A stretch of 39,627 bases of DNA from Gammaproteobacteria bacterium. Lineage in GTDB: Bacteria; Pseudomonadota; Gammaproteobacteria; SZUA-152. The DNA lies in contig JAJDNG010000206.1 in NCBI GenBank assembly GCA_022340845.1, forward strand, positions 1 to 39,627, written 5' to 3'. How positions within the stretch are numbered: position 1 is the first letter of the stretch; each line of letters begins with the position of its first letter. The notes under the pieces were generated by a model, which did no database searches, was not told the origin of the DNA, and was given only the letters and a program-made list of their open reading frames with translations. Of the stretch, positions 1-39,627 are shown piece by piece. The position numbers and the translations under genes were made by a program.

Positions 1-1
1 G

Positions 2-394
2 GCCAGCGAAGGCAATTCAAAAATTGTCTTCGGCTTACGTGGCATGAAAACCAATTACGGAGATCCGCACCGTAATCTGGTGGATTTCGCGCACATTCCG
101 GTGGTGAAACGACTCACCCGTATGCCGGTATGCATCGATCCTTCCCATTCAGTGGGCACTCGCGACCGAGCGGCCGACGGAATTCTGGACATCTTCCACA
201 TAACCGCCCAAGGTATAATTGCCGGTGCCAATATGGTTTTAGTGGATTTTCACCCCGAACCCAGCCAGGCATTGGTCGATGGTGCCCAGGCCTTGTTGTT
301 AAAAGAATTGCCTTTCTTCCTGCAGGATATCCACATTGCCCGAGAGGCTTATGTCAAACGGCGCGAATTAGTGAAAAGTCCGGAGTATCTCTAG
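2..394 (+). CDS. 3-deoxy-7-phosphoheptulonate (DAHP) synthase, KDO8PS-like class, C-terminal part (5' truncated)
   Basis: The reading frame is open from base 2 and ends at TAG 392-394, so only the last 130 residues are present. They look like the C-terminal half of the DAHP synthase/KDO8P synthase TIM barrel: GLRGMKTNYGDPHRN, then CIDPSHSVGTRDRA, then VDFHPEPSQALVDGAQAL. The DPSHS stretch and the HPEP loop are hallmarks of this family, where they contribute metal and phosphate binding. DAHP synthase condenses phosphoenolpyruvate with erythrose 4-phosphate in the first step of aromatic amino acid synthesis. The ORF-track start at 44 is an internal Met. The segment also resembles KdsA, which uses arabinose 5-phosphate, but HPEP followed by ALSDG-like residues favours the DAHP synthase (AroF, I-beta) branch. 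The missing N-terminus prevents a firm subfamily call. Confidence 0.8.
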   Translation, partial: ASEGNSKIVFGLRGMKTNYGDPHRNLVDFAHIPVVKRLTRMPVCIDPSHSVGTRDRAADGILDIFHITAQGIIAGANMVLVDFHPEPSQALVDGAQALLLKELPFFLQDIHIAREAYVKRRELVKSPEYL

Positions 395-466
395 CAAATT
401 AGCCCGATTAGGTTGATAATTCGCAGTGGTTTACCAGCAACTTTCCTACAAACAGGAGCATCTTTT

Positions 467-661
467 ATGAAACAAAACGTTGGAGGGATAGATAAAATTA
501 TCCGTATCGTCATCGGCTTAGCTTTGATCAGCCTGGTATTCATCGGACCTCAAACCCCTTGGGGATGGATAGGATTAATTCCGTTGGCAACGGCAGTCAT
601 TAATTTCTGTCCTTTGTATCCTTTGATCGGCTTTAGCAGCCGTAAACAATCAAACGCTTAA
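467..661 (+). CDS. DUF2892 family small inner-membrane protein
   Basis: A 64-residue protein beginning MKQNVGGIDKIIRIVIG, the usual opening of DUF2892 (YgaP membrane-anchor-like) proteins. Two hydrophobic stretches (about residues 13-28 and 33-52) are separated by a short polar turn with GPQTPWGW. A CP motif (NFCPLYPLIG) follows near the C-terminus, also typical of the family. I chose ATG 467 over the track start at 413 because AGGAG lies at 454-458 with 8 nt spacing, and because homologues begin here. Members are found alone or fused to rhodanese domains. No biochemical role is established for the free-standing form. It lies 72 bp after the DAHP synthase-like gene and may be co-transcribed with it; no stem-loop separates them. 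Confidence 0.85.
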   Translation: MKQNVGGIDKIIRIVIGLALISLVFIGPQTPWGWIGLIPLATAVINFCPLYPLIGFSSRKQSNA

Positions 662-781
662 CCCACAACCCACCACATTCCTACCGGCTAATCTCCTAAC
701 CCAGTCTGCAACACTTTTTAGCAAAACAGTCAGGAGGTTAGCCGTCTTATAAGCAATTCCCCACGCTGGCCAAACGCATAA

Positions 782-805
782 TTTTTTTCTAAGCTGAGAA
801 AAAAA
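782..805. repeat. Perfect AT-rich inverted repeat
   Basis: TTTTTTTCT and AGAAAAAAA form a perfect 9-bp inverted repeat around a 6-nt centre (AAGCTG). It could fold as a weak A/T hairpin in RNA of either strand. It lies 121 bp after the DUF2892 gene and just upstream of the candidate small transcript that ends at the 942-968 terminator. Its function is unknown. It could be a weak bidirectional terminator or a binding site. Confidence 0.4.
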
Positions 806-872
806 CTCCAATGGCTAAAATCTATACATTTCCTACCACTGCCCTACACTAATAAGAAGGAATTCCGCGAAA

Positions 873-1001
873 GTGCATGCACAGAGCACACAGCTTGATT
901 CGTTTACCTCCCCGTGGTTTGACGGTTGGACCACCGCATCTCTGGCCCTATTTAGGGCCAGTTTTTTTATGCCCGCCAACTTGTGGGCGTGGGGGCAATA
1001 A
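873..1001 (+). CDS. Possible small ORF (42 aa), GTG start, unsupported by homology
   Basis: An open frame from GTG 873 to TAA 999-1001 encodes an aromatic, amphipathic peptide (residues 9-20 LDSFTSPWFDGW, ending NLWAWGQ). AGAAGG lies about 12 nt upstream. It is too short for the ORF track. Against it, the perfect intrinsic terminator 942-968 falls in the middle of the frame and would truncate most mRNAs, and no family is recognised. If it is real, translating ribosomes would have to melt the terminator. A non-coding RNA ending at 968 explains the same sequence more simply. Confidence 0.2.
   Translation: MHAQSTQLDSFTSPWFDGWTTASLALFRASFFMPANLWAWGQ
942..968 (+). terminator. Intrinsic (Rho-independent) terminator
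   Basis: CTGGCCCTA and TAGGGCCAG form a perfect 9-bp stem around TT (942-961), followed directly by seven T residues (962-968). The T tract is on the plus strand only, so it ends rightward transcription. It would protect the convergent minus-strand gene at 1024-1254. The nearest annotated plus-strand gene ends 280 bp earlier. The terminator therefore either closes a long 3' UTR of the DUF2892 transcript or ends a separate small RNA. Confidence 0.85.
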
Positions 1002-1023
1002 AAATAGAGGCAGGGATTGCAAC

Positions 1024-1254
1024 CTAAGATGATGAATTTCTGAGTTGCCTCATTCGAATCAGCTTCAATACAATCAATACCAATCCGATGCTGTGCCAAA
1101 ACAAATCAAAAATATCGATAGGTCGGCTCAATGCACCATTGAGTAACATTTGGATTTTTTCCAGCAAATGCGGCTTCTGAAAAAACGGCGCAAATGCCAT
1201 TAAAACTCCGAAGACAACCAGGAGCGCTAGAGGGATTTTGTCTAACCATTTCAT
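1024..1254 (-). CDS. Small two-helix membrane protein ('RND transporter'-annotated small family)
   Basis: A 76-residue protein with a hydrophobic helix at about 6-24 (KIPLALLVVFGVLMAFAPFF), a conserved-looking middle (PHLLEKIQML, then RPIDIFDLFWH), and a second helix at about 54-67. I recall this layout from a gammaproteobacterial family of 65-75 residues that databases often label 'RND transporter'. At this size it cannot be a pump and may be an accessory peptide. The ATG at 1252-1254 is preceded on the minus strand by GAGG with about 7 nt spacing, which supports the start. It converges on the terminator at 942-968. The intergenic region toward ppc must carry its promoter. Family recognition is from memory. 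Confidence 0.7.
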   Translation of the reverse strand: MKWLDKIPLALLVVFGVLMAFAPFFQKPHLLEKIQMLLNGALSRPIDIFDLFWHSIGLVLIVLKLIRMRQLRNSSS

Positions 1255-1542
1255 TGCACGACCTCAAACTTTTTTTGTTACGATCCCACCACCTGCTTTT
1301 CTTTAAAATACAGCAAGTTATCCAGTTGGTTTAAGGCGGTGGGAACCGAAGAAAGGAAAAAACCGCGATAAACAGGTATAATGCCCCGCTGATCAAAGGC
1401 CCAAAGCCGCTGGCTTGTGGTTATATCGCTCACTGACCGGGACATGCCCTTTGTGTAGAGAACGGTCTATAGCTGGCGGCAGACAATCATAATAACAAAT
1501 AACAATCCGTATTTATCAAAATCGTTATAGGAATGTAGTTTC
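1255..1542. promoter_or_regulatory. Divergent intergenic region upstream of ppc, with a candidate -10 element
   Basis: This 288-bp gap separates the divergently transcribed small membrane gene and ppc, so it must drive both. A perfect TATAAT lies at 1377-1382 on the plus strand, 160 bp before the ppc ATG. No good TTGACA-like -35 is seen 16-18 bp upstream, so the promoter may be activator-dependent or the match may be chance. The ppc ribosome-binding site is AGGA at 1529-1532, about 10 nt from the ATG. No RNA gene or further ORF is evident. Confidence 0.35.
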
Positions 1543-4353
1543 ATGACTAACACCGGATACGATAAGTCGTTGCGAGCGCGTGTTAAATTGCTCGGAACGC
1601 TTTTGGGAGAAGTGGTTCATACGCAAGCAGGTGAAGATGTGTTTCATGCCGTTGAAGCATTGCGTTTAGGTTATATCAACCTGAGAAAACAAGATGATGA
1701 TAAAGAGCGTAAACGCCTGACTCACATCATCGAAAATCTCACACCGCCGAAACTGGCGGAAGTGGTGCGCGCTTTTAACGCTTTTTTCAGCCTCGTAAAT
1801 ATTGCCGAAGAATCCCATCAACACTATTTGCGCTACCAGGACAGCATGGAATCCGGGCCGAACTGGCAAGGCTCATTCGAGGCGGTTCTGCGGGAGTTGC
1901 GCGACAAAGAAGTAGGGCCACAACAGTTGCAAGTGTTATTGGACCAGCTGTTATACACCCCTGTCATCACCGCCCACCCCACCGAATCGAAACGCCGTAC
2001 CATCCGGGATGCGCTGCGCCGTATTACCGTATTAAACAAACATCTCAATGAAGATACTCTCAACAACTACGAATACGAAGACTGCCTGCAACAGTTGCGC
2101 GCGCAAATCCAGATATTCTGGAAAACCGACGAAGTCAGGGCCAACCGCCCAACGGTGATCGACGAGGTCCTCTACGGTTTGGATTATTTCGATGAGTGTT
2201 TATTCGCGGCCGTGCCCATGACCTACCGCAACCTCGAGAAAGCGGTTAATAAAATCTACAACGCTAACGGTGAAATCAACGACCACCCGATTACCGTGCC
2301 CAGTTTTTTGAAATTCGGCTCCTGGATCGGCGGTGATCGCGATGGCAATCCTAATGTAAAGCCGGAAACCACCGTAATGGCGCTGCGACTGCAATCCAAG
2401 GCAGTACTGACTGAATACGTTAAACGAGTTGCCGAGCTTGAAGGCACTCTTACCCACTCCATTAATTTCTGCACTCCCAATGACGCATTCGACCAAAGCC
2501 TCCAGGCCGACAAGACACATAGCGATGTGGCGTTTAAAAATAAAGAAACGCAATACATTATTGAACCCTACCGACGAAAATTAGCCATCATGCGGTTTCG
2601 GTTGCGCCATAATCTGATGGCGATTAATGATCAGCTGGAGGAAAAAACTGAACCCCGCAGTAAAGCCATGCTGCATCGCTATGAAAATGAAAAAGCTTTT
2701 CTGAATGATTTATTTGTCATACGGGATTCACTAGTCAGTCATGGCGACCAGTACGTGGCGGATGCCGAATTAAAAGACTTAATTCGTTTAGTGGAAAGTT
2801 TTGGCTTTTACTTAATGAAACTGGACGTGCGCCAGGAATCCACTCGACATAGCGATGCGGTTGCAGAGTTGTTCCAACACCAGGGCATTGATTACATGAG
2901 CCTGGAAGAACCGGAGCGCTTGAACCTGCTGGCGCAAACCCTTGCCGAACCCCCCGCTGATATCAAGCTTACCAGCCTTAGTGAACCCACTCAGGAAACG
3001 TTGGCGGTACTGGAAGTGATGGCGCAAATGCAACAGGAAATCAGCCCGCAGTGTTTTGGTAGTTACGTGATATCCATGACCCACCAGGCCAGCCACGTCA
3101 TGGAAGTCATGGTGCTGGCTCATCGCGCCGGTTTGGTAGGCAAAAAAGACGATAAATGGTTCCGCCACATCGGGGTTAGCCCCTTGTTTGAAACCATTGA
3201 AGACCTGGCTCATATCGAACCGGTGATGTCCGCGTTACTGGACAATCCCACTTATAAAGCTTTGTTGAAGTCATCAGACAATTTACAGGAAGTCATGCTG
3301 GGTTACTCCGACTCGTGTAAAGACGGCGGTATTGTCGCGGCGGCCTGGAACCTGTATCAAGCGCAGAAGAAAGTCACCGGCCTCACCAGTTCCCGCGGCG
3401 TGGGTTGCCGATTGTTCCACGGCCGTGGCGGTACCATAGGTCGCGGCGGCGGACCCACTCACGACGCCATTTTAGCGCAACCCGAAGGTACGGTTCATGG
3501 ACAAATCAAATTCACCGAACAAGGTGAAGTGTTGTCGTTTAAGTACAGCAATGTAGAGAACTCCGTCTACGAGTTGGGCATGGGGATTTCCGGTCTCATG
3601 CTGGCCAGCAGCAACCTGGTCAAACCCGACAAAGTGGAAAAACCGGAATTTCTCAAAACCATGGCTGAGCTGGTGCAAACTGGCGAACAGACCTATCGCC
3701 ATTTAACCGATGAAACCCCGGGATTTTTGGATTATTTCTACGAAGCCACCCCCGTCAATGAAATCGCGCTACTCAATATTGGCTCTAGACCCTCACACCG
3801 GAAAAAATCAGACCGTTCCAAATCCTCGGTACGTGCCATTGCCTGGGTGTTTGGCTGGGCTCAGTCGCGGCACACTTTGCCGGCATGGTATGGCATCGGC
3901 AGTGCCCTGGAAAACTGGCGGCAAAATGACCCCACCAAAACGGCCTTACTGCAACGAATGTACGAAGAATGGCTGTTTTTCCGCTCCATGTTAAGCAATA
4001 CCCAAATGGCGTTGTTCAAAGCGGAGCCGCACATCGCCAGGGAGTACTCGGAACTGTGCGTGAACCCAAAAGTTGGTGAAACCATACATGGTATGTTTTT
4101 CGACGAATTCCAGCGCACCGTATCACAAGTACTGCAAATCAGCGGCCACCATGGACTGCTGGAGGACAATCCCAACCTGGCATTGTCACTGGGGCGCCGC
4201 GACCCCTATCTGGACCCGCTGAACCACATCCAGATTACATTGTTAAAACGCTTCCGGGACGAATCCTTGCCGCAAGAAGACCGAGAGGTGTGGTTAAACC
4301 CGTTGCTGCGAACGATCAACGCCATCGCCGCAGGGATGAGAAATACGGGATAG
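1543..4353 (+). CDS. ppc: Phosphoenolpyruvate carboxylase
   Basis: A 936-residue enzyme that carboxylates phosphoenolpyruvate with bicarbonate to oxaloacetate and phosphate, replenishing the TCA cycle in the cytoplasm. The catalytic-His signature AHPTESKRRT is at residues 144-153. GSWIGGDRDGNPNV lies near 262-275. GYSDSCKDGG is at about 587-596, a variant of the common SDSAKDAG that keeps the catalytic Lys. The glycine-rich loop FHGRGGTIGRGGGP is at about 625-638, and GSRPSHRKK begins at about 747. It ends in MRNTG, matching the conserved xNTG terminus. Length is normal (E. coli 883), with small insertions. SCKDGG and GGGPTHDAI place it away from the enterobacterial branch. The start is supported by AGGA about 10 nt upstream. 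The gene converges on pbpC with only 13 bp between them. Confidence 0.97.
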   Translation: MTNTGYDKSLRARVKLLGTLLGEVVHTQAGEDVFHAVEALRLGYINLRKQDDDKERKRLTHIIENLTPPKLAEVVRAFNAFFSLVNIAEESHQHYLRYQDSMESGPNWQGSFEAVLRELRDKEVGPQQLQVLLDQLLYTPVITAHPTESKRRTIRDALRRITVLNKHLNEDTLNNYEYEDCLQQLRAQIQIFWKTDEVRANRPTVIDEVLYGLDYFDECLFAAVPMTYRNLEKAVNKIYNANGEINDHPITVPSFLKFGSWIGGDRDGNPNVKPETTVMALRLQSKAVLTEYVKRVAELEGTLTHSINFCTPNDAFDQSLQADKTHSDVAFKNKETQYIIEPYRRKLAIMRFRLRHNLMAINDQLEEKTEPRSKAMLHRYENEKAFLNDLFVIRDSLVSHGDQYVADAELKDLIRLVESFGFYLMKLDVRQESTRHSDAVAELFQHQGIDYMSLEEPERLNLLAQTLAEPPADIKLTSLSEPTQETLAVLEVMAQMQQEISPQCFGSYVISMTHQASHVMEVMVLAHRAGLVGKKDDKWFRHIGVSPLFETIEDLAHIEPVMSALLDNPTYKALLKSSDNLQEVMLGYSDSCKDGGIVAAAWNLYQAQKKVTGLTSSRGVGCRLFHGRGGTIGRGGGPTHDAILAQPEGTVHGQIKFTEQGEVLSFKYSNVENSVYELGMGISGLMLASSNLVKPDKVEKPEFLKTMAELVQTGEQTYRHLTDETPGFLDYFYEATPVNEIALLNIGSRPSHRKKSDRSKSSVRAIAWVFGWAQSRHTLPAWYGIGSALENWRQNDPTKTALLQRMYEEWLFFRSMLSNTQMALFKAEPHIAREYSELCVNPKVGETIHGMFFDEFQRTVSQVLQISGHHGLLEDNPNLALSLGRRDPYLDPLNHIQITLLKRFRDESLPQEDREVWLNPLLRTINAIAAGMRNTG

Positions 4354-4366
4354 CGCATTCGTAGCC

Positions 4367-6793
4367 CTATTCGACGTTTATGGTGGCAATCTCCGACTGC
4401 TCCGGCGTCATCGGCACCCTTGCCTGGATATGGTGTCTGCCCGGTTGAAGATGCAAGCGCGTCGAATAAGGATAGTCCACCAACTGGTACGGTTCGTTGT
4501 CCACATACCAAACGACTTGCGCAATGGGCGGCTCAACCGTGGCATTCAGCGCAATACTGCTGCTCTGCTCCGGGGCATCCGGATTGCGCAGGATGTGTAA
4601 GCCGTTTTGCGGAGACGTTATGTCAATCTTGACCCGTAAATCACGCGGCAAAGCGGCGGGTCTATCAATTGTTTGCGGTTGAACCGCTTTTTGAAAAGCC
4701 ACCATTTGTTTTTTCGCGATCCAATCGGCGTAGCGCGGGGGAAGATTCACCATGGTTTGAAGCCGCTTGAATTGAGGTGGCGTTTGAATTGATGCCGGTA
4801 ACCCGGTACGCACATCCACTGACATCCGCACATAAACATTATCCACCTCTTCAGGCACCTTACCCACCGGCAACCACTCCCGATAGACAAATTCACACGC
4901 CGTACCGGCCAATTTCCCACTGGTGGCACATAAATCCGCGCTGACATAATTGTCCGGGGCAGGGAAACTGACATCCGTAAGGCCATGGCGCTGTCCGGCG
5001 TGCAAATGCAACATAATCTGACGAGCCAATACTGCGGCACTGCCGGCGCCGTTTAATCTATCCATGGGCCGGGGAACGGCGTGACCGACCCAGACTCCCA
5101 CAACATAATGTTTTGAATACGCAACCGTCCAAGCATCCCGATAACCTTGCGATGTACCCGTCTTCAATGCCACGGGGAAAGCATATTCCGTGGTTCCCAT
5201 CCTCGGAAAAGTAGGCAACCGCGCGCTGGGATCGGATAAAAACAACGTAATCAGTCTGGCGACGGCCGGGGAAAATAGTTGCTCACCAGTCAAGTTGTCA
5301 TTGTTGTTACCATTATTGGCCGTGCGCAGCCATTGTAAATCACGATAACGGCCTTCATTGGCCAACGCTGCATAAGCACGCACTACATCTTGCAGCCGAA
5401 CCGGGAGACTGCCCAGCGCCATACCTTGACCGAAATGCCTGGCCGGCAAGCGATGCTGATGTAAAGCAAGTCGGCCGAACAAGCCATAGGTCTCATCCAG
5501 CCCCACCCGATTCAGTACACGGATAGCGGGAATATTACGGGAATTACCCAACGCCTGGCGGGGCAACATAGGCCCCAGGAAACGATGATCGGAGTTGCGA
5601 AAGGGATACTGCGCCATGGGTAAATCGTCGATAATGGTATTCGCGGTAATGACGCCCCGCTCCAGCGCCAAGGCATAGATAAACGGTTTAAGTACGCTGC
5701 CTGATGAACGCTTAATTTGGGTAAAGTCAATAGCACCGTTGTTGGATTCATCGAAGTAATTATCTGACCCTATCCAGGCCAGCACTTCATTACTGCGTCT
5801 ATCCAGGACTATCGCTGCGACATTGCCCGCGCCTTTTGCTCGCCAGCTCTGCATCAACTGGCGGCTGAGTTGGGTTACATTTTCCTGCAACGTCAAATCG
5901 ATACTCGCGGTCACCAATGGAGAAGCCGGTGTTTGGCGCAATTGTTCCTCCAACTTAAGGATGGCATGAATCGCGTTGCGCGGCCGCTCCTGGCGGTGCG
6001 GCAACCGGATCGTGCGTATTTCCGCCACTGCCAGCGCCATTTCGGCGTCTGATATGACCTGGCCGGCGTGCAAACTTTGCAACAAACGTTTCCCGCGCTG
6101 TATGGCCCGATAGCGTCCTTTGGGCGTGAACGGATTCATTCGACTGGGTGACTGGGGAATGGCTGCCAGAAAGGCGATTTCCGCCCAGCTTAAATCTTCT
6201 ACCGGTTTGTCAAGATAGCGCCGCGCAGCGTAGCCGATACCGTGAATACGATTACCATAAGGTACCCAGCGTAAATAGTTGGCCAATACTGCCTCGCGCC
6301 CATACCGCAGCGTCATGATGACTGCTGCCAGAGCTTCTATGGTTTTGTTGACATAGCTGCGTTTAGCGGGATGTTGCAACCGCACCAATTGCATAGCTAA
6401 AGTAGATGCCCCGGAGATACGCTGCTGATTCGACATGTTTTGCCATACTGCTCTGCCTATGGCCAGTGGGTCCACACCGGGGTGCAACCAGAAGCGCTGG
6501 TCTTCCAGGGCCAGGGTGGCGGTTACGACACGCGACGGCAATTCGCCCATTGGCCAGAAGCCATATCCGGTATAGCCTTCACTTTCCAACTCGGCCATGA
6601 AAGTACCGTGACGGTCTGTAATCAGCGAACTGGCAGCGGGTGTCACTATGTCGGATCGCCAAATGGCCGCAAGCATGATCGTTATTGCAGCCAGCAATCC
6701 CGTGCCCAATAAAACCTTCGCAACGGTGCGATAGCAAGGTAGGGTCAGTTTCACGCCCTGTTTATTAACCAATGATGCTAAATTCAATGCCAT
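4367..6793 (-). CDS. pbpC: Penicillin-binding protein 1C (bifunctional transglycosylase/transpeptidase)
   Basis: An 808-residue class A PBP acting at the inner membrane on peptidoglycan. An N-terminal anchor helix (about residues 26-45) precedes the GT51 transglycosylase, with catalytic-type Glu97 in ALEDQRFW, GASTLAMQLVR, and later motifs. The transpeptidase has SxxK at Ser366-Lys369 (GSVLKPF), an SxN-type SRN in GNSRNIPA, and KTGTS at about 544. The C-terminus carries a BiPBP_C beta domain (from ITSPQNGLHILRNPDAP, about 710-805), diagnostic of PBP1C. Length fits (E. coli PBP1C 770). It is the third gene of the minus-strand envelope operon, 102 bp after the alpha-2-macroglobulin gene, as in the E. 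coli yfhM-pbpC pair. The ATG at 6793 lacks a strong ribosome-binding site. Confidence 0.96.
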   Translation of the reverse strand: MALNLASLVNKQGVKLTLPCYRTVAKVLLGTGLLAAITIMLAAIWRSDIVTPAASSLITDRHGTFMAELESEGYTGYGFWPMGELPSRVVTATLALEDQRFWLHPGVDPLAIGRAVWQNMSNQQRISGASTLAMQLVRLQHPAKRSYVNKTIEALAAVIMTLRYGREAVLANYLRWVPYGNRIHGIGYAARRYLDKPVEDLSWAEIAFLAAIPQSPSRMNPFTPKGRYRAIQRGKRLLQSLHAGQVISDAEMALAVAEIRTIRLPHRQERPRNAIHAILKLEEQLRQTPASPLVTASIDLTLQENVTQLSRQLMQSWRAKGAGNVAAIVLDRRSNEVLAWIGSDNYFDESNNGAIDFTQIKRSSGSVLKPFIYALALERGVITANTIIDDLPMAQYPFRNSDHRFLGPMLPRQALGNSRNIPAIRVLNRVGLDETYGLFGRLALHQHRLPARHFGQGMALGSLPVRLQDVVRAYAALANEGRYRDLQWLRTANNGNNNDNLTGEQLFSPAVARLITLFLSDPSARLPTFPRMGTTEYAFPVALKTGTSQGYRDAWTVAYSKHYVVGVWVGHAVPRPMDRLNGAGSAAVLARQIMLHLHAGQRHGLTDVSFPAPDNYVSADLCATSGKLAGTACEFVYREWLPVGKVPEEVDNVYVRMSVDVRTGLPASIQTPPQFKRLQTMVNLPPRYADWIAKKQMVAFQKAVQPQTIDRPAALPRDLRVKIDITSPQNGLHILRNPDAPEQSSSIALNATVEPPIAQVVWYVDNEPYQLVDYPYSTRLHLQPGRHHIQARVPMTPEQSEIATINVE

Positions 6794-6895
6794 AAACGTC
6801 TACGCCCGACAATTGGTGCACTTCAATTTTATGAATTTTGCAACCATCAATACAGTCTTATAACTTTGTATCACAACCCGTACGTGAAACGCACT

Positions 6896-9800
6896 CTACT
6901 GACTGTTTTCCGAGACATCAGCAGGTGTTATTTCTATCCTCGCGCCCGCCGAATTACCCCGCACCGCCTCCTCATACATCATTTCCGCATAGGCCGCCGG
7001 TTGGGTAAAACTACCGGGCACCGTGGCGCGGGTTCGGAAATAAAAATCGTAATTACCCCTGGGGAGACTGTCATAGTAAAAAGCCACTTGATCGTCCAGA
7101 TAGGCAGCGTAGCTGGGCGCTAAAGTAATCCGGCCGTTGGGTTCGGCTTCTGGCGGCGCGGTGGCAAGACGCGGATTCAATATCTCCAGTCCTGCCGCCA
7201 AGGGCACCACGACGGCAACATAAGTGCGGTCGACAGAGTTGACGATCTGCACATGGTCTTCGATCACATCCCCGACATTTAATGCGACAGATTTTGAGGC
7301 CGTATCCAGTGCAATGCGTTGCATGGGTTGCTCCGGTGCAACCAATTTGAATAACTCGCGGTTGACCACAAAACCCTGCGCCAGCGGTTGTACATGACTG
7401 CCATCGGCTTGGGGTACAAAGCGGGTTTCCGCACGAATCACGACAGCTTGTTCACCGGCGGTATATTGGATTAACCCCGCTTTCGGCTGGATGGACACTG
7501 TTTTCACCAAGCGTTCGTTATCACTGAGTTGTATGGATTGCCGGGCTCCGTCCAGTTGGATGGTGACATCCTGCACCGTCTGCTGATCGCCAGGCCGCTC
7601 TGGCGGCGGTTGCATGAACTGGCTGAGCGCCAACAACGCCGACGCATTGGCGTTGGTGCTGCCCCAACCATCGTCTTTACCCAAAGTGGTGAGGCCATTG
7701 ACCAGGGTTTGCAAACGGGGATGTGAATTATGGGTTTGCTGTAATGCAAGCACTATCTCCGCCATGGTTCGGGTTTCACTGGGTAACACCAGCGTATTCA
7801 GTGGCAGGCTGTTGGTTTGCAAACCGCCGTAGATTTCATCGCCACGATACAATCTGAAAACCAATCCTTCCCACAAGCGTTGGTTGAGTTTTTCCAGCGT
7901 AGGCGCGGCGGACTCGCCCATATCCTTGGCCAGGACCCGCATGACTCTTGCGGTGCTTTCCAGATTCAAATAGCGGGATTTTCGGGCCAGTTCCGCTGCA
8001 TAACTGGCATTGGCTTTGCCGGCCGCTGATAACGCCCACAATGCCATGGTTCGTTCGGTATAATGCTCGCCGGTGATAAAATAACGATAATCGGAACGCA
8101 ACGATTGCTGCAGACTTCGGGTAAGCTCGTCCAACAAAGGCTCGTCAATGGGATAACCGGCATCACGCACTTCCAGCAGGAATTGCACTACCCACGCGGT
8201 TAATGATACGTAGCCTGTAGAGCCGGGCCAATACCCGGCCAAACCATTGCTGTCAATGACATCATTAACCCACTGCAAGGTTTGTTGAACGTTACGGTCT
8301 ATATCGCTTTGCTCGTATTCGCCGCCCAATAATTGGCGGAAATTTTTTACCGCGAGAAAACCCCGCGTCCGGCTGATACGTTGTTCAGTACATCCATGAG
8401 GATATTCCATCAAGTAGTTTAGGCCCGCTGCCATTTTTATGAGTCCGGGCTGATTGGATAACAACACACTGCGCTTAAACGTACCGTTGCGCACGGCTTC
8501 TGTTATGGCGGGCAATTCAAATTGCTCGCCGGCGGCGAACTGTTTAATCTGCCGTTGAATCGTCGCCTGACGGTCCGGATGCAGTGGTATGGATACTTCG
8601 AAAGCATCACGCGCTTTGTCATCCTGCCGTTCCACCGCGCAAGTGAATTTCACTTCGTGGTTGCTTAACTCGCCTTTTTCATTGTATTGAGGCGTTGGCA
8701 CACTGACATCAAAATCCAGGCGCCGGGGTTTGGCCTTCTCCCAAGTAAATTTCTTCACGCGGTCGCCTTGCAACGCCAAACCCTCTGTTTTCACCGTGGC
8801 CAGGCCTTGGCCGCCTTCGCCTTCCACGATACGGCCGATAGCACTCGCCGTGAAACGGTCACCTGGGCGGACAAAACGTGGCAATGCCGGTTGCACTATG
8901 ACCGGCAAACGCACCGCAATGCTGCCCTTGGCAAAACCGAAACGGCTGGCGCCACTGATGGCCTTGGCGCGCAGTTTGAAATTGGTCAGGTTATCCGGCA
9001 TTTTGATACTGATACTCGCTTTGCCGCTGTCATCAATCGTTATCGCGGGATTAAAATACGGCACGGCTTTAAAGTTCTTCCGTACTGTCACTTTATCGAT
9101 AAGATCGGCGGCTTCCGCGGCCACGGCGTCACCTCCGCCGGGTTGTTCTTCAAACGGCAAATGACCAAACGCCAGATTGCGCGTATCCCGAATACCGACC
9201 ATGGATTGTGGACTGCTGATAAAATCCGGCAGCGGATCCAGACGTTGTTCCTTGGCCAATGCCAGCACCGCCTGATCCACCAACCATAGGGTGACTTCTC
9301 CGGGTAACGGTTTGCCGTGATTGTCCTGCAAGGCAATTTGAACGCTAATTTCTTCTCCGGGCATGACTTTTTCGGGCGCTTGCACCTGCACATCAACCCT
9401 ATGCGCAACCGGTTTGACTTCCACCCACTGGGTCGCCGCCACGGTGGCCGGCTTGCCTAAATCGATTTGTGTGAGTGAAGGTGCGCCATCGCCTACCCTG
9501 CCCCGCATTAACACAAAGTGCACTGGGATACGCGGTGTGTATTCAGTATCTATGACGAACTGGAAGGTTGCCGAACCACCGCGCACATCAATCCACTCAT
9601 ATCGGTTTTTATCAGGTGCTTCGATGATCGCCAGCGCCCGCGCCTTTTGATAAGGACTTTGCAATATCAAGCGTGCGGTGTCACCTGGTTCGTAATCCGT
9701 CTTATCCGTGCTCACGGTAAATACCGACGCCGGAGCCTGCGCCCAGGTCACCGGCTCGTCACCACCTACGTAAAGATCCACACTGACCACCTGGGCACGG

Positions 9801-12742
9801 CCCAATTGGTCGTGGGACTCCAGCTCGATGATGTATACCCCGGAGGATTGAATGGGCAAATCCAACGCAAACGGTTGCTCGCGGCTCACTATGGATTTTT
9901 CCAACATCGTTTCATCCACGACTTCGGTGACGTATTTCGCCGTGGCCTGGGAAAAATCGGCCGCTTGCAAGTGCGAATGCCACTGCCGTTTGAGTAAACG
10001 TAAAGTAATAGGTTGATTGGCAAGTAGCTTGCCGTCGGCGCCCACCGCGATGATCTCCGGGCTGATCACCTCAGCTTTTTCCAGATAGCGCGGCGCTTTT
10101 ATACCCAACACCACCGCCGGCAACGCCACGACGCGTTTAGTGTTACTCACTGTCTGGTCGTCCGCACCGGTGACCGTAGCTTCAATGACATAGCTGCGAG
10201 GCTGAGCGGCCGGTTCTATGGCCGGGTCCAACTGCAAAATCGCGGAGCCGTTTTCGTCGGTTTCACTTTGTTGGCTGATCACCGGCGAGGAGCGAAACGC
10301 CTGGCGATTGGAAAAACGCGCATCCGTTGAATACAGGAATCCAGGGCGTTTTTCCGGAGTCCAGGTGTAGGGAAATTGAGTGACGCGCCAACGCACGGGC
10401 TGGCCGCTCACTTGCCCTCCCGCGTAATATCCAGCTGTCAGGGTGACGTTGAACTTTGTATCCAGCGATACTTTGTCCGTTGCGTGCAACTGAACTTCAA
10501 AACGGGGAATGCGATAGGCCTCTTTTTCAAAATACAGTGAACCACAGCGACCGATACCATCCAGTTCCAGGTGAGCGTTGTACCCCCCGGTGGGCAACTT
10601 ATCTTCCTGGAATTTATGGTAAATGCTGCCATTGCCGGTAGAAGTTAAGTTATATCGCCACTCTCGGTTCCCCGGGCCGGTCACCACTAACTGGCCTTTG
10701 GCCTGCAATATACTGAACTGGCTTTGGAAGCGGGTGCGCAGATAGCCTTTGATATGCACCTCATCCTCCGGTTTATATAACGGGCGATCGCTGAACAAAT
10801 GACACATGTGTTGTTTATTTGAGGCGCGCCCGGCTAATGACTCTACGGTCCATTGCAACCAGGTCCCGCCGGTACTGCGCCATAAATTATTACTGAATTG
10901 ATCCGGTGGCCGTGTGGGATCCAACACCAAAACATCATCGCCCTTTTCAACCACGATGCGTTTAATAAACACTGGCCTGCTCGGATAATGATAGCCCGGC
11001 GCTTGCCAATGATAATTCCCTTGCGAGTCGGTTACGCCCGAGGCAAGTGTGATCCACTGATCATTTTGCACGCCTTCCACCCGGATCTTCGCTTTGGGTA
11101 CGGGATCCGCGGTTCGCAACGACGTGACGCTGAATTTTACCCCGGCGCGTTCTTCCACCGCGGTTAAACTCAAGTCGGTCACTTGCAGACGTATCCAACT
11201 GCGGATGGTCGAATCATCCAGGCGGCGTATACCCACTATGTAACTGCCGGGTTTCTGCTCGCCCGCAATGCGCGCAAAATATTCCTGCAACGTCAATCCA
11301 AATTTCGCACTGGCGCCATTGCGCCGCAAAGGAATATCCACAATGCCGGAATACGCCGGTGATCCTAACGATCGAATCTGGTGTTTTAATTCGAAGGGGG
11401 ATATGTAACGTGCAGGCTGGGTAAACGGTTCGGCTCTTTCGCCGGGTCCCGGTGGACGGGTCGCTTCGTCAATGGCAACGGCTTGTTGCGGAAACGGCCA
11501 GAAGCTCCGGTCCAGCGGGTCAATGGTATATATGCGCAAATCCAACCTATCATGACCGCGACCTTTAACAGGCACCGCCTGCGGCCCAAAGCGCTCCACT
11601 ATGCCCTGACTGACTTCCCACTCCAAAAAGGGATGTTTGGGTGGAAAGAAAAAAAACAGCTCATTGACGCCACTGAGTTGCAACAAACGTTGCCGCTGGT
11701 CGCTGATGGGGCCAGGCACCAGGTTCAGTTGATACAAGGTATCCGCGGCAAATTTGCCACGCGCACTGAGCGTATTGCCATATTGACTGAACTGCAAATC
11801 CTCAACCGTTGGCGTCATGCGCAATAGGTTGCGTGCTTGTATAGGATTGAGTTCCGCCAGAGAGGAGGAAAATTCCACCTCGATAACACGATTGCTGCTA
11901 TTGCATTGTATGGCTTGTTCTTTACTGTAACGTACCCCTTCAGGCGTGGCAGGATAACGATTGGCCGCACAACCAAAGCGCACAACCCGAAACGGCTCGG
12001 CAGTGGCAAAATGAATTTGTTTAAACGACTGTTGCATCGCATCATGCAAGGACAAGCGCAAATGCACGATCACGCGCTGGCCGGCGTTTATGGGTTCATT
12101 GAATAGCAGAGTATATTCAGCGGGATCATTGCGCTGACTGCGATCACCGACTTTGATTTGAAAATCCTTTTTGTCCAACCAGCGGGGATTGAGTTCACCG
12201 ACTCCAGGCAAGGCGCGCAACTCAATGCTTATCATATCGGCCAATGCCTGCACGTCCAGTGGTTCATCGAATCTCAATGCCATACTTTGCAGCGGATCCA
12301 ATCCAGTGGCACCGTGGGCGGGAGTGGTACTGCGTGGCGCGGACATTAAGGTATACAAGCGATATTCCCGCTGCTTACCTGCACCGCGTTTTATTTGCCA
12401 ATCAAATTCTGCCAGGGGCGGCCAGGGTTCGGCGGGACGAAATTGCAACGTGCGGGCATTGATCCAGGTGTAAGCGCCGGGATGCTTGGGGTTGACTGTC
12501 ACAAATCGTTCAGCGTGGTCTTCCGACCGGGGAGTGTCCGGCCCAATGTCCCGGTCAAAAAATATCGTCACCGGATCCCAGCGGCGCAAAAAAGGTTTAG
12601 GTATTATTTGCGTGTCACGGGGAGCACTTACCGTACCCTTCGCCGGTAATTGCAAATATGGTTGATCGACGGCCGCCGCTGCAACGCCAGAGAGCAGAAA
12701 AACGGACAATACCAATAACCAGTTTAGAGAAAATAATTTCAT
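6896..12742 (-). CDS. Bacterial alpha-2-macroglobulin with thioester motif
   Basis: A 1948-residue exported protein. Family members trap proteases in the periplasm by a bait region and a reactive thioester, and are thought to work with PBP1C when the wall is breached. The signal peptide (about 1-24) ends GVAAAAVDQ and has no lipobox Cys, so the protein appears soluble, whereas E. coli YfhM is a lipoprotein. An MG2-type domain begins near residue 645 (FSDRPLYKPEDEVHIKGYL). A bait-region-type domain lies at about 1030-1180. The A2M core (about 1240-1330) has DNLTNFKLRAKAIS. The thioester motif YPHGCTEQ has Cys1451 and Gln1454, followed by an alpha-helical TED-like domain and a C-terminal beta domain. 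It is longer than E. coli YfhM (1653). The start has AGGA about 9 nt upstream. It lies 76 bp after the giant gene. Confidence 0.93.
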   Translation of the reverse strand: MKLFSLNWLLVLSVFLLSGVAAAAVDQPYLQLPAKGTVSAPRDTQIIPKPFLRRWDPVTIFFDRDIGPDTPRSEDHAERFVTVNPKHPGAYTWINARTLQFRPAEPWPPLAEFDWQIKRGAGKQREYRLYTLMSAPRSTTPAHGATGLDPLQSMALRFDEPLDVQALADMISIELRALPGVGELNPRWLDKKDFQIKVGDRSQRNDPAEYTLLFNEPINAGQRVIVHLRLSLHDAMQQSFKQIHFATAEPFRVVRFGCAANRYPATPEGVRYSKEQAIQCNSSNRVIEVEFSSSLAELNPIQARNLLRMTPTVEDLQFSQYGNTLSARGKFAADTLYQLNLVPGPISDQRQRLLQLSGVNELFFFFPPKHPFLEWEVSQGIVERFGPQAVPVKGRGHDRLDLRIYTIDPLDRSFWPFPQQAVAIDEATRPPGPGERAEPFTQPARYISPFELKHQIRSLGSPAYSGIVDIPLRRNGASAKFGLTLQEYFARIAGEQKPGSYIVGIRRLDDSTIRSWIRLQVTDLSLTAVEERAGVKFSVTSLRTADPVPKAKIRVEGVQNDQWITLASGVTDSQGNYHWQAPGYHYPSRPVFIKRIVVEKGDDVLVLDPTRPPDQFSNNLWRSTGGTWLQWTVESLAGRASNKQHMCHLFSDRPLYKPEDEVHIKGYLRTRFQSQFSILQAKGQLVVTGPGNREWRYNLTSTGNGSIYHKFQEDKLPTGGYNAHLELDGIGRCGSLYFEKEAYRIPRFEVQLHATDKVSLDTKFNVTLTAGYYAGGQVSGQPVRWRVTQFPYTWTPEKRPGFLYSTDARFSNRQAFRSSPVISQQSETDENGSAILQLDPAIEPAAQPRSYVIEATVTGADDQTVSNTKRVVALPAVVLGIKAPRYLEKAEVISPEIIAVGADGKLLANQPITLRLLKRQWHSHLQAADFSQATAKYVTEVVDETMLEKSIVSREQPFALDLPIQSSGVYIIELESHDQLGRAQVVSVDLYVGGDEPVTWAQAPASVFTVSTDKTDYEPGDTARLILQSPYQKARALAIIEAPDKNRYEWIDVRGGSATFQFVIDTEYTPRIPVHFVLMRGRVGDGAPSLTQIDLGKPATVAATQWVEVKPVAHRVDVQVQAPEKVMPGEEISVQIALQDNHGKPLPGEVTLWLVDQAVLALAKEQRLDPLPDFISSPQSMVGIRDTRNLAFGHLPFEEQPGGGDAVAAEAADLIDKVTVRKNFKAVPYFNPAITIDDSGKASISIKMPDNLTNFKLRAKAISGASRFGFAKGSIAVRLPVIVQPALPRFVRPGDRFTASAIGRIVEGEGGQGLATVKTEGLALQGDRVKKFTWEKAKPRRLDFDVSVPTPQYNEKGELSNHEVKFTCAVERQDDKARDAFEVSIPLHPDRQATIQRQIKQFAAGEQFELPAITEAVRNGTFKRSVLLSNQPGLIKMAAGLNYLMEYPHGCTEQRISRTRGFLAVKNFRQLLGGEYEQSDIDRNVQQTLQWVNDVIDSNGLAGYWPGSTGYVSLTAWVVQFLLEVRDAGYPIDEPLLDELTRSLQQSLRSDYRYFITGEHYTERTMALWALSAAGKANASYAAELARKSRYLNLESTARVMRVLAKDMGESAAPTLEKLNQRLWEGLVFRLYRGDEIYGGLQTNSLPLNTLVLPSETRTMAEIVLALQQTHNSHPRLQTLVNGLTTLGKDDGWGSTNANASALLALSQFMQPPPERPGDQQTVQDVTIQLDGARQSIQLSDNERLVKTVSIQPKAGLIQYTAGEQAVVIRAETRFVPQADGSHVQPLAQGFVVNRELFKLVAPEQPMQRIALDTASKSVALNVGDVIEDHVQIVNSVDRTYVAVVVPLAAGLEILNPRLATAPPEAEPNGRITLAPSYAAYLDDQVAFYYDSLPRGNYDFYFRTRATVPGSFTQPAAYAEMMYEEAVRGNSAGARIEITPADVSENSQ

Positions 12743-12774
12743 TACGACTTTTCCTAGTGACCTATGCTAATGGT

Positions 12775-12816
12775 GGTTACTAATGACAATTACAAATGAC
12801 GGTTACTAAAAACAAT
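12775..12816. repeat. Short direct repeat in the spacer between the giant gene and the macroglobulin gene
   Basis: GGTTACTAATGACAAT (12775-12790) recurs as GGTTACTAAAAACAAT (12801-12816), 14 of 16 bases identical at a 26-bp period. It fills most of the 76-bp gap between the two giant genes. It could be a slippage product, a binding site, or an mRNA element affecting expression of the downstream gene. No function can be assigned. Confidence 0.45.
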
Positions 12817-12818
12817 GC

Positions 12819-15800
12819 CTATTGATCAGACGGCGTGTCAAGCTTACGGCCTGATTGCTGCAAATAGTGTTGAATAACCTCACTCGGCGGGCCAGCCGGC
12901 GGTCGCTCCAGTCCCACCAACGCAGGGCGAATACGTACTGGCAAGCTATTCGCCGGCACTGTAACCGAGAACACATAATGACCGGGCGCCAACTCCGGCA
13001 TGTGCACCACACCACGGCTGATAATGTTGCCCGCGCCGTCCATCAACATACCGCTGACCACGTCCGCCGAAGCTTGCACACCCAAACCTACCGGACCTTG
13101 TTGTTTGACTTCGAAACCATACATCCTGGTATCACCGCCACTGAGCATGGACTGCGGCCCATAACCTTCCTGAATAGGCACAATGGGCAGGGTACTGATC
13201 ATCGCCATACCCTCCATGGCCGAAGATCCCAGACTTTCCAGCGCAACATAATTGGGACCTGCGGGAAGATATACCGCATAGTTCATGCTGTGAGGATGTG
13301 CTTCGACAATTTCTCCGCCGTCAGCATAAACTATGCGACTGATAAGCGGCGTATCGCTTCGCAGCAGCAACTGCATGCCGTGCGTTGCTGCGACTTGAAA
13401 CGCTGTCCTTTCTCCCTGCAGTGGAATACTTTGGGCGGTTGTCACATCCAGTAGTGGAACCGGCATATGCGGCTTATCGGTAGAAGCACTATCCAACCAA
13501 GCGTAAATAACCCCGGGCTGATGATTTATAAGCAATTCGCCGGGAGCGCGAATGGCCAATTCCCTGCCCTGCACTATCTGGCCGTTGGATTGTAGAAAAG
13601 TGCCTCGGGCAGCGCCGCGTATCCTTATAATGGTGTTATCCGCATTGAGATGAACAGGTATTCGCAGTTGTCCAATGTTTGTTACGTGTCGTTTGAATAT
13701 GCGGCCCGGGACCAAAGATGAGCCTGTTTCCGGTGAGTCTGAATCCATGTGGTCTACAGTGGCGATGGACAACGCGAAGTGCAGAGCTTCGGCGCCGGCA
13801 TTGAAAATCAGGATTTTATCGGCCCGGCTGTAGGCCGTTTCGTTCAGCGGCATCTTGCCTGACCAATGGGTGCTGAGAATCGTATCTCCCTGCAAACACA
13901 CCGCAGCCGCTTGCGCCGGTAATACCAAACCGATTCGCTTCATTCCCCGGGGCAGATTCAGAGGGATCGCTGTTAACGTGGATAACGCATGTTCGAACTC
14001 GCCGGAGCTTATAGTTTTGCTTTTATCAACGGTAAACAGAAGCCGTCTTACACTGACCTCCAGCGGTGCGGCGATCGACGCTGCATTCCAAAGGTTAACA
14101 ACGGGACTTCTTGGCTCAAGTAACACCGAAACCGCCGACTGCTGAGCAACGGCGAAGCGTCGGATATCGCGCGGCGTGTCTGAGGCAAGCCCGGTATTCA
14201 CCAACTGCACACCCGCCAGCCCGGTGCGAGACTCTGCGATGACCAACATCGGCCGCTCCGCGCTCCCCATATCCAATTGGCTGGTTTGCGATGCAGGTGC
14301 TAGCAACTGCAATGTGTCGGTCGCACGCCCATCACCCATGGCCTGGTCTAGAACCACCCGTTTTACGATGAGTTTGGATGCGGCGTTATTTTCCCCAATA
14401 GGCCTGGCGACCCACAATGTAGTGCCCGTCGCTACCATCAAGCCGTTATAGGATTCGCTCAGCGGTAGTCCGGGCTGTGCGGACCAAAGCACATCATCGG
14501 CATCGGCCACCGTCATTACACCTGGGCGGGTAAGTTCGATTGCAGCAACGGCAAAACGGGGTGGTGTTTGAGTGGGAGCCGAAACGGGTTGCAGGGTTAT
14601 ATCGCTAGCGCGTGTCGCCTGCTCACGAAAGCGGTGGGGTTCTACCGCTTGCGCCTGAACCGATATGGGTGCTCCGCGCCGGTCCAACGACCAGATTTTA
14701 AGCCGATAAGCCTGTGTACCGGAAGGACTTACCGGAACCAGCAATCGAGCGTGTTTTCCGTTGTGCCACGCTATTTCCTTCCAGTCGTTTGGATGTTGCA
14801 AATCACCGGTTGCAGCTTCCAGGCTTAAGCCAACCGCATCATCAGAATCCGCCTGGGCGATCAACAGCGATGCCGTAACCGGTAATGGCAAGGGATAAAC
14901 ATGTGCATCTGTATCGTTAACCGTTGTGTTAAACGGTAATGACTGCGCGTCGCCATAGCGCACATCTGGGGAACGCATCAATACTTCTGTGGATTGAGTA
15001 TCACTGCCCACCGCTTCCACCTCCAGACGATACTCGCCGGCAGGCAGTTTTTGTGCAATAAAAAAATTCCAGTCATTACTACGATCATCACCTTTTGCCA
15101 CCAATGTGCCGTTTTTGTCGTATAACCTGGCCCGCACATCGTTTTGTCCGTATGACCATAGTTCGATCAGGTTTTTCTGGCCGACAGCGACAGCAATGCT
15201 GGCAGGCACAGGGACATGACGCTGTTGGCCGACCATCAGTTGCCGGCTGGATACCTTCAATTGATAGTTAACAAGATTGTTCCGGCGCAGATTTAGTACG
15301 GCCAGTTGATAGTCGCCCGCCGCCAATGTGCCTTGCCACGGTTTCACCGGGGTGGAGACAGCGATAATGTCCTGAGTCTTACTGTCGCGGCGCACCAGTT
15401 CTCCGCGCATGTCATTATTTAAGTCAATGTGCACCTCAGCCTCAGCGGGCAGTTGAAACCGCCAAATATCCGGCCGACGAGTCTTACCGCTTTGCGGCTC
15501 CCGCCATTCATGTTCTACGCTTTGGTCAATCTCGATCCTATGGGGTCCATGACCCTCATATCGAATGGGTTCGGCAACGGCCTCAAGGGTCGCCACCAGC
15601 CGGGCGTCAACGGCTTCAGGGCGGATGACCATGCGGTAGTCCCCAACATTAAACTCGCGGGTGATATCAGCGGCAATATTAGGCCGCTCGATAGGCCAAC
15701 CATCGGCGTCTTCCAGGCGCATGACATAGGTACGCCCGGCGCCAATGGCGCGCACGCGATATTTTCCTTTTTGGGGAATAGTAAATCGATATAACAAACC

Positions 15801-18086
15801 CTTGCCGGCTTTTAACGTTGCCCTGGCAGCGACTTCCGTGGTCAATCTGCCGCCGTCTTCAATGGCGGTGCGGGCCAGACTCACCCCTAAATGGCCACGG
15901 GACTTATTTCTTGGCTCCACAGTCAGTTGATAATCGCCCTCCCGCAAATACTGCTGTATGAGGAAGTTGCGTCCGACACCATTGGCATTTTGTTTCACCA
16001 AAGAGGGAATCGTGCGGGTGCGTAGATTGCCTTGTGTTTCCAACAATCCCGTGCTCTCCAGTCGATACAATGCGGGTTTGTCCACATTCAACGACAATGT
16101 CGTTTCCTGATCACGATCCAAGTCGTAATATTCCGTACGTGCCGCGGTTAAGCCGGGGAACTCGGGGATGGCGCTTTTTATTTTTGGCGGAAGCGCTGGA
16201 AGCGGTTCAGATTTACTCAGCCGCTTGGCGGCGAATTCCAAGGAATAATTGACAGTGGTACTGCCGGAGTTTCGAACGGAAACACGATATTCACCACGAG
16301 ACAGATTTAAATTCTCTTTCCATAGCGCACTGTCCACATTAGCGGATAAAGACAGCGGCAGCGCTGCACCCTCGGTCGTTAGTGCGCGCACCAGCCCCGC
16401 TTCGGGGACTCTAACCGGAATGGTAACCGTCTCATTAGCGCGCTGCATAACGGGCAAGGCCGCCGACAAATCCACAGGCACCGGCCGTAGCACAACACCC
16501 GCTTTGACACCCGGTTGTTGATTCAAATACAAGGTGTAATAGGAGTCGCGATATAAATCAACCACACCATAGCGGGTGGCCCCTGCGACGCTCGTGGTGG
16601 AATTGTCGCGAAACCGCAAATAACCCTCTTTTTCCACCGTCAGCGTGATTATGCCTTTTAGTTCGGGCCGCACGGTTAACACATAAAAGCCCGCATCGAG
16701 ATCCCACTTATAACCGCTGTCTTCGAACGGTGGCGCTTCATAGTCTCGGGGTCTTGAAGTCATAAATGGTTCGATGCGATATTTTGCGCGAACACCTTCG
16801 CCTTGCCCCTGAATAATATAGTTGCCCCGTTCGATTATTTCGAGATATAGCGTTAAGGTATCCAGCAGGTTGAAACGCCGCTGGTACCTATGGGCGCGAT
16901 TAAGCGGTATGACGCGGGCTTCCATCAACCGCTCCGACTGATTCCATGGCCGGCGCGTCAATACGGACGTCGCATCAACCGAGTCCTCGGCGGCACCGGA
17001 GTGTATCGAGCTGAGCCAATAACGTCCCTCTTCGTTGATGGAATAGCGCCAGCGTTTTTCGAAATGCTGCAAAATATAGCTCTGACCGGCCATTGCCGTT
17101 ACACTAATCAAGCGATCCGATTTTTGCGTGGCCAGTTCCAGTTCGGCGACCGGTGGTATGAGTTTTTTAGTGATAGTAGCGGTTCTTCCCAAAGGGGAAA
17201 ATGCGTCGTGTTCCCGGAAAGTATCCGCGGTTATGGAGATCGCCGTCGCCTCGGGTACGCTGAGGTGAAAATAATTACTGTTTCCCGGCACCAGATAACG
17301 GTCGGTGCCAAACGGGCTAACGGTATAACGCCGTTGCCCGGTTTCCTGCAAACGGGGTATACCGTAGCGAATATGCAAGGGGTGATCATCGCTTTGCTCC
17401 GTCCAGGGCTGGGCGGGTCCGCCATAGGCGGTTAGCAAATACAGGCCGGGTTGCAATTTCGCGTTAATCTGCATGGCTTGCAGCGGCTTGTCCGGATCGG
17501 GCACAATGGTCTTTGCCTCGGGAATTATATCCAGCAGCCAACTACCGTCTTTCCAGAGACGCAAATCCGCCAGGTTACGGCCTGCCGCTTCCACGGCGAT
17601 GGTTTCCGGTTTTTCAATGTGCAGCCAAAACGAGCGCTGTTGCAAATCTTCCAGGCTTAAGGAGATGTTTTTGAGTTTGACCAGTTGTGGGATGTTGTTG
17701 GCATGCAGTTCGGCAAATGCATGCACCGAAAGCTTGCTCTGCCCGGTTCCGGATTCATGGGCATAGGTGATAATTTGGTAGTCACCGTGTTCGAGAAACA
17801 GATCCAGGCGGCCGTCTTGCTCGCCTGCTATGCCAGCGATATCACCCGGCCCTGCCATGCGATCAACATATTGCAGCGCCGTACCCTGATCGCTGTCGAC
17901 CAACACGGCATAACGACCAAATTTGCTTATGTTGAGTATAGTGGAATGCTTTCCCTGCGCCGGCAACAGGTTGGACACCAGGCGTGCCGATCCGATTTGC
18001 TGATTTTGGTTTGAGGATTGCGCGTAAGCCTGAGTAAATCCGAAAAAAGCGACGCAGTACAATGCCAATACATTTATTGTTTTCAT
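12819..18086 (-). CDS. Giant exported protein of unknown function, repeated beta-sandwich-like modules, first gene of the macroglobulin-pbpC operon
   Basis: I do not recognise this 1755-residue protein. I chose ATG 18086 (track TTG at 18176) because it opens a clear signal peptide (MKTINVLALYCVAFFGF, cleavage near AYA-QS at residue 22). There is no lipobox and no later membrane helix. The mature protein is almost all beta-like and carries a recurring strand motif G-x-Y-x-[LVI]-x-[VI] (GRYAVLV near 57, GEYRVSV, GDYQLTV, GDYRMVI, GDYQLAV, GEYRLEV, GHYVFSV near 1702). This resembles arrays of PPC-like (bacterial pre-peptidase C-terminal) sandwich domains. No catalytic motif is seen. As first gene before the alpha-2-macroglobulin and PBP1C genes in the same orientation, it may be a periplasmic partner or scaffold; this is inference. 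Its ribosome-binding site is weak. Confidence 0.85.
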   Translation of the reverse strand: MKTINVLALYCVAFFGFTQAYAQSSNQNQQIGSARLVSNLLPAQGKHSTILNISKFGRYAVLVDSDQGTALQYVDRMAGPGDIAGIAGEQDGRLDLFLEHGDYQIITYAHESGTGQSKLSVHAFAELHANNIPQLVKLKNISLSLEDLQQRSFWLHIEKPETIAVEAAGRNLADLRLWKDGSWLLDIIPEAKTIVPDPDKPLQAMQINAKLQPGLYLLTAYGGPAQPWTEQSDDHPLHIRYGIPRLQETGQRRYTVSPFGTDRYLVPGNSNYFHLSVPEATAISITADTFREHDAFSPLGRTATITKKLIPPVAELELATQKSDRLISVTAMAGQSYILQHFEKRWRYSINEEGRYWLSSIHSGAAEDSVDATSVLTRRPWNQSERLMEARVIPLNRAHRYQRRFNLLDTLTLYLEIIERGNYIIQGQGEGVRAKYRIEPFMTSRPRDYEAPPFEDSGYKWDLDAGFYVLTVRPELKGIITLTVEKEGYLRFRDNSTTSVAGATRYGVVDLYRDSYYTLYLNQQPGVKAGVVLRPVPVDLSAALPVMQRANETVTIPVRVPEAGLVRALTTEGAALPLSLSANVDSALWKENLNLSRGEYRVSVRNSGSTTVNYSLEFAAKRLSKSEPLPALPPKIKSAIPEFPGLTAARTEYYDLDRDQETTLSLNVDKPALYRLESTGLLETQGNLRTRTIPSLVKQNANGVGRNFLIQQYLREGDYQLTVEPRNKSRGHLGVSLARTAIEDGGRLTTEVAARATLKAGKGLLYRFTIPQKGKYRVRAIGAGRTYVMRLEDADGWPIERPNIAADITREFNVGDYRMVIRPEAVDARLVATLEAVAEPIRYEGHGPHRIEIDQSVEHEWREPQSGKTRRPDIWRFQLPAEAEVHIDLNNDMRGELVRRDSKTQDIIAVSTPVKPWQGTLAAGDYQLAVLNLRRNNLVNYQLKVSSRQLMVGQQRHVPVPASIAVAVGQKNLIELWSYGQNDVRARLYDKNGTLVAKGDDRSNDWNFFIAQKLPAGEYRLEVEAVGSDTQSTEVLMRSPDVRYGDAQSLPFNTTVNDTDAHVYPLPLPVTASLLIAQADSDDAVGLSLEAATGDLQHPNDWKEIAWHNGKHARLLVPVSPSGTQAYRLKIWSLDRRGAPISVQAQAVEPHRFREQATRASDITLQPVSAPTQTPPRFAVAAIELTRPGVMTVADADDVLWSAQPGLPLSESYNGLMVATGTTLWVARPIGENNAASKLIVKRVVLDQAMGDGRATDTLQLLAPASQTSQLDMGSAERPMLVIAESRTGLAGVQLVNTGLASDTPRDIRRFAVAQQSAVSVLLEPRSPVVNLWNAASIAAPLEVSVRRLLFTVDKSKTISSGEFEHALSTLTAIPLNLPRGMKRIGLVLPAQAAAVCLQGDTILSTHWSGKMPLNETAYSRADKILIFNAGAEALHFALSIATVDHMDSDSPETGSSLVPGRIFKRHVTNIGQLRIPVHLNADNTIIRIRGAARGTFLQSNGQIVQGRELAIRAPGELLINHQPGVIYAWLDSASTDKPHMPVPLLDVTTAQSIPLQGERTAFQVAATHGMQLLLRSDTPLISRIVYADGGEIVEAHPHSMNYAVYLPAGPNYVALESLGSSAMEGMAMISTLPIVPIQEGYGPQSMLSGGDTRMYGFEVKQQGPVGLGVQASADVVSGMLMDGAGNIISRGVVHMPELAPGHYVFSVTVPANSLPVRIRPALVGLERPPAGPPSEVIQHYLQQSGRKLDTPSDQ

Positions 18087-18323
18087 AACACCCGTGGATG
18101 ATGGATTCCAATTACCCACTATTGTAGACGACAAATGTGGCAACAATTGGGAGTAAAAATGACACAATCGGGCCAATATTTCTACAATGGTCGGGGAATA
18201 CGGTTTTTGGAATAAGGTTTTCGGAGTACAGAAATTTGGGAAAGACTTGGAAAAGGCTGTGACTTGAAGCTTATTAATCTAACTGATGATGATTACTAGA
18301 CTTTTTCACGTAGAGTTTTTGTT
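18087..18323. promoter_or_regulatory. Divergent promoter region between the giant envelope operon and rlmJ
   Basis: This 237-bp AT-rich gap must carry promoters for the leftward three-gene operon and for rightward rlmJ. On the minus strand, TACAAT about 38 bp before the giant gene's ATG is a possible -10, but the best -35 match 17 bp upstream (CAATTG) is poor. Toward rlmJ, TTGGAA followed about 19 bp later by TATTAA is a weak candidate. Neither is convincing. No ORF or RNA structure is evident. Confidence 0.35.
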
Positions 18324-19214
18324 ATGCCCCATTACCGGCACTTAAGTCACGCGGGCAATCACGGCGATGTGCTAAAACACGCTGTTTTGTGCCTAATAGT
18401 CGAACAGTTGCTTGCGCGAGCGAATCCATTCGTTTATATCGACACTCATGCCGGAGCAGGTCTTTACGATTTATGGGCGCCAGCAGCACAAAAAAACCGT
18501 GAATTCGAAACCGGCATTCTTCGCTTATGGCACCACAACGACCTACCTGCCGGATTGCACACCTATATAGACATTGTGTACAAAATGAATCCTTTCGGTG
18601 AATTACGCTGGTATCCAGGATCACCGGCTCTGGTAGGGCAACTCATGCGCGCGCAGGACAATGCCCACTTGTTCGATGTGCACAGTAGTGAAATAAAAAC
18701 CCTGCAGAATTTGTTTAACTCAACTCATAATGTTCATGTGACCCATGCTGATGGTCCGCTTTCGCTAAACACCTTATCGCTGCCGCAGCAACACCAGGTG
18801 TTGGTATTGATAGATCCGTCGTATAAAACCAGAGCCGACTTTGTATTTGGCAGCAATGCTTTGAAAGTAGCCCAAGGCCGGTTTGCTGAGGGCGTATTTA
18901 TGTTATGGTATCCCGTTATCGATCGAGGGGAAATCCGCCGTTTGGAACTTGATGTTTGCTCTAGTGGATTAGGCAATATACTAATGGCCGAACTCAATGT
19001 GGCAGCCGACGACACGTCGGAAAAGACACGGGCAATGACAGGATCGGGAATGATTGTCATCAATCCGCCCGTAAACTTGAAAGAAAATTTACAACAGATA
19101 CTGCCTTGTTTAGCGCGCCGATGTATAGCACGGCGTTTTACCCCCGCAAGCCATATCGAAAATCCGGGCACCTGGCGCCTTTCATCGCTAGTATCCGAAA
19201 ATATGGCCCCATGA
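18324..19214 (+). CDS. rlmJ: 23S rRNA (adenine(2030)-N6)-methyltransferase
   Basis: A 296-residue cytoplasmic SAM-dependent enzyme that methylates A2030 of 23S rRNA. The N-terminal signature YRHLSHAGNHGDVLKHAV matches RlmJ. Motif I is YIDTHAGAGLYDL (about 38-50), followed by WYPGSPALVGQLMRAQD. Motif IV is at 164-167, the same numbering as the E. coli catalytic D164, but reads DPSY instead of DPPY. SGMIVINPPVNL near 241-252 is the conserved C-terminal element. Length is close to E. coli (280). The P-to-S change in the active-site motif may be tolerated or may lower activity. The start is an ATG with only a weak upstream GAG. The gene is divergent from the giant operon and has its own promoter region. 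Confidence 0.93.
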   Translation: MPHYRHLSHAGNHGDVLKHAVLCLIVEQLLARANPFVYIDTHAGAGLYDLWAPAAQKNREFETGILRLWHHNDLPAGLHTYIDIVYKMNPFGELRWYPGSPALVGQLMRAQDNAHLFDVHSSEIKTLQNLFNSTHNVHVTHADGPLSLNTLSLPQQHQVLVLIDPSYKTRADFVFGSNALKVAQGRFAEGVFMLWYPVIDRGEIRRLELDVCSSGLGNILMAELNVAADDTSEKTRAMTGSGMIVINPPVNLKENLQQILPCLARRCIARRFTPASHIENPGTWRLSSLVSENMAP

Positions 19215-19254
19215 ATCGCCGTACGGTGCTATGCTTAATTCATCGTGAATTACA

Positions 19255-19284
19255 TTGACATGCCCCAATCAATGACGATATTTT
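19255..19284 (+). promoter_or_regulatory. Sigma70-type promoter for the OmpA-family lipoprotein gene
   Basis: A consensus TTGACA (19255-19260) is followed after 18 bp by TATTTT (19279-19284). It starts about 40 bp after the rlmJ stop and lies about 80 bp before the lipoprotein ATG at 19366. It is the best-matching -35/-10 pair I found in the window. The ribosome-binding site of the gene is AAGGA at 19352-19356. Confidence 0.55.
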
Positions 19285-19365
19285 TAACTGCGTTGCCTTA
19301 AGAGAAAACTGTATTTTTACTATATTTACTGTTATTTGCAAAATACCCTGTAAGGACTCACGTCT

Positions 19366-20883
19366 ATGTATAACCGGCTTACCCACATACTGCTATTTTT
19401 AATGCTCATAACCTTGGGCGCATGCTCGACCACCATGCGACTTTCCTTGGAAGAACTTCGAGTCCAATATCCGGAATTGGCGAAGCTGGAGCAACGCTTG
19501 GATGAAGCCAAAACCAAAGGGAAAGATTTGCTTGCCCCCGAAAGTTATCAAACCGCCCTGGATGCGTATATCAGTGGTTTTACCGCAGCCCAGGAAAACC
19601 AACGGGAAATCGCCTTACAGTATGCAAGAGAAGGCATGGCGGCCCTCGATACCGCCTTGCAAACCGCACAAACCAGTGAAAAAATTCTTTCCGAAGTGCT
19701 CTCAGCACGCAGCAGGGCCCGTAAAGCCGGCGCAGAAAGTTTCTACGCGCAACAGATGCAGGAACTGGACAAAGAACTCACTAAAATCGGTCACTTAATT
19801 GATAATAACCAGATAGAAAAAGCCAAAGAACGGCGGCCCGAATTGCAGAAAGCCTATCTGGATCTTGAGTTGCAGGCACTCAAACAGAGCACGATTGAAT
19901 CCGCCCAAAAGGCCATTGCCAACGCCATTGCCAATGATGCTTCTAAACTTGCCCCAAAAACCATCGCTAATGCGCAAGAAGAATTAACCTTGGCACAGTC
20001 GGTTTTGGAAGTCGACCGCACCAACCGGGACAAAGCCAATGCGCACGCCACCCGTGCCACCATACTGGCTAACCGCAGCATGCACATCGCCGAAGTGGTA
20101 AAAGAATTCAGGCGCCGCGACTATTCCGGTGAGGATATTGTGCTCGCCTACCAGAATGAACTGAGTAAACTGGGGCAAGCAATGGACGAGGAGTTGTTAT
20201 TTGACAAACCCAATGAGCAAACCTTGCAAGATATGCGCAACAGTATCAGCTCGCTGTACGAATCCAATTCCGACAACAAGCGCCGTGCCCTTGAGTTGGA
20301 GGCCGAACTGAGCCAATTAAACGAAGCTCATCAGCAAGAGCTGATTAGCTTGCGGCAACAACACGCTCAAGACATGGCTCAATTGGAAAGCCAATACACA
20401 GGCAAAATTTCCATGCTGGGTAAAACTCAGGAACATCTGGAAAGAATGCACGAAGAACAACGTGCGCGCTTCGAACGAGTCCAGGCGCTTTTCAGTGATC
20501 GAGAAGCAAACGTCTACCGGCAAAAAAACAACGTCCTTATTTCGGTACACGGATTCAAATTTCCAGTTGGCAGTGCTGAAATTCGCCCTGAGAATTTTGC
20601 TCTGATGAATAAAATCGTCAAAGCCATTGGTGAATTCAAATCATCCAAAATCATGGTCTCCGGTCACACCGACTCCACCGGCAGCGCCGATATGAATAAA
20701 ATCCTGTCCGATCAAAGAGCGAAAAACGTGGCAAAATTTTTCACTGAAGTCGGTGGTATTGACGGAAATCGCATTCAGGCCAAAGGCTTCGGACAGGAAA
20801 AACCCGTGGCCAGCAATGCTAGCGCTGAAGGCCGGGCGCTCAACCGGCGAGTGGAAATCCTAATCGTCAACGACGGCCGCTAG
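19366..20883 (+). CDS. OmpA-family peptidoglycan-binding lipoprotein with long coiled coil
   Basis: A 505-residue outer-membrane-type lipoprotein. The signal peptide ends in lipobox LGAC (Cys20), followed by Ser-Thr, which does not signal inner-membrane retention. Residues about 27-110 resemble the DUF4398 alpha-helical domain often found in OmpA lipoproteins. About 110-370 is Glu/Gln/Lys-rich and strongly coiled-coil (LEAELSQLNEAHQQELISLR). The C-terminal OmpA domain (about 390-505) has FPVGSAEIRPENFALM, SGHTDSTGS and EGRALNRRVEI, the residues that bind diaminopimelate in peptidoglycan. It probably spans from outer membrane to wall. ATG 19366 is supported by AAGGA 9 nt upstream. It appears monocistronic with its own promoter. 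The coiled coil could set envelope spacing or bind partners; this is inference. Confidence 0.9.
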   Translation: MYNRLTHILLFLMLITLGACSTTMRLSLEELRVQYPELAKLEQRLDEAKTKGKDLLAPESYQTALDAYISGFTAAQENQREIALQYAREGMAALDTALQTAQTSEKILSEVLSARSRARKAGAESFYAQQMQELDKELTKIGHLIDNNQIEKAKERRPELQKAYLDLELQALKQSTIESAQKAIANAIANDASKLAPKTIANAQEELTLAQSVLEVDRTNRDKANAHATRATILANRSMHIAEVVKEFRRRDYSGEDIVLAYQNELSKLGQAMDEELLFDKPNEQTLQDMRNSISSLYESNSDNKRRALELEAELSQLNEAHQQELISLRQQHAQDMAQLESQYTGKISMLGKTQEHLERMHEEQRARFERVQALFSDREANVYRQKNNVLISVHGFKFPVGSAEIRPENFALMNKIVKAIGEFKSSKIMVSGHTDSTGSADMNKILSDQRAKNVAKFFTEVGGIDGNRIQAKGFGQEKPVASNASAEGRALNRRVEILIVNDGR

Positions 20884-21410
20884 AGAATTTGTTCAGACCG
20901 CTGCCACTACCGCTCGCCACGGCAGACAAAGTCGGGTTAGAACAGTCAACCACCCGAAGCAAAAACGATAACCTATTGTTTTCATAGCTATTTACCCTTC
21001 TAAATCCACATTAAACCACTCGGCTATCCACGTTTTCAACGGCAAAAATAGTTGATTTCAGCCAGTTTCTGGGCCATTCTGAAACAGTGGGTTCGAGCAG
21101 CACGAGTGGCCAAACCCATTTTTCACACGACCAGTAATCCAATAGACCACTCCCGGAAAGCTGGACGCGACACCCGGTTCGTGTATGAGCATAAAATATA
21201 AATGATTTTGTCCGATACAACGCTAAGTGAAGCCCAAGTGACGCCCAAGTACCACCTAAGTAAAGCCGAAACACCGCGGCCTCGCTTTTTCATTCACACT
21301 GGCAATCGCGCTTGAACGTCTGTTGTTCCAAAGCTATCCACATTGCACTGAATATTGTGAATCCAAAACCGTAACCATCGTAACCCTTAATTAATTCAAC
21401 TTACCGTATC
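20884..21410. other. 527-bp gene-poor intergenic region
   Basis: No convincing gene was found. Contents: a G-U-tolerant inverted repeat GGCCATTC/GAGTGGCC (about 21072-21110) with TGGGTT/AACCCA nested across it; the word GCTATCCAC twice (near 21023 and 21343); and four tandem 11-bp repeats at 21225-21268. On the minus strand there is a 30-codon ORF (20985-20893, MKTIGYRFCFGWLTVLTRL...) with AGAAGG 9-10 nt before its ATG. An 87-aa ORF (21274-21011, GTG start) has no recognisable family. The region must contain the promoter of the GGDEF-EAL gene. Confidence 0.5.
21225..21268. repeat. Four tandem 11-bp repeats upstream of the GGDEF-EAL gene
   Basis: AAGTGAAGCCC, AAGTGACGCCC, AAGTACCACCT and AAGTAAAGCCG follow each other without gaps. 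AAGT is invariant and the remainder degenerate. The 11-bp period is about one helical turn, so a protein bound to each unit would face the same side of the DNA. The array ends 142 bp before the GTG start of the cyclic-di-GMP gene. Cooperative operator use is an inference; degenerate satellite sequence is the alternative. Confidence 0.6.
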
Positions 21411-24059
21411 GTGAATTCTCGCAAGCTGCATTACCCGAACCTCATTGACATGTTGAGTAATCCGCCTCACAACAAGCAGGATATCAAAATCTTAAGTGAG
21501 AATTACCAACGCTTGCTCGAAGATTATCACGTGCAGGGTCAGATACTGGATGTATCAAATCGTATTTTGCGCAGTGGCAGCACATCCAATACCTTGGAAG
21601 AGGCTTTTAAAGCTGTCATCGACATCTGTCAGTCCGCATTTGGCGCCGACACTTCGGTGATCGAACTTTATGATGAACCCAGGAACATGCTGGTGGGAGT
21701 GGCGACTGACTACGGCCCCTATAAGCCGGAAGGCTATTTTGACCTGCCGCTGGACGAACAATCCCTCTCCGGTATGGCTTTTAAAGCCGGGCAAACGGTG
21801 GCTATCGACGATGTCGTCAATGACCCCCGGGTGAGCCAGCGCATCCGGCGTATTTTTTCCGCGCGCTCCGGAATTGCTGCGCCCCTGATCGTAGATGATA
21901 AGGCCATTGGGGTATTGTTAACCATGATGAACGAACGCCAGCATACCTTTAGCGCGCGTGACATCAATCTAATGGAAGGACTGGCAGCGGAGGCAGCACT
22001 CGCTGTACACACCCAGATGCTGCACAAACAGCGTATTCAGGCCGAACATCGCTTTCAGCGCTTGGTGGAAAACGCTCCCTCGGCCATTTTACTGATCGAT
22101 CAAACCTGCACAATACAGGAAGCCAACCACCGGGCAATCGAGGTCTTCGAAGACCCCGACCTCGTAGGCAGACAAATTGAGCAATACTTTTCCCAGCACG
22201 ACCTCGATGGTGTATTAAAACGCTTCAGAAATCTGAAATTGGACAAGTCGGTGACATTGGAAGCCACCATCGTGAATAAACACAACCAACCCACCGATGT
22301 CGCGATCAGTGCCAACCTGTTGTCCATTGCCGGCCAACCGGTTATCCAGGCATTTTTCCTCGATATTACCCAGCGCAAACTGACCGAAGCGGCGTTGTAC
22401 GAAGAAAAAGAACGGGCGCAAATCACCTTAAGTTCCATCGCTGACGGCGTGGTGGTTACCGACCAACACGGAACAATCACCTCCATAAACCCCAAAGCCG
22501 AGGTTTTAACCGGCTGGAATTCGAGGGACGCCTGTGGACTGGCCGCGCCATTGGTATTGAACATCAGTGACGAAGAAACCCATCTGCCCTTATCCGGCAT
22601 CATCGATAAATGCCTGCACAAAGGCCAACCGGTGGACCTGGCAGGTTCCGCTATCCTCACCCGGCGCAACGGCGGTAGCAGTGCCGTGGAACTGTCCATT
22701 GCACCCATGCGCGACCGCAACGGTAACGCCAGTGGCGCAGTCATTGTCATACATGACGTCAGCGAAGCGCGTAAAATGGCTGAAGAAATGCAGTTTCTTG
22801 CCACTCACGATACGCTCACCGGGTTGGTCAATCGCGGCGAGTTTGAACGCCGCTTGATCGAGGTCATCCATGCCGCCCATACAGCAGAGAACCATTACGC
22901 ATTGTGCTTTCTGGATCTGGATCGCTTTAAAGTCGTCAATGACACCGCCGGGCACGTTGCGGGTGACGAACTGCTGATCCAGTTGACCTCTTTGTTAAAA
23001 TCCAAAGTACGCAACAGTGACACATTAGCTCGGCTGGGCGGCGATGAGTTTGCCATATTGCTGCACAATTGCCCTTTGGACAAAGCCAGTGCTATTGCGG
23101 AAACCGTGCGGCGACTGGTCAAGGAATTCCGTTTCGTATGGGAAGGGAAAAGTTTCGAAATCGGCGTCTCTATAGGAGTCATCGCCATCACGCCTCAGAT
23201 CGGCGAACTTAAAGAAATACTCAGTGCGGTTGACACGGCCTGTTATCTGGCTAAAGAGCAAGGCCGCAATCGAATTCACATATTCAAACCCGGTGATGAA
23301 GAAATCGCCCGCCGTCACGGTGAAATGGAATTAACTCATCGCATTCGCCAGGCCTTAAAAGAAGACCGCTTCAGCTTATGGCAGCAACCCCTGGAACCAT
23401 TAAAGGACGAGTTGCAGCACATTCAAGCCAGTGAAATTTTTGTACGCATGCATGATGGGGATGAAATCATTTATCCCAGCGTTTTCATCCCCGCCGCAGA
23501 GCGCTACCAGCTGATGCCCGATATCGACCGCTGGGTGATTAATGCCGTGTTTGATGCTATACGCCAGGGTCGGTTGTTAACCGGCGAACAAACCTATTGT
23601 TTTATCAATCTTTCCGGGCAGTCATTGGGGGACAACGAGTTGCTGCAAATGATTATGACGCAGCTCGATAGCATTTCCGCAGCACCTGAGCGGATTTGCT
23701 TCGAAATCACGGAAACCGCGGCCATCGCCAATTTGGCCAACGCGATTAATTTTGTCACTGTGCTGCAAAGCCGCGGCTGTTGTTTCGCCTTAGACGATTT
23801 TGGCAGCGGTCTCAGTTCTTTCGCGTATTTGAAAAGCCTGCCCGTGGACTTTATTAAAATAGACGGCCATTTTATACGCGACATGGTGCATAACCCCGTT
23901 GACCGCACCATGGTCGAGGCCATCGGCAAAATAGGTCATGTCATGGGTATTCAGACTATCGGCGAGTTTGTCGAAGACCATGCCGTGCGTGATGCCCTGA
24001 AACAAGCCGGTGTGGATTACGCCCAAGGCAACGGTATCGCCAGGCCCAAGCCGCTTTGA
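21411..24059 (+). CDS. GAF-PAS-PAS-GGDEF-EAL cyclic-di-GMP turnover protein
   Basis: An 882-residue soluble signalling protein with no membrane helix. A GAF domain (about 60-200) precedes two PAS domains (about 212-325 and 340-455). The GGDEF domain (about 460-615) has an intact RLGGDEF near 541-547 and an inhibitory-site RNSD five residues before it, so diguanylate cyclase activity with product inhibition is plausible. In the EAL domain (about 635-882) the signature reads EIF (Glu675 kept). INLSGQS, ETAAI, LDDFGSG, FIKIDG and EFVE retain the metal and catalytic positions, so phosphodiesterase activity is possible. The ligand of the GAF/PAS sensors is unknown. The GTG at 21411 has no Shine-Dalgarno; ATG 21450 is an alternative, also without one. 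The gene converges on the beta-barrel gene with a 3-bp gap. Confidence 0.93.
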   Translation: MNSRKLHYPNLIDMLSNPPHNKQDIKILSENYQRLLEDYHVQGQILDVSNRILRSGSTSNTLEEAFKAVIDICQSAFGADTSVIELYDEPRNMLVGVATDYGPYKPEGYFDLPLDEQSLSGMAFKAGQTVAIDDVVNDPRVSQRIRRIFSARSGIAAPLIVDDKAIGVLLTMMNERQHTFSARDINLMEGLAAEAALAVHTQMLHKQRIQAEHRFQRLVENAPSAILLIDQTCTIQEANHRAIEVFEDPDLVGRQIEQYFSQHDLDGVLKRFRNLKLDKSVTLEATIVNKHNQPTDVAISANLLSIAGQPVIQAFFLDITQRKLTEAALYEEKERAQITLSSIADGVVVTDQHGTITSINPKAEVLTGWNSRDACGLAAPLVLNISDEETHLPLSGIIDKCLHKGQPVDLAGSAILTRRNGGSSAVELSIAPMRDRNGNASGAVIVIHDVSEARKMAEEMQFLATHDTLTGLVNRGEFERRLIEVIHAAHTAENHYALCFLDLDRFKVVNDTAGHVAGDELLIQLTSLLKSKVRNSDTLARLGGDEFAILLHNCPLDKASAIAETVRRLVKEFRFVWEGKSFEIGVSIGVIAITPQIGELKEILSAVDTACYLAKEQGRNRIHIFKPGDEEIARRHGEMELTHRIRQALKEDRFSLWQQPLEPLKDELQHIQASEIFVRMHDGDEIIYPSVFIPAAERYQLMPDIDRWVINAVFDAIRQGRLLTGEQTYCFINLSGQSLGDNELLQMIMTQLDSISAAPERICFEITETAAIANLANAINFVTVLQSRGCCFALDDFGSGLSSFAYLKSLPVDFIKIDGHFIRDMVHNPVDRTMVEAIGKIGHVMGIQTIGEFVEDHAVRDALKQAGVDYAQGNGIARPKPL

Positions 24060-24062
24060 TTA

Positions 24063-24929
24063 TCACCAGTAATAACTCAGCGCAAGCGTACCGTATACAA
24101 AGTCGGGATAGTCTTGTTCAGCGGATTGCGTGCCTAATGATAACCCCAGACTAAACTGCTCGAAGACATCGACTTCCACTGTCGCGCCATAACTGTAAGC
24201 GTTGCTTTGATCGATGGCGGACACACTGTGTATCCAAAAGCCACTCAGGTTTCCCCAGTCCAAATATACACTCCCGCCCAGTCGATAAACATGATCGGCA
24301 AAACCGACGGAGTTCAGCAACTTCAAGCGGGCCAAATCGTTCGGTAAAGCGACTTCCGCCACTCGCAACAGTAACTCGGAATAATAGTGTTTGCTGTAAT
24401 CAGCGTATAAATAAAGATTTTCCAGCGCCTCGGCGCCAATGTTCACAGTGAATCCCTCACTGCTGAATTCCCTAAACAACAAATTGGCCCGATTGAAATT
24501 AAACTGCCTTATCTGCGGCTTAATGGATACGTTCACTTTTTCGAATTCGTAACCTATAGAGCCTCTCAAAGTTTTGACTTCTATATTTTCCTGATCGTCC
24601 CAATATTCGAATTCAACGCCCAATGGAATTTTCGCGTCCAAATCCGACTCCACACCCACTAAAGCGGAAAACGGTTCTATGGTTTGATCGGATTCGCTGG
24701 ACTTTATATACAATTGGCCCAGAGAAAGAACCAATCTGCGTTTATTCGGCAGCGCAAGGCTGGCATCCAAATAATAATCGCTGCCATCGTCACTGTCGCC
24801 GGTGCCCGATACCGTCACCACCGAAATTGAATCGGCGACCGGGTCCGAATCGGCGGTCGCCGATAACGCAAAAAAGGCCGCCCACAGGATGGCGGCCGAA
24901 TGGATTGCAAACGCTGGACTTCGATTCAT
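24063..24929 (-). CDS. Predicted outer-membrane beta-barrel protein of unknown function
   Basis: A 288-residue protein with a signal peptide (about 1-26, ending ALSATAD). The mature chain alternates polar and hydrophobic residues in short strands separated by acidic turns, and ends in LALSYYW. A C-terminal aromatic residue is the usual signal for BAM-mediated outer-membrane insertion. I recognise no specific family; size suggests a barrel of about 12-14 strands. It is the last gene of the ECF sigma operon, 10 bp after the DUF3106 gene. A perfect GC stem-loop plus T run lies within its signal-peptide codons (see the terminator entry), so expression may be uncoupled from the upstream genes. No strong ribosome-binding site precedes the ATG. 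A porin, adhesin or structural barrel are all possible. Confidence 0.8.
   Translation of the reverse strand: MNRSPAFAIHSAAILWAAFFALSATADSDPVADSISVVTVSGTGDSDDGSDYYLDASLALPNKRRLVLSLGQLYIKSSESDQTIEPFSALVGVESDLDAKIPLGVEFEYWDDQENIEVKTLRGSIGYEFEKVNVSIKPQIRQFNFNRANLLFREFSSEGFTVNIGAEALENLYLYADYSKHYYSELLLRVAEVALPNDLARLKLLNSVGFADHVYRLGGSVYLDWGNLSGFWIHSVSAIDQSNAYSYGATVEVDVFEQFSLGLSLGTQSAEQDYPDFVYGTLALSYYW
24870..24897 (-). terminator. Terminator-like hairpin inside the signal-peptide codons of the beta-barrel gene
   Basis: Read on the minus strand, GGCCGCC and GGCGGCC form a perfect 7-bp all-GC stem around an 8-nt loop, followed directly by TTTTTT. It covers about codons 11-20 of the barrel gene, starting about 30 nt after its ATG and 43 nt after the DUF3106 stop. 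By structure it is a complete intrinsic terminator on the sense strand. It may attenuate read-through from the sigma operon unless ribosomes cover it. Coding constraint (Ala-Ala...Ala-Ala-Phe-Phe) offers a chance explanation. Confidence 0.6.
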
Positions 24930-24939
24930 ACGCTTTGGG

Positions 24940-25488
24940 TTAACGTGCCTGGCGGCGGCGTTGCAAGGCTCGCTTTTGTTGCGGGCTGAGATTTTTATAT
25001 CGTTGGCGGATTCTTTGTTTGGCCTTGTGCTTTTGCTCGGGGGTCATGTTGTTCCACCTCTCACGCAACTGTTGTTTTTTATCCGGCGACAAATCTTTGT
25101 ACCATTGATATCGCTTGCGAATCCTGGCTTGTTCCTCCGGGGAAAGTGATTTGAATTCCTGAAACTTATTACGCAATAATTGTTTCTTGTCCTCGGGCAG
25201 ATTCTTCCAGGTGGAAAAACGCTGTTTCATTGTGTCACGCTGTTGCGGCGTAGCCTGAAGCCAACGTTCGGCCCCGGCGAGCAAACGTTTTTTTCGTTCC
25301 TCGGGAAAAGTGCCCCATTGGGACTCAAAGCGCTGCAGCACTTGTTGCTGTTCTGGCGTCAGCGTATTCCACTGCATCGGTGGCTCCTCGGCAAATCCCA
25401 CTGCCGGTAACATTGGCAACGTCGCTAACAAAAACACGAGCAAGAGCAACCGCGATGCCAGGAAAGATTTTAATAACCGCTTACTCAT
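24940..25488 (-). CDS. DUF3106 family exported protein
   Basis: A 182-residue protein starting MSKRLLKSF, with a signal peptide to about residue 36 (GFAEEP). The mature part is highly basic and consists of about seven roughly 18-20-residue helical repeats of the form W-x-x-L-[ST]-P-E/D-x-[QK] (WNTLTPEQQ, WKNLPEDKK, YKDLSPDKK, YKNLSPQQK), the hallmark of DUF3106. The repeat resembles the LTxxQ motif of Spy/CpxP-type periplasmic proteins, but chaperone function is only an analogy. I chose ATG 25488 over the track's 25602: GAGGATC precedes it, the signal peptide begins here, and its ATG overlaps the upstream stop by 8 nt, which implies translational coupling. DUF3106 genes commonly follow ECF sigma operons of this type. 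Confidence 0.85.
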   Translation of the reverse strand: MSKRLLKSFLASRLLLLVFLLATLPMLPAVGFAEEPPMQWNTLTPEQQQVLQRFESQWGTFPEERKKRLLAGAERWLQATPQQRDTMKQRFSTWKNLPEDKKQLLRNKFQEFKSLSPEEQARIRKRYQWYKDLSPDKKQQLRERWNNMTPEQKHKAKQRIRQRYKNLSPQQKRALQRRRQAR

Positions 25489-25750
25489 GGGATTGATCCT
25501 CATCATTACGCTGTTTTTCACGCTGATTTTCACGTTGTTGTTCATTCGGCTGTTCATTCTGCTCCATGTCCAATAAATCCAGTGGGTCGATCCACTCGCC
25601 ATCCTCGGTTTGAAATTCGCCCAGGAATTCGAGCAACTCCATGCTGGGCGCTTCCACGGTATCCTCGTTAGCCGCGGCTGCGGTTGCGACCAACCAGGCG
25701 TTCAGTAAGACAATAGTTGCAAACTGCTGAAATGGTTTAACCCACATCAC
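25481..25750 (-). CDS. Small exported acidic protein of the ECF sigma operon
   Basis: An 89-residue protein with an N-terminal signal peptide or anchor (about 1-27, ending TAAAANED). A conserved-looking core PSMELLEFLGEFQTEDGEW (about 35-53) is followed by IDPLDLLD, and the tail is very rich in Gln, Asn, Arg and Glu. It starts GTG-ATG, so either 25750 or 25747 could be used. It overlaps the upstream anti-sigma-like gene by 11-14 nt and the DUF3106 gene by 8 nt. Its tight packing and the conserved core, which I recall next to DUF3106 genes in other gammaproteobacteria, argue that it is real. Biochemical function is unknown. An accessory periplasmic role in signalling to the sigma factor is speculation. 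Confidence 0.75.
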   Translation of the reverse strand: MMWVKPFQQFATIVLLNAWLVATAAAANEDTVEAPSMELLEFLGEFQTEDGEWIDPLDLLDMEQNEQPNEQQRENQREKQRNDEDQSHE

Positions 25751-26117
25751 CGTGCTCTTCCGCCAGCCATTGATAAAAATCCAGCTCTTCGTACAGTTCC
25801 AGGTCTTCCGGGGCCGTCAATAACGGCATATCTTCAACACTCGCTATGGGGGAGGATTCCTGGTTAGTTTGAATTTGATAAAAACTGACAGCGATCACTA
25901 ACGTGAGCGCCGCAATCCCACCAGCCGGTATAAGCCATCCTGGAGCTGTTTTTGAAGGCTTGTCGAGCGCTTCTGCGGCGGTTCGCACCGCAGCACGCCT
26001 GGCCTGCTGCAACCGTCGGCGCACATCATCATCCAAAGTAAACTTGTCATCCAATGTGGATTTGGCCGCGTTAAGCAGCTCTTCATCGGTCAACGGCGTG
26101 TTTTTGCTATCACTCAT
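25737..26117 (-). CDS. Single-pass membrane protein, probable anti-sigma factor (DUF3619-like)
   Basis: A 126-residue protein with a cytoplasmic N-terminal region of about 60 residues rich in charged helices (DDDVRRRLQQARRAA). One membrane helix lies at about 64-84 (WLIPAGGIAALTLVIAVSFY). The acidic periplasmic tail contains ELYEELDFYQWLAEEHG. Layout and position directly after the ECF sigma gene (4-nt ATGA overlap) suggest an anti-sigma factor that holds the sigma factor at the membrane. The sequence resembles DUF3619-type proteins, which often occupy this slot. There is no zinc-binding HxxxCxxC (ZAS) motif, so it would be a non-ZAS type. In Pseudomonas the SbrI/SbrR pair is a comparable arrangement. 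The function is inferred from context. Confidence 0.75.
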   Translation of the reverse strand: MSDSKNTPLTDEELLNAAKSTLDDKFTLDDDVRRRLQQARRAAVRTAAEALDKPSKTAPGWLIPAGGIAALTLVIAVSFYQIQTNQESSPIASVEDMPLLTAPEDLELYEELDFYQWLAEEHGDVG

Positions 26118-26641
26118 AAACGATGATCCTCAAGTTGATCCCGCAACGTTTTCATTGCGCGGGATAAATGGGTTTTTACACTGCCTGACGAACAATTCAT
26201 TGCCTCCGCAGTTTCCGCGACGCTCATCCCTTCCCAAATGCGCAACAAAAACGTTTGTTGCTGTCTTAGCGGGAGACGATGTAACGCTGCATCCAGTGCT
26301 TCCAACGTTCTTTCATTTATCAGTTTTAACGCCGGGTTATTATCAATCTCTGTCCGGAATTCTTCCAATTCCACAGTACCGGCGCATTTGTCCGGCGGGT
26401 CAATGCTCTTGCCGATGCCGGTTGCGCTCAGAAAAACCCGCCATGAATTACGGACTTTTTGCCGCCGGTGCCAGTCCATGATGGTATTTTGCAGTATGCG
26501 GTGAAACAGCGGACCCCACTCCTGAGGATCTTGCCCGGCGTATTTCTGGGCTAATTTCAACATGGCATCTTGTACCACATCCAGCGCATCGTCCCGGTTT
26601 CCGGTGGCAATAAGTGCCAGCCGGTACGCCCGCTGCTCCAC
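26114..26641 (-). CDS. ECF-family RNA polymerase sigma factor
   Basis: A sigma70 ECF protein of 175 residues from the track GTG start. Region 2 is seen in GNRDDALDVVQDAMLKL, and FHRILQNTIMDWHRRQ is the 2.3-2.4 part that recognises the -10. A linker of about 50 residues follows. Region 4 (LPLRQQQTFLLRIWEGMSV, then AMNCSSGSVKTHLSRAMKTL) contains the helix-turn-helix for the -35. The frame stays open upstream to 26690 and encodes LGTPQALDQFLTN, which looks like the missing start of region 2.1. A perfect AGGAG sits 6 nt before CTG 26680, so the true start may be that CTG (188 aa). The gene heads a five-gene operon and is probably autoregulated through the membrane protein that follows. Confidence 0.92.
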   Translation of the reverse strand: MEQRAYRLALIATGNRDDALDVVQDAMLKLAQKYAGQDPQEWGPLFHRILQNTIMDWHRRQKVRNSWRVFLSATGIGKSIDPPDKCAGTVELEEFRTEIDNNPALKLINERTLEALDAALHRLPLRQQQTFLLRIWEGMSVAETAEAMNCSSGSVKTHLSRAMKTLRDQLEDHRL

Positions 26642-26775
26642 ATTCGTTAAAAACTGATCCAGTGCCTGCGGCGTACCCAGAATGGTCTCCTAAACAACAT
26701 TTTATGTTATTGTGATTAAATATCTTTCCGCCGAATCACGAGCCCTGCGCGCAACGTTAATTCGCTATTATCTTA

Positions 26776-26804
26776 TATAACGCAGGCACAGCAAAAAGGT
26801 TGAC
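26776..26804 (-). promoter_or_regulatory. Candidate ECF-type promoter of the sigma operon
   Basis: On the minus strand, GTCAACC (26804-26798) and CGTTATA (26782-26776) are separated by 15 bp, about 95 bp upstream of the likely sigma start. An AACC-type -35 plus a CGT-type -10 is the general form of many ECF autoregulatory promoters. The specificity of this sigma factor is unknown, so the assignment is tentative. The remainder of the 262-bp gap to the TraX-like gene is AT-rich, with palindrome AACCGGTT near 26820. Confidence 0.3.
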
Positions 26805-26903
26805 AATTATTAACCAATTAACCGGTTCGGAATTCACCGGATTCCCTTTGTTACCTAGAGGCCTTAATATTAGCCGTAATCCAACAATTACGACCCAAAC
26901 ACT

Positions 26904-27749
26904 GTGATTTTTCAACGACTGACCAAATATGGCACCCAGGCCAACTCCCACGATTGGTTGAAAGCCATCGCTATACTATTGATGGTGGTGGATCACACCG
27001 GCGTGTATTTTTTCCCCGACGTCTATGGGTACCGATTCGTGGGTCGGTTCAGCTTCCCGGTATTTTTCTTTCTTATAGGTTACACATACAACGGCCTGCG
27101 TCAGGACACCCCGGCCGACAGCAGCGCCTGGAAAGACTATTATGCGAACCTCCCGGCTGCGGTGCAAAAATTTGTGGTTTTTTTCTGGGCGTTTAATATC
27201 AAGTCCGATTTAATGTTATGTTTATTGTTAATCACAGTTGCCAACTATGTATTAATCCAAGACGTTTTTCCGCTGAATATCCTGGCTACTGTCATAGTAT
27301 GCCGGGTGGCGCTTTACCTGATGGATAAATACCACATCTTGGAAAACTGGTTGCTGGCCAGTTGGTTGTTACTGACCCTATTGCATGTGCCGCTGGTTTT
27401 TGTCTTCGAATACGGCGGAGCCGCCATATTGATTTCCATGGCGGGGTATTTGATCAGACAAAACCGCCGGGGTGAAATTAAAGCCAAGACGTTTATCTTC
27501 TTAACCTACCTGATGTATTGTGCTTCACAAATGATATTTTTTCCGGCCACTTTCGACTATCTCGTCGCACTATACACCGGCATGGCGGCGCTGTTTGTGT
27601 TTCTGTCCGATTACAAATTGCAAAAAACCTACCTATTGCCAAATGTCACCGCCGTTAATTATGCCGTCATGTTTATTTCCCGTTATTCATTATATGTGTA
27701 CACCGCACATTTACTGGCGTTTAAAATTACCGCGAAATATTTTATTTGA
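26904..27749 (+). CDS. TraX-like multi-pass membrane protein (putative acetyltransferase family)
   Basis: A 281-residue integral membrane protein with about eight hydrophobic helices. The N-terminus has HDWLKAIAILLMVVDHTGVY followed by YRFVGRFSFPVFFFLIGY, matching the TraX family signature (LKxIAxxxMxxDHxG...RxxGRxSFPxFxFL). F-plasmid TraX N-acetylates pilin, and the family is related to membrane acyltransferases. No conjugation gene lies nearby, so the substrate here is unknown. It may acylate an envelope component; this is inference. The predicted GTG start at 26904 has no clear ribosome-binding site. The gene is divergent from the ECF sigma operon and converges on the SAM hydrolase gene with a 13-bp gap and no terminator. 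Confidence 0.82.
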   Translation: MIFQRLTKYGTQANSHDWLKAIAILLMVVDHTGVYFFPDVYGYRFVGRFSFPVFFFLIGYTYNGLRQDTPADSSAWKDYYANLPAAVQKFVVFFWAFNIKSDLMLCLLLITVANYVLIQDVFPLNILATVIVCRVALYLMDKYHILENWLLASWLLLTLLHVPLVFVFEYGGAAILISMAGYLIRQNRRGEIKAKTFIFLTYLMYCASQMIFFPATFDYLVALYTGMAALFVFLSDYKLQKTYLLPNVTAVNYAVMFISRYSLYVYTAHLLAFKITAKYFI

Positions 27750-27762
27750 TTGCTTTTGAATG

Positions 27763-28512
27763 TCAGGATGTCAGGCGTTCAATAAAAACGCGGTCTCCGG
27801 CATGAATGTCCAACATACGGTCTGCCCGCCCCTGATTAATGGCGACCTCCACCAAGCCATTGGCATTTTCATACCAGAATCCCGCGCCGGTCGGCACTTC
27901 GGAAAACGTTCTGGCCCAGGATAAGATGTGGCCTTTTACGATTAATCTCGAATGGCACTCCAGTGCCTGGGCACGAATACCCGTCATGGCATTGCCAAAC
28001 GCATCGATATAGACAAACTTCGCCAACTCCTGGGGCCAGGTATTATCGATGCATTGCAGAGGATCCAGTTCTTTACAATCAGGCAATTCAGCCATCGCCA
28101 ACCGCGCGGCTACCGGCGCAAACAAATCGCGGCCGTGGAAACTGTTGGATATTTTGGGCGGTTGCCAAGTGATTTGCCACCATTGGATCGCCTGTGGATT
28201 TTTCGCCCGGGTGCAAATTACGTTAAACAATCCATTATCCGGGCCCACAAACCAGCGCTCGTCCACCTTCACGATAACCGGCCGGCGCAACGGGTTGCCG
28301 ACTCCTGGATCGACTACACACAGAAACACGCTACCCTGGGGGAATTCATTGATATAAGCGGCCAGCAAATAAGCCGATAGTTGAGGTTCGAACGCCGGCG
28401 CATTAGAAAATAAGTCCACCACAGGCACGCCAGGGGCTTGTTGAAACAGTACCGCCTTCATCTGCCCCACATATGGCCCGCTAACCCCGAAATCGGTGAA
28501 CAAGGCGATCAT
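27763..28512 (-). CDS. SAM hydrolase / SAM hydroxide adenosyltransferase (DUF62 family)
   Basis: A 249-residue cytoplasmic enzyme related to fluorinase and chlorinase. It cleaves S-adenosylmethionine with hydroxide to adenosine and methionine. The N-terminus has [20 protein letters not shown]. Other family motifs are VVDPGVGN (about 66-73), VGPDNGLF (about 88-95), [13 protein letters not shown] (about 123-135) and [11 protein letters not shown] (about 168-178). The C-terminal beta domain is present, so length is normal. Its ATG overlaps the queC stop by 4 nt (ATGA), placing it last in the tol-queE-queC transcript. The physiological reason for destroying SAM is unclear in this family. The link to queuosine precursor genes is noted under findings. 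Confidence 0.9.
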
Positions 28513-29180
28513 TGGTATTTTGTAGGATCCGCGATCCCCGCCTCTTTAAATCCTTGGGCACGGATGCGGCACGAATCGCAGCGCCCGCAGGCATGGCCTT
28601 TTTCATCGGGGTCATAGCAAGACACGGTTAATGCGTAGTCTACGCCTAAATCTGAGCCTTTTTTAATGATGTCGGCTTTACTCAGTTGAATCAACGGCGT
28701 GTGTACCGTGAAACGCTCACCTTGCACGCCTTTTTTAGTAGCCAGATTTGCCAACTTTTCAAAGGCCTGAATAAATTCAGGCCGGCAATCCGGATAACCG
28801 GAATAATCCACCGCATTGACGCCAATAAATAAATCCTGTGCTGACAGAACTTCGGCCCAACCCAGGGCAATGGATAAAAATATGGTATTGCGTGCGGGAA
28901 CGTAAGTCACCGGTATTCCGTCGCTGGGTTTGTCGGGCACAGCAATGGATTTATCCGTTAGTGCAGAGCCGCCAATTTGAGTCAAATCGAGATGGATTAT
29001 TTTATGTTCAGTGACACCCGCATGCATTGCCACATTGCGCGCCGAGGCCAGTTCGCAGGCATGGCGCTGACCGTAATCGAAACTCAAACCGTAACATTCG
29101 AAACCCTGCTGGTTGGCGATAGCCAGGGCGGTAGCCGAATCCAGTCCGCCGGAAATCAACACTACGGCTTTGTTATTCAC
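28509..29180 (-). CDS. queC: 7-cyano-7-deazaguanine (preQ0) synthase
   Basis: A 223-residue ATP-dependent enzyme that converts 7-carboxy-7-deazaguanine and ammonia to preQ0 in queuosine biosynthesis. The N-terminal PP-loop is [17 protein letters not shown], followed by SFDYGQRH. A zinc site at the C-terminus has Cys residues spaced as [18 protein letters not shown] chose GTG 29180 over the track's 29258. AGGAG lies 8 nt upstream, homologues begin a few residues before the PP-loop, and this start overlaps the queE stop by 4 nt (GTGA), as in co-translated pairs. The track's extra 26 residues are read-through within queE. The gene sits between queE and the DUF62 gene in the minus-strand cluster. 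Confidence 0.96.
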
Positions 29181-29845
29181 CGGCCAGACTCCTCTCCCCA
29201 TAAGAGTTTGTGCAATTGCAACTGAAATCGTACCGGCAAATGGTCGTCCAGGATCCATTGCGCCAATTCGACAGGCTGCATTTGTCCGTAACTGGGCGAG
29301 AACAGTATTTCACACTTGCCGGCAAGCTGGTGTAGGACTAGTTGCTGCTTGGCCCAGTCGTAGTCCTGCCGGTCGCAAATGACAAATTTGACTTGATCCT
29401 GCGAATGCAGGAATTGGATATTGTCATAGCAGTTGCGCGCCACTTCCCCCGATCCCGGCGTCTTGAGGTCCATCACTTTGACCACCCGGCGGTCAACATC
29501 GGCTATGGTCAACGCACCACTGGTTTCCAGAGAAACCTCATAACCGGCTTCACACAACGATGTTAGCAATGCGATACAGGTTTTTTGCGCCAAAGGTTCA
29601 CCGCCGGTCACCGTCACGTAGCGGGTTTGATGCTTCGCAACTTGTTCAAGAACCGCCGCGACTGTCATCCATTGACCACCGTGAAAGGCGTATTCCGTAT
29701 CGCAATAGCCGCAACGCAACGGACAACCGGTTAAACGAATAAAGACCGTTGGAATACCCGCCGTTCGCGATTCGCCCTGTAAGGAATAGAATATTTCAGT
29801 TATGCGCAGGCGGGTGTCGGTTGTTTGCTGAGTGTCAGGCATCAC
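29177..29845 (-). CDS. queE: 7-carboxy-7-deazaguanine synthase, radical SAM
   Basis: A 222-residue radical-SAM enzyme that contracts the ring of 6-carboxytetrahydropterin to 7-carboxy-7-deazaguanine. The N-terminus has [12 protein letters not shown], the usual QueE opening. The 4Fe-4S ligands are in the [10 protein letters not shown] cluster (CxxxCxxC) at about 41-50, preceded by [19 protein letters not shown] (about 78-88) is the SAM-binding GGEP motif, and SLETSGAL and [11 protein letters not shown] follow the family pattern. It begins GTG-ATG, so 29845 or 29842 may be used; no clear ribosome-binding site is visible. It is 74 bp after cpoB and overlaps queC by 4 nt. Queuosine genes at the tail of the tol-pal cluster are common in gammaproteobacteria. 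Confidence 0.96.
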
Positions 29846-29919
29846 GCAAGTGACTTAGTTGATTGCAGGTTGGCGCAAGAAAATCACAACCCAACGCGTA
29901 CAAATTAAAGCGAACCCAC

Positions 29920-30870
29920 TCAGCGGCGCTTGATGTCCTGGATGCGTTGTTTGGCAAGCCGTGCGGCGGTGGTGTCGGGAAACATACTGACTATGTTGCT
30001 GAGCACCGCTTCGGCATCTGCGCTTTTGCCCAGTTCCTGATAACTGAATCCCATTTTCAACATGGCATCAGCCCGCTTTGAGCTTTTAGGGTAGTTGTCC
30101 AGGACTTTGTTGAACTCTTGCAAGGCCACGTCGTAACGGCGTTGTGCGTAGTTGGCCTCGCCCAGCCAGTATTGGGCGTTGTCAGCGTAATCTGCCGTTG
30201 GGTAGGTTTCCAAATAGGCTTTAAATGAAGCAATAGCCAGTTCATAACGGCCGTCCTTGAGCAAATTAAACGCTCTGTCGTACGCTTCCCTTTGCAGCTG
30301 TTTAGTCTGCGGGGAAACCACGCTGGCTGTTGCCAACGGTACTCCAGTGGAAGGCAACGATGTACCGCTTGCCGATGAGGCTGATGGATCTGACCCCATG
30401 GCGCTTGAAGAGGCTCCGCCAGCGCCGGCACCCGTTGAGGCTGAACCTACCATGGTAGGACTGGTACCGGGTTGCCCCTTGGCCAGATTCGAGGTTTTTT
30501 GCTCGACCTGAGAAATGCGCCGGTCGATGTCCACATACAGGTCTTTTTGCCGCTTTTTAATGTTATCCATTTCATGGTTGAGTACTTCCATCTGCCCGTT
30601 GATGGTTTGCAATTCCTGTTGCAAACGATCGAGGCGGGTCAATACTTCCACCATAGACTGGTTATCCAAACGCCGTTCGATTTTCTCCAATCTCGCCGCC
30701 AATTCTCCGGATGTCGGCTGAGCCGCTGCATCGATCACCGGCGCAGGCTCGCGAGCCGCCGCGGTGTTGATCATCGCATAAGCCCCTCCCAGCACAGCAA
30801 TCAATGCAATGTGCCTGAACCAGTGAGCCGGTCCGTTGCATCGACGTCGCAAAAGTTCGGAGAAAATCAT
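29920..30870 (-). CDS. cpoB: Tol-Pal system protein CpoB (YbgF), cell-division coordinator
   Basis: A 316-residue periplasmic protein that links Tol-Pal outer-membrane constriction with PBP1B/LpoB peptidoglycan synthesis at the septum. The signal peptide or anchor ends near INTAAAREP. A coiled-coil trimerisation helix (about 60-130, LEKIERRLDNQSMVEVL...) is followed by a long Gly/Ser/Ala-rich linker. The C-terminal TPR domain (about 200-316) has YDRAFNLLKDGRYELAIASF, then YWLGEANYAQRRYDVALQEF and AMLKMGFSYQELG. I chose ATG 30870; the track's TTG 30879 is possible because GAGG lies 5 nt before it (11 nt before the ATG). It lies 15 bp after pal in the same operon. The linker is longer than in E. 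coli YbgF. Confidence 0.93.
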   Translation of the reverse strand: MIFSELLRRRCNGPAHWFRHIALIAVLGGAYAMINTAAAREPAPVIDAAAQPTSGELAARLEKIERRLDNQSMVEVLTRLDRLQQELQTINGQMEVLNHEMDNIKKRQKDLYVDIDRRISQVEQKTSNLAKGQPGTSPTMVGSASTGAGAGGASSSAMGSDPSASSASGTSLPSTGVPLATASVVSPQTKQLQREAYDRAFNLLKDGRYELAIASFKAYLETYPTADYADNAQYWLGEANYAQRRYDVALQEFNKVLDNYPKSSKRADAMLKMGFSYQELGKSADAEAVLSNIVSMFPDTTAARLAKQRIQDIKRR

Positions 30871-30885
30871 AAGCAACAAAACCTC

Positions 30886-31467
30886 TTATCGATTGGCGTA
30901 AACCAGTTCGGCGCGGCGATTCATGCTCCAAGCACTTTCGTCGTGACCTAATACCGCCGGACGTTCTTCACCGTAGCTAACCACCCGTACTTGCGCCGGA
31001 GATACGCCGTTGGCGATCAACAAACGACGCACGGCATCGGCACGACGCTCACCCAACGCTAAGTTGTATTCACGGGTACCGCGCTCATCGGCGTGGCCTT
31101 CCAGAGTAAAATTGACCTGTGAATTGCTCGCCAAATAGTCGGCGTGAGCGCGAATCACCGGCAACGCATCATCCCGGATGGCACTGCTGTCAAAATCAAA
31201 ATACACCACTCGTTGCGAGAGCAAGTTATTGGGGTCTTCAAACGGATCCATCTGGGTCTGAGGTTCCATAGGTTCTGCGGTGGCCGTTTGATCGTCAGCC
31301 CTTTCAGTTGATGCTGGTTCGGAGGCTTCCGTCGAAGCCGAAGCAGAGGTCTCTGCGGATGCCTGGTCTTCAACCTCTCCGGTAGTTCCACAACCGGCTA
31401 ACAGCACAAACAACAAGAATATCGCAGGCACTGTAGCAAGCGTCATCCTGGTAATTACCTTCATCAT
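30886..31467 (-). CDS. pal: Peptidoglycan-associated lipoprotein Pal
   Basis: A 193-residue outer-membrane lipoprotein of the Tol-Pal complex, which binds peptidoglycan and TolB. The lipobox is LLAGC (Cys26) after a typical signal helix. A low-complexity Ser/Thr/Glu linker spans about 30-80. The OmpA-like domain (about 85-193) has VVYFDFDSSAIRDDALPV, LEGHADERGTREYNLALGERRA and the C-terminal SMNRRAELVYANR, all classic Pal motifs. ATG 31467 has AAGGAG 6 nt upstream; a second ATG follows immediately. Pal lies 29 bp downstream of tolB and 15 bp before cpoB. The linker is longer than in E. coli Pal (173 residues). Confidence 0.97.
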   Translation of the reverse strand: MMKVITRMTLATVPAIFLLFVLLAGCGTTGEVEDQASAETSASASTEASEPASTERADDQTATAEPMEPQTQMDPFEDPNNLLSQRVVYFDFDSSAIRDDALPVIRAHADYLASNSQVNFTLEGHADERGTREYNLALGERRADAVRRLLIANGVSPAQVRVVSYGEERPAVLGHDESAWSMNRRAELVYANR

Positions 31468-31496
31468 TTATAACTCCTTATATAATTGTTAACTTA

Positions 31497-32849
31497 TTAA
31501 TTGTTGAATGGAGACCATGCAGGTTCCCGCACGTCTTCTTGGTAAGACAAACTCTGTTTGATTTTGCCGTCCACGGACACGGCAGCCAATTCTCCCCTGC
31601 GTCCTGTTGTTGCGTAAATTATCATACTTCCATTGGGAGCAAAACTGGGGGATTCGTCCAATCGCCCTTCGGTCAGTATCTGCATGGCTCCCGAATCCAG
31701 TTCCATGGTAGCAATCTGGTAGCCATTACCATTTCCGCTGTCATGCACCATGGCAATCATTTTGCCATCCGGTGATACGGCAGCTTTTAAATTTTCCCGT
31801 CCCTCAAATGTCAACCGTCGCGGCTTGCCACCATCCGCCGCCACTCGATATAGCTGCGGACGCCCACCGCGGTCGGAGGTGAATATTATTGACCCGCCGT
31901 CCGGCGTCCATACCGGTTCCGTATCAATGGCCCAATGGGTGGTTAATTTGCGCATCTTCTGGGTTTTTAAGTGTAGAGTATATATGTCTGCGTTGCCATT
32001 TTTTGTGATAGTAAACGCGAGTTTATCGCCTTTGGGTGACCAGGAAGGCGCACCGTGCAATCCGGAAAGCGGTGTTTTGACCTGCTCCCGTTCGGTAGTT
32101 TGCCAGTTCTGTATATAGACTTTTTGTGCGCCACCTTGCTCCAACGAGGCATACGCAATACGTTTTCCATCCGGCGACCAGGAAGGCGACATAATAGGTT
32201 CTTTGGAACGTAGGATTTCCTGAGCGTTTTCACCATCGGAATCGGCAATCCATAGCGAATAGCGTTTCTCCCGAAAATCACCTTCTGCGGTGACATAAGC
32301 AATTCGCGTGGAAAACGCACCTTTTACACCGGTAAGTTGCTCGTAAACGATATCGCTGATTTTGTGCGCTGCAGCACGCAACGTCTTTGAGGTTGCGGGA
32401 ATTTTATAGGCGACCATCTGCTTGGCCTGAAATACATCCTGAAGCCAGAAACTAATGGTGTAATTATCCGGTCCGGTATTTTCCACCTGACCGATCACCA
32501 GGCTTTCGACACCCAAAATACGCCAGTTTTGATACTTAATGGTGGCGGGATCGGTGGGCTTGGAAAGCATGTCTTTGACAGGGAACGCCTTGAACTGACC
32601 AGTGCGCACCAGATCGTTACTGACGATTTGGGCGAGGTCTTCGCTGGGCGGCACGGCGCCGCTGACCCGAAACGGTACCACGGCGATGGGTAACGCCGCT
32701 TCTATGCCTTGGGTGATGGTAATGGTCAACGGCTTGGCGTACGCGCCCGCCGTCAAGGCCAGTAAAATCAAAAGCACACTACTTATTACGACCGGCTTGC
32801 GGATTCTTGCGGCTGGCGCTTTTGTGAATTGTGTCGACGTATTTTCCAT
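31497..32849 (-). CDS. tolB: Tol-Pal system beta-propeller protein TolB
   Basis: A 450-residue periplasmic protein that shuttles between Pal and TolA. The signal peptide (about 1-39) has an unusually long, basic N-terminal region before the hydrophobic core and ends AGAYAKP. The TolB N-domain (about 45-180) has IAVVPFRVSG and LVRTGQFKAFP. A six-bladed propeller follows with repeated WSPDGKRIAYAS, WSPKGDKLAFT, WTPDGGSIIFTSD and SPDGKMIAMV blades. I chose ATG 32849; the track's TTG 32855 adds two residues. No strong ribosome-binding site is visible. It lies 66 bp after tolA. Pal follows after 29 bp. Confidence 0.97.
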   Translation of the reverse strand: MENTSTQFTKAPAARIRKPVVISSVLLILLALTAGAYAKPLTITITQGIEAALPIAVVPFRVSGAVPPSEDLAQIVSNDLVRTGQFKAFPVKDMLSKPTDPATIKYQNWRILGVESLVIGQVENTGPDNYTISFWLQDVFQAKQMVAYKIPATSKTLRAAAHKISDIVYEQLTGVKGAFSTRIAYVTAEGDFREKRYSLWIADSDGENAQEILRSKEPIMSPSWSPDGKRIAYASLEQGGAQKVYIQNWQTTEREQVKTPLSGLHGAPSWSPKGDKLAFTITKNGNADIYTLHLKTQKMRKLTTHWAIDTEPVWTPDGGSIIFTSDRGGRPQLYRVAADGGKPRRLTFEGRENLKAAVSPDGKMIAMVHDSGNGNGYQIATMELDSGAMQILTEGRLDESPSFAPNGSMIIYATTGRRGELAAVSVDGKIKQSLSYQEDVREPAWSPFNN

Positions 32850-32915
32850 TTGCAATTGTTGGCTTTGTCCTGTGGATAATTTTGTAGAGTGATTTATAAA
32901 ACGTGTTTTGGCGGC

Positions 32916-33902
32916 TTATGAAGTCTTTTGGTCCGGATCGAAAACAAAAGTAATTTCCCGGAATCGTTCAAACAACGCCGGATCCGCCGGCAGCGGTAAT
33001 GGTACCGCTTTTTGTACTGCGGTTTCCACCGAACGGTCAAAAGAGGCATCACCACTGCTTTTGGTGACCTCCACGTGCATGACATCTCCGCCCGGGATTA
33101 AACGTACGTAAACCGTGCATTTCAAGCCGGTTTTGGAGGTCGCCGGCTTACGCCAGACATTCTCCACTTTTTCGCGGATATAAGCCGTGTATTTTTGCAC
33201 GACGCTAAGCGCTTGCTGCTCTTGCTGAGCAGCCTGCAGCTGTTGTTCTTCCTCAATGCGCTTGCGCCTTTCATCTTCTTCACGCTGCATCTGTTCTTGC
33301 AACAAGGCTTCTTCCAATAAGCGCTGTTCGCGTTTGCGGCGATCTTCTTCCAGTTTGCGCTGACGCTCTTGCTCTTCGCGCTTGAGCTTTTCCTGCAACA
33401 AACGCTTTTCTTCCTTGGCTTTGGCTAATTTGACCTCTTCATCCTTGCGCTTTTTTTCCAGTTCCTGGCGTTTTTTCTCCAACAACTCCTGTTTGCGGCG
33501 TTCCAGGTCTTGCTGCTTTTTTAAGTCCGCCAGGCGTTGTTCTTCGGCGATGCGCTTTTGCTGTTGTTCTTTCTGTTTTTTCTGCTCAACTTGTTTTTGT
33601 TGTTGGATTTCGGCCAAACGCTGCTCTTCCTGCTTGCGGCGTTGCTCAGCGGCTTTGGCTTCGCGTTCCAGTTTGCGTTTGCGCGCTTCTTCTTCGCGTA
33701 TTTTACGGGCTTCTTTTTCTTTAAGTTCTTGTATTTGTTCTTCGACCTTTGATTCATCCACCACGACCGCGTTGACAACGTTTATTTGCGGTTTTTCTTC
33801 CTCCGGTGCCCAATCGAAACTCACAAACAGCACCGCCGCCATCGCAGCGTGCACTACAATCGCGTAAAACAACGCCAATGGGTTTTTAAAAAACGATTTC
33901 AC
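32916..33902 (-). CDS. tolA: Tol-Pal system protein TolA
   Basis: A 328-residue inner-membrane protein that spans the periplasm and couples proton-motive force from TolQR to the outer membrane. One N-terminal membrane helix (about 9-28) includes His18. Domain II (about 50-235) is a long helical stretch very rich in Lys, Glu, Arg and Gln. Domain III (about 238-328) contains VQKYTAYIREKVENVWRKP and a TonB/TolA-like C-terminal fold with VEVTKSSGDASFDRSVETAV. The gene begins with GTG at 33902 and has a weak ribosome-binding site. It lies 77 bp after tolR. Repetitive codons in domain II produce several long antisense shadow ORFs in the track. Confidence 0.96.
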   Translation of the reverse strand: MKSFFKNPLALFYAIVVHAAMAAVLFVSFDWAPEEEKPQINVVNAVVVDESKVEEQIQELKEKEARKIREEEARKRKLEREAKAAEQRRKQEEQRLAEIQQQKQVEQKKQKEQQQKRIAEEQRLADLKKQQDLERRKQELLEKKRQELEKKRKDEEVKLAKAKEEKRLLQEKLKREEQERQRKLEEDRRKREQRLLEEALLQEQMQREEDERRKRIEEEQQLQAAQQEQQALSVVQKYTAYIREKVENVWRKPATSKTGLKCTVYVRLIPGGDVMHVEVTKSSGDASFDRSVETAVQKAVPLPLPADPALFERFREITFVFDPDQKTS

Positions 33903-33979
33903 TACGTCAACTCTGGTTTTCTCTGCCGGGATTATAGATACCGGATAATATTTGCTCCGGGAATTTCTCTTCCGGACCG

Positions 33980-34435
33980 TTATTTAGATTTTTTTTTCTT
34001 CACCGGTTCCGGCGCTTCGGTAATCAATCCCACACTGGGGGCACCTGCTCGTTGTAACAAGGTCATGGCATAGACCACCTTGGAGTATTCCACCCTGCCA
34101 TCACCGCGAATCATCACCGGTGTCGCGGGTTTGTGTTTTAACACTGCAGCGGTCAGCGTTACCATGGCTTGGTCATCAATAGGCTTGTCCGGATTGTCGC
34201 CCACGCTGAGATAATAATCGCCTTCCTTATTCACAGTCACAATCAGTGGTTCCGCAGCATCTTTATCGATAGGCTCGGCCGATGCTTGTGGCAAGTCCAC
34301 TTCCACACCCGTGGTCAACAATGGCGCAGTAATCATAAAAATCACCAACAATACCAACATGACATCAATATACGGCACCACATTGATGTCCGACATGGGT
34401 TTGCGTTTGGTGCGAGGATCGAATTGACTCGCCAT
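33980..34435 (-). CDS. tolR: Tol-Pal system protein TolR
   Basis: A 151-residue ExbD/TolR-family inner-membrane protein that forms the proton channel with TolQ. The cytoplasmic start KRKPMSDINVVPYIDVMLV leads into the single membrane helix (about 19-40), with the conserved proton-conducting Asp24. A periplasmic domain follows, ending in the helix SKVVYAMTLLQRAG and a Lys-rich tail (KKKKSK). The ATG shares one base with the tolQ stop (TAATG), consistent with translational coupling. tolA follows after 77 bp. Confidence 0.97.
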   Translation of the reverse strand: MASQFDPRTKRKPMSDINVVPYIDVMLVLLVIFMITAPLLTTGVEVDLPQASAEPIDKDAAEPLIVTVNKEGDYYLSVGDNPDKPIDDQAMVTLTAAVLKHKPATPVMIRGDGRVEYSKVVYAMTLLQRAGAPSVGLITEAPEPVKKKKSK

Positions 34436-35109
34436 TAGCGGTGCGCCTGTCGGTTTAAAACACTGGCAAATTCTTCAATAAACGCCTGGTATCGACCAAT
34501 TAAACGTTCCAAATCTGCTGAGTAGCGGTTGTAGCTGATTACCGCCGGAATGGCTGCAAAAAGCCCCATGGCAGTGGCAATCAGCGCCTCGGCAATTCCG
34601 GGGGCCACATGAGCCAGGGTTGCCTGCTTAAGACCACTCAACGATCGGAAGGAATTCATAATTCCCCACACCGTACCGAACAAGCCCACGTAGGGACTGG
34701 TGGAACCTACGGTCGCCAAAAACGGCAAACTGGTTTCGAGTTTATCGATTTCCCGGGAGAGAGACACCCGCATGGCACGCTGGGCGCCATCTAAAATGGC
34801 GGCCGCATCGGCGCTTTCTTTTTTGCGCAAGCGAACGAATTCTTTAAATCCCGATTCGAAAATCACCGCCATGCCCGACTGTTTCGAGCGTCCGGAGGTC
34901 ACTTGACTGTACAATGCGTTCAAATCACCACCCGACCAGAACTTTTCCTCAAATTCGTCGGCGGCAATACGGGCTTTTTTCAAAATCCGCGCTTTTTGAA
35001 ATATCATCGTCCAGGACATCAACGACACGATTAACAACAACGCCATTACGGCTTTTACCATAATGCTGGCGTTTAAGATTAGAGTAACTAATGACAGATC
35101 AGTTTCCAC
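34435..35109 (-). CDS. tolQ: Tol-Pal system protein TolQ
   Basis: A 224-residue MotA/TolQ/ExbB-family proton-channel subunit. Three membrane helices are seen at about 12-34, 130-155 and 165-190. The conserved cytoplasmic loop and channel region has ATVGSTSPYVGLFGTVWGIM, followed by APGIAEALIATAMGLFAAIPAVI. It works with TolR and TolA to drive outer-membrane constriction. The start is GTG 35109, with GGAGA 6 nt upstream, and it overlaps the end of ybgC by 11 nt. It overlaps tolR by 1 nt. Confidence 0.97.
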   Translation of the reverse strand: METDLSLVTLILNASIMVKAVMALLLIVSLMSWTMIFQKARILKKARIAADEFEEKFWSGGDLNALYSQVTSGRSKQSGMAVIFESGFKEFVRLRKKESADAAAILDGAQRAMRVSLSREIDKLETSLPFLATVGSTSPYVGLFGTVWGIMNSFRSLSGLKQATLAHVAPGIAEALIATAMGLFAAIPAVISYNRYSADLERLIGRYQAFIEEFASVLNRQAHR

Positions 35110-35512
35110 CGAAAATCTCCATGCTTATTCCCTTGGGCAGCGGTTTGGGTGTAAATGTGCTGGCGGACAAACTGACAACGCGAATTTGCGCGTCGCACAA
35201 TAAAACGGTGTTATCCTCTGCCGGGGTTATTTTTTGTTCAAATGTGATGCTTGCTTTACCGGTTTTGGCAATGCCGGCGGTCACATTAAGTAGTTGGTTG
35301 AATCGTGCTGGTTTGCGGTATTCCACTTGCGCAGAACGCACCGCGAAAATGAGATCGTGTTTTTCGACTAAATAATCCTGCTCCACCCCCATTGCCCGCA
35401 GCCATTCCGTTCTAGCTCTTTCCATAAATTTCAAATAGTTAGCGTAATAAACCACGCCACCATTGTCAGTATCCTCATAGTAGACACGTACCGGCCACAT
35501 AAATTCCTTCAC
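35099..35512 (-). CDS. ybgC: Acyl-CoA thioesterase YbgC
   Basis: A 137-residue hotdog-fold thioesterase of the 4-hydroxybenzoyl-CoA thioesterase family. It hydrolyses short-chain or malonyl-type acyl-CoA and is associated with the Tol-Pal cluster and phospholipid metabolism. The active-site segment WPVRVYYEDTDNGGVVYYAN contains the catalytic Asp, and FMERARTEWLRAMG is typical. The track start is GTG 35512; ATG 35500 (five residues before Trp-Pro) is possible and has AAGGA about 4 nt upstream. It lies 3 bp after ruvB and overlaps tolQ by 11 nt, the usual order in gammaproteobacteria. Confidence 0.95.
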   Translation of the reverse strand: MKEFMWPVRVYYEDTDNGGVVYYANYLKFMERARTEWLRAMGVEQDYLVEKHDLIFAVRSAQVEYRKPARFNQLLNVTAGIAKTGKASITFEQKITPAEDNTVLLCDAQIRVVSLSASTFTPKPLPKGISMEIFGGN

Positions 35513-35515
35513 TGG

Positions 35516-36604
35516 TTATTTTTTCTCCACATGCTCATTGGCAAATAAATCGCCGCTATCCTGTTCCAATAGTGGCTGCAAAATTTCAGTCCTTTTCGGC
35601 GCGGCCAATCCGAAATGCAAATACGCATTGACCGTGGCCACCCGGCCCCGGGAAGTGCGCATTAAAAATCCCTGTTGGATGAGAAATGGTTCCAGGACGT
35701 CTTCGATGGTGCCTTTTTCTTCTCCAATGGCAGCCGCTAGATTATCCACACCCACCGGCCCGCCGTCGAATTTTTCTATTACTGCCAATAAGAGTTTGCG
35801 GTCCAGCATGTCGAAACCGTGTACATCCACATCAAGCAAATCCAATGCCCGCGACGCCACGTTGTCGGAAATATGACCATCGGCCTTAATTTGCGCATAA
35901 TCACGCACCCGGCGCAACAAGCGATTGGAGATTCGGGGTGTGCCCCGGGAGCGTTTGGCGATTTCCTGCGCACCTTTTACATCGATGGCCACATCCAGGA
36001 TGTTTGCCGAGCGTCGCACAATGTGGGTCAAATCGTCCGCCGAATAAAACTCCAGACGCTGCACGATACCAAACCGGTCACGCAACGGAGACGTGAGCAA
36101 GCCCGCGCGGGTGGTCGCTCCCACCAAGGTAAATGGCGGCAAATCCAGCTTTACCGAGCGGGCCGCCGGGCCTTCGCCAATCATGATGTCCAGTTGATAA
36201 TCTTCCATGGCGGGATAGAGGACCTCTTCCACCACCGGGCTCAAGCGGTGAATTTCATCCACAAACAATACGTCGTGGGGCTCCAAATTAGTCAGCAAGG
36301 CGGCTAAATCGCCGGGTTTTTCCAGCACCGGTCCTGAAGTCTGTTTCAGACCGACCCCCATTTCGCTGGCGATAATGTGCGCCAACGTGGTTTTACCCAA
36401 TCCTGGCGGTCCAAATATCAAGGTATGGTCCAGCGCTTCGTGGCGCTGCCTGGCGGCGGAGATAAAAATAGTCATTTGCTCACGCACCGCCGGTTGACCA
36501 ATATATTCACCCAGCGTTTTCGGCCGTATGGCGCGGTCCATGGCTTCTTCGCGGTGTTCCCCACCCACAGGGTGTGCGCTGATCAGTCGGTCGGGTTCAA
36601 TCAT
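35516..36604 (-). CDS. ruvB: Holliday junction branch-migration helicase RuvB
   Basis: A 362-residue AAA+ ATPase that drives branch migration of Holliday junctions with RuvA. The N-terminus contains [18 protein letters not shown]. Walker A is [15 protein letters not shown] (about 65-79), Walker B is [10 protein letters not shown] (about 114-123), sensor 1 is [18 protein letters not shown], and the C-terminal winged-helix contains [13 protein letters not shown]. Length and motifs are normal. ATG 36604 opens the conserved region after about 18 residues. The gene lies 82 bp after ruvA and 3 bp before ybgC in the same strand cluster. Confidence 0.98.
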
Positions 36605-36686
36605 GCGGTCGGGTGTCCTTTCGTCGGTGTTTGTCGTGAGAGCGTCGTGTTGGCTATGTTTGGCTTACGTTGGATATTGTTCCGTT

Positions 36687-37301
36687 CTATTGTGAGACGG
36701 ATTTTAATGCCTGGCGAATAATGTCTTCGCTGGGTTTATCTTTACTGTCCACGGCATTGACCATTCGGCTGGCTTCCTGGGGTTTGTATCCTAACGCAAT
36801 CAAAGCGCTGATGGCATCTTTGACGGCGTCGGACCGCCCAGGTACAGCGGGCCCGGATTCGATACCCACCCCAGCCTGGTCACCGGGCTCCAGGTTTAAC
36901 GCCGGCAGGCGGTCGCGCATTTCCACAATCAAGCGTTCGGCGGTTTTTCGTCCCACACCGGGCACGCGAATGAGCCTGGCAACGTCATTGTGCTGTATGG
37001 TGTGGGCAAACTCGCCGGCCGCCATTCCCGACAACAACGCCAAAGCCAGCTTGGCGCCCACACCGGAAACCTTAATCAATGTTCGGAACATCAACCGTTC
37101 TTGTTCGGACACGAAGCCATACAACAGCTGTGCATCTTCGCGCACCAGCAAATGGGTATGCAGTATGACCTCATTACCCACCTCGGGTAATTCGTAAAAC
37201 GTCGTCATTGGGGCTTCCAATTCATAGGCCACGCCACCCACATCCACGAGCAAGCCCGGCGCGTGTTTGGTCAGCAGTATTCCGCGAAGTCGCCCTATCA
37301 T
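36687..37301 (-). CDS. ruvA: Holliday junction DNA-binding protein RuvA
   Basis: A 204-residue protein that binds the four-way junction as a tetramer and recruits RuvB. I chose ATG 37301 because RuvA proteins begin MIGRLRG; the track's 27 extra residues lie in the ruvC-ruvA gap. An OB-fold domain (about 1-62) is followed by two helix-hairpin-helix motifs, LIKVSGVGAKLALALL and LIRVPGVGRKTAERLI, then an acidic/flexible linker. The C-terminal RuvB-binding domain has AISALIALGYKPQEASRMV. The gene starts 5 bp after the ruvC stop. Confidence 0.97.
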   Translation of the reverse strand: MIGRLRGILLTKHAPGLLVDVGGVAYELEAPMTTFYELPEVGNEVILHTHLLVREDAQLLYGFVSEQERLMFRTLIKVSGVGAKLALALLSGMAAGEFAHTIQHNDVARLIRVPGVGRKTAERLIVEMRDRLPALNLEPGDQAGVGIESGPAVPGRSDAVKDAISALIALGYKPQEASRMVNAVDSKDKPSEDIIRQALKSVSQ

Positions 37302-37306
37302 AAAAG

Positions 37307-37825
37307 TTAACGAAACCGGCCCCTGGCCATGCCTCGCACACCTTGCATTTGGTTCAAAGTATTGCGGGTATTGGCATGGCACAAGGCTGCGGCCAGCGCA
37401 TCAGCGGCGTCGGCTTGAGGGGAGCCGGGCAAATTCAGCAGCACGCGCACCATATGCTGCACTTGAGTTTTAGCGGCATTGCCTTTACCCACCACCGATT
37501 GCTTGATTTGCGTAGGAGAGTATTCACACACCGGGATGGCATGTTGGGTGGCCGCGCAAATGGCTGCACCACGGGCCTGGCCCAGTTTTAACGCGGAATC
37601 GGCATTGCGGTGCATAAACACTTTTTCGATGGCCAGTTCATGGGGGGTAGTATCCTGCACCAGTTCAAAAATAGCATCAAAAATGGTTTTGAGTTTGTCA
37701 CCGATATTCTCGTCATATACCCGGACACAGCCGCTGGTAACATAGACACTGCGGCGACCATCGGTATCGACAATGCCGTAACCGGTAATCCTGGACCCTG
37801 GATCAATACCCAGTATGCGAATCAC
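37307..37825 (-). CDS. ruvC: Holliday junction resolvase RuvC
   Basis: A 172-residue endonuclease that symmetrically nicks Holliday junctions. The RNase H-like fold is marked by [14 protein letters not shown] (catalytic Asp8), [11 protein letters not shown] with its Glu, and the C-terminal [12 protein letters not shown] pair of Asp residues, which complete the four acidic metal ligands. Length matches E. coli (173). The ATG overlaps the yebC stop by 4 nt, and ruvA follows 5 bp later. Confidence 0.98.
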
Positions 37826-38565
37826 AATTGGGCCATGACCTCGTCCGAAAAATCTGCATTGGTATGGACATTTTGCACATCATCCAGGTCTTCCAACATA
37901 TCCACCAGCTTGACCACGGTTTGCGCATTTTCCAGATCCAGATCCACATTTGTGGACGCCTGCATGATTACGTCAGAATGCTCCGGAGGAAACCCGGCTT
38001 CGCTCATCGCCTCTTTCACCGCCAGGAACGCTTCAAATGGCGTGCTGACGTCAATGCTGCCATCATCGTTAGTGACCACATCGTCGGCGCCCGCTTCCAA
38101 TGCCGCTTCCATGATAGCGTCTTCATCACTGCCCGCGGGGTAGGTTAATAACCCGATTTTGGAAAATAAATAGGCGACCGAACCGCTGGTGCCCAGATTG
38201 CCTCCGTGCTTGGAAAAGGCGTGCCTGACTTCCGACACTGTACGATTGCGATTGTCCGTCAAACATTCCACCAAAACCGCTACGCCATTGGGACCGTACC
38301 CTTCATAGACGATTTCTTCGTAATTCTCCGCTTCCAGCTCGCCGGCGCCGCGCTTAATGGCACGCTCGACGGTATCGCGAGTCATATTGTTGCCCAACGC
38401 TTTGTCGATGGCGGCGCGTAACCGCGGATTGGATGCCGGATCACCACCGCTTATGCGCGCGGCAACGGTGATCTCCCTGATCAGTTTAGTGAATAATTTA
38501 CCGCGTTTGGCATCTTGCGCACCCTTGCGGTGCTGAATATTAGCCCACTTACTATGACCTGCCAT
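37822..38565 (-). CDS. yebC: YebC/PmpR family transcription/translation regulator
   Basis: A 247-residue protein opening [23 protein letters not shown], the family signature, followed by [19 protein letters not shown] and the [20 protein letters not shown] core. The C-terminal region is acidic. Family members have been described as DNA-binding regulators (PmpR) and more recently as ribosome-associated factors that relieve stalling at proline-rich stretches; this sequence does not decide between them. It heads the ruvCAB-tol-pal cluster, with its promoter in the 158-bp gap toward the NOP2/Sun gene, and overlaps ruvC by 4 nt. Confidence 0.97.
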
Positions 38566-38692
38566 GAACCCCTCTTAAATTTGTATAAAATAGTGTAGAG
38601 TTTACCATCGGATCCGGCTTAGAGCGAGGTCCAAACCCCAGACGCTTCACCGGCAATACGATATTCGGGAATTGCATGGTTGGTAACACAGT

Positions 38693-38707
38693 GTGACCGC
38701 TGGTCAC
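38693..38707. repeat. Perfect inverted repeat upstream of the NOP2/Sun methyltransferase gene
   Basis: GTGACC and GGTCAC flank GCT, a perfect 6-bp-arm dyad 16 bp before the ATG at 38724 and in the divergent gap with yebC. It could be an operator or, if transcribed, a small 5' UTR hairpin close to the start codon. It has no T tract, so it is not a terminator. Confidence 0.4.
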
Positions 38708-38723
38708 TCCGGAAATGGTTTAA

Positions 38724-39627
38724 ATGAACTCAGTCGCTTTACCGGAAGAATTCGTTCAACGCCTGCAGTACATTGTTCCCGATGATCAATGGCAAGCGGT
38801 TTTTTCGAGCTTTTCGGAGAAAAAACCCACCGTTTTGCGCATCAACACCATCCTGGCCGACCCAGACAAACTCATCAGAAAACTACGCGCAGAAGGATTC
38901 GATGTTCAGCCAGTAACTTGGAAACCCGACGCCATTTTAGTACCCCACGAGCAGCGCCGCGGGATTTTGGATAGCCACTGGTATAAAAAAGGCCAGCTTT
39001 ACAGCCAGGGTCTGTCCAGCCAGCTTGCGCCCCTGCTGTTGGAACCCAAACCCGGAGAAGAAATTCTGGATTTATGCGCGGCGCCGGGTGGTAAAACACT
39101 GCAGATGGCTTGCATGATGAAAGATTCCGGTCGCATTGCCGCGGTAGAAAAATCCAAAACCCGATTTTTCAAACTCAAAGCCAATTTAAAACATCAACAA
39201 GTGAGCTGTGTGGATTTGTATCTAACCGATGGTGCGGGTGTGTGGCGCAAAACACCCGAACGTTTCGACCGTGTACTGCTGGATGCACCATGTTCTACCG
39301 AGGCACGTTTTAAAGCGAATAAACCCAAAACCTTCGAACACTGGAAGCTTAAAAAAATCAAAGAAATGGCGAATAAACAAAAAGCCTTGATCAGATCCGC
39401 CATCAAATGCCTGAAGCCAGGTGGAATACTGGTGTATTCGACTTGCTCGTTTGCCGCCGAGGAGAATGAAGCCATCATCCACCACGCCCTCAAACACTTT
39501 CAGGACGCCATCCAAGTCGAGCCGTTCAGCTTAGCCATTGAAAACACCCAAGCCGGACTATTGAGCTGGCAAGGAAAAGAATTCAATCCCCAAGTGCAGC
39601 GAGCAGTGCGCATCCTTCCCAATGAGA
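38724..39627 (+). CDS. NOL1/NOP2/Sun family RNA m5C methyltransferase (RsmB/RsmF-like), 3' truncated
   Basis: The frame from ATG 38724 stays open to the window edge, giving 301 codons with no stop; it is absent from the ORF track for that reason. The sequence has LYSQGLSSQLAPLLLEPKPG, the SAM-binding motif ILDLCAAPGGKTLQMA (about 115-130), LLDAPCSTEARF (the PC motif) and VYSTCSFAAEENE with the catalytic TC Cys. These are diagnostic of RNA cytosine-5 methyltransferases. No N-terminal NusB-like domain is present, which excludes classical RsmB and favours an RsmF/YebU-like enzyme, but the rRNA or tRNA target cannot be told. A weak GGA lies upstream of the ATG. The gene is divergent from yebC. 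Confidence 0.92.
   Translation, partial: MNSVALPEEFVQRLQYIVPDDQWQAVFSSFSEKKPTVLRINTILADPDKLIRKLRAEGFDVQPVTWKPDAILVPHEQRRGILDSHWYKKGQLYSQGLSSQLAPLLLEPKPGEEILDLCAAPGGKTLQMACMMKDSGRIAAVEKSKTRFFKLKANLKHQQVSCVDLYLTDGAGVWRKTPERFDRVLLDAPCSTEARFKANKPKTFEHWKLKKIKEMANKQKALIRSAIKCLKPGGILVYSTCSFAAEENEAIIHHALKHFQDAIQVEPFSLAIENTQAGLLSWQGKEFNPQVQRAVRILPNE

Follow-up and report, generated by a model that had tools for sequence, protein, structure and literature searches.

The exported 1755-residue protein ORF1 is encoded directly ahead of an alpha-2-macroglobulin (A2M) gene and the gene for PBP1C, and both this linkage and the dedication of ORF1 to a single A2M lineage are well supported. As ORF1 stands directly before this A2M lineage wherever the arrangement could be checked, it is very probably an obligate partner in envelope protection. 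In the window, by which we mean the whole 39,627-nucleotide stretch of DNA that was analysed, the three genes are adjacent on the minus strand in the order ORF1 (12819..18086), A2M (6896..12742) and PBP1C (4367..6793). The first-pass annotation had described them as three co-oriented giant envelope genes with gaps of only 76 and 102 bp and no terminator in between, and the coordinates bear this out, the gaps lying at 12743..12818 (ORF1-A2M) and 6794..6895 (A2M-PBP1C). Neither gap holds a terminator-like site, the regional frequency of such sites being no higher than in shuffled sequence. ORF1 was read from the ATG at 18086, and an in-frame TTG would lengthen the frame to 18176.

The cassette is flanked by ppc (identified by its sequence), a divergent rlmJ, an OmpA-family gene and a GGDEF-EAL gene, and nothing suggests that any of these belongs to it. 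Searches for phage origin or phage copies of the cassette returned no matches, and a search for plasmid copies close to the window DNA found none. Also on the minus strand, at 24940-26641, an ECF-type sigma factor gene is followed by a 126-aa open reading frame and a DUF3106 gene.

The N-terminus of ORF1, MKTINVLALYCVAFFGFTQAYAQSS, reads by inspection as a Sec-type signal peptide of about residues 1-23 (18018..18086, minus strand), with the junction between ...FTQAYA and QSS, in agreement with the export claimed earlier. No internal transmembrane or hydrophobic segment was found in the window protein. The earlier statement that it carries no recognised enzymatic motif also stands, as the domain search for an enzymatic domain found none: ORF1 scored above cut-off against nothing in Pfam or NCBIfam and matched no PDB sequence. 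Residues 974-1036 gave weak CarboxypepD_reg, Y_Y_Y and DVUA0089-type matches, all below cut-off. The "repeated beta modules" of the first-pass annotation were recovered in two ways. Profile self-comparison revealed internal repeats with E-values down to 7e-10, the best pair being residues 716-826 (15609..15941, minus strand) and the related module at residues 923-1028 (15003..15320, minus strand; E 7.1e-10), and AlphaFold models of two overlapping halves were all-beta with mean pLDDT of 91.5 and 85.5. Local Foldseek searches with the model reached a probability of 1.00 for the ColG s3 collagen-binding modules (5iku), CUB domains and SIDT jelly-roll domains. These confident models portray ORF1 as a long chain of beta-sandwich modules, about a dozen of them or more, of PPC/CUB/jelly-roll-like type. 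A PPC-like fold as in ColG s3 is one candidate for the ORF1 modules, with CUB and SIDT domains matching equally well (1.00) in local Foldseek. In contrast to the PPC/ColG proteins, ORF1 is a long chain of modules without a peptidase, and its sequence matches to them are weak: PPC (PF04151) was matched weakly and below the gathering score in 6 of 22 ORF1 homologues, with no match reported for the window protein.

The same models bear on whether ORF1 might itself be a divergent macroglobulin or a fragment of one. A2M structures (4u4j, 4ziq) do rank high in the global Foldseek lists, but at TM-scores below 0.1 and an rmsd of more than 30 A these matches are not meaningful. Profile-profile comparison (hhalign) of ORF1 with the cassette A2Ms gives a probability of 0.1% and hence no relation, and the window protein lacks a thioester motif and, apart from its signal peptide, contains a single cysteine, so that this origin is very improbable.

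The A2M of the window (1948 aa) carries bMG10, A2M_BRD, A2M and MG2 domains, all above cut-off, and an intact thioester motif YPHGCTEQ of the CxEQ type characteristic of Type I (Cys1451; GCTEQ at 8381..8395, minus strand). As this protein has a bait-region domain of its own and ORF1 shows no profile similarity to A2M, the "bait" function once put forward for ORF1 is the weakest of the earlier suggestions. The PBP1C (808 aa) matches the TIGR02073 equivalog above cut-off, has Transgly, Transpeptidase and BiPBP_C domains, and retains both its transglycosylase and its transpeptidase motifs as expected of the bifunctional enzyme.

Searching one genome per species gave 42 ORF1-related loci in Pseudomonadota, Nitrospirota, Acidobacteriota, Thermodesulfobacteriota, SAR324 and Myxococcota, the collection having been scanned with two peptide patterns that may miss more distant relatives, possibly some without A2M. 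The survey of neighbours proposed in the first-pass annotation came out in favour of a fixed arrangement. Downstream sequence was readable at 33 loci and A2M followed directly on the same strand at all 33, while the remaining nine are cut off by the end of a contig or are fragments lying close to one; the scattered homologues lacking A2M/pbpC neighbours that had been named as counter-evidence did not turn up among these 33. PBP1C came next after A2M in 29 of the 31 loci where this could be tested, with two further loci leaving the contig past A2M. At the two exceptions a PBP1C closely related to that of the cassette was found 5.7 kb further on the same contig (G014, 912 bits) or elsewhere in the genome (G768, the genome of locus L034, 667 bits). 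When the search was started from the A2M profile, ORF1 lay directly upstream in 15 of 15 genomes with a high-scoring A2M (the genome of the window excluded). This count is independent of the 33 of 33 as regards the starting gene of the search but not fully so otherwise, since one genome (G451) appears to be the contig of locus L012 and others may overlap in species. That unrelated large genes merely happen to be adjacent in the window might be supposed from the rarity of ORF1, found in 2 of 57 genomes in a sample of relatives; the same order and orientation in several phyla, recovered from either gene, refutes such an accident, to which we attach practically no probability.

The junctions in the relatives are mostly a 4-bp overlap of stop and start codons or a few bases, and the many ORF1-A2M junctions at -4 bp, where the window has its 76-bp gap instead, suggest that translation of the two genes may be coupled. 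Protein distances are correlated between ORF1 and A2M (r 0.97, non-redundant set) and with PBP1C (r 0.88-0.90), a part of which is shared species history. In a class sample of 274 genomes, full-length ORF1 (>1400 bits) was present in four, and the same four hold the cassette-type A2M (1682-2983 bits). Eighteen other genomes of the sample have only distant A2Ms (<=193 bits) without full-length ORF1; as most genomes were scored for their two top candidates only, weak paralogues could have gone unnoticed. Conversely, no ORF1 match was present in the sequence read at 21 non-cassette A2M loci including E. coli yfhM-pbpC, and at the 18 of these loci with readable upstream sequence, where another large partner was looked for, the preceding genes vary from locus to locus with no ORF1-like giant. 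The cassette is sporadic, being absent even from one genome of the same genus, and large Rhizobium plasmids carry it, a location which is consistent with its horizontal spread. In databases the relatives of ORF1 are annotated as "hypothetical protein" or receive an LprI family name from the LprI domain alone.

Two further loci were recorded during this survey. The cassette of locus L015 (NZ_VCCH02000083.1, "Mycobacterium sp. KBS0706") is very similar to those of Inquilinus limosus (L029, L033) as regards gene lengths, spacing and terminal sequences, and for this reason the record appears to be either misnamed or a mixed assembly. A Nitrospiria contig has a second, distant A2M-like gene (L046:1093-7044) about 2.9 kb upstream of its cassette.

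In a tree of 42 A2Ms, those linked to ORF1 form a single branch (SH-aLRT 100) and YfhM falls in another, and the cassette A2Ms are, as judged from sequence, a lineage separate from the E. coli-type yfhM-pbpC. The pair known from E. coli (ECAM, Type I) has in common with the cassette an A2M gene followed directly by PBP1C and the CxEQ thioester. It differs in having no ORF1 upstream, where sseA lies divergently, and in the 1653-aa YfhM with its lipobox; scored on the profile of the cassette A2Ms, YfhM reaches 115 bits, and on that of the cassette PBP1Cs, PbpC reaches 356.5 bits where the complete cassette PBP1Cs that were read score about 925-1095. The first-pass annotation had placed ORF1 in an extended A2M-PBP1C system: what holds is that ORF1 is a constant third member, but of a system built on a separate A2M lineage and not as an extension of E. 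coli yfhM-pbpC. The A2M-PBP1C system itself was reportedly proposed in a 2004 survey. No description of ORF1 or of the distinct A2M clade was found in the open-access literature, a coverage that does not include that survey. The pair is already known, whereas the third gene and the distinct clade, for which no description was found, are apparently undescribed. A paper on root-nodule bacteria mentions PAN-domain A2Ms, an architecture unlike that of the cassette.

As a functional precedent for a partner dedicated to an A2M, the mag operon of Pseudomonas aeruginosa serves best; there the Type II A2M MagD forms complexes with its operon partners, is bound and stabilised by these neighbours, and is unstable without MagB (PMC5764988). 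MagD has no thioester and belongs to a six-gene operon (partners MagA, B, C, E and F), whereas the cassette combines PBP1C with a single giant partner and an A2M that in most members has the thioester. Judged by these features alone, the window A2M falls outside the Mag type, as its thioester is present and its co-oriented neighbours are ORF1 and PBP1C.

The strict dedication to one A2M lineage, the exported multi-module architecture and the MagD precedent make a scaffold or capture function the most likely role of ORF1. We infer co-transcription of the three genes, a physical complex of their products and this scaffold/capture role; the specific proposal that ORF1 is a dedicated periplasmic scaffold or capture partner of the distinct A2M lineage, in a three-part envelope-protection operon, is in our estimate about equally balanced between being right and wrong. 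Linkage of the genes does not in itself establish an ORF1-A2M complex, and ORF1 may contribute to the same process on its own. It might, for example, serve as a decoy for bacteriolytic proteins or enzymes that degrade peptidoglycan, or inhibit them, and be expressed alongside A2M and PBP1C without joining them in a complex. PPC/CUB/jelly-roll-like folds are generic binding modules and would suit such a role. So would the LprI domain (PF07007, the LprI/ScwA family) that is fused to the N-terminus of ORF1 in 7 of 22 homologues, four of which (L007, L014, L038, L044) exceeded the Pfam cut-off when scanned singly. The domain occurs in rhizobial and some other alphaproteobacterial homologues, where it spans about 80-90 of some 1860 residues, and one Rhizobium plasmid ORF1 is annotated as "lysozyme inhibitor LprI family protein". 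The first description of LprI concerned a protein that confers resistance to lysozyme, but ScwA, a Salmonella protein with an LprI domain, plays no part in such resistance and instead changes the levels of peptidoglycan hydrolases (PMC7933661). Given ScwA, the clue points to wall attack or turnover in general and not specifically to lysozyme, and in this sense the fusions fit the theme of envelope protection. The domain is, however, absent from most of the homologues examined, and the domain search found no PF07007 in the window ORF1. Moreover, ORF1 tracks one A2M clade and was unseen with other A2M-PBP1C pairs, for which a specific partnership is the better fit, and an independent defence protein is accordingly a possible but doubtful reading. 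At a locus without ORF1 (L118:3354-9491, genome G008), a non-cassette A2M beside PBP1C is itself fused directly to LprI at its N-terminus, just above the threshold (22.8 bits against a cut-off of 22).

A further reading is suggested by the absence of a lipobox from the signal peptide of the window A2M and from the cassette A2Ms read, unlike E. coli YfhM (LAGC); the motif was also seen in L110 and L111. ORF1 might be a tether to peptidoglycan, polysaccharide or the outer membrane that localises the non-lipidated A2M and takes no part in capturing attackers. The resemblance of the PPC-type modules to a collagen-binding domain fold and the N-terminal segment resembling an uncleaved anchor in a few homologues (e.g. 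L010) would agree with a tether. Many A2Ms outside the cassette, however, also have no lipobox and manage without ORF1, and domain searches of the window protein and its homologues found no recognised wall-binding domain, so a role limited to tethering is improbable. The motif is not a requirement of the family, as many other bacterial A2Ms do without it, and on this ground we rejected the argument that the lipobox of this A2M was lost owing to anchoring by ORF1.

In the scaffold/capture model that we prefer, ORF1, the distinct A2M lineage and PBP1C would form a single co-inherited and probably horizontally mobile envelope-protection cassette. The A2M would trap proteases entering the periplasm, as is established for its relatives, and PBP1C would rebuild damaged peptidoglycan as has been proposed for the A2M-PBP1C pair, which is viewed as a periplasmic defence and repair system (PMC4498604, PMC5764988). 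ORF1 would bind the non-lipidated A2M and hold it in place, perhaps close to the peptidoglycan or to PBP1C, while its modules may offer binding surfaces to incoming lytic proteins; in the alphaproteobacterial ORF1s the added LprI domain would extend capture to wall-degrading enzymes. More tentatively, and with the balance tilting slightly against it, ORF1 and its A2M clade may represent a further class of bacterial macroglobulin system, in which a complex of two giant proteins acts with PBP1C to protect the periplasm, mainly in environmental bacteria, from proteases as well as from wall-lytic enzymes, the system being passed on as a cassette.

Bacterial macroglobulins resemble the complement and A2M proteins of animals, and a dedicated giant partner that accompanies a single A2M lineage at all loci where this could be tested, in several phyla, offers a direct handle on their function. 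The cassette occurs in groundwater, sulfur-oxidising and root-nodule bacteria, which suggests that the attackers are not animal-host proteases alone and may include predators, competitors and plant enzymes.

The cassette A2Ms of Rhizobium differ at the thioester itself, where the cysteine is replaced by serine (PYGSTEQ; L014, L016, L017, L019-L022, L027, L028, L031, L036 and L045), while the other aligned cassette members retain the cysteine. The idea that gain of LprI tracks loss of the thioester was rejected, as L007, L038 and L044 have LprI yet keep the cysteine. From their aligned motifs, the Rhizobium cassette A2Ms appear to be a natural thioester-minus sub-branch.
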